A DNA stretch of 64,000 nt, taken from positions 61,392,754 to 61,456,753 of the forward strand of contig OY997596.1 in the NCBI GenBank assembly GCA_963921825.1. Direction: 5' to 3'. The DNA is from Erodium maritimum (lineage: Eukaryota; Streptophyta; Magnoliopsida; Geraniales; Geraniaceae). Of this stretch, positions 1-64,000 are shown piece by piece. Numbering within the stretch: the stretch's first letter is position 1; each line of letters starts with the position of its first letter. The position numbers were made by a program, and so were the translations under genes. Under the pieces are notes generated by a model. It had not been told where the DNA came from. It searched no databases and saw only the letters and a list, made by a program, of their open reading frames with translations.

Positions 1-59
1 ACATTTGAATCAATAAATCCAACTATTGGAATTCATTTCCAATTTACACCATAAAAAAT

Positions 60-72
60 AATTTTTATTCTA
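60..72 (-). terminator. Candidate poly(A) signal of the AGPase gene
   Basis: On the minus strand an AATAAA lies at about 64-69, some 300 bases past the AGPase stop codon. It is the best polyadenylation-signal match downstream of the gene. The cleavage site is not visible. Confidence 0.35.
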
Positions 73-373
73 TATGTACATATACAGACAATAAGCAATA
101 GACTTGACATAATATTTCACTAGAACACACTCATATAATACTACCAAAGCTTCTTAAAGTCCCTCTACAGATCAACTTCTCCCCAAAAAGAAACAAAACC
201 AGAACCAACTCTCTTGCTTACATGTCCTATTTTTCACACGACGAACGAGTTTCTAATTTACAGAAGAGGCGATACCCCGCTCGATGACATCATTAAGAAC
301 CTTCTGGGAGAAGAGTTCTTCGGTCGAATCAATGTTTGACCATGATCTTCTTCAATCTTGCTTGTGTTTGGCT

Positions 374-3300
374 TCATATCACCATGCCATCTTGTATTGT
401 CCCATTCTCCATCACAATGGTGAGTCCCGACCGGATGTAGAATCCTTCATCGGGCCTTTCAGCTTCTTGGACACCCTGCAAAGCCGTTAAAATAGCGCAC
501 AAGAACGGTTATAAAGTAGAGATAATCTTATAAGAGTACACTGAACTTGTTATGTTTCTCATATAACTATACTGGCTAGTAAAAATTCACAGTATACTGA
601 GTTTTCAGAATTTCCCTTTTTGCTCTGTTTTGATAATAAATGACAAAAAAACTGCATTAGGAAAATTACTGTGACAATGACAATTTTGAAAATTTGCAAA
701 CTGATGAAGGGTATTTTTGTCATTATTTACAAACTAGCGTGAAGGGAGAAAAGTGACGAGTTGAGTGTACTTTTGTGAGATTATCCTAATGAACTATGTA
801 GTTTACTTCTCTCAATGCCTAAATGAGTTTTTTCGGATAAGAGTGGATCGACTTACATCTTTGTTCGAAATGACGACATCTTTCCCTATCTTCGCATTCT
901 TGTCGATGATGCAGTTCCTGCGTGAAAACAAAACCCGACCACTATGTTAAGACGACAACGTTCTAGGAGTTCACCTTGAGTTCTAAAAACCCTGATATGC
1001 CCCGGAAAACTCGATCAAACTTAATCACTGAGTTCGATAAGGGGAAATCAGTCAAAACTCGGTCAAAGGTGAGTCGAACTTTGTCAACTTTTTACATACA
1101 CAATTCTAAACTATATGTTTAATCTATAATCGAAGATTTGTGCATAACAAAAACACGAAGAGAGATTAATGGTAGCAAGTCCAATTCACTTCTCAAATAC
1201 AACTCAATTTCACAGAGCATGAAGTAAAATGTGTTTGGATCTATCTTAACTTACTAATTCATAGTCTCGGTTCAGAGTTTACGTACTTGATTTTTGAGTT
1301 CTGACCAATCCCGATCGGGACCTTCCCCTCCGCCAACAAGGACGCGATCTCGGATTCGGTTTGGTAAAAGTCCGCACCCATCATGACCGTATCCTGAAAC
1401 GAAGAAACAATTCGGGTTATACAGTTATCATGCAATAAAATTTTTGTCAATACCTGATATCATATCTTACAGAACTATAGAATCAATGATGAATCTAAAA
1501 TCACCTTGATCTCGACACCATAATCTAATCGTGAACGCTCTCCCACTATCGAGTGCTCAATACTACATTCTCGCAAGAAACACCCGTGTGAAATTATAGC
1601 ATCGATGATCTACAAATACCAAACTGAACAATGAGGATCCAAGAAAACTAATCTTAGCCATTGGATTAAAATTTTAACGACTGAGATTAAAATCGACCAT
1701 TATACCTGACATTGATCGATTTTGCTAGGTGGAAGGAATCGAGGAGACGTAAATATCGGTGTCTTTGGGTCGTAAAACTCAAACTGTGGAAACTGAAGAA
1801 GCCAGTGATTGTTTCAGAATCAATAACTAGTTCACGTCACACCTAAGCACATATCGGGTTCTTTAGTGTAAAACTAACCTCTTCGGTGAGAGCCAAGTTG
1901 GCATCATAAAAAGATTTTATCGTTCCTATGTCCTCCCAATAGTCTCGGAATAAATATCCCTGTCACGATCAGAAATATTCCAGACATAAAATAAGCATGT
2001 GAATATATATTAGCGGAATAACTATCAAAAGAACCCTCAAACTATCAGGAAATTACCAATTTAGCCCGCCGACTAGCAAAAATCCACCAGTTTGTTTTCC
2101 AATTGTTAAGATGCATCTCGGTAGTAATCTCACAAAAGTACAGTAACGTTCTCACCTTTCAAATTCTAACTTTACTCTATTTTGGTAATATATGACAAAA
2201 ATACCCTTCACTATTTAAAAAAATTCAAAAATATATCATTGTTGCATAATTCTTGTCCGCACTCCCTAAATTACCTCAAGGGATATTTTTGTCATTTATA
2301 ACCAACACAGATTAAAATTTATTACCAACATCTGTCATTTATTACATATGCATCTTGGTAGTCTAAAGGGATAATCTCACTAAAGTACAATAATGTTCTC
2401 ACCCTTCAAATTCTAACTTTACTCTATTTTTATAACAAATGACAAAAATACCCTTGAATATTTCAAAAATACATCATTGTTGCGTGATTCTTGTCTGTAT
2501 TCCCTAAACTACTGCATAGGTATTTTAGTCATTTATTACCAACACGGATTGAAGTGAGAAAATTTTAAAGTCAGTATAAATCCACTCAAAACTAAAGGAG
2601 GATAATATTTGGGTTTCAAACATTCCTTACTTGGACATTGTGTTCCATTACAGCTGCAGGAATGATTTCAGAACCGAAGTCATTGGCTGTAGGATACCTC
2701 CACTTCAAAAGCTTCAACAACACATCTGTCTTAAACACATACACACCCATCGATGCAATGTAGGGGTTCTTGGCAGCTTCTTGTGGAGACAACCCACGAA
2801 GAGTTGTGTCTACTAGCTACAGAGAACAGCCCAAGAACACGGTATGAGATTCAATTATTAAGCATAACGCCGGATCATTATAGAAATATATGTAACTACG
2901 AGGGTCGATTGGGTAATTTTAGCAAATTGGCCTGGTGGTCAGAGTTCGAACCCCAGTGGGTACATCTGCTTGGGAGCAGGTGATCAAAATAAAACACGAT
3001 ATTGAACTTACCATTGCTTTAAGAGCTGCACCCTTTGGTTTTTCGGCAAATTGGACAACTCTGCCAGTGTTGTCAATCTTTACCAATCCATAGTCGGATG
3101 CTCGGCTGGAAATTGACAATTTAATTTTAGGTAAATTACATATTTTTCCGATTTAAAATAGGGATAATTGCAAAAAAAATACCATTTGGTATTCACTTTT
3201 TGCAAGTTGTAGCCCTCTTATTTGGTAATTGCAAAAAAGTGCCCTGAGCTTGTCTTTTTGTTGCACTTTGTATAAATTTGTTTCAAAATTCGTGTAAACA

Positions 3301-6043
3301 TAAATATTATAATATTTGTTACAATTCATATCCGTTAAAAAATAGAAAGTCCCCCCAGGCCGAGTTTTAGAACATTGACTCTGACCGTTAATTAGTTCTG
3401 AAAATAACCCTTGAAATTTAGAGTTGACAGTATATAGAACCGCGAAGCATAACTGTGGCATAAAATTATCGAGGGATGAAGAGAAGGCATGACTAACCTT
3501 TCACCAACTTGAGCACATGAAATAGTTATATCAGCATTTCTGTCGATATGATTCTGTTTACGCAGAAGAAAGGTAAACAAGATCATGCCATTGAAGTCTT
3601 ATTATATAAGGAAGTAGCTGACTATATATATACAGTTATACCTGAATGAAGTGCATATAATCCATTCGGTAAAGATGATCCCCGGACAAGATCAGTACAT
3701 TTTCAATGTTTCTGTTCTTCGCGTCCTACAAAGATCCACAAAAGTTCTCAAGTTTCATTTCATTACAAGTATACAAGCTTGAAGAGCTACATTCGATTCA
3801 ATCTACTTGTATCACCTCAAATACCCATGTGAATTGCCTCACGGCATCAGCTGTTCCTTGGAACCAATTCAATCCAGTGTCTCCGGGTGTTTGAGTGGCC
3901 GCTAGAACCTGTCACCCGTGTAAGAAACTCGCTCAAGTCAGCAACCCGATTAATTATAGGGTTAATTACACCAAAGTTTACACGTTTTTTCAATTCCTTT
4001 TCGTCGGAAAATGATGATAATGCTCTTGATCCTAACTCCAATGATAAAAATTCCCCTACAACAATTTAGGAAACTTGGGCAAAGTTTACTATAATATGGC
4101 ATAAACAAAATATGTGCATGCATCCATTTGAAGACGAAACTTTAGTTTAGTTTTGGACAATTAACTCTTTAAAAAATCTAATATCAATCAAGGGTATCTT
4201 TGTCATTCTAATTAGATACAAAAAGCAGTTGAGTATATGTAAAAGACTACTTAGAAGATAAAACTATTAATAAAAAGACAAAAAAAGAGCATGTTTTGAG
4301 ATTAGGGTCAAGGCCATTTTCGTCATTTTCAGATTAAAGAGTTATGCAAAATGAATTTGGAACTTAGGTGTAGCTAGGTAAAAATGTATAAACTTAGTTG
4401 CATTTATGTGAAAATAACCCTTAGTTATAGCACGAAACCAAGCTACATATTGTCCTCAAGGGTCTCATACCTCTACAAATCCATCGCCAAAGTTGATACC
4501 ATTCCCAAAGTACGTCCGTGCTATGTGCCGATTAAGCGAAGCAGAGTTGAACTGAGTCAACACGAATATTTTGTTTAGGCCGCTATTGATGCAGTTGCTC
4601 ATCGGAATGTCTATAAGCCTATAGCACCCTCCAACCGGAACCTACACAACATGCCATACTGATTAACAGCTACAACTCAAATCTCAAGTATGGTCTTCAA
4701 GATACAATCAGCTAACAGAATTAGTTAGCAGGTATCACAAGAACACACAAAGCTAATGATTGGGAAGCACTTTAATTTAAGAGGGCTACAAGTTGCAAAA
4801 AGTGAATGCCTTGGGGTACTTATTTGCAATTATCCCTTAAACTTCTTGACCATTTTTCATAACCTAATCGAAGTTGAAGACCAAAATGGCATCCACTTTA
4901 CGATGACAAAACTGATGAGACTACATATTTACCGCAGGAGTTGCAGCTCGTTTGGTTAGAGGGAAGAGATGGGTCCCGCGACCTCCTCCTAATATGATCG
5001 ATGCCACATTCTTTGGGTCAGCTTTTGGCCTCTCCAACCATGGAGTTGGGATAGTCTGAGATCATAAAGCCAATAGTTAAAGAGTGCATTTCTAAAACCA
5101 AACCAAACCGTTTCAATTGATAATCAAGCCATGTCTACAACTTGATCATTTCAAGTACTATAAAGGGATAATTGCAAAAAAGTACCATGAGGTATTCATA
5201 TTTTGCAACTTGTAGCCATCTTCTTTGATAATTACAAAAAAAAAATACCCTGAATTGTCTTTTTGTTGTAGTATGTATCAAAATGATGATTTTACCCTTA
5301 CAATTTTGATTTAAAAAATAAAAAGTAAAAAACACAAAAAAAATCCAATTTTTCATCTCCCTTAATTTTCTTCCTCTTTGTACAGTACAAAGAGGAAGAA
5401 AATTAAAGGAGATGACAATTCTAGACTTATTGTTTTTAAAAGTTTAAATTTTCAATGGTAAAATCGTCATTTTGGAACAAACTTACCTATAGTGCAACAC
5501 AAAGACAAGTTCAAGGCACTTTTTTGCAATTGTCATAGAAGAGGGCTACAAATTACAAAAAGTGAATACCTCAGAGTACTTTTTTGCAATTATCCCTAGA
5601 TTATATATTAGTTGACTATAACTATTGAATACCCACAGACAGAATCATTCCAACCCATTTCTACAACTTGACCATTTCGAGTACTATAAACTGAACTACC
5701 AAAACCAAATTAACTACACGGAATCACTTGAATTTACACGTTGCAAATCAATACTTTAGCTATATCTACAAGACCTACAAACACGGTCACTTCAAGAACT
5801 ACGAAACCAACAACCAAACCCAAATCAACTCACCACAGTGTCCTTGGTGGCATCATTTGATGTAAGAACAGAACAAGCAAGCCGAGGTTTGATCTTACTG
5901 ACCCGTGTCCCAGTTCTCAGACCTCCCGCCAATTGATTCACCGAAAAACTGGCCCTCTCCCCAAAAACCCCACTCTCTCCATTGAGGAGGCTTGTTTTGG
6001 GGAGAAGGGTATTAGCTTTCAAACCCACACAACATGAATCCAT
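374..6043 (-). CDS. APL: ADP-glucose pyrophosphorylase large (regulatory) subunit
   Basis: Large subunit of glucose-1-phosphate adenylyltransferase, the plastid enzyme that makes ADP-glucose for starch. Fourteen exons join in frame: 6043-5834, 5055-4933, 4641-4471, 3908-3816, 3725-3642, 3553-3498, 3105-3012, 2816-2631, 1959-1879, 1792-1706, 1609-1505, 1393-1287, 917-857, 475-374. The product is 519 aa, the usual length. The first 70 residues look like a transit peptide. Then come the [12 protein letters not shown] nucleotide loop (93-104), [10 protein letters not shown] (D215), FSEKP-like [19 protein letters not shown]-like [12 protein letters not shown], and a beta-helix C-terminus ending DGMVI. 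The loop Arg and the downstream Lys of catalytic small subunits are His99 and Thr109 here, as in modulatory large subunits. From memory the protein is closest to APL2-type subunits; that paralogue call is inference. Introns 2-11 hold several MITE pieces. Confidence 0.95.
2120..2600. repeat. Two tandem copies of a family E MITE arm in AGPase intron 8
   Basis: TAATCTCACAAAAGTACAGT near 2130 and TAATCTCACTAAAGTACAAT near 2370 begin two copies of the same roughly 240-bp sequence. Both contain TTCTAACTTTACTCTATTTT and ATTGTTGC. The family recurs at 28560-28830 and, degenerate, at 520-820. Confidence 0.6.
2915..2992 (+). repeat. Possible tRNA-derived SINE fragment
   Basis: TTAGCAAATTGGCCTGGTGG followed by AGAGTTCGAACCCC resembles the A and B boxes of an RNA polymerase III promoter in tRNA-derived SINEs. 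There is no intact tRNA fold or tail. It lies in AGPase intron 7, close to the splice donor of exon 7. Confidence 0.35.
3167..3340. mobile_element. Partial family C MITE arm in AGPase intron 6
   Basis: A left arm like that of the 5165 element (GGGATAATTGCAAAAAA, then CTTTTTGCAAGTTGTAGCCC). The matching right arm is missing next to it. An opposite-facing arm sits at 4770-4845 in intron 2 of the same gene. Confidence 0.55.
4770..4850. mobile_element. Partial family C MITE arm in AGPase intron 2
   Basis: Right-arm sequence only: GAGGGCTACAAGTTGCAAAA followed by a GCAATTATCCC end. It is a truncated copy. Confidence 0.5.
5165..5596. mobile_element. Palindromic MITE, family C (in AGPase intron 1)
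   Basis: The element starts GGGATAATTGCAAAAAAGTA and ends with its inverse, TTGCAATTATCCC. The two arms of about 200 bp pair along their length and meet at a perfect short palindrome near 5370-5405 (CCTCTTTGTAC and inverse). No clean target duplication is seen. It lies in intron 1 of the AGPase gene, so the pre-mRNA could fold into one long hairpin. Relatives are at 46427 and 48050. Confidence 0.75.
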
Positions 6044-6965
6044 TACAGCAAATTTCGCCTTAGCTCACTGAAAACCCAGAAACAATGGTGGATCAGGAAA
6101 TGGTATCAAGTATCAATAGCAACAAAAAGCACTGAACTCGAAACTGAATAAAGTAGATTCATGATCTAAGTAACCAAGTTAAGTATAGGTCATAAAAACT
6201 CAACAATGGAGTACAAAAACACAGCTGTGTACACAAACACACACAACATAAATCCATCGCAGCAATTTTTGCCTTAGCTCACTGGAAACCCAGAAACAAT
6301 GGTGGATCAGGAAATGGTATCAACAGCAACAAAAAAGCACCGAACTCAAATCTGAATAGAGTAGAGTCAGGATCTAAGTAACCGAGTTAAGTAGAGGTCC
6401 CAGAAATTCATCAATGGAGTAAAAAAACACAGTTGTGGCACACAAACACAATAAAAATACTTGCAGGAGAGGTCTAGCACAAGCTCGAATCTAAGCATCT
6501 GGAGATATATCAAACAAAAACCCCCAAGTGCACAGATCAAAGAAGCTCCAAAAAAATCCAACAACGGAGTAGAGTCATGATCTAAGTAACCAAGTTAAGT
6601 ATAAATCACAGAAGTTCAACAATGGAGTAAGAAAAACACAGCTGTGTCACACAAATCATACACAAACATAACAAAATACTAGCAGGAAAGTTCTAGCACA
6701 AGCTCGAATCTAAGCATCTAGACAAAAACCCAAGTACCCAGATCAACGAAGCTCCTAAAAATCCAACAATGGAGTAGAATCATGATCAAGTAACCAAGTT
6801 AAGTATAGGTCACAGAAATTCAACAATGGAGTAAAAAAAACACAGCTGTGTCACACAAATCACACGCAAAAACAATAAAATACTTGCAGAAAAGTTCTAG
6901 CACAAGCTCGAATCTAACAAAAACCACAAGTACCCAGATCAACGAAGCTCATAAAAATCCAAAAT
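6030..6965. repeat. Tandem repeats over the AGPase start codon and leader
   Basis: About four degenerate units of roughly 200 bp. The phrase TGATCTAAGTAACCAAGTTA recurs near 6161, 6372 (variant), 6580 and 6781. CAGCTGTGT and TCTAGCACAAGCTCGAATCT also recur. The unit nearest the gene (period 214) includes the annotated start: the CAT at 6041-6043 is copied at 6255-6257, and the likely leader splice acceptor at 6068-6069 is copied at 6282-6283. The region is probably leader intron plus 5' UTR. Confidence 0.8.
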
Positions 6966-7240
6966 CTCGAGTACCCAGAAGCTCAAAATCAAAAATCTGA
7001 GCAAAACATTGAGAGGCAAAAGAGATTGAAACAGACCCACAAGAGCTTTCAGTATTGTTCGAAATGGAGTGAAATGCGTGAGTGATGATGATGTTGAAGA
7101 GGAGGCGGTTAGCTTTTTACGGGTCTTGTGAGCTTCACGAGAAGTCCTGCAAAAATAAAAATAAAAAATTAGATTTTCACAAATGTATAAATTGTAGATA
7201 AAATAGAAAATATATATAATTATATATTTCTCTGGGGAAA
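6068..7240 (-). promoter_or_regulatory. AGPase leader and probable promoter
   Basis: On the minus strand, TTTCTGGGTTTTCAG at 6068 looks like a 3' splice site for a leader intron just before the ATG. A second acceptor-like TTTTTGCAG lies near 7148. A TATATATAATTATATA run at about 7205-7228 could serve as the TATA region. The first leader exon is not firmly defined. Confidence 0.4.
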
Positions 7241-7329
7241 ATGTAATGCAGAAATTCCTCTGCTTTACTCACAGAATCACAGACACAGACCAAGTTTCGA
7301 TGCTCCTCTTGCATGTGGAAGAAGAAGCC

Positions 7330-9090
7330 ATTTTAATACCAAACATTTGTACCTTTTGATGCTACAGTTATTTTTCATAATAATTTTAATTTACCAAATA
7401 TAATACTTAATTGGAATAATTTGTAAAAAAAACACTCTAAGATATTCATTTGTTATAGGGCAAAAAATGTTGTAATTTTTTATTTTTTATAATTTTTATA
7501 AAATTATTTTATTACGTACAAAAAATAAGTAGAAACATTAGACTCAAAATTTTCATCTCCTTAATTTTATTGTTTTTATCTATCTAAAAAGAAAAGGAAG
7601 AACATTAAAAGAAGCAAAAATTATGTTTTTTTACTTAATATTTAATTTGATTTTTTGAGAAGAAAATCATTAATTTTTAAATAAGTTACTTAAAGGATAA
7701 TAAAAGAAAAAATTCATGACACAATTTTTAAATTAAAAAATAAAGATTATAACTTACAAAAAAATGATATCATTAATGGTACTTTTTGCAACTATACATA
7801 TTTAATTTGGTATTCATCTTTTATAGTTATGACTATTATATACCTTATAGTTCTCTTGTCACTTTGTAACAAAGAATTAAGTTTTGGCCAAATGTGCATC
7901 AATGTTGAATTCATGTTTGTAGGAGAAATAAAATATAATGAATATGACAAATACTTAAAAAATTATGATTACGTTTGAATATATCGTGTATTCATGATCG
8001 TGATATATGTGTATTTTCGAATGAAAGGAATACTCGAGGCTAAAAAATTGATCGAAACCTATATCTCGAAATAATTATGGGAATCCTTGTTGTTTTTGAA
8101 GATGATGAATAAATGCAGATTTTGAAGCAGATTGTAACAAAAAAAGATGAGATATGTGAAATTGTATACGAACCTGGATTTGATCAATCATGTTTAGTTG
8201 CTTGATTCATTGCTATTTTTCTTCTTTGTCTTTCAAGTGTTTTGTTGAAGAAAATAAAAGAAAAGGTATTTTTTTTAAGAAATAACATTGAGAATTAATT
8301 ATAACCATAAAAAACATAGTGAACAAGGAAATTCTCTTTAACTATTTTGATCCTAACTATATGTTTAGAATATCTAATGACTATATTATTGATGAATAAA
8401 AAATTCAATGTTCGTTTGACATAAAATAGACAACTTCATATTAATAAATAAAATTGAGTTTAATTCGGTCAGTAATGAAATTTCATTCCCGACCCATTTG
8501 ATAAATTGAGTTGTAACATCCTCCATTCCATCTATTTTTTTCGTCCATGTATTGTTTATTTTTTTCAGAAAATCAGAAACTACTCCTAGTGTTACACTCC
8601 CAAAACCAACTCTAACTCTAAATCTCTACAAAACTAAATCTAACCCTAAAAATAGATAAAAATTTAATGAAAGAGATATTGTTATAAATTATTAGTTCTA
8701 TATATATATATATATTCGCTACGAAATTTTTTAAAACTATTTACCCGTTAAACATGCATAATTCAGGATAAATTAACATGATTAACCTTTTTTTATCAAA
8801 ACATATATAAGATTCACAAATATATCTTACAATTATTTTACTACAAGGTTACGAAATTTGCATGATCATGTTGAGGTGGGCCCACAAGCCTTGTCCGAAC
8901 AAAAGGACCGATCAATCATGCACGTGCCTCGCCGCTTGTCTCTCGACACTCAAACTTCACCTAACCCGCGTGGACGGTTCTTATTACACGGACCCAAAAC
9001 ACACATTCGTACACGGCGTCGTTTTATCATCAGTAGTAATACGAAATCATATTCCTCAGTAAATATTCAATAACCTTATATTATTAGATC
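7330..9090. other. AT-rich intergenic stretch, no gene seen
   Basis: Strongly AT-rich sequence without a coding region I can support. A degenerate family C-like piece is near 7420-7790. A segment at 8460-8510 (GGTCAGTAATGAAATTTCAT and neighbours) resembles the CACTA-like piece at 24570-24850. Short open frames at 8858-9073 have no recognisable domain. Confidence 0.5.
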
Positions 9091-9099
9091 GAGTTTTCA

Positions 9100-9640
9100 T
9101 ATGTTAGGGTGTTCACCCTAAGGGCATCTACGACCATACAGTCGGTTGCTAACGGGGAGAATAAAAAATTATTTTTGTTGACTTATAATCAGTTCTCCCG
9201 GTTAGTGCACTACAATGCTAACTTTTTTTGTTGGCTTATTGTAACCTCTTTTGTTCATATTTTTGCTCTCAGTCGGCGATGAGTGCCGGCCTCGAGCTCC
9301 CAACCAACACTCCCCGTCAGCGACCTCTCAGTCGGTTCTTCGCCGGTAATTACTCCCCGCCCGAACCTCACCGCCCACGACAATGGATGGGCCTAAGCTA
9401 TATGTGGTTCCTCCCCTGGGTTATTGTCCGTACACGTGTCATGGATGTGAAGTGGGCACAATATCGTCCGTACGCCTCTGGACCGTCGAGGTTCTTTTGA
9501 TGGTGAAGTGCAATAATTTTCGAAAATCAGAACCAGAGGTAGGGCCCACTGACAAAGACTTGTACGGTCAAAAAGAGAATGCCAACAAACAAGTATCGAT
9601 GATCTTGTTTAGGAGATGTTAGGAGCTAAGGTTCACGTGC
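9100..9640. repeat. Unclassified repeat-like stretch
   Basis: It opens with GGTGTTCACCC, a hAT-MITE-like end, then GGGCATCTACGACC, a phrase like the ends of other elements here (9690, 43912, 53063, 62826). Open frames at 9228-9622 show no known domain. A composite of old transposons is likely. Confidence 0.3.
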
Positions 9641-9687
9641 CATGTTTGCCAAATCGATCCACTCCCCATTTGCCTTCGTTATTTACC

Positions 9688-10283
9688 GGTACGAGCATCT
9701 ATAGTGGACGTCGATTCGATAAATAAAAAAACTCATGTTAATCGAATCTATAGGACCACGCATAGGGAATAAGAACATGTAAGATCATCAGGTGTCATCT
9801 CGAGAGAAAGTACTAGAGAAAAGAAACTGCTTACATTTGAGATTCGAATTTGTAAAACCTCGTATAAAAAGTTGAAGAATATGAAGCCTCATGTAGAAAA
9901 TGGAAGAATATGTAGGATCGCATGTATGGAAAATAATCATCCAATGTCATCTTGAAAGACAGTGAGAGATGATTAAAGAGAAGAAACCGTCGAATCTATA
10001 TGTAAAGAGGAAGAATATATAGGATCGTATGTAAGGAAAACAATCGGCAGAAGTCATTTTTGAGACAGTAAGAGAGGATTAGAGAGAAACTACATGCAAT
10101 CGAGAGTCGAATATACAAAACCTCATGTAAAGAAAACGAATATGTAATGTATGGAGAATAATTGTCAACTATCTCGAGAGACAGTAAGAGAGGATCAAAG
10201 AGAAGAAACTAATTACATTCGACATAGATTCGGGAGAATCATGATATCCAAGGAAGAAAAAAAACAGTCATAATAGATTTCAC
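9688..10283. mobile_element. Possible MITE with internal ~125-bp tandem repeats
   Basis: The degenerate inverted ends are GAGCATCTATAGTGG at about 9690 and its inverse form (CACTATGGATGCTC) near 10265-10280. Inside are about four units of roughly 125 bp sharing GAGACAGTAAGAGAGGAT, GAAGAATATGTAGGATCG and AAAACCTCATGTA, between 9765 and 10235. The boundaries are uncertain. Confidence 0.5.
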
Positions 10284-10630
10284 TATGGATGCTCCAAATG
10301 AAAAATATAGATATTATTTTTTCCATTACAAGAAATGTTTTATTCAAATATATGCCACAAAACCAAGATGCCATAAAAATGCAAAGAAACAATCTACACA
10401 GATACGCATTTCAATGGACAGCACGAAATTCAAGAAGATAATAAAAGTGGGTGAACATTAATTTGGGGGATAAAAGTAATGGAAAAACCAAACATAAATC
10501 TCAAGAACAAAGTAGCATTGAAAAAGGTTTAAGTTCCACTAAAAACAGTAGCAAAAAGAACATAGATCATAATAATGCGGAACTGAAAAGAACATCATTG
10601 TCAAAACCACTAGCTCTTATGACTAATCGA

Positions 10631-12597
10631 TCACTCTTTCGTTGCCCGGGTGTATATCTGCTGGCTGGCATGAGCAGATACCATCCTGATCAACCCTTTC
10701 GCCATCAATTCCTTGATCGCCTTCCTTGCAAGAGATCCATTGATCTACAGTTGAAAAAAACAACAATGACAGCGAGGTGAGGGGCAGTAGATATGTTAAA
10801 GATTTTGCAAACATTTGAGAAAGATGAAAAGGAAAACATACTTCGATAAAAAAGGATAATTGCAAAAAAGCACACCTAAGGTGTTCACTTTTCCCACTCA
10901 TGAAACTCATTTTAGATCATTGCAAAAAAGGTACCATGAAATGACATTTTGCATAAAAATATCCCTTAAAATTTCTTGCTCAAAGAACTCAAGGAATATG
11001 AAAATCTGGATTTTTTGTTTTAACTTGTTATTTTTAAAATATAAATTGTTTGGATAAAAATGTCGATAAAAAAAGACAAGTTCAGGGTACATTTTATTAC
11101 AAGAGAAGATTTGTAATCATAAAAACCAAATATCAACATCCAATACAATATCAGAACAGAATTATAATATACAGTCACCATGCAATCAGATGGATGTACA
11201 TGTAAACTTCCTTATCCCAATCTAATCTAAAGAAGAAAAAAATCATCAGGTTGGAGAATGTGTGTTACACTATCTCTTCCTTAACCTAGATAGTTTATAT
11301 CAGTATCACCACACATCTTCATAAATAAAATACCAATTGAGACCATTATCGGACAATCTTATCTAATTCAATTCACACATCGCATAATAGACCACACACT
11401 TTCATTCAACTCCCACATAAGCATACGCAAACCATAGTAACTAACAAATCAATCATAGTACTAGTCAATAATTTCGTATACTCAATAGCAAATTAACAAT
11501 GCAATACAAACAATCCATTTCAAAGCATCAAATGACTCAATTAATCACCAACCACTGAAGCTTATTAATAAATGAACAATCTACAACATATTCAAACATT
11601 CATCACTCAAGCCCAAATTCATCGATGATCTTAAAATGAGATAGGGTAAGAGGAACAATACATGAAGACGATCAGAGAGAACAGAGGTAGTGATGTGCTT
11701 GTACTTAGGAGCCTCAGTAAGCAGCCTGTCATAGGTGACCTGGTCAAACAACACCATGTTGTTCACCTTCTCCTTTTGCTTTCCCTTGCTCCATTTCTGT
11801 AAAAAAATTTCACAAACCCAGTTCACAAAGTCAAAAACCCACCTCATAAATACCCAAAACAGAACGTTATACATATGTATATGTATACAAACACAAATAT
11901 CTAAAGAAAATTCACAACCCAGTTCATAAAGTCAATAGATAGTTGCAAAACGTGTAGTGAACTAAGTACATTTTGCAAAAGATACTACAGTGAATTATTA
12001 TTTTTGCAAATGGAATCTATCATCTATTTCCTATCTGCAAATCCACTAATGAGATATGAGTTCCAAATTGCAAACAAACGCTGTAAAGGGCAAAACTTTG
12101 ATTTCCGAAAGATTGAATTCAGGTGACTGATCCAGATTATAGATAACTGATTTGCAGACAAAAAAAAACTAGCTGGAATGAAATTTGCAAAAAAAACATT
12201 CAACGATAGTATTTGCAAAACAAGGATAGTTCATCCAAGTTTCTCAATCATCCCCAAAATCAAAATAAAACCTCCTAAAAGCCCCAAACAGAAAGTTACA
12301 CGTATAAATATACAAAATATATAAATAGTAAACGTTTATATACTGAACTATTAAAAAGGTTTAGGGTTTCGAGTGCGACCTTCTTCTTCTGCTTGCCACC
12401 GCCAGATTTGGCAGGCTTGGAGGACGGTGGAGGAGCCTTTTCCTTCTTCGGCGCCTGAGAGAATCAGCACAAACATATCCCACCAAAACAAAATGTCAAA
12501 ACAAATATCCAAATCGCCATAACCGCAGAGCTCAGCTGGATTTGAAAATTAACAGCACAAATCGCGATTCGTGAAGATGAGACCAAGCACGTACCAT
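10631..12597 (-). CDS. RPS25: 40S ribosomal protein S25 (eS25)
   Basis: Small-subunit ribosomal protein eS25 of the cytosolic ribosome. Four exons: 12597-12595 (the ATG alone), 12454-12380, 11796-11662, 10744-10631. The 108-aa product matches plant eS25 in length and order: [10 protein letters not shown], a basic [15 protein letters not shown] tract (21-35), [44 protein letters not shown] and the [10 protein letters not shown] tail. An intron directly after the start codon is common in plant ribosomal-protein genes. One oddity: at the exon 3/4 junction the sequence reads DRLH-ING, whereas plant eS25 usually has Arg in place of His. Intron 3 contains a partial family C MITE near 10852-11100, and intron 2 contains a telo-box-like CCCTAA. 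Confidence 0.96.
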
Positions 12598-12830
12598 TGA
12601 ATTGAGCTCTTCTCGCGGCTGAAATTGGAGCTTGGACTTGGAGCTGTGAGGTAGAAGACGAAGAGCAAGGGTAGGCGCAGAAATGGTTTTATATGAATAT
12701 ATAGGGTTTACGTTCTGAATTAGGTTTTACAAACGAACAAACGACGTCGTATCGCGGATGACGTTGGGCTTTCCTCCGTACATGGGCCGAACTGAAAATG
12801 GACTTTTAGAACCCTGAATGGGCCAAGGCC
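12598..12830 (-). promoter_or_regulatory. RPS25 promoter: telo-box and site II motifs
   Basis: On the minus strand an AAACCCTA telo-box lies at 12702-12709. TGGGCC core motifs (site II type, read here on the plus strand) lie at 12783-12788 and 12819-12824. Telo-box plus site II is the classic pair in plant ribosomal-protein promoters, so this fits co-regulation with growth. An ATATATTCATATAAAA stretch could be the TATA region. Confidence 0.65.
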
Positions 12831-12990
12831 CGGTTATGAACAAGTAAGCCCAAAATGATTAGCTAAGACACAAATTATGTTATCATGGGCTTTTCTTTTT
12901 TGGAATCTTGGGCTCGTTTTATTTAAAAAAAAAATCATAAACTAAATCCAAATATTCATTCTTTTTAATCTCTTATTCTTTGTAGGGTAT

Positions 12991-13269
12991 TAAGGTGTTC
13001 AAAAATAAACACCATCAGTCAAACCGATTATAATCAATCGGATTTGACACTGGAGAACTCGAAACCGGAGGTTTCGGTGGTGGCAACGGCCTGAAAAGTG
13101 GCGAACCATGGCCAAAGACAGATTTCGTATAAGCTGGAATGTCGGTTAAAAGCAATCGGAGTAGTATTTTTGGGTTGTGATGGTGGTTCCAAAAAATCAC
13201 ACCGATGAAGTTTCCGGTTGGTTCTCAAAATCTGTGTAATGTTCGGTTAAAGTGACTGTGAACACCCTA
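12991..13269. mobile_element. hAT-like MITE
   Basis: The ends are TAAGGTGTTC and GAACACCCTA, inverted copies apart from one base. The interior has pyrimidine/GG-rich text related to the larger element at 53336-54084 (GGTTGGTT, CCGGTT). The 8-bp target duplication is eroded. Confidence 0.6.
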
Positions 13270-13757
13270 ATACGATAGAAACAAAAAATAACATAAATGT
13301 TATTTTTATACAAAGGGTAACATAAAACAACAATTAGGTATATTTTTGCAATAATGAAAAAAGAGAGCAATAAGTTGTACAAAATCGATATCCCGTGGTA
13401 CTTTTTTGCGACCACGCTTAAAACATACGACGACGGTGACACTAATTTAAAAAATAAATACTTAAAAAATTTATTTTGGACAATGAAACACCATGAACTT
13501 TATTAGTGGAGCAAAAGTAGATAGGTTTGTATTGGCTTGCTTGCAATTGCATGCCTTGTCACTATCCAACTAATCTTTTACAAACAATAAAAAGGTTACA
13601 CTTACAATCCTACACCACAATTCATATCTCTCTATTGGCCATAGACAATAATATAAAGGTACATAATAGTTGAAATGGAGCCCATATTAAGTTCTTAACC
13701 CAATTTTGCACAGTTGAAACAAAAGTTGATCTACTTAGAAATTTATTTATTTTTATT

Positions 13758-14190
13758 GGGATAATTCCACCTCAATACCCTAAATCTTTCGTACTTCATT
13801 TAGAGTACTCTAAATTTTTTTTTGTCACCTCAGTACCTAAACTTACATTAATTCATTTAGAGTACTCTAAATCATTCTTGTGTCACCTCAGTACCCTAAA
13901 TTTTTATTAATTTCATTTTAGTACCTACCGTTAACTTTACATCTGATTTTTCATCCAAAACAGGTAAAATAACCATAGTACCTCTCACTAACAATCAAAA
14001 TGTGGGTAAACTTAACGGTGTGTACTAAAATGGAATTAATGAAACTTTAGGGTACTGACGTGATACAAAAAAGATTTAGGGTACTCTGAATGAATTAATA
14101 AAAGATTTGGGTACTGAGGTGACACAAAAATGACTTAAGGTACTCTAACTGAAATATGAAAGGTTTAGGGTACTGAAATGGAATTAACTC
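13758..14190. mobile_element. Mutator-like MITE, family A, 9-bp TSD
   Basis: A near-palindromic 433-bp element starting GGGATAATTCCACCTCAATA and ending TGGAATTAACTC. It is flanked by a perfect 9-bp duplication, ATTTTTATT (13749-13757 and 14191-14199). Arms carry repeated CCCTAAA phrases with GAGTACTCTAAAT. Relatives are at 25610 and 62991. Confidence 0.85.
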
Positions 14191-14877
14191 ATTTTTATTT
14201 AAATTTATTAAAATAATTTATTGTTTTCTTTCCCTCCTTATTTGTTGGCAATCACTTGTGTTCCCATCAATGGGACAATGTGTGACTAGTCATGGTCTAG
14301 TCATGTAAAGCATACATGTATACACCAAAATCCATAGATTTAGTTTGGTAGTGTGTTTAAAGTTCATGATCCTAAATCTGTATATTTTAATTTTCAAGTA
14401 TACCATTTTAAAATCGTTTTTGTAGGATACAATGTCCTTTTATTATGTTTATTGATCGATATAATTGAAAGATTGTTTGATGGATAGTAACACATACATA
14501 CATTATATATAAGCTGGCATATGTTATTAGTGATTTCAATCACCGGAGTTTTGAGTAAGTTCACTTGTCATTTTTAGATGGTACGACTGTCTTTTTTGTT
14601 TTGGCTTGACGAGTTTTTGTATGGTTGGGCACGGTCTGATTAATCGGATCGGATCACTTTGGTTTTTTTAAAATAAAAAACGATATTAAAACTGTTTTAT
14701 TTAAAAAAAATCGCTTTATGCCCTCTGGGATTTGGACCGGTTATCGGTCAAAACCAAACAAACCCTAAGGCAATAAAATAAAAATACAAAATTAAACCAA
14801 AATCAAGTTTCGTTTGTGGCTGGTTTAATAATTTGCTATTTATTACATAAACATGTGTTAATACATTATTTATTTAA
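14191..14877. other. Intergenic spacer, nothing recognised
   Basis: AT-rich spacer between two MITEs. No coding frame, RNA gene or repeat that I can support. Confidence 0.5.
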
Positions 14878-15303
14878 GGGTTATTTTCATCTCACTACCC
14901 TAAATATGTGGGTTTCTTCATCTCACTACCTTAACTATTTTTTGTGGCACCTTACTACCCTAGAATGCATTTTTTTTCACTTTCATACCCGCCGTCAATT
15001 TGCCACCCATTTTTGGATGAAAACACTTAAAAAGTCCATAATACCCCTCACTAACAATCAAATTTTAAAAAGCATGTCATTGGTTTTCAAAATTTCTCTA
15101 AAAAAATCAGTTTTTAGTGTCGCAAAAATGCTTTATAGGATAGTGAGGTGCTACGCAAAATGTATTTTCGGGTAGTGAAGTGCCACAAAAAATAGTTAGG
15201 GTATGAAAGTGAAAAAAAACATTCTAAAATAGTGAGGTACCACAAAAAATAATTGGAACAGTAAGATGAAAAAACCATTAAGACAATGAGATGAAAATAT
15301 CCA
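14878..15303. mobile_element. Mutator-like MITE, family B, 9-bp TSD
   Basis: A 426-bp inverted-repeat element with ends GGGTTATTTTCATCTCACTA and GATGAAAATATCCA. The flanking duplication TTTATTTAA is perfect (14869-14877, 15304-15312). The second family member is at 34407. Confidence 0.85.
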
Positions 15304-16480
15304 TTTATTTAAGTCATGCCGTTTGTGGATAAGAACCCTTCCATGACCCAATGGCCACATTATTGTAGTTTGTGGGTCTCTCCACCCCAAATCAATGAAT
15401 CCTACTAATTAGACTATGGTTGAGTTGAGAGACCTTGGTTTGAAGCTACACTAAGCTTTTTACAAAAGCCCCTCCCTCTTTTGCCACTTGGTTCTCTTCA
15501 ATAGAAGCTAAAGTAGCAAAAAGAAATGGATCTCAATTGGATAAATGATTAATTTATGGGCAATGGTGGTGGGTCTAATTCTTTTTTTTTTCTAGGATTG
15601 GGACTTGAGCATAAATAACTAAAAATGTTAGTTTTAAAAGAAAAATAAAAGGGATAATTTTTTTTAGGTGGCACTTTCTTAGTGACCAAGAAAATGACTC
15701 CCTTCATCATATTTGTTTTATTTTTCGACAAAAATAATAAGTATTGATATGGTTTTCATTTTATCATCGAATTTTACAAAGTTTATTATCGACCGATCGA
15801 GTTCAAAATATTGAAACTCGTGTTCAGTAAAATAACATTCGGGACCACATCGGTTTTTAAAGGGATGATTTCACCTCGTTAGTCGTTACCCTAAAATTTA
15901 TCGATTTTCAAATCACTTTCTTAGCCTGAATATTTTTCCATTGTTACCTTCACATTTCAAAATATTCTGGTTATTATATTCTGTCAAACATATTCAAATC
16001 ACTATCTATTCTACGGTTTATACCAAGAATTAAACGAAAAATAATAATTTTAAAATTTTGAAGCGTTATGATAGTGAGGGGAAAAAAAATTAAGATAGTG
16101 ATTCAAAAATCGATTTTTTTTTAAATGACGAACTGAAATTGTTCAATTTTTAAAATATCTTATTCTGATTCATATTAATCAGACCAAGAATATAATTACA
16201 TCTGTTTAGTTACTTGAACCTGCTTTTATCTGTCTATGCATAAAAGTAGAGAGTAAAATGTAAATGACAACAGTGGCATTTCCGTAAATTCCCTCACCAC
16301 AAATGCGGTCTGATTCAGACAAGATCCAGACTAGAGGAAAGGCAACATCAGGTTACTAACTTATAATATTTGCACTTCATTAGATATAAAAAAAATATGC
16401 TTTATTTTTTCATCACCATTAACTAATTTGGTGAGATTGTCTTTGTATCGTATCAAGTAGAGGCTCATCCTCTAAAAAAA
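15304..16480. other. Intergenic, one old MITE
   Basis: No gene. At 15860-16120 there is an old element related to families A/B: GGGATGATTTCACCTCGTTA at one side, TAGTGAGGGGAAAA and ATAGTGATTCAAAAATCGAT at the other. Confidence 0.45.
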
Positions 16481-18400
16481 AATGTTTTTTTTTTTTATCT
16501 TTTCTTACGATGATCATCTTCCGGTTGAAATCGTCGTTATTCTTTACATGTATTTTCCCGATCATCTACCATTAATTTACCATCACCACTTCGTTCATCT
16601 ACTTTAGCCTCTATGTTCCAGATCCCCTATCGGAAAGGTTAGGGAACGAGATAAACGACATTCCATTCTCCCGTCACTGTTGCGATCGAGTATCACCACC
16701 TCCTCTTTCTTCTCCTCCGGCTGTTAAACAGCCGCCTCCGTCGCGAACAAATTTACTTACATTTGGTGGATCTACTGCGGCCCCAAATCTCCTTCGTCGT
16801 CATCCAGTCATTCAAACTCATCGGAGGCCCAACCCAGGTTTCGGAGTCCAGATTATGGCGCACCCGATCACCTAGGGCCTCCGTGCAAGACTACTCCAGC
16901 CCTCCGCTGGAACGGGACACTAGCACCCCGATCATATTAAGCTATATTGAAATCAGCGGCTAATAATATCGGTAGTAGCCGGTGAAAACTCAAAGGCGTT
17001 GTGGTGTCGTCGTGAACAATTAGGCGAGGTCTGATATGCACATTTTCCATGTCCAATGAGTAGCAGACGAAAGAGCGGGATGCTGTTGAGGAGACACGTC
17101 CTGTCCCGATGAAGTATATCACAATCTGATCCCAAATATCTTTCTTTTTCTGGGAACCTCCTTGGCAACATGACATCATCCTCACTTATATCTAAGGATC
17201 TTCTGCGAGAGACCAATACGTTCTTTAGATGAAATAGGTCCGTCCGAGTCGAGTTAGGGAAAACATTATGGATATTTTGTGCATCTCACCGAGCGGATAG
17301 GGAACCTCTCCCTAGTATGCTACCTGGATTAGCCGGGCAACGTAGATTTGGAGTTAACGTTTAAGTCTCGACCGAATGAGTGTCTCACCCCCTCATTATT
17401 TCTACTTTGATTATGTCTGTTACTAATTGATTTCAATATCATAAATAAAATAATAATGTTCTCATGCTATCTAAAAAATAAAATATGATGGGAAACTCTG
17501 ATAAGGTTTTGGTGGCGCCCCACCGTGCCTCATCCAGGCTCAGTCTCTACCCCTCCCAGCGTGGTTCCGGCCTCTCGTCTCTGATGTCATGGTGTTCTCC
17601 CCATTCCTCTATCTCGTATGATGCCGCTAGGCCTAGATTAGAGAAGCTTCCCTCTCTGCGAGGCGACCTACTTCGGCCTTTTTCGCCGGCAATTCCTCGG
17701 TCCTCGATGGAGGGATCCTCCCACACAGACCTTTCCCTTGCAGGTTCCTCGTCGCCCTTGTTGCCCCCACCCCATTGGCCTCCACCGATGCATGCGAAAA
17801 GCGTACAGATTCGATGTACCCCGCTTTTTGCACATACTGCAATTTGATCTGGCACTGGATCAAACTATATCGACTCATCTCTCTTGAACAACCCTCGCCA
17901 TCTCTGAAGCCGCTACCGGCGCATTCATCTCTGTGGCCTCCACCGACGCACCCTCCTCGACCCCTCTCTCGATTCTGGATCAAGCTAATCGAGTGGGTCT
18001 TTTTTCTTTTCACTGGTTTCATTTTTGAAGGGTCAAAAACTAGCGCACAGAGAGTCAGGGATTTTCCCTGGGAGGGAATCTTGATTCTCGTATATCCTCC
18101 CAATACTACTGATGCAGTCCTTGCTCGAGCTTTGAGCGGGACTCCCAATACCGTCTTCTCATCCTCCACCCTTCCTACCTGTCTTTATGGAACCTATATG
18201 GCGTTCCATATCAAAGACTATATGTGACAGTCTTCATAGTATTTTTAAAACCGTTAGGGACGATTATATTTCTAAAAAGAATTGCAAACACTGTGTTATA
18301 TGTCTTTTCTTCTCTAATGGTCAAGAAACATGTTCATTGACACACATCTATATAATGATTTCTTATCAATAAAGTTGCATCTTTTAAAGTATAGTGCAAC
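16480..18400. other. GC-richer stretch of unknown nature
   Basis: Base composition differs from the AT-rich surroundings, especially 16600-17250 and 17500-18180. Open frames run on both strands (for example 17485-17847 + and 17633-18169 -), but none shows a domain, start context or splice pattern I recognise. A decayed LINE or gene fragment, or a non-coding transcript ending near an AATAAAG at about 18368, are possible. I make no functional call. Confidence 0.3.
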
Positions 18401-18441
18401 TTCCAAATAGATTAATTAACTTTAAAAAAAAAACTATGGTT

Positions 18442-18449
18442 TATAAATA
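18442..18449 (+). promoter_or_regulatory. TATA box of the DUF761-like gene
   Basis: TATAAATA about 155 bases before the start codon, followed by a leader rich in CT and CA. This is a plausible core promoter. Confidence 0.55.
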
Positions 18450-18604
18450 CAAAAGCCTCACCCTCTCCAAAATTCAAAACAGACCACTCTGTTTTCCTCT
18501 GTTCCTCACTCACACCTCAAAACAGAGTAGCTCCGTTTTGATTTTCTCAATCAACTTTCATCAAGTTTTATCCATTAAAACAGAGCTCTCTCCCCATAAC
18601 AAAA

Positions 18605-19387
18605 ATGAAATCGAACACAAAACCCGAAAAGTCGATCAAACGGTCAGGGAAGCTCCAGAAGCTCGCGGGTTCGATCCAGATCATCGAGATATGCCTGATC
18701 CTCATCCTCGTCGCGACCCAGATACCGGAAGCTTTCAAGAGCTCCGGCATCTTTTTCTTTTTCCGGGACCTATCTATGTCTCCGGCGAGCCCATGCTCTG
18801 TTTTTTTGATCGGTAACGCGATCATCATCGTCCTCTTGGCCAAGTCCGGCCATTTCCAAGCCCAAGATCCGACCCAAGAAGGTTCCGGTACCGATCTTTA
18901 CAGAGAGTTCATGGAGCAGAGCGAAAACAGTCACCGGAGCCGCCATCGATTTGAGATCAAAACAGAGGAAAACAGAGCAGCTAAGATCAATAGGAGTCAA
19001 TCTGTTGATATAAATCCAAATTGCAAGGAAATTGCAACATCTATAGATCTAAGCCTCGATTGCACCGAGAATTTGGGAAGTGTAGTGATGAGATCGGAGT
19101 CGTCGGAGAAGTTCCCGGAGATGGAGAGTTCCGGCGAGGGGAAGAGGGTTAATGAAGAACATAAGACGAGCAAGGAAGAGTTTCGGGTTACGGGTCCGGA
19201 TCTCGATTGCCCCGAAAAACGGAAAATTATATTGAGGAGATCAGAGTCGGAGAAGTTGAAGGAGATGGGAAGCTCCAACGTTAAGACGGTCGGTCGAGAA
19301 GAGAAGATGAGCAATAAGGAGTTTCGGAGCAAAATCGAGGCTTTCATCGCTCGTCAGCAGAGGATAAGAAGAGGTGAAACTTGGTGA
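18605..19387 (+). CDS. Two-span membrane protein with DUF761-like C-terminus
   Basis: A single-exon gene for 260 aa. A basic N-terminus precedes two hydrophobic segments at about residues 24-40 and 64-79. After that the protein is long, charged and probably disordered. The last 25 residues (NKEFRSKIEAFIARQQRIRR) match the pattern of the plant DUF761 or cotton-fibre family, which often follows a DUF4408-type membrane region. Family function is poorly known; membrane location is inference. The charged part contains an internal duplication: residues 151-199 and 200-248 align (LDC..., RSES-EK, EM-SS, SKEEFR/SNKEFR). A TATAAATA box at 18442-18449 and a CT-rich leader support transcription from here. 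Confidence 0.75.
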   Translation: MKSNTKPEKSIKRSGKLQKLAGSIQIIEICLILILVATQIPEAFKSSGIFFFFRDLSMSPASPCSVFLIGNAIIIVLLAKSGHFQAQDPTQEGSGTDLYREFMEQSENSHRSRHRFEIKTEENRAAKINRSQSVDINPNCKEIATSIDLSLDCTENLGSVVMRSESSEKFPEMESSGEGKRVNEEHKTSKEEFRVTGPDLDCPEKRKIILRRSESEKLKEMGSSNVKTVGREEKMSNKEFRSKIEAFIARQQRIRRGETW

Positions 19388-19604
19388 TTGAGTTTTTTTG
19401 CAGGTTTTGGAAGTCTTGCGTAATTTTTTTCTTGTTCCTTAAGTGGTTTGGTTTTGTGTACATATGTTTGAATCATATGTTTTCTCCGTTTCAAAATAAA
19501 TGTAATTTTATTTTGTGATAGAAGTATTTTTAGTTAAGTACTTGATTCAAATTCTTTATAATTAACATCATTTCGCATCTGAGTATAAGTTCGACCAAAT
19601 TTAC

Positions 19605-19666
19605 AAGAGATAATTGCACAAGAATATTACAAGGTATTGAGTTTTTGTAAGTTGGAGCCTTTTTTA
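19605..19666. mobile_element. Truncated family C MITE arm
   Basis: AGATAATTGCACAAGAATAT and GAGTTTTTGTAAGTTGGAGC match the left arm of family C. The arm stops exactly at the target duplication of the Tourist-like element that follows. Confidence 0.45.
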
Positions 19667-20020
19667 GACCGTCCATAATGGATGCTATTCAAGAGATCGG
19701 TTTAGTGTCAATTAAGGTCGGATTCAGTGGATTTTGCAATGGAGGGTCGGATTCGATAGGTCGAACTTACACTGTAAGGAGAAGATTCGTTGAGAGAGGA
19801 GACAGAAAAGAAAAAAGGAGAGAGAGACGGTGAGGGAGGAGAGAGACATAGAGAAGAACTAATTGGAGTAGAGATATTCGACATCGATGAATCTGCAGAC
19901 TCAGGAGAGAGAGAATCGAAAGGAGAGAAAATCGATGGCGACACGTCATCTTTTTTCTTTCTTTTTTCTGGTCCTTCCGACGCCAATCAATGCGTGGATT
20001 CAACACCATTGCAGAAGGTC
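19667..20020. mobile_element. Tourist-like (PIF/Harbinger) MITE, TTA TSD
   Basis: The left end GACCGTCCATAATGGA and the right end CCATTGCAGAAGGTC are imperfect inverted repeats. TTA flanks both sides (19664-19666, 20021-20023). The GAGAGAG-rich interior closely matches the element at 51879-52201. Confidence 0.8.
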
Positions 20021-20023
20021 TTA

Positions 20024-20917
20024 GTGATAATGGTTTTTTTTAATTATATTTTCTAAAAAATTATTCGGAAATAATTATTTTATTCTTAAAATTTGAAATA
20101 CAAAAGGTTGAGGATAACACGATTAAAACTAGTGAGAGCATGAATGCAAAAAGGACAACACCTCTTTAATCATTTATATATATATTTTTCATTGTACATT
20201 CATCTTCCACATCGAAAGTTAAACCAACCATGCGGAACGAAATTTAAAGTTGAGTGTTTATTTTTGAGCTAAAGTCGAGCTTTATTGTAAGAATCCTTCG
20301 AGACTGGGTGAACATTTTTTTATAAATCAATCGAATCCTAGATATTTAAAAGAAAATATATATCTCGAGATGTCCACTTTTTACAATCTATATATAGTTT
20401 TCTTCTCTGATAATCGTAAAACAAGTTATGAACTTGACTTTTTTTATACACTTTGTATAAATTTATTTTTAAAATAATAAATTTCTTTAAGAATTTAAAT
20501 TTTAAACTTATATGTCGATTAAAAATTGTACTCTTTGTATGGTATAAATAATATTTTTATATAATCTATAACAAAAAAGATAAATTCAGACTACTTTTTT
20601 ATAATTATAAAATATGTTATAAATTATAAGAAAAACTAAGTATCTTAGAGATATTTCAAAAAGTATATTACCTCAAAGATATTTTTTTAGAATTATGGTT
20701 GTTCAAAATTAGTTTGGTTGGTTTGCACTCCCATTTCAGTCCCTACCACTCTTTTAAAAAGTATTTCATTCAATAGTACAAATCATGTTCGGTGTATTTG
20801 TAGTCCTCGGCAAAAAAGGGGCTAAAATACGTTGGCAGATTGAGAATGATGGTTGAAATGTTGAAAGGGTAGACAGAAAAAGGATTGAAACGCGTTGGTA
20901 GAAACATACGGCGATAA
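20024..20917. other. AT-rich spacer with degenerate family C sequence
   Basis: No gene. Sequence at about 20390-20700 (AACTTGACTTTTTTTATACA, CACTTTGTATAAATTT) is a decayed family C element. Confidence 0.4.
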
Positions 20918-20922
20918 GTTAT

Positions 20923-21222
20923 TGTTAGAATATATAAGTATAATTGGGCCTTCAACTATCAGCTTGAGCTTTTAGTTGAGTTGGTTCTCTAATATGGTAT
21001 CAGAGCGTGACACCTCACGGACCCGGGTTCAAACCCCACTCTCTACAAAAATTTCTAATTTCTCTCAATTTATCAAATTTGCCCAAAATGGGCCAGCCCT
21101 TATCACTATTCTCAATGGGCTCTTCTCCTCTTCTAATAATTCACCTCCAAACCCGTAAAACAGGTTTGTCCGTGAGGGCGCGTGTTAGAGCTTGAGCTTT
21201 TAGTTGAGTTGGTTCTCTAATA
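20923..21222 (+). mobile_element. TRIM/SMART miniature LTR retrotransposon
   Basis: The left LTR (20923-20994, TGTTAGA...CTCTAATA) and the right LTR (21183-21222) share GCTTGAGCTTTTAGTTGAGT and TTGGTTCTCTAATA. The right copy lacks about 32 internal bases. TGGTATCAGAGC (20995-21006), the primer-binding site for initiator tRNA-Met, directly follows the left LTR. Flanks are GTTAT and GTTAC, a likely 5-bp target duplication. The 188-bp interior encodes nothing. Confidence 0.75.
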
Positions 21223-21892
21223 GTTACTCGTCGACGTTTTTCAACCGATTGATAGGAAGTTTTTGGGATCACACATTTTTTATGACAGTTTCACCCTTTT
21301 AGACGACAAGTAAGAGTCTGTTAATTTAATTTTTCTTTTCAACCTCAATCAAATCAAAGAACTACTCATACTTTTATAACTAAAAAATAAAACCTTGTGT
21401 ATCCATAATCCAATTAGGTTTATTGTTTATACATACTTATATTTACTGTTACGTGACTCGTGAGGTCCTATCCTGTGCATGCATGTACGAGGTTTGTCAA
21501 CCAATGAAATGGCACCAACTCGTTTGATTGGTTAGCAAACCTTGTACGTAATGATTATCATATCATTCCTCGTTTTGAATGTAAGAATTGAACGTGCGCA
21601 TGAACCTAGGAAATAGGAAAACACGTGCGCGAACGTGTCATCTCATAGATTCGTTGACTTCTCGATTGACTAGACTAGATCTTCATTGGACTATGCTAAG
21701 CTCTTAAATCCTACATTTCTATCTTCCCAAAACCTTGGATCTCAAGTAACCTTCATTATTGAGCTTTAAATTATAAAAAAACAAAGGGTAATTTTAATAC
21801 TACCCTAAAACGATATATATATATATTTTAATAAACACATGTACTATTCTATTGTTTTTAGAAATATATTTTTCATTTGAGGTAATGAAATA

Positions 21893-22075
21893 ATTTTTTT
21901 TGATAGGCTAAATATTTTATTGAGCATTCGTTCTATAAGAGGATAGAACGAAGCGAAAGAATGGTCCCAAACCGGGATCCATTCTCCATACCAAAACAGC
22001 TACAAAAGCTTAAAACAGTTTGAAACAAAACACAAAACAACCACAACCAGAACTAAACGGAAGAAAAATAGACAA
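21893..22075 (-). mobile_element. 5'-truncated LINE, 3' tail only
   Basis: Read on the minus strand it ends ...GAACGAATGCTCAATAAAAT ATTTAGCCTATC and then a run of A. That is the usual form of a plant LINE 3' end with its poly(A) tail. No reverse transcriptase is present in the window. Confidence 0.5.
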
Positions 22076-22164
22076 CATAATGGTTTTCAACTTTTCATTA
22101 AATATTTATTTCAACAGTTTTTTTTGTTCTTGTAAAAATTGTCTCATAAGTTTTCTATGTACTT

Positions 22165-22450
22165 TTTAAAGAAAATTTCACTTTAACACCCTGCAAAACA
22201 TTTAATTTCATTTTCATACTACGACATAAATTTTTAACACTTTAATACCCTAACCAAAATTTTAATTTCACTTTCATACATAGTCGTTAGATTCTGTTAA
22301 CTTTCCATCCAAAATAGATAAAATGTCCATAATAGCCATAACTATTACTCAAATTTTCAAACTCATGCTATTAGTTTGGAACTTGAAAATAAGTTAAATG
22401 ATAATAATACCCTCTCCATTGTTAAGGTGTTAAAATGAAAATTTTATTAT
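22165..22450. mobile_element. Decayed MITE related to family A
   Basis: AAAATTTCACTTTAACACCC at one side, with TTAATTTCATTTTCATAC repeated inside and GTTAAGGTGTTAAAATGAAA at the other side. The ends are too worn for a target duplication. Confidence 0.45.
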
Positions 22451-22583
22451 TTTTAAAATAAGATCAGTTTTTATTTATGAACCTTATAAACTAAGTCTTT
22501 CCCATTGTGTGACTCTTTAACACTCCACTCCTATATATCTCATAAGACATTGACAAAGAAACATTGAGGAAAGAAAGAAGAAC

Positions 22584-22655
22584 ATGGAAGTAAATCAAGT
22601 CCCTTGCATGAATGGTGGTGATGGAGCAACCAGCTACACCCACAACTCCCACATC

Positions 22656-22721
<66 letters not shown>

Positions 22722-24932
22722 TGTAATAACTCTCTTCTTCTTCCTCAGGAACAAGCCATGATGAGAGCAAAACCCACACTACAACAAGCTCTGGAGCATC
22801 TCTGCCTCACCGATCCATTACCAAGGTGCCTCAAAGTAGCAGACCTCGGGTGTTCTTCAGGACCCAACACACTCACAACAATGTCACGAATCATGGACAT
22901 CATCGAAGCCACGTGCAAGAACATGGATCAGAGACCAAAACCCATGTTCCAGTTTTTCCTCAATGACCTTCCTTCCAATGATTACAACTCGATCTTTCGA
23001 TCTCTGCCTAGGTTTCTCGAGGAGTTTAAGGAGGAAAAAAGAGGAGCTGAGATGGGTTCGAAATGTTTCGTGGCTTGCGTGGCTGGTTCGTTCTATGGGA
23101 GGCTCTTCCCTGATCTGTCCCTACACTTTGTTCACTCCTCTTATAGCCTTCATTGGCTCTCCAAGGTCGGTCCATGGGTTTTCTTCTGGTCGATTGTAAA
23201 ATAACCTCCATTTGAGTTGTTCTTACGGTTGCGTTTCTACCGAATCGTGAAATCTCGACCGACCTAGGTCTTTGCAGGGCCGGCCCAACAAATTTAGAGG
23301 CCCAAAGGAGCGGTTTATATAAGTTCTTATTTTATGAAAAATCTTTGAATCTGGTTATGATCACATAAGGTCGGTCCATGGGTTTTCTGCGGGTCGATTG
23401 TAAAATAACCTCCATTTGAGTTGTTCTTACGGTTGCGTTTCTACCGAATCGTGAAATCTCGACCGACCTAGGTCTTTGCAGGGCCGGCCCAACAAATTTA
23501 GAGGTCCAAAGGAGCGGTTTATATAAGTTCTTATTTTATGAAAAATCTTTGAATCTGGTTATGATCACATAAGGTCGGTCCATGGGTTTTCTGCGGGTCG
23601 ATTGTAAAATAACCTTCGTTTGAGTTGTTCTTACGATTGCGTTTCTACCGAATCATGAAATCTCGACCGACCTAGGTCTTTGCAGGGCCGGCCCAACAAA
23701 TTTAGAGGCCCAAAGGAGCGGTTTATATAAGTTCTTATTTTATGAAAAATCTTTGAATCTGGTTATGATCACATAAGGTCGGTCCATGGGTTTTCTGCGG
23801 GTCGATTGTAAAATAACCTTCGTTTGAGTTGTTCTTACGATTGCGTTTCTACCGAATCATGAAATCTCGACCGACCTAGGTCTTTGCAGGGCCGACACAA
23901 CAAATTTAGAGGCCCAAATGAGCGGTTTATATAAGTTCTTATTTTACGAAAAAATCTTTTAATCTGGTTATGATCAAATAAGGTCGGTCCATGGGTTTTC
24001 TTCTGGTCGATTGTAAAATAACCTCCATTTGACTTGTTCTTACGGTTGCGTTTCTACCGAATCATGAAATCTCGACCGACCTAGGTCTTTGCAAGGCCGA
24101 CACAACAAATTTAGAGGCCCAAAGGAGCGGTTTATATAAGTTCTTATTTTACGAAAAATCTTTGAATCTGGTTATGATCAAATAAGGTCGGTCCATGGGT
24201 TTTCTTCTGGTCGATTGTAAAATAACCTCCATTTGAGTTACTCTTACGGTTGCGTTTTTATCGAATCATGAAATCTCGACCGACTTAGGTCTTTGCAGGG
24301 CCGACACAACAAATTTAGAGGCCCAAATGAGCGGTTTATATAAGTTCTTATTTTACGAAAAATCTTTTAATCTGGTTATGATCAAATAAGGCTTTTATAA
24401 TACTGATTGAATAAAATAAGTTTTGGGGCTTTTATATTTATTGATAATTGATAAAAACAAATTAATTTAAATATTTGGAGCCTTGTGTGAATGAGTGCCT
24501 TAAGTCATTGCTTAAATGACTTAAGAGTTGAGACGGTCTTGGGTCTTTGCCCGATCAGACAAGACCTGACATCACTACACAGTAAAATTATTTTACCGAG
24601 TGATTTGAAGAATTGAATCGGTAATGAAATATTCATCATCGGCCTCATTTGTATAAGCCGATAATGAAATAACTATTCTGACTCAATATGAGGTTCTTTG
24701 GTAATAAACCATTCATTACCGACTCAATTTTATGTCCCCTAGTGATAAAAGGTTTCATTGCCGAGTGACCTTATATTGATTAAGTAACAAAACATTTATT
24801 ACCGACCAATTATTGCTTGGTAATGAAACTTTTAATCACCGATTAAATATATATATTAGTCTATAATGTACTGTTCTGTTGCTTATTTAATTATAGCTCT
24901 AATTAGTAATTTCCTAAAACCTTAAACTTCTA

Positions 24933-24975
<43 letters not shown>

Positions 24976-26781
24976 TATAATATGTGGATCTTATCATGTT
25001 TGTAAGTATTTTGAAGTCTCCATCGGTTGTAGTTTGATTTTTTTTTGAAAGAATTGAAGTTATCGTGATTGTTATGAATTTGTTTTGTGTAAAAACCTAC
25101 ATGTGACGGGGATTTTTTTAATCCAATCTTGCAGGACGATAAATTGATTATCATGTATAGATAATTCCACGAACCATACCTATCAGATCGAAATTTTAAG
25201 TAGGTGAATCGATGGTACTAATTCATGGGTTGTTTGTGTGTGATTAGGTTCCCGAAGAACTTGGAAGTGGATCTATCGGGGCTGCATCGAACAAAGAAAA
25301 CATTTACATATCGAAAACGAGCCCTCTTGTTGTTCTCGAAGTGTATTTGGGTCAATTCGAGCTCGATTTCTCGTTATTCTTGAGATGTCGGGCGGAGGAG
25401 GTGATCCCTAGCGGCCATATGTTTCTCACACTTGTTGGGAGAGACGAGAGATTCGACCCATCTTCGGACCAAAAGAGATGTACTGTTTGGGAGTTACTAG
25501 GAAACACTCTCCATGACATGGTTGTAGAGGTACGAGAATCTCTCTCCCTGTTTTTTTGTCGATAAAAAAGGGGGGAAATTACATTTTATATTTTGGGTAT
25601 TTTCAATTTATTACTCCATATTTTAAAAACATAATTTCACCTCAGTACTTTAAATATTTTATATTTTATTTAGAATACTTTAATTATTTTTTGTCATCTC
25701 AGTTTCATTAATTCATGTAGAGTACCTTAAATATTTTTTATGTCACCTACCTTAAATTTGATTGTTAGTAAATAATATTATGGTCATTTTATCAGTTTTG
25801 GATGGAAAATCAGATGAAAAGTTAACAGTGGGTATTAAAATAAAATTAATAAAAATTCAGGGTACCGAGATGACAAAACAAAAATTTAGGGTACTCTAAA
25901 TGAATTAATAAAAGCTTAGGGTATTGGGGTGACAAAAAAAAAATAAGGTACTCTAAATGAAATGTAAAAAATTTAAAAGCTGAGGTGGAATTATCCCTAT
26001 TTTAAATCGTATGAATTTATCTCGACGAAATCGGTTTTTGTTTCGGTTTTCCATAGTTACAAAAAATATTTTGAGGTGTTCATTTTTTTTGTAATCTGTA
26101 GCTATATTCCGCGATATTGTAAAAAAGTACTTTTAATCTGTCTTTCTTTTTTGTAATTTGTATAAAAATGACGGTCTTAAACTTACATATTATAGTAAAA
26201 AATAAAAGAAATTATCATATCCCTTTATTTTCTTCTTCTTCATACCGTACTAAGAGTAACTTCTTTAAAGTTTTGATTTTTTTTTGTTCCTTAATTGATA
26301 TATTTAATCTTTCAATTTCTAAGGGTAAAATTATGAATTTAAAGCATATTTATGCAATACAATACAAAAAGATAAGTTCAGGGTAATGTTTTATCATTGT
26401 TCCTAAACTATCATATGAATGAATTTATAGGGCATCATAGAGGAGAAGAAGTTGAACTCATTCAACCTACCATACTATGCACCCGCAATAACAGACGTCC
26501 AGCGCGTGGTAGAAAGAGAAGGGTCATTCATCGTCCATCGACTCGAGACCTTCGAAATGGATTGGAAAGTTAAAAACAATGGCGACAACGGGTTAGAAAA
26601 AGGAAGGAGCGTCGCAACGAGCGTTAGAGCCGTTATAGAACCTCTTCTAACAAGTCATTTCGGCAAAGATGAAACGATAATGGATCGTTTGTTCCATAGG
26701 TTTGCAGAGAAGATAACAGAGTACCTGAAGACAGAGAGAGGTGTGTGCACGAATATCGTCGTCTCCTTGATCAAGAAATGA
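22584..26781 (+). CDS. SABATH-family carboxyl methyltransferase
   Basis: Uses S-adenosylmethionine to methylate a small carboxylic acid; the family includes salicylate, jasmonate and loganate enzymes. Four exons (22584-22658, 22749-23165, 25248-25529, 26431-26781) give 374 aa, normal for SABATH. Exon 1 has GATSYTHNSHIQ, the SAM/substrate-binding start. Residues 57-66 are the DLGCSSGPNT SAM motif. NDLPSNDYN and SYSLHWLSKVP (Trp161) follow, then IYISKTSP and a C-terminal all-alpha cap. The acid substrate cannot be told from sequence. Intron 1 is only 90 bp and made mostly of CT and CA dinucleotides. Intron 2 carries a six-copy 204-bp array plus a hAT MITE, and intron 3 a family A MITE. A TATATATC near 22531 could be the TATA box. 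Confidence 0.92.
22659..22748 (+). repeat. (CT)n(CA)n microsatellite forming intron 1
   Basis: About 14 CT and 12 CA units fill most of the SABATH intron 1, between GTCTCT and TTCTTCCTCAG. The intron is 90 bases, a multiple of three, with no stop codon in the reading frame. If retained it would add a Ser-Leu and His-Thr repeat of 30 residues. Confidence 0.9.
23165..24391 (+). repeat. Six tandem copies of a 204-bp unit at a splice donor
   Basis: Units begin at 23165, 23369, 23573, 23777, 23982 and 24186 with GGTCGGTCCATGGGTTTTCT and are nearly identical. The first unit starts on the last base of SABATH exon 2. About 130 bp of each unit is intron start and about 75-95 bp is the left end of a hAT MITE (CAGGGCCGGCCC...), whose complete copy survives only after the last unit. 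Confidence 0.95.
24296..24541. mobile_element. hAT-like MITE, 8-bp TSD, in SABATH intron 2
   Basis: The ends are CAGGGCCGACAC (CAGGGCCGGCCC in earlier array copies) and GAGACGGTCTTG. They are imperfect inverted repeats. The flanks are a perfect 8-bp duplication, GGTCTTTG (24288-24295, 24542-24549). A TGCCTTAAGTCATTGCTTAA-type stem lies near the right end. Confidence 0.8.
24568..24860. mobile_element. Possible CACTA-type fragment
   Basis: It starts CACTACACAGTAAAATTATT and then repeats TTACCGA/ATTACCGAC and GGTAATGAAA several times, like the subterminal repeats of CACTA elements. No second end is seen. Confidence 0.4.
24936..24973. repeat. (AT)n microsatellite
   Basis: About 18 AT units in SABATH intron 2. 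Confidence 0.9.
25610..25998. mobile_element. Family A MITE in SABATH intron 3
   Basis: Inverted arms with TTTCACCTCAGTACTTTAAA on the left and GAGGTGGAATTATCCC on the right. The interior matches the element at 13758. No clear target duplication. Confidence 0.65.
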
Positions 26782-27278
26782 ATGCTCCCTAAGACAGGCC
26801 TCTTCTGATGAATAAATGGAATTGATCGATTTGTACTTTTCTATTCTCTAAATTTAATTGAATATATAATCAAAATATTACTATAGAGATGTCATTCTAA
26901 AATACATGCAATAAATAAAGATGGTCAGACCTTTATTTTTGTTTTGCAAATAATTATTTAAAAATAATAATTCAAATTTTATAATATTAGTTTTGAAAAA
27001 AATTCAGATCTTACAAAGTCGTAAGTAAGAAACAATAGGGTAGGAAAGACCGTTATAAATTAATTCAAACAAATGAAGTGCACACACAAGATTATAAAAT
27101 GACTCCAAACACATTTCACAATGGCCTGTTTTTGACAGAAACATAGATCATAGTTTCAAAGATTGTATATTCACTGCAAGATCAGCATCAGCAGGTATAA
27201 GTTATACGTACACTCTCGAGAAACGGGTAAATAGATTTACGTTCGTGTCTATCTTCAGCGACCGGTAAGCCATCTTTC
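26782..27278. other. Spacer between convergent SABATH and SFH genes
   Basis: 3' ends of the two convergent genes. Nothing else recognised. An AATAAA-like string near 26811 suits the SABATH transcript. Confidence 0.4.
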
Positions 27279-30200
27279 TTACCAGCAGAATTTCTTCTTC
27301 TGTTTCACAGATAAAGGGTTGTATGAGTGATACATACATATATTGTACATTAGAAAGTGGGGATAAGTGCGGATAGCATTTTGCAATGGGGGTAACTTCG
27401 CTAACACACCCTCGACAACTTTTGATTCTGAGGGGTTATCAGTAACAGTGTAACACATTGTCATATTTCATTATTCATCAAAAACCCGTGGATTCACACT
27501 GAATAGGTGATGGCTTTATCAGGAACGCACTGTCACCTTTTCAATGTGTTCCTGATAAAGCCATCACCCATTCAATCCGTGGTGAGAGTGTTATTGATAA
27601 CCCCTCACCTATAGGGGGTTCTTATAAATCAAAGGTCGTTGAGGGGTGTACCTAACGTTTTCCCTTTTGCAATTAACTAAACCAGACTCTAAAGTTTTAT
27701 ATTTAGCTAGCTAAACTTTTAAAATATTCTCACGGCGTGAAAAATAGTTACTGCACAGATAACTTTCAAAGTGAAAAGTCTAAAATGCCACCCACTACCT
27801 TCAAATCTGATGAATAGTGAGGGACATATCAAACCTTTTATCTTGAGAATTAACTGTGAGAAAACTGAAAGTTGGGGATAATCTGTGCAAAAGACATAGT
27901 TCAGATTAGCTATTTGCAATTATTCCTAGAGACTAGGGTGTCGGTTTAGAAGTCATAGAGATTATCTGTTAAAATGAACCTACCCGAAATTTGGCTTCTT
28001 GTTGGGCGTCTATGTATGCAAGCAGTTCCTCTTGCCTCATTAAGGCGTCATGCAAAGCCTGATCAGGAAAAAAACATATGAACAAGCATATTTTCAGATA
28101 ACGAGGATCATGAAGCCAAGGTTGTCAAGTTGGGATTGAAATTGAAAACTGGATCGCACACAACACCCAATTCAAAACAAATAGGCTTCCAAGCCTGATT
28201 TATTTTCTTAGATTAAGCTGAAAACTGCCTAAGATCATGATTTTGGCCATAATTTGCAAACAATAAATAACAAATGTAATGATCGAGGAATTTTCTAGAA
28301 TTGGGTCAAGACAGATATGATTCATGTTTGGTCATCCAGAATATGTAAGTCTGGTGAATCATGCATTGCACTCGGTTATAGATAGACACAGATGTATGCA
28401 TGATTCAGGTGATTTTGGAAAGATTAGAGGTGAACTGAAAAAAATCACTGACTCAAATCAATGTATTTCAACAAGCATGCATGGAACCAATGAAACTTGT
28501 TCTCACAAAAGTACACTAACTTCTTATGACAGTATGTGGAAGGGATATGAGCATGTATTCAAGGGATAATCTCACAAAAGTACACTAAACTTGCCACCCT
28601 TCTCATTTAACTACACTGACATCTAAGTTTTCTCATTTTACTCTATTTTGGTATAAAAAATGACAAAAATATTCACTGCTGCAGTAAAAAACTTCAAGTT
28701 CTATAAATTGCAGAAAGGATTTTTTTTGTCATTTATTAGCAAAAAAGCGTTAAGTGAGAAAATTTGGAAGTTTACTGTAGTTGGATGAGAAATGTGATAA
28801 GCTCAGTGTATTTTTGTGAGACTATACTATAGTCAAGTGATAATGCAATCCCATGAATATGTAGTCATGTGCAGTGAAATAGTAAGGAAATAAACTAAAT
28901 TGTTACTAAGCGAGGGTTAGATGTGAAACGTTATAGTAAGAGTCTAGGTGAGACTAAGGCAATTTATAGTTTCATAAAACTTTCGGCTAATGGAGCTTAC
29001 CTTTTTAGTAGCAATCAACTCCGCTTCTAGGGCATCCACACGGCATACAGCAGCATTCAGTAATTCCTCTTTCTCATAAGGCATCTCAGACGGCTTTGCT
29101 TGGAGTGTATCAACCTTCTCCTCAAGGTCGCCAAGTCTTTTCAGTACAGTAGACATGACATCAGCTTCTGAAAAAGGTGATGTGGGTGAAGGAGGGCGGA
29201 GCTCTTCCTTCTGATTTCCATCAACTGTAACTTCTCCAATGTTTTGATCAGAAACTTGCTTGGGAAGCTTTCCAGATACCCGGCATGCCACTGACCGGAA
29301 TAGAGTAAGAAGGGTCATGAAAAAGGCCATGAGCGCTACCAAAATCCGAGCATGGAGTCTTTCTGGAGCTTTTTGAGTGTTAGGTAAAGGAGCCATCCCT
29401 GTTTTGGAAGATAAAAAAGTAATTGATTATCTTTAGGGTAACACACATGATACAAAATAGGAGCATCACTGAAATATCCGAGACTATCTAGATTATTCTT
29501 TGGGTAAATTGCACATAACTACCTTTAAGAATTGACCACAAACACAAGATCCTGTACTAAATTTCCACGAACACATGACCTCATAATAAAGTTTTCAGAC
29601 ACATTTAGGAGCTTTCATGTGTCAACATCGTGCGAAATAGATGGAAACCATCAAATTTTTCGTTTTTCTTGCCACGTTTACATATCCCAAAACTACTCAC
29701 TCACGCTTTATTCTTTTGATTTCGTCTTGAAATCCTCCACGGAATCATATTGAAATCAGGAGATTAAAGGATAGGAATGAGTAGTTTTGTGATATTATAA
29801 AATTTTATAATCAGATGATGAAAAAAATCAATTCTTTTAATTTTAAAATCAGATGATGAAAAAATCAATTCTTTTGATGGTTTACAGCCATCTTGTACGG
29901 TGGTGACACATGGAAATGCATAAGAGTAGTCACGTATTTGTGGAAAATATACCATGGGGTAATGTGGGTGTAAGATTTACTATGGTTTCAAGTGTTTGTG
30001 AGCAATTCTTAAGGTAATTATGTGCAATTAACCTTTGTTCTAGTTCATGCAAAAATAGCTAACCTTTAGAAGTGTAAGACCTTTCCAGAGTTGGTGGCTT
30101 CTTCCAACCAGCATCAACAGCTTTGTCAACCATGGGAACATAATCATCATACCCATGGAAGCTATCAGCATAACTAGCCTTTCCAACTACTTTAGACTGC

Positions 30201-33200
30201 ATATTTATGAAGTAAATTAAATTATAAATAATGTATTCACCTGAAAAGGTCAGTCTTATACCCAACTTCTAATGTAGATTGATGTAATATATAATCATTT
30301 CAAAATAGGGGTCTTCAAAGTGAAAAAAAAATCATACATGTTTTAGCAAGCAAAGTAATGTTTGGAAGAATACAACACAGTAAGAAAACGCAACCTCTTC
30401 TCGAACAGGAGTCAAACGAAGATGTGAGAAACTCTTCATTGCTTTAGGGGAAGCAATATCTTCAGCTTCAGATCCGGACTCAGCAGTGGATGTGTCACTT
30501 CCTTTAACCTTCTTCCCAACAAAAACACAAGATATAACAACCTTTCTCTCAAAGATAAAAGATATAACAGCTTGACTACGAATAACTATAATAGAAATGG
30601 ATGACGGAAAGTTATACCCAAGGGTACTGTGGTTTTGCATATGCGACAACCTTCCCCTCATCGTTCAGAACTTTTACAACTTGCCTAGAGCACCGAGCTC
30701 CACCATTATGAACCATCTATAAGTAAACGAAGAAAGGAGAAGTTCTATCAACACAAACCTCTGAAAAGCCTAAACAACATTGGCCTTGTGAAAACAAAAG
30801 GAAGAAAAAAAAAGAGGATGAAAGAAGAAAGAAGCATTCAGCATTATCTCAGCCCATTATTTACCTTCATTATTTCAGGGTTTTTCCAAGGCCCTTTATC
30901 GGACCTAAGGCAACCTCCTTGATCCGCACAAGTACAGCTCCCACCCAAAAATTCTGGCAACTCACTGCATAGGGATCAAAACATAATGGACGTTTTGCGC
31001 AGGTTATGATAATAAAAACAAGGAATACAAGTACATCAAAACCATAAAGGAAAAGGAAGTTCTTTAAAGTATTGAAGTTAAATCCTAGGCCACGTACCTG
31101 GCATCGATGATCTCAAGCAATTTGTTCTGGTACTTATTCCCAAGAACCTATGTAATTGCGAGTAACAGAAAAATGGGATCAAACATATCAGATATGATAG
31201 GTCAAGTTACTATTGAGAAGCCAATGAGGTCTGGCAAGATGCATACATGAATCTTTGAGGTTGTCTTAGGATCTAAGAAAGTCTTCACTGTGCTCCACAA
31301 CAGCCTAAATCCAGGGCCAGCATTGATGATAAACATTTGGCAGAGCGTCTGCATCGAAATAACTCCTGATTCAATATCAAGTGGAACCAAACTTTGCCAC
31401 CAAGGAAAAAGAAGTAACTATAGCTTACATACCTCAGGATAATTGTCGCCATCAACCTTCTGCAGTCGCATAATGAGTTCACGTGCAGATTTAGTGAAGT
31501 TCTTAAACCCCTGAAAAATATATAAAAGAGAGAAATTAATAAACCATCAAGTTTACTAAATCCACCAAAACATAAAATGAAGAATAAAACAAAAGCGATC
31601 AAAGGTAACATACCACTCCTTGAACATCTAAAATCGTTGTGCTTGAATCTATGTGCTTCTTAGCAGCAATTGTACAAGCAGGGAACTTTTCGGCAAAGGT
31701 TTTCTCAAATTCCTTGACATGATATTTTACATATCGATCCATAGTTGTAACTTGCATAAGTCTGTTCGGATCAACTTTTCCTAATCTTTCAATGTAAACA
31801 GGTCTTCCCTCCTTATCCACACCGTGATGCCCATGAGGATAATACTTCAATACTTCATTCAATTCCTCAAACTCGAAATCCTAATAAAAACATCAAAAGA
31901 GTGAGCATTGAATATGTAGAAACAGTAGGCGCTGAGGACAACAATGCAAGGCATAGTTGAAAACTGCACCTCCATGATAGTGTCAGCACCAAATTCTTTC
32001 CTCCACTGAAGCATATCAGCCCACATGTGCTTCGCTTTTTCAATATCAAACTTTCTTGCTTTCAAAAACCTGAACGATGGAGTCATGATCATGTTACTAA
32101 ACGAAACCACAAGATAAAAAAACATGACTGTAAACACTGAGATTGTATCGTTCACACGTGATTATTAGTGTAAAACAAGGAAGGGATATTCAAAACATTG
32201 TTTTCAAGCACCTCAACATCATATGGTAATCATCGTGTCTTTCTGGTAGAAGTTCATCAAGCACCAAAGACTGTCGAAATTCATCAACAGCCTGCAGCTC
32301 CTCAACATCACGAATATCCTCAATGGAAACTGAGCTGACTCGACCATCGCTTTTTCTTCTACTGCTCTTTCTCTTTAGAGAATGTTTAAATTTGGAAGAT
32401 GCATTTAGTGCTTTCTTTTTCAATGAACCCATCCTAGTTCTCCTTTCATCCTCAGAGTTCTCAAAGTCTGACTTCCTCTCTCTTCTCTCATCACTACCAG
32501 AGGATCCTTCAAAGCCTGTTACATAGCATACATTTAAAAAGAATCAATTAGCAATTACAGAAATAACACTTGAATGGAGTAAAGGAACACGAAATTGTAT
32601 TATCGAAGATTCATCAACTACTGAGAATTAAAAGTTTCACAACCCAAGGGAAATAATATAGAGTGAGTAGGTTGTCACTGAAGCCGAATGACCTTATTCA
32701 TATTTTGTCTAATAGGTGCACAAAACACAAGATAGCAAATGTATGTTAAACTATTGGAATAGATTATACTTCAAAAACAACCCAAAAATAATTTGACGCT
32801 TCTCTAATGATTGCCATTTTTCATCACAATGAATCCCATGTTTAAACTGATACACCACTTACAAAGGTCGGAGCAATCACCAAGTTCAAAAAAACAAATA
32901 AAGAAAATCCCCTTACACATCCATGTAGTCCTCAACACCTCAGAAGTCACAACTAACGATTAAACTAATCATAATATCCTACAATTTACAGCAGATTTTC
33001 ACGGGAATGTTTGTCCTATCACATGATCTGCTCTACTAATTAAAGTGGGACTTATATACTTTGATTCTTTAGCTTCGGGAAAACATTTCCTATCTAACTT
33101 GGATCAATCACAGTAAAAATTCAGAAGCACGCTAGTTCAACTTTTCCGGGTTCAAACCAAACCTATTCGTAAACTCCCCTAAAAGTCAATTTACACATTC

Positions 33201-33584
33201 TAAGCTCTCAAGATGGGTAAAAGCTCCAAAAATCTAGTCAGTTACAAACAGGAACCACATAAAACCTACAGATTACAAACCTTCATGTTTCTTCATCTCC
33301 ACTGCATTCTGAGTCCAATTATGTTAAATGTGGAAACCAAATTGGTTAAAATTAGGGGATTTCTCCCATTACAAGAGCCATGACAAACAGAAAAATAGAG
33401 CAATTCTAAGAGCTAATTCCTTCAATTTAAGCCAGTTCATGAGCTAAATGAAATTGAAAACCCTAGAATCAGCAGAAATGAACACATACCAGAACAGCAA
33501 CAACAAAAAAACATGAAACTGAGAGGGAGAGGGATATAGAGAGCACTCACATGGCCTGGCGAACCGATCCAGTGGACCAGACAT
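27279..33584 (-). CDS. SFH: Sec14-nodulin (SFH) phosphatidylinositol transfer protein
   Basis: A Sec14-like protein that exchanges phosphatidylinositol and phosphatidylcholine and promotes phosphoinositide signalling at membranes. Fourteen exons: 33584-33551, 32515-32212, 32069-31970, 31880-31614, 31510-31433, 31348-31247, 31147-31098, 30964-30865, 30716-30618, 30508-30395, 30196-30064, 29398-29001, 28058-27984, 27299-27279. The product is 624 aa, normal for the family. It has [11 protein letters not shown] at the start, a basic [14 protein letters not shown] stretch, a CRAL-TRIO N segment ([12 protein letters not shown]), the lipid-binding fold ([37 protein letters not shown]) and an acidic linker [16 protein letters not shown] hydrophobic run is at about 478-498, then a coiled coil, then the FRKKKFCW end. 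Introns 11, 12 and 13 carry MITEs. Confidence 0.95.
27370..27665. mobile_element. Hairpin MITE, family I, in last SFH intron
   Basis: The right end TAACGTTTTCCCTT and phrases such as GGGGTTATCAGTAACAGTGT and GTGTTATTGATAACCCC form inverted arms. At the centre, GGTGATGGCTTTATCAGGAA (from 27505) pairs perfectly over 21 bases with its inverse ending at 27568, around an 18-base loop. Related elements are at 56000 and 60903. Confidence 0.65.
27668..27930. mobile_element. Palindromic MITE, family J, in last SFH intron
   Basis: Inverted arms with TGCAATTAACTAAACC on the left and GATTAGCTATTTGCAATTAT on the right. The family partner is at 57398-57693. Confidence 0.5.
28560..28830. mobile_element. 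Family E MITE in SFH intron 12
   Basis: GGGATAATCTCACAAAAGTA at the left and GTGTATTTTTGTGAGACTAT at the right are inverted arms. The interior matches the AGPase intron copies at 2120-2600. Confidence 0.65.
29508..30032. mobile_element. Long palindromic MITE, family K, in SFH intron 11
   Basis: The left GGGTAAATTGCACATAACTA and the right GGTAATTATGTGCAATTAAC are inverted copies. The 525-bp element fills most of the intron between exons 11 and 12. No exact target duplication found. Confidence 0.65.
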
Positions 33585-33850
33585 GGCTAATTCGGAAGAT
33601 TAACAGAGACGACGACGACGAAGCCTGCTGAGAATCTCTCGAGAACTCAATCAATCAATCAACCAAGCATGAGTCTAGAAGCAGCGACAACAACACCCAA
33701 AACCCCCAAATTCAAACCCTAAGTCTTCACAACCATTGACACGCAGAAGAGAGAAAGCTCAGCTCTGCAGTCCTTGAACACGAAAAGCAAAATCGAAGGA
33801 GAGAGAGAGAGAGAGAGGACGGAGATGAGCAAGACGAACGTATATGACGA
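33585..33850 (-). promoter_or_regulatory. SFH 5' UTR and proximal promoter
   Basis: The sequence before the SFH start contains a GA-rich run (GAGAGAGAGA near 33802-33815) and purine-rich leader text. On the minus strand a TCATATACG lies near 33838. No precise start site can be placed. Confidence 0.35.
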
Positions 33851-33861
33851 GACTGCAACGG

Positions 33862-34165
33862 ATAATGAATATTTAAATTAAATAAAAAATTAGTAAAAAC
33901 GTGTAATAATAAATCAAAGGGTCAAACACAAAAATTTACCCTAAAGTATTGATCACATAGGGATAAAATTTCGATACTTTTAAATTCATAAAAACGTATA
34001 AAATGATTTGTTGATAATGAATATTTGAATTAAATAAAAAAAAACTAGTAAAACGTTTAATAATAAATCAAAGGGTCAAACACAAAAATCTACCCTAAAG
34101 TATTGATCACATACTAGATAAAATTTCAATACTTATAAATTCATAAAAACGTATAAATGATTTGT
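33862..34165. repeat. 153-bp tandem duplication upstream of SFH
   Basis: GATAATGAATATTTAAATTA at about 33860 and GATAATGAATATTTGAATTA at about 34013 begin two copies. Both contain AATCAAAGGGTCAAACACAA and TACCCTAAAGTATTGATCAC. Confidence 0.85.
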
Positions 34166-34189
34166 GAGCAAACTTTAAAGTATTTGTTT

Positions 34190-34950
34190 GACACTTTTAA
34201 ATTTTGGTTTTTTGTTCGTGATCAATGTGTTAAGGTAGGATTTTATATTTAACCCTAAATCAAGAGTAATTGTCGAATTAAAGAAGAATCATCGATCAGA
34301 TCGAGAATATATGGCGAGGAGAGAGGTCGGAGAGGACACATGATTGGAGAAAACATAACCAATTTACAAGGCACGTAAATGTTCTGTGACAAATTCATAA
34401 ATTTAAGGGTTATTTTCATCTCGCTACCTTAATTATGTGGGTTTTTTCATCTCACTATACTAACTATTTTTTGTGACACCTCACTACCTTAAAATGCTTT
34501 TTTTCACTTTCATACCCTAACTATTTTTTGTGGCACCTCACTACCTTAAAATGTATTTTTTGGGGCACCTCACTACCTTATAATGCATTTTTATGACTGA
34601 TGTTTAAAGAAATTTTGAAAACCAATGGCATGTTTTTGAAAATTTGATTGTTAGGATGGTAAATTGACGGCGGGTATGAAAATAAAAAAAAATACATTTT
34701 AGGGTAGTAAAGTAACACAAAAAATAGTTAAGATAGTGAGATGAAAAAAACCCACATAATTAAGATAATGAGACGAAAATAACCTTAAATTTAATTTTGG
34801 GTTGATGACCAATACTTTAGGGTAGAATTTTATATTTAACCCTGAATCCGAGAATAGCTGCCGAGTCAAATAAGAATCGCCGATGAGATCGAGAATATAC
34901 GGCGAGGAGAGAGGATATGAAGGACACGTGGCGGGAGGAGAAGGTGGGGT
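34190..34950. repeat. Direct duplication of ~150 bp enclosing a MITE
   Basis: Segments 34190-34355 and 34798-34940 align (TTTTATATTTAACCCT, then AGATCGAGAATATA-GGCGAG GAGAGAGG). The family B MITE at 34407-34785 sits between them. A short open frame at 34883-35161 has no known domain. Confidence 0.65.
34407..34785. mobile_element. Mutator-like MITE, family B, 9-bp TSD
   Basis: Ends GGGTTATTTTCATCTCGCTA and GACGAAAATAACCT, with a perfect 9-bp duplication TAAATTTAA (34398-34406 and 34786-34794). The left half contains an extra internal repeat of CACCTCACTACCTTA. Confidence 0.85.
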
Positions 34951-35920
34951 TGCATATGTGGAGGAATCTGCCGGCGGTGAGATTAGTAGTGGCAGTATCG
35001 TAAATTATGCCAGGATTTGTTTGGATTCTAAATTAGTAATGATTTGGTCACTGACAGCGAGCTTCCCGATGTCAGCGGAGTATTCTTTTTTGTCTTGTAA
35101 TTATGATACGCGTGTTTTTGTTTTTTTTTTATATTTAATTTTTGTGATTGAGATCGGGTAAATAAATAATGAGATGTTTTTTCCCCTTTTATGATTTGAA
35201 ATTGAAAACGTGATTGCATCTTTGTTTGTTTGAGGATCACATTTGGTTTTTAAATGGAAACAAATATAAATTGTTTGATTTTGTTAGATCGTTTATAGTC
35301 GATTAACCATTATAGGTAAAAGCGATAAGATTTTAATCATAGCTGGCATTATTCTTATTTTGGTGATGATTGATACCGTCTTAGATATTGACGTTGCATG
35401 TCACTGACAATAAACCGGTAAGATTTCTTATAAATTATAATTGTGTCGACGGAAAATATTGAAGTCGAGTGAGAAAAAAAAAAGAGAAAAGATTATGTGT
35501 AGCTCTCGATGTGTATACATGTAGTTGCAAAGAAATAAGATGAAGAGAAAGAAGAAAAGGAAGAGACATGACACAAACTGAATCTATCATGTAAAACCAT
35601 AAACACTATCGATTCGATTGTAGCTGACTGATAGTTACTGACAATTGGCTGAACAGTGTTCAGTATAGTTTTTTCGCTAGTGTCGCTTGAAGTTAATCGG
35701 TTTTGATGTACATGCCAGTTTACTTTACAGATGATGATTTATTTCACACATCCTAACTTACTACACGTCGACATTTGTTTAAATTTTAAATTTAAACTCC
35801 ATTTGTAATAAATTTCAGAGTTTGAGCTTCAAGAATACAAAGTTATTTAGACTCAAGATATAATCGAAACACGAGTCTACTATCGATAAACTCGAAATGT
35901 ACATTTAATTGGAATATATT
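34950..35920. other. Intergenic, nothing recognised
   Basis: AT-rich sequence without a supportable gene or repeat. Confidence 0.5.
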
Positions 35921-35923
35921 ACA

Positions 35924-36513
35924 TATAAAAATGTGAGTCTCACATCGAAGGTGTGTGAATAAATTGACCCATTGATATATATCTTGATGCCTCCACCCAT
36001 CAGTTCGAGCTTTTTGGTTGGATAGGGCTTTAACATGGTATCATAGATGGTTCGGCCTACGACCTGTTTGTCGCCTCCATCCTATGGTCTCCGTCCTATA
36101 TATGCAAATGTCCAGTCCTGCTATGACCCACGTGTAGATGTCCAGTCCTACACGTGAGGGGAAATGTTAAAATGTGAGTCTCACATCGAAAATGTGTGGA
36201 TAAATTGACTCATTGGTATACATCTTGATGCCTCCACCCATGAATTCGAGCCTTTGGGTTGGATAGGGCTTTAACATGGTATCATAGCTTGTTCAGAATA
36301 TGGCTTGTTTGTCGCCTTCACCCTGTGGTCTCCGGCTTATATGCAGATGTCCAGTCCTGCAATGGCCCACGTGTAGATGTCCAGTCCTACACGTGAGGAG
36401 GAGTGTTAAAATGTGAGTCTCACGTCAAAAGTGTGTGGATAAATTGACTCATTGATATACATCTTGACGTCTCCACCCATCCGTTCGAACTTTTGAGTTG
36501 GATTGGGCTTTAA
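35924..36513 (+). mobile_element. TRIM retrotransposon array: three LTRs, two interiors
   Basis: LTR copies lie at about 35924-36035, 36165-36276 (112 bp) and 36404-36513, with a period near 240 bp. Each has TGTGAGTCTCACATCGAA and TTGGATAGGGCTTTAACA. The first two are followed directly by TGGTATCATAG, an initiator-tRNA-Met-type primer site. Interiors of about 128 bp share GTAGATGTCCAGTCCTACAC and encode nothing. Confidence 0.8.
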
Positions 36514-36524
36514 TAAAAAATAAA

Positions 36525-36999
36525 GGGTTAAATATCGAAACTTACTCTTAAGTATTGGTCACGAATATTACACTACCCAACGTTTCAAAATGACAAATGC
36601 ACTACCTTAAGTATTGGTCAACAATTTTGTTAATAAAAATGGATGGAATATTCTATTCCGTTAATCATATGACCTCAAGTCCCATATAGTAAATGGTAAA
36701 ATGACGTTTTTTTTCCTTAGGTATTTGACCTCTATACATTTTATAAGGAACAATAACGAGGGTACAATGGTAACGTTCCTTATAAAATGTATAGAGGTCA
36801 AATAATTAAGGGAAAACGTCAATTTACCATCTATTATATGACACTTGATGTCATACGACTAACGAATGGAATATTCCGTCCATTTTTACTAACAAAATCG
36901 CATGACCGATACTTAAGGTAGTGCATTTATCACTTTGAAACGTTGGGTAGTAAAATGTTCATGACCAATACTTAAGAGTAAGTTTCAATATTTTGACCC
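36525..36999. mobile_element. Mutator-like MITE, family D, 9-bp TSD
   Basis: A 475-bp palindrome starting GGGTTAAATATCGAAACTTA and ending CAATATTTTGACCC. The flanks are AAAAATAAA on both sides (36516-36524, 37000-37008). It landed at the end of the TRIM array. Partial or whole relatives are at 39755, 43246 and 58345. Confidence 0.85.
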
Positions 37000-37009
37000 A
37001 AAAATAAAT

Positions 37010-37780
37010 AAATATTTACAACATGTATTATAGATCAATGGTGATAATCTAGACATGGTTGGCACATAGGAGTCTCCAAACATAAACTGGCTTGCATGTT
37101 GGAGAAGCCCCAAAGTCAAAGGTTCGTTTGTAAGGAACAACGTTGATGAATTGTCATTGAATCAAACGGTTGGGGTTGTTCAACTTCCAATAACTGATCG
37201 GTCACGATGACGTGCCCACCGTTGACAAATGTTCTTCGCCTTACTAAATCGAGCTGGCTACTACTATTGGATGATGGCTTTTATTTAATTGAAGACGCGT
37301 TGTTGCTACAACAGGCTGTTATTGGCTTATCATAACCCAATCCATAAGGCCCAAATTTGGAATATCTCAGGCCCATTTTATATTTGGGCTTCAAAGGGCT
37401 GATATGAAAGTTTAGGAGCCCAACCTCTCGACTCAATTTACACCACCCCATAATTATAGGCCCAGTACGTGTATATTTAAATTAAGTTTGATATTAATGA
37501 GGGTAATTAACATACAGGGGTCCCCGGACGATGCTTTGTCTCCCGCTATTATCATTATTGTCGAGGTCCTTCAAGATCTCCGATATCCCGTTCCTTCTCA
37601 TCGCCTTCTTCACTTGCCCTCGAGGCATCCAAATACCGTCTGTGACGGTTCTAATATTAACAGGATCAATGAACCATTGTTTGTGAATACTGACCTGATG
37701 GTCGGGGAGCCTGTTCCCCGATGCATGATTATGTAATCGTTTTAAGTAATAAGAATTGCACATTTCGCTAAAAAAACATA
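37010..37780. other. Intergenic, no supported gene
   Basis: An open frame of 89 codons on the minus strand (37763-37494) has mixed composition but no recognised domain or splice context. I do not call it a gene. Confidence 0.4.
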
Positions 37781-37783
37781 TAT

Positions 37784-38091
37784 GGTTAATTCCTTTTAGT
37801 ACCCATTTTCAATTGATAACACTCTTTTAGTACCCCTGATATACTGGTAACGTTCTGGACAAAATTTTGGTCAAATTTACGCCATTTTGATGGTATGTGA
37901 TCAATTCATAAGAGGTATTAAATGTTTTGTTATCAATATATAAGGGATATTAAATGATCTGTGACCAATTCATGAAGAGAATTAAATGGAAGTTTTCAAA
38001 ACGGATGGACTGTTATTGAACGTTACAAAACATAAAGATATAAAATGCATGTTACCAATATAAAAAAAAGGTGCAAAGGGTAATTAACCCT
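37784..38091. mobile_element. Mutator-like MITE, family G, 9-bp TSD
   Basis: Ends GGTTAATTCCTTTTAGTACC and GGGTAATTAACCCT; perfect flanking AACATATAT (37775-37783, 38092-38100). The family partner is at 61592. Confidence 0.85.
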
Positions 38092-38100
38092 AACATATAT

Positions 38101-39056
38101 TGTCGCACAAAGGATAATAAATATATGTTTATTATAAATGGCGATGTCTGAGATTTGACACCACAAGTTGGATCAACCTGATTGTCAACTATTATGAATA
38201 AAGTCATGTAGACACGAGTATGTTATGCATAGAAATAAACCTGTAAATCTCGTTGAATGGTCGTTTAATTTTTAAAGTTATAGGTTTGCAACATAATGAA
38301 AGATATTCCATGATAATAATGCAAATTTGTAACTTTATGAGCTCTACATCATGATGTACATAATAATCTAAAAATGTCACATTCACTTGTTCATTCTCAT
38401 CATTTTCCAAAAAAACAATCAACAAAATAAATACGATTATAGTGATCTTAGAGAGTCATTCGTAATTCTAAATATGATTATCAACAAAATAAATAGGACT
38501 ATTTTTGCATATTAACCCGAAATAAGGAGACTACATAACATCAATTATAATTTTTTTTTGTAATATTAAAACTGAAAATAAAGTTGTTTTCATAATGGAG
38601 AAAACTAACTAATATGAAACAGAAATGAATTAAAAATATACAAAAAATGAAAAATTTAAAGAAAATTGAAGAAAAAATAATTACAAAATTAAAGTGACCT
38701 CCACACTTTATTTTGATAGAACAAATGCACATTTTTTATTTATTTTTAAAATATGATGAAATAAATTAATACCATTACTCCCTTGAGAACTTGGATTTGA
38801 CAACCCAAGGCATGGTTTTGTGCAAAGTTGTTAAATCATTGAGATTTGTCAAGACAAGAGGATAGTAATATACTTGAATTAAGGTGACTTTATCTAAGTG
38901 CACACCCTTTTAGTACCCAAAACAAGGAGGGGTTATATTTAATCAACTAAAACCTAGGAGTGCTTTCTATGCTTTATTCCCCCACCAATAAATGTCCTTC
39001 CATTTTAGTGGTGTGTTTGGTGTGTTGTCCTTGTCCTCAAGGATAATTGAAGAGCA
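38101..39056. other. AT-rich intergenic stretch
   Basis: Very AT-rich, with A/T runs around 38540-38760. No gene or repeat identified. Confidence 0.5.
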
Positions 39057-39059
39057 TTA

Positions 39060-39747
39060 GGGCTATTTTATGCCAACCTAATTCTTACTTTTTAGCACCA
39101 CCAAACTCCACAATATATACTACTTAATCACAACCCTAAAGTTTCTATTGATGCCCTTTTGGTATTGCCAAGACTTGGGGCTGTTTTTGTGAAACTTGGG
39201 TTGGGGTGGGAGTCACAAATTTGGATCAGCGTAATGACCAAATTACCCTTGTGGTCACGAAATACCTTTCCGTTGGTCACAAGTCGAATAATATCATACT
39301 GGTTTTTTGTTGAGATTCAATCTACATGGAAACTGAAATTGATGAATACTAGTTTGAAATAATTGTCAAGTAGTGACATAACTCACGAACATTAATAAGT
39401 TTTCTTTAAAGAAAAATATATCGATAATAACCCAAAATTTTCGAAACAAAAATAAAGGGCTATTTTATGCCAACCTAATACTTACTTTTTTTAGCCCCAC
39501 CAAACACCATAATACTTCTAATCACAATCCTAAAGTTTCTATTGCTGCCCTTTTGGTATTGCCAAGTCTTGGGTTGTTTTTGTGAAACTTGGGTTGTGTT
39601 GGGAGTCACAAATTAAATCACCATAATGACCAAATTACCCTTGTGGTTATGGAATATCTTTCATATGGTCATATGTTGAATAATATCAAACTGGTTTTTT
39701 TTTTGCTGAGATTCAATCTACGTGGAAATTGAAATTGATGAATACTA
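39060..39747. repeat. ~295-bp direct duplication
   Basis: 39060-39353 and 39457-39747 align closely: GGGCTATTTTATGCCAACCT, then CCCTTTTGGTATTGCCAAG, and TGATGAATACTA at the end. The period is about 397 bp. It lies upstream of the CIF gene. No coding content recognised. Confidence 0.85.
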
Positions 39748-39759
39748 CTTTAAAATAGG

Positions 39760-39995
39760 GTCAAATATTGAAAATTACTCTTAAATATTGGTCACGAATA
39801 TTACACTACCCAACGTTTCAAAATGAAAAATGCACTACCTTAAGTATTGGGTACGCGGTTTTGTTAGTAAAAATAGACAAAATATTCCATTCCGTTAGTC
39901 ATATGACCTCAAATGTGTAAAATGACATTTTAACTTAATTATCTGACCTCTATACATTTTACAAGGAACATTACAATTGTATCCCCCATAAAATG
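39760..39995. mobile_element. Truncated family D MITE
   Basis: Only the left arm remains (GGGTCAAATATTGAAAATTA, ATTACACTACCCAACGTTTC). The right arm is lost after TTTTACAAGGAACATTAC. Confidence 0.65.
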
Positions 39996-40440
39996 AACTA
40001 AAAACTTGTAAAACCCTAGAACTCACTAAAACCAAAGGTTCCGGTACGCCGGTGACCAACACCACTAAACGGCAGTCACAAGAGTTGCTTTCTCCTGTAA
40101 TATAAGGGGTATTTTGGTAATTTACCATAAATGACAAAATGTAATTAAAAAATCAAAGAAATACTAATTACTATGCCAACCACTAACTAAATAGGTAGAC
40201 TTATTTAGCTCCCCAACAAGAGAAAAGTGGCCTACTTTCACCTTTCCAACTTTGATTTTTTTTTAAACTTATCTCCAAGACCACATTGTCCCTCTAATTA
40301 TTAGCAAATTCAAATGTTTCCTTTTTAATATATAATCAACAAAAGGGAAGCAACAACAACAAAACACCATCATGCAACACAAATCCATTCTCTGTTGAGC
40401 ATTGAGAGAATAATTAAGATCATAGAAACAAAAACACAAT

Positions 40441-42626
40441 ATGGGTCTCAAGGTCAAGACTGGTCTCATCCTCTTCCTCTTCATCTCAGCTTCACTTGTG
40501 TCATCTTCATCTGCAGGTGGGTCTATATATATATGTATTTATATATATTTATAATATTGTTTTAGTGTCTTTTTCTGCAGAACCTTATGCTGATCAAGAT
40601 ATGAATAATAGAAGCTATATCTGCAAAATAAAAGTGTGATTATATATTTTATACATGTATTGGTTATATCAGTTAAGTTGGTTGATATATGTAATGATTC
40701 ATTTTTTTTCTAAATTATTTAGGGTTTACCATGCATTTCTTTGAGGACGAGGCAATATTTAGTTATCTTGTTATTTTTACTGATTCGGGTTTTATTTATT
40801 TTTTTATAATCAATCCTTCTAAAAACAAAGAAAAACTGATCGTATCGATTCAACTGTCTGGATGAATTTTATGAATTTTGGGATTACACTATGAAGATGG
40901 GTCTATATATATTTATATATAATTATAATATTGTTTTAGTGTCTTTTTCTGCAAAACCTTATGCTGATATCAACATATATGAATAATAGAAGCTATATCT
41001 GCAAAAAAGAAAAATATTTTATACATGTATTGGTTATATCAGTCAAGTTGGTTGATATATGTAATGATTCCTTTTTTTTTTCTAAATTATTTAGGGTTTA
41101 CCATGAATTTCTTTGAGGACGAGGCAATATTTATTTTCTTGTGTAATGTTTCGTGATTTAGACTTTATTTTAGTTTTTATAATCCCTCTGAAAACCGGGG
41201 ATCATTGATCGTGTTGATTCAACTGTCCAGATGAATTTTATGAATTTTTCGATTACACTATAAAGATGGTTTTGTCCAAATACTGAAATAGGTCGCTACA
41301 TATATTATTTTGATTTTGTTAATTTTTCCATATTCATATGGCTTTTTGTACAGGTAGAGCAACGAAATCGGTGAGTGAGTTGGCCAAGCAAGTTGGTGCA
41401 ACCAATAACGAGGTATGGAAGTTACATATATACATGTTCATGCACAAAATCGAAATCCATAAACTTACAATTTCTTGAAATGGCCCGAGTTAATCGAGTT
41501 GTGAGAAAAATAACGTTATAAAGACTTGACATGATCCTAGTGTTTTCGGTTACGAGCTTATGTAAACAAAATGTTAGTTGAGTATTAGGTGCATGATAGT
41601 TTTGAGTACTAAAGTGAGATAATTTTTTTATATAAAAAAGTATCATGAAAAATTCCATTTTTAAGTTATAGTCCATGTTCTTTACAAACTCGGAAACAAG
41701 TGCTATGAACTTGTCATTTTATTGCACTTCGTGTAAATCTGTTTAAAATAATAAAGATTAATACACCCTTTGCAAAACATAGTGAGTCACAAACAAAAGA
41801 TCCAAAATTCTCGTTTCTTAATTCCATCCTTTTTGCACGTCCAAAGTAGAAAAACATAATATAAGAGAGAATTTTTGAAGGGTAGATTCGTCATTTTGAG
41901 ACAGATTTACACAAAATGCAACATAAAAGTAAATTAATGACATTTCGTTTGCAATTATTAAAAAGAGAGACTACAACTAGTAAAAAATAAAAGGTAAACT
42001 ACAAATGCATACCGTGAAGTTGACATATTGTTTAACTGATGATTACCCTGAAGTTCAAAAACTACTGATGCATACCCTGAAGTTACAACTTGTAACTAGA
42101 AACCCCTCCGTCAGCTAAAATGATGAAAATACCCTCAACTACACTTCAATAATTATTTTAAAAAAATTATTTAAAAATCATTTTTGTTATATATATATAT
42201 ATTTACTTATTAAATGACTTCATTTTTATTTAAAAAATCACTTCATTTTTTTAAAAATATTTTAAAAAATCACCGAGGGTATTTTCATCATTTTAGCTGA
42301 CGGAATGGGTTTTTAGTTACAAAGTGTAACTTCATGGGTATGCATCAGTAGTTTTTGAACTTAAGAATAATCATCGATTAAACGTGTCAACTTCAGGGTA
42401 TGCATTTGTAGTTTACCCAAAAAATAAATACTCATATCACATTTTCGCAACTATCCTCATCCTAGTCGAACATAATTTTTTACCATCTGATCGATAGGAA
42501 CCGTCGTACCGAAAAGAAGATGAGAGCATCCATGAAAGGCTGCTTAGAGCTAACACAAGGGACTATGGGAGATATAATCCAGCACCAGCCCTAGTTAGGC
42601 CTCCTTTCAAGCTCATACCAAACTGA
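40441..42626 (+). CDS. CIF: CIF (Casparian strip integrity factor) peptide precursor
   Basis: Precursor of a secreted, tyrosine-sulphated peptide hormone. In Arabidopsis CIF1/CIF2 bind the receptor GSO1/SGN3 and control sealing of the Casparian strip in root endodermis. Three exons (40441-40516, 41354-41412, 42498-42626) encode 87 aa. Residues 1-25 (MGLKVKTGLILFLFISASLV and SSSSA) form a signal peptide. A variable middle follows. The last 21 residues start with DYG and end VRPPFKLIPN, the hallmark of mature CIF; Tyr68 after Asp67 is the sulphation site, and the two prolines of PPF are conserved. The stop follows directly after the peptide, as in known CIFs. Small size and long introns make this gene easy to miss. 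Intron 1 is duplicated in tandem, and intron 2 holds a family F MITE. Confidence 0.9.
40517..41269. repeat. Tandem duplication of ~380 bp in CIF intron 1
   Basis: Copies start at 40517 and about 40895. They share GGGTCTATATATAT, ATATTGTTTTAGTGTCTTTT, GAATAATAGAAGCTATATCT and TTATTTAGGGTTTACCATG. The first copy begins at the splice donor of CIF exon 1. Confidence 0.85.
41640..41992. mobile_element. Degenerate family C MITE in CIF intron 2
   Basis: GTATCATGAAAAATTCCATT at one side and GAGAGACTACAACTAGTAAA at the other. It is worn. Confidence 0.4.
41994..42416. mobile_element. Palindromic MITE, family F, in CIF intron 2
   Basis: GGTAAACTACAAATGCATAC at the left and ATGCATTTGTAGTTTACCC at the right are inverted. 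Flanking AAAAATAAA fits a 9-bp duplication, though the A-rich context makes this ambiguous. Confidence 0.7.
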
Positions 42627-42639
42627 TCATTAAAATGGT

Positions 42640-43245
42640 GTATTAAGGTTGTCTTGTTGGGAGCATCTATGTCGTCCAAATACTATGTATAATCTAAATA
42701 AGGAAGGTGGAGTTACTAAATATAGTAGTACTTTTGTAGTATGTTCTATATATGTGTTGGTACTAGTTTGAGCAGTGTATTTCATGTCAAATGCATACAT
42801 ACATATATACTAAGTTTTTTATGTCTTAATTATGTATCTTATCTTTGATTAATCTCGTGTTTATTTCGGATGGATATCCTATCGAGAGAGTTATTGAAAC
42901 AAGACACATCAGAATAATGAAAATGGGAAGGATATAGTTTTAGTATGGGGAAAAAGTCTTTTTTTGAGGATAATTTTCTTGCTTCGTTCTACTGTCATGT
43001 ATAACATTTGCTTAATAAACTTTAGCTTATCAGAATAATGAAAATCAGAAGAATATAGATAGAGAAAAGTATGGTTGGACACTGTTGGTTAACCAATACC
43101 GATTACTGACATATTTTCCCATTATTAATCGGGACCTCCGATGACCAGTGGTTGAAATTTTGTTACTCAATATTTGATATTTTTCAAATTAAAATACCTC
43201 TTTAATTTCTTTTTCTTTTCTTAGTCGTACCCATCTCAAACTTTT
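42640..43245. other. CIF 3' region and spacer
   Basis: CIF 3' UTR followed by AT-rich spacer. No other feature recognised. Confidence 0.45.
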
Positions 43246-43691
43246 GAGTTAAATATCGAAACTTATTCATAAGTATTGGTCACGAACACTATATTATCCA
43301 ACGTTTCAAAATGACAAATGCACTGTCTTAAGTATTGATCAAGCGATTTTGTTAGTAAAAATGGACGGAAGATTTCATTTCGTTAATCATATGACCTCAA
43401 ATATCATTGAATAGATGGTAAAACGACGTTTTTCCTTAATTATCTGACCTCTATACATTTTATAAGGAACATTACTATTGTACCATCGTTATTATTCCTT
43501 ATAAAATGTATGAAAGTCAAATATTTAAGGAAAAAAAACCATTTTACCATCCATTATATGACACTTGAGGTCATATAACTAACGAAATGGAATATTCTGT
43601 CTATTTTTACTAAAAAAATCGCGTGATCAATACTTAAAGATAATGCAATTGTCATTTTGAAACGTTAAGAATAAGTTTCGATACTCAACCC
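43246..43691. mobile_element. Family D MITE, probable 9-bp TSD
   Basis: A 446-bp inverted repeat starting GAGTTAAATATCGAAACTTA and ending GATACTCAACCC. The flanks AAACTTTT and AAATTTTT agree at 7 of 8 positions. Confidence 0.75.
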
Positions 43692-43911
43692 AAATTTTTA
43701 CAGGGTACTCCTTACTAAAAAAGCAAGTTGCGTCACTACCAGTGTCCAACATTACGCAATCGGAATGAACTCCAAACTCGAACGATAGTATCGGAAGTTG
43801 ATCCGAGCAAAACACCGTCGGTGTCGGTTTTTTAGCCGGCGACACCGCAACTCGACCAAACCAGATGTAACACAGCGAATTCGAGTCATATTCTCAATCT
43901 CTTAATCGCTA

Positions 43912-44256
43912 GAGCATGTACAATGGAAATGCTCATATGTAAGGCTCACATGTTGACGGGACAATATAATCGGACTCGGGACTCAAAATAGTGGGTGTTT
44001 TACAATGGGGTTTGGATGTGAGGCTTGTATTGTGAGTGGACCAATCATACTTAGTTAAATCTGATTTTTCGTATTAAAAAAAAGGACGCGTGGCACACGG
44101 CCATTGGCTGGCCGAAGGACAAGGGACGCGAAACTCGGTCCGACCCGTGGTTGCAGGACGCGTAAAAACCGTCCCACAACGGAACGACCTGCGTCCTGCG
44201 ATCCGTAAAAATACGAGCCGAGCATACGAGCCGACCCACCGTACATACTCTTGCTC
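43912..44256. mobile_element. MITE of family L abutting the dehydrin promoter
   Basis: The left end GAGCATGTACAATGG and the right end CCGTACATACTCTTGCTC are degenerate inverted repeats. The inside has GC-rich GGGACGCG/CGTCCC text and ATTGTGAGTGGACCAATCAT, which is an inverted copy of sequence at 53255-53320. The right end carries GCCGAC (44230-44235). Confidence 0.55.
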
Positions 44257-44350
44257 ATATCCCACTTTCAGACAAAGATCCTCTACCACCTAGTGACAAA
44301 CAAGACAAGTGTCACACCGTATCACACGTGGCACCACATACAGACACGTG
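44230..44350 (+). promoter_or_regulatory. DRE and two ABRE motifs of the dehydrin-like gene
   Basis: GCCGAC at 44230-44235 fits the DRE/CRT core (RCCGAC) bound by DREB/CBF factors. CACGTGGC at 44325-44332 and CACGTG at 44345-44350 fit ABA-response elements. The spacing of about 90-210 bases before the start codon suits a drought- or cold-induced dehydrin promoter. Confidence 0.6.
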
Positions 44351-44438
44351 TCCTGATCAGGGCCCAATCAACCATCCTATATCAACACCGGGCCCAAAAC
44401 TCAGTCCCCATACCCAAAACTGGGCCTACAGTAACAAA

Positions 44439-44786
44439 ATGGCGGCGGCGTTACGAGACGAGCACGGTTGTCCGATCGTCCTGACGGACGAGCACGGCGG
44501 TCCGGTCCAACTCTCCGACGAGTTCGGCAACCCGAAGCACCTCCTCGGCGTGGCCACCGCCGGTCCGCCCACTCTCGCGTCCTTGCTACGCGCCGACGCC
44601 GCGCTCGATTCCGATCCAGCCGTCGCCGCCGCCGTCGCGGGCGGCGGCGGAGGTATTGACGGTGGTGGCGCCGGTGGGGAAGGAGATGAAGCGAAAGACG
44701 ATAAGGGACACAGGCACGTGCACGAACACGTGAGCTTTGTGGAGAAGATCAAACGGAAATTCCCTGGTGGTGGACACCATGTTTAA
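44439..44786 (+). CDS. Dehydrin-like (Y-segment plus K-segment) protein
   Basis: Predicted stress-protective hydrophilic protein of 115 aa with no intron. The N-terminus has three Y-segment-like units in a row: DEHGCP, DEHGGP, DEFGNP (consensus DEYGNP). The middle is Ala/Gly-rich with a run of glycines. The C-terminus has a His-rich stretch (GHRHVHEHV) and one K-segment-like helix, FVEKIKRKFPGGG. There is no serine tract, so the layout is Y-K type. I start at 44439 because the frame upstream (from 44328) is unlike dehydrins and holds ABRE promoter motifs. GC content is much higher than the surroundings. K- and Y-segments deviate from consensus, so the family call is good but not certain. Confidence 0.75.
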   Translation: MAAALRDEHGCPIVLTDEHGGPVQLSDEFGNPKHLLGVATAGPPTLASLLRADAALDSDPAVAAAVAGGGGGIDGGGAGGEGDEAKDDKGHRHVHEHVSFVEKIKRKFPGGGHHV

Positions 44787-45240
44787 GTTTTTTTTTAATT
44801 GTAACAAAATAAGTTGTAATTTGTAGATTTCTGTTAGTCCTATAAAAATACCACGGAACTTATATTTTTTTTTTACAGAATGAAATCGGTACTAACTATT
44901 GCACGATATGAGATATGAGTTATCGTCTTATTGTTTTCGATGAGATTCGAGTCCCATCTTGCCTGCTTAAGCGGTTATAAATCGGCCAAAACCTCCCTGG
45001 TGGTGGTGGACACCATGTTTAAGTTTTTATTTTATTTTTATTTTTTAGGGATAATTGTAACAAAATAAGATGTAATTTGTAGAATTTTTGTTAGTCCTAT
45101 AAAACTACCACGAACTTGTCTTCACAAAATTAAATCGGTACGTTCTATTGTATGATATGAGATATGAGTTATCGTCTTATCGTTTTCAATCAGATTCGAG
45201 TCCCATCTCGCCCCCTTAAGCGGTTATAAATAGGCCAACC
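44761..45240. repeat. ~235-bp tandem duplication over the dehydrin stop codon
   Basis: TCCCTGGTGG...CACCATGTTTAAG at 44761-44786 recurs at 44994-45022 with one extra TGG. The following 200 bp are also duplicated (TTAGTCCTATAAAA, GATATGAGTTATCGTCTTAT, TTAAGCGGTTATAAAT). The copy duplicates the last eight codons and stop into the 3' region. Confidence 0.9.
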
Positions 45241-45760
45241 ACCTTATTTTGCCCGACTTGATCCATCGGGCGAGAAAACTTTTGTGCCTCGACGAGGCAA
45301 CTACATCCTCGACTCTAGGGGTGAAACCACCTTGTACTCAAGGTTTTCTGACGTATGAAAACTTGGTCTAATGATATAAGGGTCTTAGGTAATTACAAAG
45401 GAACCTGAGTTCAAACCTCGATGGGAACACTTAAGTTTTTCTTTTGCTTCCTCCCCTGCTCGATTTTGTTGTCGGTGAGATTTGAATTACGATCAATTCT
45501 CGTCTTCCAACGGTCGGGTACCTTATTTCGCCCGACTTGATCAAACATGTGAGCAAAATTCTCGGCCTCAAAGACGAGCTGTTACAAATCTATCGACCGC
45601 CTTATTCTGCCCGACTTGATCAAACGGGTGAGCGAAATCCCGTACCCCAACGACAGCTAGTAAGTAAGACGCGTCCCAAGCGATTTTGGCAACATTGGGT
45701 TGATAGACCGCCCGACTCAACCAGATCGCATCAACCGTGGTTTTGAACAATTAGCGACAC
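45240..45760. repeat. Degenerate repeats and possible SINE piece
   Basis: CCTTATTTTGCCCGACTTGATC and kin recur near 45241, 45520 and 45599, with related CCGCCCGACTCAACCAGATC near 45706. Between them, 45361-45430 has TTGGTCTAATGATA and GAGTTCAAACCTC, which resemble the A and B boxes of a tRNA-derived SINE. No gene seen. Confidence 0.45.
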
Positions 45761-46065
45761 AAAAAAGGCCTTATGTTTTGGTCACATATCATTTACTTAG
45801 CATCCCATAGTGACCAATACTTTAAGGTAACTTATTGTTCATGACCACTACATAAGGCGGGTTATTACCCAAAAATAAATAACAATTGTAGACTTCCAAA
45901 CTAATTAACATTGTGAAGCATCACTTAAGAGTCCAAACATGAACTCAACTTACAATCCATGAATAAGCTATGGAAGAGAAAAATCTGAGCTCTTAGGTAC
46001 ATCCAGATCTTAGTAATAATATTCAGTAAAAACAATAAGGATCTGGAGCTTGTTTGTTAGAAATA

Positions 46066-49000
46066 TCACGATTCGATCCACGTCAACGTTCCGACGATCA
46101 AAAACTTGCTCGGGAGCTCACCGCCGGATGGTGCAAGATACGTAATTTTCCGTCTGTTAATGTATAGATACAATTAGATTAATTGACTCAGAAATCATAT
46201 GAATGTAACGAGTTGTCAATGTCTAGTGTTCAAACCTCTGAACGTCGACCTCGGTGATGTAGATGAAACCGGCTACATTGCTGCATAATAAACACATGGG
46301 AAGTAACTTGTTACAGTCCCAGACTTGGACCGAGTTATGGATAGGTTGAGAGTTCAATTGACGAGACAACTCGAGATCAGTTAGCTAAGCAAATCGATAC
46401 TCTCCACCAAGTTGGTATAATTTAATGGGATAATGGCAAAAAAGTACCTTGAAGTATTCACTTTTTGCAACTTGTAGCACTCTTCTTTGACAATTGCAAA
46501 AAAAATGTCATGAACTAGTCTTTTTGTTGCAATTTGTGTAAATTTGTTTCGAATAGACAATTTTACCCAAATTTAAATATAAAAATAATGATAATTAAAG
46601 AGCAAAAAATCCAAAATTTCATCCCTTGAATTTCTTACCCTTCGTAGGGTACAAAAGGGGGAGAAAATTGAGAGATGGAAAATTGGATTTTTGTTTTTTA
46701 GTTATTATTTTTAAATCTGAATTGTAAGGGTGAAATCATCCGTTTAATACAAATTGCGACCAAGAGAAGGGTACAGAGTACTATTTAAAATTATCAAAGA
46801 AGAGGGCTACAAGTTGCAAAAATTGAATACCTGAAGGTACTTTTTTTTTGTAATAATCCCTAATCTAATCATTGTTACTTCTAAACTGATAACCTAGTAA
46901 ATAACACTTTAATAACATAACACGATTAATGTCTTTTTCTAATGATTACCTTGAAATGATTTGATCAGGCTCCTTGGCAAATGAAACAGCAAGAACCAAA
47001 TGGAGCAAGTCCGGAGTGATATTGACGGGAACTAGTCTTGTAGGGTCTGCAGCAGGCTGTGCACCGATAGGTAGAGCAGATGCTGGGGCCTGAGGTCCGC
47101 CACCAATTCGATAGACAGACAAATCACTGAAATTTGCTACATTGGCGTGTGGCGAGAGATCGTTTGTGAGGCCATAGAAGTATTCCTGAAAAAACACAAA
47201 TGGTGGTAACATGTTCAAAGATCTCAAATTGATAATTAAAAAAGGGACCATTGCAAAAAAGTACCCTGAGGTATTCACTATTTGCATCTTGTAGCCCTCT
47301 TCTTTGGTAAGTGCAAAAAGTACCCCGAACTTGTCTTGTTGTTGCAATTTCTTGATAAAATGACAATCTTACCTTTATAATTTAGATTGAAAAATAATAA
47401 GTAAAAATTTGATTTTTTTTATCTTTTTCCTTTAATGATAATTTTTGAATTTAAATTTCGAAGTGAAAAATCGTCATTTTGAAACAAATTTATACAAAGT
47501 GCAATTAAAAGACAATTTCAGGGCATCCTTTTGCGATTATCAAAGGAGAGGACTACAAAATTGCAAAAAAATGGATTTTGCATTATCACTTTATTTAAGA
47601 AACATTAAGTAGCTATTTACCCTTATCCGGTAACTTCTCGATTTGTGACGGAATTTTGCATTCCTGGATACAACGCCACCTGACTTCTGAAGTTTCACAA
47701 CATCCAAGTTAGGCTTGTTCCTCAATACATCCCTGAGCATGCTGTAAAGTTTTTCCTGAAGAAACGATACATGAATAAGCAAAATAAGGAGAATTTTAAA
47801 ACAAACAATCTACTAATTCAAATATCATTCATGAGCCTGAATAATAAGAAAATAATTTAATTTACACCATTTTAAATTTAACATGAAAAAATGGGTGAAG
47901 GTATTTACCTGGCCCAGAACCAAGACAACATTTGCACTAAATGTATCTATTGCATGGAGCAGCAACTGCAACAAATTACCGAGCAAAGAAGACCATCAAA
48001 CAATAAATAGAAAACGGTTGACACAATAAGAGTATTTGCAAACTAAGTAGGGATAATTGCAAAAAAGTACCTTGAGGTACTCACTTTGTGCAACTTGTAC
48101 CTTGTTCTTTGGTAATAGCGAAAAAATACCTTGAACTTTAAATATAAATAGGCTAAAAGCGTCATTTTATACAAATTGCAACAAAAAGACAAGTTCGAGG
48201 TACTTTTTTTTTGCAAGTAGCCAAGAAAAGGGCTACCTCAGGATACCTTTTTGCAATTATCCCAACTAAGTATTGACATCCAAACCGTAATCTATGAGAG
48301 GCTTTAGAAGTCAAGTACCTCGTATCCTACACCTTCTATCCACCCCATAGTGTTGATCACCATGCCTGCAGCTCGAGATTCAGAGTTTCCTGCGAATTGT
48401 CTTTCCAATGTTTGGGAAAGCTCCTTCACAAGTACTTTGTATAACTCTACATTGGCGCTGCAAAGCAATAAATCTTGGAGAAACTAATAAGAGACGTCAA
48501 CTTAGTTTGAATCGAACAGACGAGTATATAGTGGAATCAGATATGAGAAACGACTCGATAGGTCAAGGATATGTCATGCTCATTACCTAGGAGTTGTGTG
48601 GCCATAGTAGTGAACTAGGGGAATTTCAAGAGGAATTCCTTCCACCGGATCAATGGGCATTTCGATCGGAGTAGCAGCAATGCATCCAGGTATCGTGATA
48701 GATCCTTGACCGATATCCAAGTCCACGAACGTAGGTTTCCAACCCTGTTTAGCGGCCCAACTAAGAAGCATCCTTGACAAGGTACTCTTTCCACAATCCG
48801 TAGGCCCAACAACAATAACTCTGGGTCCCTGTAATAACAAAATATAGTACAAATTGGCATAAAACATATCATCGAACAAACAATTTGATAGGGATTCCAC
48901 GAGGATTCTGTTGACAGACATATGATTACTTCATAGAAACATATCATCGAACAAACAATTCTAATGAAATCATAATGAACTGTGCACTTAAAGCAATATA

Positions 49001-50000
49001 GGATACTGATATCAGTGAATCTAAGGATCTTATCTTCCGGAGCAGGTGTGGGTGGATATTAGGTTAGGAATTAGACTAAGTCAATACATGTTTATTCGAG
49101 CTGTCTATAAAAGAACAGCGTACAATTCATGTTTATATAAGGAAGGATATAACTGTATAATAAGCTAGGGAGTAAATTTTTGCTTCTTTGCACCACTTTG
49201 CCTTTTTTTGAGCACTTGATAGGTTACACAAGCATTTGCTTACTTTAAATTATGAGAAAAGGTGAACATTTGGCTAATGCGAATAGAGGTACTCCAACTA
49301 CTTTATACTTGGACACAAATAAAAATGGCGCCTTCAAGACTGATTACAGCCAAGAGACAGAACTAGTAGAAATAATCAACCTATATATTCACCATTCCAT
49401 ACCTGAGAAGCAACTGGGTCCGTGGAGGGAGAGGCTTTGGCACGGTTTCTTCGTCCCTCCAATACAGCATGCACATTTACATAACTAATCATGGGTGTCT
49501 AAGAAAAGCAAGAATTGCAAAACCAAATCAGTCATTCAAAACTTAAATCAAATTCCACTATTATGGCAATACACAAGATACCCACCTCGTCTGCAGTATA
49601 ATCTGTTTCAGTAGTAACATCCATCTCAATTGTGGCGCCATACCAAGTAAACACCTAAAACCCAACAAAACCCAGCTCATATATATCCTCAAATTAGATT
49701 AAACGACACCTTTTTAGTCTAAAATTCAGAATTCAAAGCTCAGTTGAAGAACCAAGAAGGATTGTAAATTACAGCAAACTTGAGGCGAGGAGTGAAGGTC
49801 AGCCAGATTTCAGGGGGAAGCTCGGTGCCGTAGATCTCGGCAGTTCCACTGAGGAGGCGGAGGCGGAGAGGGGTGTCATTGGCGACCTCGATCCTGAGCT
49901 CGCTCTCTTTGTCCAGTTTGACCTGCTTTACATTGGACCCAGCTGGCGGACCACCGCCCATGGGCGCTGGAGTACCCATGGCTGCGCCGCCAAACGACAT
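46066..50000 (-). CDS. CLPS: CLP1-type mRNA cleavage/polyadenylation factor
   Basis: Homologue of yeast and human CLP1, a nuclear P-loop protein of the pre-mRNA 3'-end cleavage complex; human CLP1 is also an RNA 5'-kinase. Ten exons (50000-49773, 49654-49586, 49498-49403, 48828-48587, 48457-48319, 47965-47909, 47755-47621, 47185-46950, 46280-46236, 46153-46066) give 444 aa, the normal plant length. The N-terminal domain has ELRIEVANDTPLRLRLLSG and WLTFTPRLKFAVFTWYG. The Walker A loop is GPTDCGKST (139-147). DLDIGQGS and PLVHYYGH follow. The C-terminus is ELPSKFLIVGTLTWIES. Kinase activity in plants is not settled. A long leader intron precedes the ATG, and three introns hold family C MITEs. 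Confidence 0.95.
46427..46860. mobile_element. Mutator-like MITE, family C, 9-bp TSD
   Basis: Ends GGGATAATGGCAAAAAAGTA and TTTGTAATAATCCC; flanks TAATTTAAT (46418-46426) and TAATCTAAT (46861-46869), 8 of 9 the same. It lies in CLP1 intron 8. Confidence 0.8.
47243..47590. mobile_element. Family C MITE in CLP1 intron 7
   Basis: CATTGCAAAAAAGTACCCTG at the left and GAGGACTACAAAATTGCAAA at the right. The arms are shorter and worn. No target duplication seen. Confidence 0.6.
48050..48263. mobile_element. Mutator-like MITE, short family C, 9-bp TSD
   Basis: A 214-bp copy with ends GGGATAATTGCAAAAAAGTA and TTTTTGCAATTATCCC. The flanking AACTAAGTA is perfect (48041-48049, 48264-48272). It lies in CLP1 intron 5. 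Confidence 0.85.
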
Positions 50001-50399
50001 GAAGGAAGGAGCAGTAGGACTGAGAGTGCGGTGCGAAGAAGAAAGGTCTGATGCCTGGAGCGCCAGAGAGGAAAGATTATGGTTATTTGAAACGGAGGTG
50101 TGTTTTCTCTAAATATTTCACTGCTTATACTAGGATACAACCAACTATCCAAGCTCCACAACTATCTGATGAGTAATGTAAAGAACACAGAGGTATTCAA
50201 AATCACAGCAACTTCATACAAGATTTGACGTATATAACAAGAAGAAAACCAAATAGAAGGAAGCTAAAAAGTGCAATTTGATATTTTTAGATGGAGACCC
50301 TAATGAAGAAGAGATTAAACACTAAGTAAAGGCCAACCACCAGAGCTCATGAAAGACAATCCAAGGTCAAGTTTTTCTTAGCTTATCAGATACCCTTTA

Positions 50400-50775
50400 C
50401 ATTTCCATAAAACCCACTTAGTTTCGTGCTTTGCCTATGCAAAAAACCCCCACAAAACCATGAAATTGATAGCTTTAACAAAGAAAAACACAACATCAAA
50501 TCAAAGCAAATGAAATGTGGTACTCGACAGTTGACATACACTGCAACAAGAGAATTAACAAAAAGAAACACAAAATAGTGCAAATTTCATACTTCCACTT
50601 AGTTTCGTGCTCTGCGTATGCAAAAAAAATCTCATAAAACCGTGAAATGGATAGGTTTAATGAAAAAAACATGACATCAAATCACAGGAAACGAAATGTG
50701 GTACTTGACAGTATCATATACATTACAACAGGAGAATTAACAAACAGAAACGCAATATAATGCAAATTTCATATT
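50400..50775. repeat. 181-bp tandem duplication in CLP1 leader intron
   Basis: ACTTAGTTTCGTGCT at 50416 and again at 50597 opens two copies. Both carry CGAAATGTGGTACT/TGAAATGTGGTACT, GAGAATTAACAAA and TGCAAATTTCATA. Confidence 0.85.
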
Positions 50776-50849
50776 TTTTATTCAGACCCAAATGATAGAT
50801 GGATCGAACGCCAGGTAATGACCCAATAACCAGAACTGATTCAGGACAA

Positions 50850-51515
50850 TCCAAGCTCAACTTTTGACCATCGTCCTTAAATTTTCAATGAAACCCCAAC
50901 CTAGCTATTGGCTTGTTTATGCTCAATTGCACAATAGGAAAGCGAAGGCGTTGAGCTAGCGAGAGCTCATAACCCAGAAAAGTTCCATAAATCATTAACA
51001 TTACAAGCTTACTTTTGATAATCACCATAAATTTTCAATTAAAACCCAGTCTATCTCTTGGCTTGTTGAAGCTCAACTGCACAATTAGAGAGTGGAGACA
51101 TTGAGCTAGCGAGAGCTCAGAACCCAGAAAAGTCCCATGAATCATTAACATTACAAGCTTATTTTTACAAACACCATTAAACTTCCAATCAAAACCCAAC
51201 CTAGCTCTTGGATTGTTGAAGCTCAACTCCACAATTAGAAAGCGGAGACATTGAGCTAGCGAGAGCTCAAAACCCATAAAATTTCCACTAATCATCAACA
51301 TTACAAGTTTCGATTTTTCCAAATTCCCAAATGTCCTAAAGATGCAGAAATCAAAATCCAAGCTCAACTTTTCACAAACACCCTCAAATTTTCAATCAAA
51401 ACCCAACCTAGTTCTCGGGTTGTTGAAGCTCAGCTGCACAATGGGAACGCGAAGACACTAAGCTAGCGAGAGCTCAGAACCCAGAAAAGTTCCATGAATC
51501 GTTAAAATTGCAAGC
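50850..51515. repeat. Four ~150-bp tandem repeats in CLP1 leader intron
   Basis: The core AGCTAGCGAGAGCTCA recurs near 50954, 51104, 51254 and 51461, each with AACCCAGAAAAGT-CCATGAATC-like text after it and TGTTGAAGCTCA before it. The last gap is about 60 bp longer. Confidence 0.85.
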
Positions 51516-51878
51516 TTCAACAGAACCAAAAACTCAATTCTTCTGAAGATATGGAGATCCAAATCGTGTTCTTACCTGGCTTTTTGGTGGGTTCCGGCGA
51601 GTCTAGCAAGAGGGTTATGGCGCGCGACGGCGACTGAGAAGCTCCTCTTCTTCGGTTCCGATCGAAGAAGAGAAACACGCGGTACGCTTGGCCGTTCAAC
51701 TCCTGGAATGTACCGTCGTTTCAAAGCTTAGCCCAATGTCTACTAATGGGCCAAAGCTGGCCTGAAAAGTCCAGTGGGCCCAACTGAGAGCTTGGGCTGT
51801 ATGTGAAGGAATGATTATAAACCTCAAGTCTAGCCCAACTCAACACACTTAAACTTTTTATTTAATGTTAGACGATAA

Positions 51879-52201
51879 GACCGTCCATAATGGAGGCCAA
51901 GAAACAAAAAATTAAGGTCGGATTCAGTCGATTCTGTAGTGGAAGGTCGGATTCGATGGGACGGATTTACATGTGTAAGAAGAATATTCGTTGAGGGAGG
52001 AGAGAGAATCGGCGAAGGAGAAGAGAGACAAAGAGAAGAACGAATTGGAGGAGAGAGATTCGACGTCGATGAATCTACAAACTCAGGAGAGAGAGAATCG
52101 AAAGGAGAAAGAAAATCGGTGACGACACATCAACTTTTCTTTTTGTTTTGCTCCTTTCGACGCCGAATCGACGTGTGGAATCGATTCCATTGTGGACGGT
52201 C
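51879..52201. mobile_element. Tourist-like (PIF/Harbinger) MITE, TAA TSD
   Basis: Ends GACCGTCCATAATGGA and TCCATTGTGGACGGTC; TAA on both sides (51876-51878, 52202-52204). It is the close sibling of 19667-20020. Confidence 0.85.
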
Positions 52202-52204
52202 TAA

Positions 52205-53059
52205 CACATTTTTAAATAATATCTCCTTTAATGTCAAGGAGTGTTGTTGGTACCGATTAGTTTTTCGCAAAAAAAATGGAGAGGTCAAGCAATATTTAAC
52301 AAAAATCGTCATTTTCAAAAATTACATAAAAGGTTTAGATACGTTTTTTTTGTTTTTTTTGATAAAGAGCATCACGTTACCACTAACAAATTGTTCGTTG
52401 GTGTGTGTTTGATTCTTAGTTCCCGGATGGCGTCGTATGTGGTGACTCTTTTCCGTCCTTCTTGTTTCTCCATCTTCTTAGACCGTTGTTTTTTGTCCTC
52501 TTTTTCATCGAGTCTTGTGATTGCTTGTTCACAAATAACTTTTAGGGTCATTTTACCCTCCCAAGTAACAATGAGACGTTTTATGCTCAACTTCTTTAAA
52601 GTCGACCGATTCATCTTTTTTGGCCTCCTGTGATAATATTAATTAATTTGATGTTTTGAGTGGACCGATTCATTTGCTTCAGGTGATCCGACAATTTTTC
52701 TGATAAATTATAGTGTCAGATCATCACAATAGGATTAGATCGACAATCTAATTAGACGAAAAATAGGAAAAAGTTGGGTCTTATTCGTGGGATGAGATGA
52801 GCCGAAAATATATTTAAATAATTTGATGGCACGTGGCGATTCTCCATAAGAGAATCGAACATTAGATACAATAGAAGATTGACGAATTCTAGACTTTCTT
52901 CGCAGTCGAAGTGCACAAATCGTGATTTTTTTTTCCCGAAAAACTGCCAAATCAACGTCTCGTATTTAACGAGTAAAAGACCCACTGTGAAAGGTCTTAA
53001 TTCACGTTTTTCTTTCTCGAAATCCACACTATTTTGTGAATACTTTCATGGGGGGTTCC
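52205..53059. other. Intergenic, no supported gene
   Basis: Overlapping open frames on both strands (52241-52633 +, 52372-52614 -, 52752-53027 -) show no domain and no agreement on frame. They may be relics. Nothing else recognised. Confidence 0.4.
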
Positions 53060-53062
53060 TTA

Positions 53063-54187
53063 GAGCATGTACAACAGACCGGTCCAGATCGAACCCCGAG
53101 TCCTGGCTCGTGTTTTTGCGGGATGCGAGCCGTCCCGTTGTGGGACGTTTTTTTTGCGTCCCGCAAAAACACGGGACGGTCCGCGGCTCGTGTCTGGCGT
53201 CCCGTGTTAACGGGACTCGGGACATGCATCCCGGGTCGCATGATTGCTCGACACATGTCTTTTTTTAAAAATACATAAAATCACATTTAACTAAATATGA
53301 TTGGTCTACTCACAATACGGGACCCTATCTGAGACTAGGGGTGTTCGCGGTCGATTTAACCAACCATTACATAGATTTTGTGAACCAACCGAAAACTTCA
53401 CCGGTGTAATTTTTTGCAACCACCACCGCCACCACAAAACACTACTCCGGTTGGTTTTCACCCGAATAAATTTCGGTTGGTTACCAGTTTGAAAACGGAC
53501 CAACCAATTGATTGAGCCTACTAGTTAGGCCCAAACTTTTCAACTCAAAGCCGATCAAAACAGAAAAGACAAGTATTTTCCAAAAAAAAATTAGGCTGAA
53601 AACTATTAAGGATGAATCAAGGAAGGCTTAAAGCACTTAACTTGGTCCATCCTCAATGGTCAAAAACACCCTACTACCATAAGTTTTATTGAATGTAATG
53701 GAACCGTTACAAAATGATTCAAATTGATTGAGAGATACAAAATGGTTTAAACTAAGCTATTAGAATCATTGATAGTTAATCTTCCTTCAAGTGTCTTACC
53801 TTCATATCCATGACTTTACAGTACCTATATTGAACAATAGCAACAAACTAAAACGGATTTGGATGGAACCCAACTCAAAGTTTCAGCCTATCTTGACCGG
53901 TCCAGTTCTAACCGGTTAATCGACGGTCCACCTATTCCAAAACCGGAATCCAACCAAAACGTCACTGGTTTGATACTTTTCCGACCGCCGCCGAAGCCAA
54001 ATCCGCCGGTTCCGGGTTCTCCGGGTTATTTTCCGGTTGGTTATGGTTGGTTTGGCCGATGATGGTTATTTTTGAACACCTCTATCTAAGACTCACCGCT
54101 ATGGAACACACTTTATGGCCTACGTCCCACCATTTTGTACAATTAACATACGGGACCCTAATCCGAACCATTGAGTTATACATGCTC
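53063..54187. mobile_element. Family L MITE interrupted by a hAT MITE
   Basis: The left end GAGCATGTACAACAG (after TTA) and the right end TTGAGTTATACATGCTC (before CTA) are inverted repeats. The GC-rich inner part has inverted CGTCCCGC/GCGGGACG text. The hAT-like element 53336-54084 splits it. The 53255-53320 part is an inverted match to 44025-44085. Confidence 0.6.
53336..54084. mobile_element. hAT-like MITE, 8-bp TSD, nested
   Basis: Ends TAGGGGTGTTC and GAACACCTCTA. The flanks TCTGAGAC (53328-53335) and TCTAAGAC (54085-54092) agree at 7 of 8 bases, an 8-bp hAT-type duplication. GGTTGGTT- and CCGG-rich ends; no transposase. Confidence 0.8.
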
Positions 54188-54189
54188 CT

Positions 54190-54361
54190 ATAATCAAATT
54201 AAAGGACCCAATAGGAGCCTTACACGTGGACCTTCATTCCTCGTCCTCACCCTTCTCTCACTCTCAGACACACTCTTCTCTGCTGTGTCGCAGAATCTCA
54301 ATCTCTCACACCTCTCGTCTTCTTCTTCGATCCGATTCCTGGTCGACTCGGTGCTGTGTAA
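54190..54361 (+). promoter_or_regulatory. IMPL2 5' region
   Basis: TC-rich leader (CTTCTCTCACTCTCAGACAC and similar) directly before the IMPL2 start. ACACGTGG near 54221 is a G-box-like motif. The transcription start is not placed. Confidence 0.4.
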
Positions 54362-57300
54362 ATGTCAACTCAGTCTCAGCTCCTCTCTCTTCCTCACTCT
54401 CAGCTTCTACGATCCCTCCCTTCCCTTCCAAATCAATCGATTACTCAGCTTCCAAGCAATCACCTCTCCTTCTCGTCCTCAGCCCTAAAATTTCCCCCAA
54501 TCCGTGGCCGGACCAGGTTCACTCCCGCAATGGCCTCCAATTCGAAGCTCTCTGGCGCCGGCGACGTCGTCCAGGTGGCGCTTAACGGCGACGAGCTCGA
54601 CCGTTTTGCCGCCGTGGGCAACAAGGTGGCTGACGCCGCCGGAGAGGTGATTCGTCAGTATTTCAGGAAGAAATTTGATATCATCGACAAAGAGGATCTG
54701 AGTATGTATCGTTTTCGAAATGTTGAGATTATCAGTCTCGAGTTTAGGATTTTTGATTCGTTCCGTGATTGAATGCATTTTTGCGGAGCTTGAGGAATTA
54801 TAGATTAGTCATGCATTGTTTGCTTAAACCTCTAATTTTCAAGTATTTTACTTGTTTTTTGTAATGAAATTTGATGATATGAGTTCCAATTTTCTCTTCC
54901 AAGACACAGTGAAGAAAATTTATATTATCGTGATTGATTTACCTGTTTCCGGGATGAAGATTGATAAGAAAATTCCTTATACTTCAATTTCATTGATATG
55001 ATTTCTAATAACTCCTCAAAAAAACTGTGATTGTCATGTCACTTTTTCTACTTGATTTGCCGCAGGTCCTGTAACAATTGCAGATCGGGCCGCAGAGGAA
55101 TGTATGATCTCCATCCTGTTAGAAAATTTTCCTTCTCATGCTGTGTAAGTATTGTGCATGAAATGAGCCTAGTAGTATAATCTTTTCAGCAAAACAATAT
55201 GATTACTCGTAGAATATTAGGGAATCACAATTAGTTTTCAAGTTTAAGTTTGTATTCCATCCGTCCCAAAATAAACGTCTCATTTTACTATTTGTAAATG
55301 TTAAGGATTCGATTATTAGTACTTGATATTCCAACATTTTCCATACGTGCTTTCATGTCCCCTGCTACTCAAGATGTTAAAACTAGTTGAAGGGATATTC
55401 TTCATAATTCATGGATAAATCACGAGTTGACACGTTCAGTTTGGTTGGACGGAGTATTATATTTCCACATATGCTTGAATAATTGAGCATCCTCTTAATT
55501 GATGTCAAAAGGAAAGGTGCATTTGCGTTCTTGTCTTTGCAGGTTATCTTACAAGACTTATATGTATACTTTGTTTTATCTCACTACCTTACCCAGGCCA
55601 GAAGCAAAAGATAACTGAAAGTTTAGTATATTTAAATTTATACTCCTTGGTAATTTCGGAGAATTCATTGCTTATATTCTTCTTCTCATGTAATTATAAA
55701 AGATTTATGTCACAGGTATGGAGAGGAGAACGGGTGGAGGTGTAAAGAAAAGTCCGCAGACTATGTATGGGTTTTAGATCCAATAGATGGAACAAAGAGT
55801 TTTATTACTGGTATTTCTCTTCTCTCTTGCCTTCTCATGGTTCGGAGCTGTAACGTTTTTGTCTGAATGTTGTATATGTCATTTCAGGCAAACCCTTATT
55901 TGGTACTCTCATTGCCTTGCTACACAAGGGTAAACCGGTGAGATCATTTATTACCTAACATGCTTGAAATAAAGAGTTAACTTTCTCCATGCACATGTTA
56001 TTTATATGGAAAAAATCTCATGTACATACTCACTTTGACCTTTTATTATCAATAACACCCCCTAAAGGTCGGTGTGTATCAATAACAAACTGTCACCTTT
56101 CACTATCTTAAATAACTCACTCTAAAGGCGGGTTTCGCATAAAAAAAAACCTGTTTCGGGGCGATACACCCCAATTTTTTGGCCGAAACCCCGATTTTTG
56201 AGTGGGTTTTTGATGATATCGAAAGGTGACAATGTGTTATTGATACGCAATGACCTTTACTGTGTGTTATTGGTAACAAAGGTCAAAGTGGGTGCGTTGA
56301 TGAAATTACCCCTATTTATTTTCATGTTTAAACGTGAGAGATGAGAAATAAGCTGCTAGGTGTAGTGATATGTTTTCAGCCTGTTATTTTAGGTTGTCTG
56401 AAACAACTTTTCATACTTTAATGTAGATGTAGTCTACTTAAAATGACAAGGATATTTCTTCAGATTCTTGGCATTATCGATCAACCCATTTTGAGAGAAA
56501 GATGGATTGGGATAATAGGAAGGAGAACTACATTGAATGGGCAAGAAGTGTCGACTCGTCCTTGTGCCGAACTATCACAGGCATATATGTATGTCTTCTG
56601 ATCTAGTTATTCTTATGGAATAAAAAGGCTCGTGGTGTAGGATTCGAGGCACTTGATCTTGATGACAACTGACAAGTATCTTGGCTGTTTGACAAAATAG
56701 CTATATGTTTTTTTCGTTTCCATTTTTAGGTACACTACAAGTCCTCATCTTTTTACGGGAGAAGCTGAAGAAGCATTTATCCGTGCTAGAAGCCAGGTTA
56801 GTGTACTTAAGTTGAATACATTTCTATATTAAACATTCTATCAGTAGTTAATTATCTGTAATCTAGAAAATTTACCATTATATTTGGTTTTCGGAAATAT
56901 CCGTTTATGGGAACACATTTAGTAACACTACTACTTTGGCTTTTGATTTGAGGTAACTCTAAGGCGAAAACCCGAAACTTGGAAAGTTAGATATGAAAAG
57001 TGGAAACTAATCATAGGCATATAGCCATTGGGCTGCAATTTTTGACGGTTGAGATTAAGTTTGGAACTTTCCAATGTTAAGTCACGCTTCCAAACATAAT
57101 TTGGGAACATCTCAGCTGTTGAAAAAACAAATCAATCCAATGGACACAGATGGTTTTCAGTTTTCATTCCAACCTTCGATTATTGTTTTTCTTTGATTCG
57201 CAATGCTTCAGCTTATTGTCAACCACACATAAATGTTAACTTTCTCTTATGTTCCTCTAATGCACAGGTGAAAGTTCCATTATATGGTTGTGACTGTTAC

Positions 57301-58043
57301 GCTTACGCTCTACTATCTTCTGGTTATGTCGATCTTGTCATCGAGTCCGGGCTTAAGGTAGGCTCTATACATTTCTACACACCTCTAAACATGATTAGGG
57401 ATAATTGCAAATTAGTACCTGAATTATACGTCTTTTGCGCATAATTATCAACTTTAAAACGTTATGTACAACTTCACCAACTTCCATTTTTTTCCCAGTG
57501 TTAAAAATAGTCACTGTACAGTTAATTTTCAAAATGAAAAGACTAAATACCCTTCACCTTGCCAGATGTGATGAATAGTGAGGGCTAGTTTAGACTTTTC
57601 ACTGTAAAACTAACTGAAGTGATCATTTTTCAAATGTGAGAATAGCTATGTGCAAAAACCATATAATTCGGGATAACTATCTGCAATTATCTCGTATGAT
57701 TACTCTTCAGATGGTTTCTTATAACATTAGAACATGCTTCTAATTTGTATCCTTTGAACCAGCCCTACGACTTTCTATCTCTCATACCCGTTATAGAAGG
57801 TTCTGGCGGCACTATAACCGACTGGAAAGGACATCAGCTTTACTGGGAAGCTTCTCCTGATGCACATGCAACAAGTTTGTTCGCTTCCTTGCTATTTTTA
57901 TCCTTTCATCTCCAGAATCACATGCATGTTGAAACTATACTGATCCATTGTGCTTCACGCTTTTGTCTTCAGGTTTCAATGTCGTGGCAGCTGGAGACAA
58001 ACGGGTTCATCGACAAACTCTCGATGCGTTAAAGTGGCAGTGA
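54362..58043 (+). CDS. IMPL2: Histidinol-phosphate phosphatase (IMPL2/HISN7)
   Basis: Inositol-monophosphatase-fold enzyme that removes phosphate from histidinol phosphate in plastid histidine synthesis. Nine exons (54362-54701, 55066-55144, 55716-55810, 55888-55937, 56464-56588, 56730-56796, 57268-57357, 57763-57874, 57973-58043) give 342 aa. The first ~56 residues are Ser/Leu-rich, a chloroplast transit peptide, followed by MASNSK. Metal and phosphate motifs are YGEE (141-144) and WVLDPIDGT (158-166); PVTIADRAAEE and EGSGGTITDW are also present. KFDIIDKEDLSPVTIAD and GCDCYAYALL are typical of IMPL2 rather than cytosolic IMPases. MITEs lie in introns 2, 4 and 7. Confidence 0.95.
55255..55454. 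mobile_element. Stowaway-like (Tc1/mariner) MITE in IMPL2 intron 2
   Basis: TTCCATCCGTCCCAAAATAA at the left and GGTTGGACGGAG at the right, with TA on both sides. The CTCCGTCC-type end is common in plant Stowaway elements. Confidence 0.65.
56000..56320. mobile_element. Family I MITE in IMPL2 intron 4
   Basis: Inverted arms with CTTTGACC...ATCAATAACACC at the left and TGTTATTGGTAACAAAGGTC at the right. It is related to 27370 and 60903. Confidence 0.55.
57398..57693. mobile_element. Mutator-like MITE, family J, in IMPL2 intron 7
   Basis: Ends GGGATAATTGCAAATTAGTA and ATCTGCAATTATCTC; flanks ACATGATTA and GTATGATTA, 7 of 9 the same. Confidence 0.7.
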
Positions 58044-58344
58044 CGATTCGAGCTTGAGTTCAAATTTTACCAACGGCTAGTTAAAGATTACCAAGTTGAA
58101 ATTCGTGCTTGAAGTCTAAATTAACTATAACAGATATGAAATATGGTCACAAGTGCTTACTACTTATAAGTACAAGATTGTAAACTATTGTTAATTATAG
58201 TTACCTCATTGTTACATTTTGTTGATTTTTGGGAACAAAAGAGAGTTCCGGTTCTCGTTAAGAGGATTTAGTTTTTGACGAGCTGATTAACATAGGTGGA
58301 CGAGGGCTCCTAGTCGTCTCTATTTATATGACTTCTTCACTTTT

Positions 58345-58620
58345 TATAAGGAACATTACCGTTGTACTACCACTGTACCCTCGTTATTGTTCTTTATAAA
58401 ATGTATAGAGGTCAAATACTTAAGGGCAAAAAAACGTCAGTTTACCATCCATTATATGACACTTGAGGTCGTATGACTAACGGAATGGAAAATTTCGTCC
58501 ATTTTTACTAACAAAATCGCATGACTAATACTTAAAGGTAGTGTAGTGTTCATTTTGAAAACGTGGGTAGTATAGTGTTCGTGACCAATACTTAAGAGTA
58601 TCTTTCGATATTTAACCCAT
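58345..58620. mobile_element. Truncated family D MITE between IMPL2 and SHL
   Basis: Right half of family D: TAACGGAATGGAAAATTTCG, then GACCAATACTTAAGAGTA and an end TCGATATTTAACCC. The left arm is missing. Confidence 0.65.
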
Positions 58621-58836
58621 AAATAAATATTTATCTCATATCATAATATAAAAAAACAGACTTGAATATTATATTATAAATAAATATTTATGTAGATACA
58701 ATATTTTATCATTTTTCTAGTTTCAATTTCTCTCCGTGTCTCGCATCTCTGGATCGTCCTTGTCCATGTCGTTGAGCTCTTCAACATCTTCACCGCCGCG
58801 ATCATCGTCACCGTCGTCTCTTTCCGTTTCAGCGCC

Positions 58837-61800
58837 ATGGCCAAGCCTAAAGCTCCTAGAAAAGCCCTAGATTCCTACACCGTCAAGCACATCAACAAAA
58901 CAATCCGAGGTAAAATAAAAAAAAGTTACAGAGATTCGATTCAATTTTCGTCGAATTTCCTTCTGATTTGCGCCGTTTCCGCCGTGAACAGTCGGCGATT
59001 GCGTGCTGATGCGACCTTCGGAGCCGTCGAAACCGTCGTATGTGGCGAAGGTACAGGGAATCGAGGCGGACGCGCACGGCGGGAGCGTGCGGGTCCAGGT
59101 CCAATGGTACTACCGGCCGGAGGAGACGATCGGAGGTCGCCGGCAGTTTCACGGCTCGAAGGAGCTTTTCTTCTCCGATCACGTCGATTTTCAGAGCGCC
59201 GAGACGATCGAGGCCAAGTGTACGGTGCATAGCTTCAAGAGCTACACGAGGTTGGATGCGGTGGGGAACGAAGATTTCTTCTCTCGTTTTCTGTACAATT
59301 CGACTACCGGAGCCTTCGATCCAGACAGCGTGGCCGTGTATGTATGATGATTTGTTTGTTTATGATTCATTTGCTTCTGATTGCAATGATTTACTGTGGA
59401 AATTAGTTTGATTGAAGCTTTACTATCCTCCAAATTTGAATATGATTTCTGTTTTTTTTTCTAAGCTGATACTTATAGAAGGGAATTTATGGTTTTCAAT
59501 CGAGTTTGCATATTGATCATATACAATTGTGTCTCTATTGTGGAGGTTAGTTTGATTGGAGCTTTACCATCCCCAAATTTGAATATAATAATCAATTTTT
59601 TTTTGCTAAGCTTGGAGTCTGCAAAGAGAGTTGAGTTGATATGTATAGAAGGGAATTTATGGTTTTCGATTGAGTTAGCATATTGATCATATACAATTGT
59701 GTTTCTATTGTGGAGATTAGTTTGATTGGAGCTATACTATCCTCCAAATTTGAATATGATTTTGATGTCTTTTGCTAATCTTGGAGTCTGCTAAAAGAGT
59801 TGAGTTGATACGTATAGAAGGGAATTTATGGTTTTTAATCGAGTTTTCATATTGATCATATACAATCGTGTGTATTGTGGAGATTAGTTTGATTGGAGCT
59901 TTAATATCCTCCAAATTTGAATATGATTTCCATTTTTTTGCTGAGCATGGAGTCTGCTTAGAGAGCTGAGTTGATACATATAGAAGGGAATTTGTGGTTT
60001 TTGAGCGAGTTGGGATATTGATCATATACAGTTATATCTCTATTGTGGAAATTAGTTTGGTTGGAGCTTTACTCTCCTCCAAATTTAAATATGATTTCGA
60101 TTTCTTGTGTAGCTTGGAATCTGCTGAGAGAGTTAAGTTAATTCGATCAAGTTTCTATAGTGATTATATACAATTGCGCTATTTGGTAGTGAAAATTGTT
60201 TGTCTTTTACCGCTGTAGAAGTTTGTGCTTAAATTCCAGTGCATATGTTGATTGACTGAAGAAATAACCCTAAAACAATTGGCTAACAAGTTAAAGTTTG
60301 CATCTTATGTTTTCCAAGCCTGAATTTCATGGTAATTTGCTATTGAGTTTGATGAAATTATACTGAATGTTTAGATATACTATGACTTTGAGGTGAGTTG
60401 CTTTTGTGCAATTTGATTGATATACTTTAGGGGTTAATTTAAGTAATAATTGAGTATGGAAATATCGATTCTCACCAAACTACAAAATTGCCAGTGCCGG
60501 ACTGCTAGCACATAAGCATGAGCTTCAGAAGGGAATTTGTAATTTAGCGAAGAGCCGGTTGATACTTATTAATGTTTTACAGTTCAGTTTACTTGTGCTT
60601 CTCGGGTTGATCTTTTGTATGCATGTTGCAGATATTGCAAATGTGAGATGCCATACAACCCTGATGATCTAATGGTTCAATGTGAAGGATGCACCGACTG
60701 GTAAGTAGATTTTTTTTTTGGATTATATTGATTGGAAGCTTCTGGTTGATTAGGGTCATGGTTCTCACTTTGATTGTCTGAATGAAGCTAACCTGCTAGC
60801 AGAGTATCTTGACCATTACAATTTCGATCTGGAAATTCTACCAGTTGGCTCCATTTTTATGGACATATTTGTATCATACGCGTATTAAAAATGTATGTAA
60901 TTAAGGGGTAACCCCAATAACACACCCCCCTTTCCCCCTTTATTAACACAAACTTTCTGTAAATGCTATTTGCTTGCAAAAACACAGTCATCTTTTATTT
61001 ATTGAAACAAAACAGCGGTTTCTGTAAATCAATCTGATGCTGTCAGATTTTTTTGCAAAAACTAATCTTCACCTTTGTTTTTAGGGGGGGTGTCTTTGAG
61101 AAAAACTTTGCAAAGGTGAAGATTAGTTTTTGCAAAAAACTGACGGTGTCAATACGATTTAACGGAAATTGTTGTTTTGTATGAATAAATGGAAGATGAA
61201 TGTGTGTTACAGATACCCCTCATCTATAGGGGTTCCTAAAACTTAAAGGTCGTCGAGGGGGTGTAAATAACGTTTTCCCTTTATTCTATTTGTTTGTTTT
61301 TTTTGTTATAACAGATTTTGTGCATTACACGTGTTTCAAAGTTAAGTTTATCAACCAATGTACTACTTAAGTGCATTACACGTGTTTTTTAAAACTCAAG
61401 TTATATCTCAGGTTTCATCCAGCTTGTTTACACATGACACCAGAGGAAGCAAAAAGACTTGACCACTTCTTCTGTGAAACTTGTTCTTCTGAAAATCAAA
61501 AGAAGTTGCAAAATTCTCATACTGCTTCTACAGAGTCTGATTCCAAGGTATTCTGTATAAACTTCTCTATTTTCATTTCAAATATTATGTTGGGTTAATT
61601 ACCTTTAGTACCCTGATGTATTGGTAACACTCCTTTAGTACCCTGATGTATTGGTAACGCTCTGGACAAAAATTTGGTCAAGTTTACGCCATTTTGATGA
61701 TCAGTGACCAATTCATAAAGGGTACTAAATGTGTGTTACCAAAACGTAAGGACTGTTATTGAACGTTATAAAACCTTGGGGTACTAAAGGTATGTTACCA

Positions 61801-62397
61801 ATTCAAAAGGGGTACAAAAGGTAATTAACCCTATTATGTTTGAGAACTACTGTCATTCTAATGATAAACATGGCAGATCTTTGTTATCTCAAACTACATG
61901 GCTCAAAAATGAAAAGTTCAACAATTCGACTGTTATTTCGATAAATCTAGCACTTCCAATGCCTTTAGTCGTTCTCTTTATTAAATTAATTGTTCATATG
62001 CTCTTAATCATATGAAAAAAAATTCATAAATTTTTTTTATATGCATAAATGGCTATTGTCGTCATTCACATAAAAACATGGATAATTGCAAAACTTGCGG
62101 TGAACTATTTTTTTTTTTTTGCAAATGACATCCCCCAACTATTTTCCGTTGTAGACCTGTTTAACGGAAATCAGTTTTCCCTTTACATTACGCGTTTTGC
62201 AATTTGTAACCCTCGCATATACACTTTTTCATGGTTACTTTCTAGTTCTTGCAAAAATAAAAAATAAATCCGTTGATGGATTTGTTGATAGAAAACAGCT
62301 GGGTTTGTCATCTGCAAGTTTTTACAACTCTATCAGTAACCTTGACATGTCATTTCAGGTTGACGCTAAACGACGGCGAGGTAATAAGAGCACGTAA
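58837..62397 (+). CDS. SHL: SHL-type BAH-PHD histone reader
   Basis: Chromatin protein with a BAH domain and a PHD finger, like Arabidopsis SHORT LIFE and EBS, which read H3K27me3 and H3K4me3 and hold back flowering. Five exons (58837-58909, 58992-59337, 60632-60700, 61412-61547, 62359-62397) give 220 aa. The start [20 protein letters not shown] matches SHL. BAH spans about residues 25-138 ([34 protein letters not shown]). The PHD ligands are C142, C144, C157, C160, H165, C168, C184, C187. The tail is basic (AKRRRGNK). The exon 2 donor is GTATGT at 59338; other nearby GTs break the frame. Intron 2 has a tandem array, and introns 3 and 4 have MITEs. Confidence 0.95.
59400..60215. repeat. ~168-bp tandem repeats in SHL intron 2
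   Basis: TATAGAAGGGAATTTATGGT-like starts recur at about 59475, 59645, 59814 and 59980, each with TATTGATCATATACA, TTAGTTTGATTGGAGCTTTA and CTCCAAATTTGAATATGATT. A fifth, weaker unit ends near 60215. Confidence 0.9.
60903..61282. mobile_element. Family I hairpin MITE in SHL intron 3
   Basis: AAGGGGTAACCCCAATAACA at the left and GTGTAAATAACGTTTTCCCT at the right. The core has a perfect 27-bp inverted repeat (61051-61077 with 61111-61137; begins TTTTGCAAAAACTAATCTTC) around a 33-base loop. Confidence 0.7.
61592..61831. mobile_element. Mutator-like MITE, family G, 9-bp TSD
   Basis: Ends GGGTTAATTACCTTTAGTAC and AAAAGGTAATTAACCC; perfect flanking TATTATGTT (61583-61591, 61832-61840). It lies in SHL intron 4. 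Confidence 0.9.
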
Positions 62398-62399
62398 GA

Positions 62400-62990
62400 G
62401 CATACACCATGCAAGCTCACAGATGCTACAGTGTAATTATGTACATATATCGCAGGTTCTTTTTTTTTGTCCATTCCAGGTTAGGTTTGTGTATAAAAAC
62501 ATAGGAGTTTCTAATGTTACGGGTTTACTTTCACGCTTTTCTTAGGAAAAAAACAAACAAAAATATGATAGTGATTTTGAGTCGGTGAGCTTAGTTTGAA
62601 TTTTGTTTTATTGGTGGATTTGGTTTTCCGTACTTAGGTCTGAAATAAGAATGTTTGAACTTTTGGGTTTATATTAGCGTAGTTCATTTGATGGATCAAA
62701 GGTATGTAACGAGTGAATGTCCTCATCAAGTGTATTGGGTATGGAAGAGATGAATGATTGCATTTTTTTCACTAAATACGTAAACCCGTTGTTGCGACTT
62801 GAATTCAGGTAGAGGAGCTTTTAAGAGCATCTACAGTCGAGTATCTACTCTCGTCTCCACTAGGTTCACGTCGATCTGTCCTTCCCCAGTCATTTGCCTT
62901 GTAATTACAATGATAAGTTCGTTATTAAAAAAAAAATTGAACTAGTTAATTTGATGTATAATCTCATCATGAATTACAAATTAATTAAAT
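62400..62990. other. SHL 3' region and spacer
   Basis: 3' UTR of SHL, then spacer. An AGAGCATCTACAGTCGAG phrase near 62825 resembles a family L end, but no second end is seen. Confidence 0.4.
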
Positions 62991-63396
62991 GGAGTAATTC
63001 CACCTCAATACTCTAAATTTTTCTACAATAAATCTTTTGTGTCATCTCAGCCCCCTAAACTTTTATTAATTCATTTAGAATACCCTAAATCTTTGCGTCA
63101 CCTCAATACCCTAAACTTTCATTAATTCTATTTTAGTACATATTATTAACTTTCCATCTGATTTTCCATCCAAAACAGGTAAGATGACCATAATACTCTC
63201 CACTAACACCTAAATTTAGAGTAAAGTTAACGGTAGGTACTAAAATGAAATTAATGAAAATTTAGAGTACTGAAGTGACAAAAAATGATTTAAGATACTC
63301 TAAATAAATTGATAAAAGTTTAGGGTACTGAGATGACAAAAAAATAATTACTCTATAAAATATAAAAAGATTTAGAATACTGGCGTAAAATTATCC
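62991..63396. mobile_element. Family A MITE
   Basis: GGAGTAATTCCACCTCAATA at the left and GGCGTAAAATTATCC at the right, with an interior like 13758-14190. The target duplication is not clear. Confidence 0.65.
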
Positions 63397-63916
63397 ATTA
63401 AGGAAGCCACCTCGAAAACCTGTCAGAGCCCGAAAAAATCCTTTCAAATTCGAATTCAACTCGAACGCGGTTATAACGAACTCCAATTCAATACTTACCT
63501 AACTGAACTGCATTCACTTTCTCCGGAGACTAAAGACACCAAACCAAGTTCTTACAGGTGATGACCTCAAGATGGTAATCAATTAAGCACTACATTCACA
63601 TTCTCCAGAAACTAGACACACTCGAACGATAGCTAAAACAATAGTTTCATAAGCTTAAATAAATACATCGCCCATATACAATCTTTATTACCGATCATCG
63701 TTACACAGGCGATGATTGCTACCATATCTGGGCTAACTAGTCGTCGACTTGCTTATTTCCTTCCAGTAACAAATACCGATAATTGGAAGTAACAAAAGGG
63801 ACCAAAATACCCCTAGGTAACCCAAACCAAGGCGCATCCGGTCGCCTTTTCTCGGTCATGTTCAAATAAAAGAATCATAACAAAGATCCATACCTATGCA
63901 CACGAGCCCGAACCCG
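63397..63916 (-). other. Spacer and probable 3' UTR of the edge gene
   Basis: No open gene. The part next to 63916 is likely the 3' UTR of the minus-strand gene that enters from the right. Confidence 0.4.
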
Positions 63917-64000
63917 TCACTCCTCTTCATCGCCGAGAAGTGAGAACGAGTACGGGTCGAACTTGTAGCCGTCTCCTTCATAAAACTTGTTCTGGAACTC
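63917..64000 (-). CDS. 3' end of an unrecognised gene (partial)
   Basis: The last 27 codons of a minus-strand gene run in from the window edge. They end FYEGDGYKFDPYSFSLLGDE and EE before a TGA at 63919-63917. The acidic end and GC-rich codons look like a real gene. I do not recognise the family from so short a piece, and the upstream exons lie outside the window. Confidence 0.5.
   Translation of the reverse strand, partial: EFQNKFYEGDGYKFDPYSFSLLGDEEE

Follow-up and report, generated by a model that had tools for sequence, protein, structure and literature searches.

The second intron of a SABATH methyltransferase gene of Erodium maritimum carries six head-to-tail units of a sequence in which one transposable element is nested within another. 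This array is very probably a low-copy, ordinary duplication of nested transposon sequence in an old intron, driven by microhomology and then extended by unequal exchange. It lies in a stretch of 64,000 nucleotides, referred to here as the window, which covers positions 61392754-61456753 of contig C9 in a genome of 763 Mb that is assembled in 40 contigs. The locus offers a readable case in which nested MITEs beside a splice donor gave rise to a tandem array, and target duplications establish in which order the events took place.

The host gene (Methyltransf_7, PF03492) is complete, consists of four exons and occupies positions 22584-26781 on the + strand. Its spliced open reading frame of 374 amino acids has GT-AG introns and no internal stops, and a sequence comparison of its first 258 residues with solved structures puts salicylic acid carboxyl methyltransferase 1m6e at the top (E 1.8e-62). 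The exons are:

22584..22658, + strand, SABATH exon 1 (spliced 374-amino-acid reading frame, GT-AG introns)
22749..23165, + strand, SABATH exon 2, with the end ...LSK and AAG|GTCGGT (PF03492 E 1.9e-52, profile 2-124)
25248..25529, + strand, SABATH exon 3, with the real acceptor ATTAG|GTT (PF03492 profile 125-216; spliced reading frame)
26431..26781, + strand, SABATH exon 4 and stop (PF03492 profile 231-335, from 26470; spliced reading frame)

The boundary between exon 2 and the 2082-bp intron 2 falls at 23165/23166, and the PF03492 profile runs without a gap across its positions 124 and 125 at this point. In 8 of the 9 paralogous SABATH loci examined, the equivalent end of exon 2 reads AAG|GT or CAG|GT and is followed by non-exon sequence; the next exon, and with it the far end of the intron, was placed by our script in only one of these eight (L016). 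Because the paralogous loci keep a donor at the same site, the donor of exon 2 most likely predates the array. At the SABATH paralogue L023, which is also on contig C9, exon 2 passes directly into exon 3 sequence with no intron 2, which suggests intron loss or a retrocopy. The 90-bp intron 1 of the host gene is mostly (TC)15 followed by (CA)15.5, located at 22660-22719 just behind the donor.

Both TRF and an alignment of the units recover the six-copy array that the earlier note had placed in intron 2. The unit length of 204 bp given there holds for five of the units, whereas unit 4 measures 205 bp:

23163..24391, + strand, six-unit head-to-tail array in intron 2 (TRF period 204, 6.0 copies, 96% matches, score 2183; alignment)
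23165..23368, + strand, unit 1, with the real donor, 204 bp (unit alignment)
23369..23572, + strand, unit 2, 204 bp (unit alignment)
23573..23776, + strand, unit 3, 204 bp (unit alignment)
23777..23981, + strand, unit 4, 205 bp (unit alignment)
23982..24185, + strand, unit 5, 204 bp (unit alignment)
24186..24389, + strand, unit 6, 204 bp, continuous with the remainder of the hAT MITE (unit alignment)

The TRF score of the array is the highest among the TRF rows of the window, and it is also above that of every array with a period of at least 80 in 190 kb of readable sampled sequence. Among the six aligned units 21 columns are variable, and units 2, 4, 5 and 6 each have private columns. On this variation, a chance repeat or a simple assembly duplication was rejected. 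The copy number of tandem arrays can be wrong in assemblies, but it is extremely unlikely that the extra units are an artefact of this kind, since the six units can be told apart by the variable columns and the array sits in a contig of 62.6 Mb. An Rfam search over the window detected no structured RNA at gathering scores, and a known structured RNA in the array was discarded because 23100-24600 yielded only two weak matches, both far under these scores; two weak matches at locus L022, described below, were likewise far below them.

With gaps uncounted, the units differ pairwise by 1.5-7.8% (identity 92.2-98.5%). The closest pair is formed by units 1 and 2 (3/204 differences) and the most distant by units 3 and 6 (16/204). 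Unit 4 is a mosaic, its left part being identical to that of unit 3 and its right part nearest to unit 6, and units 1 and 3 have identical right parts. The ancestral state of the MITE family is kept by units 1-3 at two columns and by units 4-6 at two others; because each group keeps different ancestral columns, neither is ancestral to the other. The mosaic units point to exchange or conversion after the first duplication.

Each unit comprises one base of exon (in the placement of the earlier note), 22 bp of old intron, about 87 bp of a dispersed element that we call A, and 94 bp of a hAT MITE. The right part of the unit had been described as half of a hAT MITE; it is indeed the left end of such an element, but with about 94 of 246 bp (38%) it falls short of half. 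The remainder of the unit had been taken for intron, and this view has to be given up, as only 22 bp are host intron and about 87 of the 109 bp are element A. The single complete local copy of the hAT MITE follows the array and has the 8-bp duplication GGTCTTTG on either side, just as had been proposed:

24288..24295, + strand, left target-site copy GGTCTTTG, also found in units 1-5 (8-bp repeat; unit alignment)
24296..24541, + strand, complete hAT-type MITE of 246 bp (terminal inverted repeats CAGGGCCG.../...CGGTCTTG; 26 relatives aligned)
24542..24549, + strand, right target-site copy GGTCTTTG (8-bp direct repeat)

Searched against the genome, the array region gave at least 55 matches including the window itself (40 of 92 candidates were scored, and some matches are two pieces of one copy). 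The ends of 25 of 27 hAT MITE relatives lie no more than one base from the expected site. A direct repeat of 8 bp is present without mismatch in 21 of the 27, one of these repeats being an uninformative run of G, and with one mismatch in the other 6. The script that scored these repeats was run without a shuffled control; it could move a repeat by as many as 12 bases against a penalty, and did so by more than one base for L004 and L037 only. The terminal inverted repeats of the family end in CAGGGCCGGCCCAAC / GTTGAGCCGGCCCTG, and those of the window copy have diverged to CAGGGCCGACACAAC / GTTGAGACGGTCTTG. Plant hAT-superfamily MITEs have 8-bp target duplications and CAGGGCCGG-type terminal repeats, and they are short, non-coding and present in many copies. 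The window element is like them in all of these respects, its longest stop-free run in six frames being 40 codons. It is unlike its relatives in length (246 bp versus about 289 bp, owing to a deletion of about 44 internal bp) and in its divergence from the family consensus, which amounts to 17.1% versus 2.8-12.5% (mean 5.3%) for the 26 relatives from which this consensus was built (L004 was excluded, as its left terminal repeat is lost). The divergence together with the deletion indicates that the window copy is older or comes from a separate branch.

The hAT MITE is inserted in element A, of which the following parts can be recognized in intron 2:

23188..23274, + strand, unit 1 portion of MITE family A (its left end, with the hAT target), with counterparts in units 2-6 (aligned with the L022 intron and with dispersed copies)
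24550..24615, + strand, part of the remaining A beyond the hAT insertion, decayed, end uncertain (joined-flank alignment to L022)

In the first search, the left part of the unit matched a single place outside the array, a stretch of 41 bp lying immediately downstream of the donor in an unrelated gene (L022). Joining the sequences to the left and right of the hAT MITE raises the alignment score with L022 to 52, from 39 for the left part alone, with a shuffled maximum of 26 (n = 300). The right flank alone scores 27 (shuffled maximum 23), but it does so at a different place in the flank. Because the right half of A has decayed in the window, the case for nesting comes from its left end and from the sequence that immediately follows the join. 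The L022 intron as query led to five further places in the genome, and L065 as query gave at least 45 matches including its own place (40 of 73 candidates were scored, and some matches are two pieces of one copy). Both L065 and L071 have an uninterrupted TCTTTGCTCGATCGGG where the window has TCTTTG, then the hAT MITE with the second target copy, and then CCCGATCAGA. Since these two copies run uninterrupted at the insertion site, the hAT MITE is placed inside an older element A.

Complete copies of A are about 245-260 bp long. The copy at L070 has terminal inverted repeats GGGGTAATTTGCAAAAT.../...GCAAATTACCCC and is the one clean case of a 9-bp target repeat (CAAAAGATA). Near repeats of 9 bp are seen at L066 (CAAACACAG/CAAACACTG) and at L065 (CCAAGATT, read by eye), and no direct repeat was detected around 5 of 12 genomic copies or at the window copy. 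Judged from these termini and repeats, A can provisionally be regarded as a Mutator-like MITE family. The L065 copy, on contig C1, lies within a foldback of about 650 bp (L065:13-668) with arms that are 63% identical, and this foldback is perhaps a bigger relative of A or another nest. We also considered A as a common feature of SABATH introns, which is ruled out by eight paralogous loci (L023, with no intron 2, being excluded). Over as much as 1310 bases of sequence downstream of the donor in these loci, the left part of the unit has no match above the shuffled range except at L019, where the initial bases at the donor alone account for a score of 17.0 compared to a maximum of 16.5 in 100 shuffles. 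A further decayed element may be present in intron 2 beyond the hAT MITE, at 24621-24806, where a 23-mer (GTAATAAACCATTCATTACCGAC and kin) occurs in three diverged copies together with an inverted pair.

The match at L022 is of interest in its own right. The segment L022:1498-1696 (contig C7, about 71333840-71334038) is an intron of 199 nt that is nearly all a copy of A. Apart from it, the L022 reading frame of 547 residues is uninterrupted, and the frame is restored upon removal of the intron. The protein is an NCS1-type transporter, with PF02133 profile positions 2-78 before the intron and 80-422 after it. CCAGGT is present at both ends of the intron, so that both of its splice sites read CCAG|GT; the status of CCAGGT as a target duplication is uncertain because the repeat script preferred TCCCGGTC/TCCAGGTC at equal score. 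We regard this intron as a candidate for one created by a transposon in a land plant. Within animals and land plants taken together, only two groups, both of them animals, have Introners according to the available text of the survey in PMC9860276.

The limits of the duplicated segment are marked by a short sequence that the two breakpoints have in common:

23163..23166, + strand, AAGG microhomology, left copy, across the exon 2/intron 2 boundary (flanking bases differ on both sides)
24388..24391, + strand, AAGG microhomology, right copy, in the MITE interior (flanking bases differ on both sides)

The shared sequence is 4 bp and no more. All five junctions of the array read ...AAGG|TCGG, so that AAGGT, and thus AGGT, is present at 5 of 5. 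The earlier note let the units start exactly at the last base of exon 2. This is a valid placement, but it is one of five equivalent ones: any position within AAGG (23163-23166 = 24388-24391) serves equally well as the breakpoint, and the start at 23165 is not unique. The statement that each unit repeats AAG|GTCGGT was correct for all six unit starts, and the window has one further copy of this 9-mer outside the array, at 56065. When 20,000 random pairs of breakpoints were placed 100-239 bp apart in the SABATH gene, at least 4 bp were shared by 2.4% of them; at this chance rate, the 4-bp microhomology mildly favours a microhomology-mediated event.

A splice donor at the breakpoint and a unit of the form GT...AG are also expected under a splicing-linked origin, and a single case cannot separate the two. 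Under such an origin, the unit would be a 204-nt cryptic intron, from the donor to ATAAG in the hAT MITE, copied beside itself, with edges set by splicing signals and not by microhomology alone, and the resulting ladder of recursive splice sites or competing donors would tune the gene by copy number; we hold this to be highly improbable. The frequency of small arrays bears on the position at the donor. TRF was run on 20 stretches of 10 kb taken from two chromosomes, of which 190 kb were readable and 10 kb masked, and detected 10 arrays with a period of at least 80, with copy numbers of 4.6 or less and one array being cut by the end of a stretch. This density of about 1 per 19 kb would correspond to tens of thousands of arrays per genome if the sample is typical. 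Assuming splice donors on the order of 100,000 per genome, some tens of arrays would touch donors by chance, and the coincidence with a donor therefore needs no special cause. Since small arrays are common in this genome, the SABATH array is probably ordinary. The window itself holds five more low-copy arrays (periods 150-239, 2-4 copies), at 6359-6917, 33861-34165, 35928-36513, 50877-51307 and 59467-60139.

The order of events suggested by the earlier note, MITE insertion first and amplification of the donor plus the left MITE end second, stood up, as only the last unit adjoins the right part of the MITE. The presence of the left 8-bp target copy in all six units also supports an insertion of the hAT MITE before the amplification. 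The nesting, the hAT insertion ahead of the duplication, the 4-bp microhomology and the mosaic units are seen in the sequence itself, and the following sequence of steps would account for them. Element A would have entered SABATH intron 2 at a distance of 22 bp from the donor, and the hAT MITE would then have inserted into A with an 8-bp duplication. Subsequently, AAGG in the hAT MITE would have been joined to AAGG at the exon 2 donor to give two units, presumably through microhomology-mediated tandem duplication or replication slippage as the repair pathway. Finally, unequal exchange and conversion would have led to six units with a mosaic structure.

The earlier note also read the near identity of the units as a sign of recent amplification. 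The unit alignment does provide dates, but they do not indicate a very recent origin. Plant substitution rates are 6.5e-9 to 1.5e-8 per site per year, and at these rates a divergence of 1.5% would correspond to about 0.5-1.1 Myr and one of 7.8% to about 2.6-6 Myr. Because the units have exchanged sequence, these ages are rough lower bounds for the first duplication. Given that the units are 1.5-7.8% apart and mosaic, with ages of about 0.5-6 Myr, the amplification was neither very recent nor a single event.

The five extra donors that had been noted upstream of the real acceptor (25247/25248) do precede it. Each unit has the form GT...AG, and the 9-base donor is identical in all six units. Use of the later donors would add 204, 408, 612, 817 or 1021 nt, and any of the five would lead to an in-frame stop 12 residues past exon 2. 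Most likely, the first donor would still be joined to the acceptor at 25247/25248 as before, with the extra donors being silent or giving rise to low-level transcripts with the stop, and the array by itself most likely represents neutral intron content.

Alternatively, the array might alter splicing in such a way that the five extra donors compete and the output falls in proportion to copy number. The identity of the donors and the stop that each extra donor would introduce fit this possibility, and so does the predicted RNA structure. According to the fold prediction, most of the donor is paired in each of the six units, with a mean unpaired value of 0.07-0.15 compared to 0.31-0.69 at eight paralogous donors, so that the real donor may have no advantage. 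In a control with 100 shuffles downstream of the real donor the mean unpaired value was 0.34, and 1 of the 100 was as low. The donor of unit 1 is predicted to pair with GACCGACCT about 93 nt downstream, in a hairpin with a z of -2.42 (2 of 200 shuffles as low), and such hairpins might hide the donors. It should be noted here that these pairing predictions concern single strands and that the fold of the whole array was computed without shuffles. On the other hand, positions +3 and +4 of the donor are off consensus, only the real donor is preceded by an exon, and the complete reading frame is kept, which argues that the array is tolerated. Taken together, such competition appears unlikely. If copy number varies among plants, the locus would provide a natural series in which between one and six identical donors precede a single acceptor, and with it a test of the choice that plants make between identical 5' splice sites.

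Recursive or stepwise splicing, in which the ATAAG|GTCGGT junctions would serve as acceptor and donor in contact and the 204-nt units would be removed singly, is very improbable. AG and GT are in direct contact at each junction, each unit is bounded by GT and AG, and the junction acceptors have 9-10 pyrimidines in 20 positions, compared to 10 for intron 3 and 11 for intron 2. However, the T content at the junctions is 7/20 as opposed to 10 (intron 1), 11 (intron 2) and 9 (intron 3) at the real acceptors, and the junction acceptor is AAG, which is rare, rather than TAG or CAG. The ratchet points of recursive splicing in Drosophila, as outlined in the available part of PMC8605326, resemble the array junctions in that an acceptor AG touches a donor GT. 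They are found predominantly in long introns, whereas the SABATH intron is short and has an AAG acceptor at its junctions.

Our reading of the array as a microhomology-driven duplication followed by unequal exchange can be set beside two further systems. In titles and the starts of abstracts of the open-licence literature, we did not find a comparable intronic MITE tandem array at a donor. According to the Rogers model, in the part of PMC4974935 that was available, the tandem duplication of an AGGT-containing segment of exonic sequence generates a new intron. The SABATH junctions are alike in having AG|GT, with GT and AG at the unit ends. Unlike the segments in that model, the SABATH unit contains no more than 3 exon bases, is otherwise intronic and sits within the existing intron 2; it is neither a duplicated exonic segment nor does its boundary give a new intron. 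Tandem repeats derived from MITEs are known as well, and the steps proposed for them include microhomology end joining and unequal exchange (PMC9659126, in its available text). In these repeats and satellites, as in the SABATH array, part of a non-autonomous DNA transposon has been amplified head to tail. The SABATH array differs from the satellites described there in that it consists of six units in one intron and combines two nested MITEs with a host donor. A MITE-derived tandem array is thus a known kind of structure, and the SABATH array is a further instance of it.
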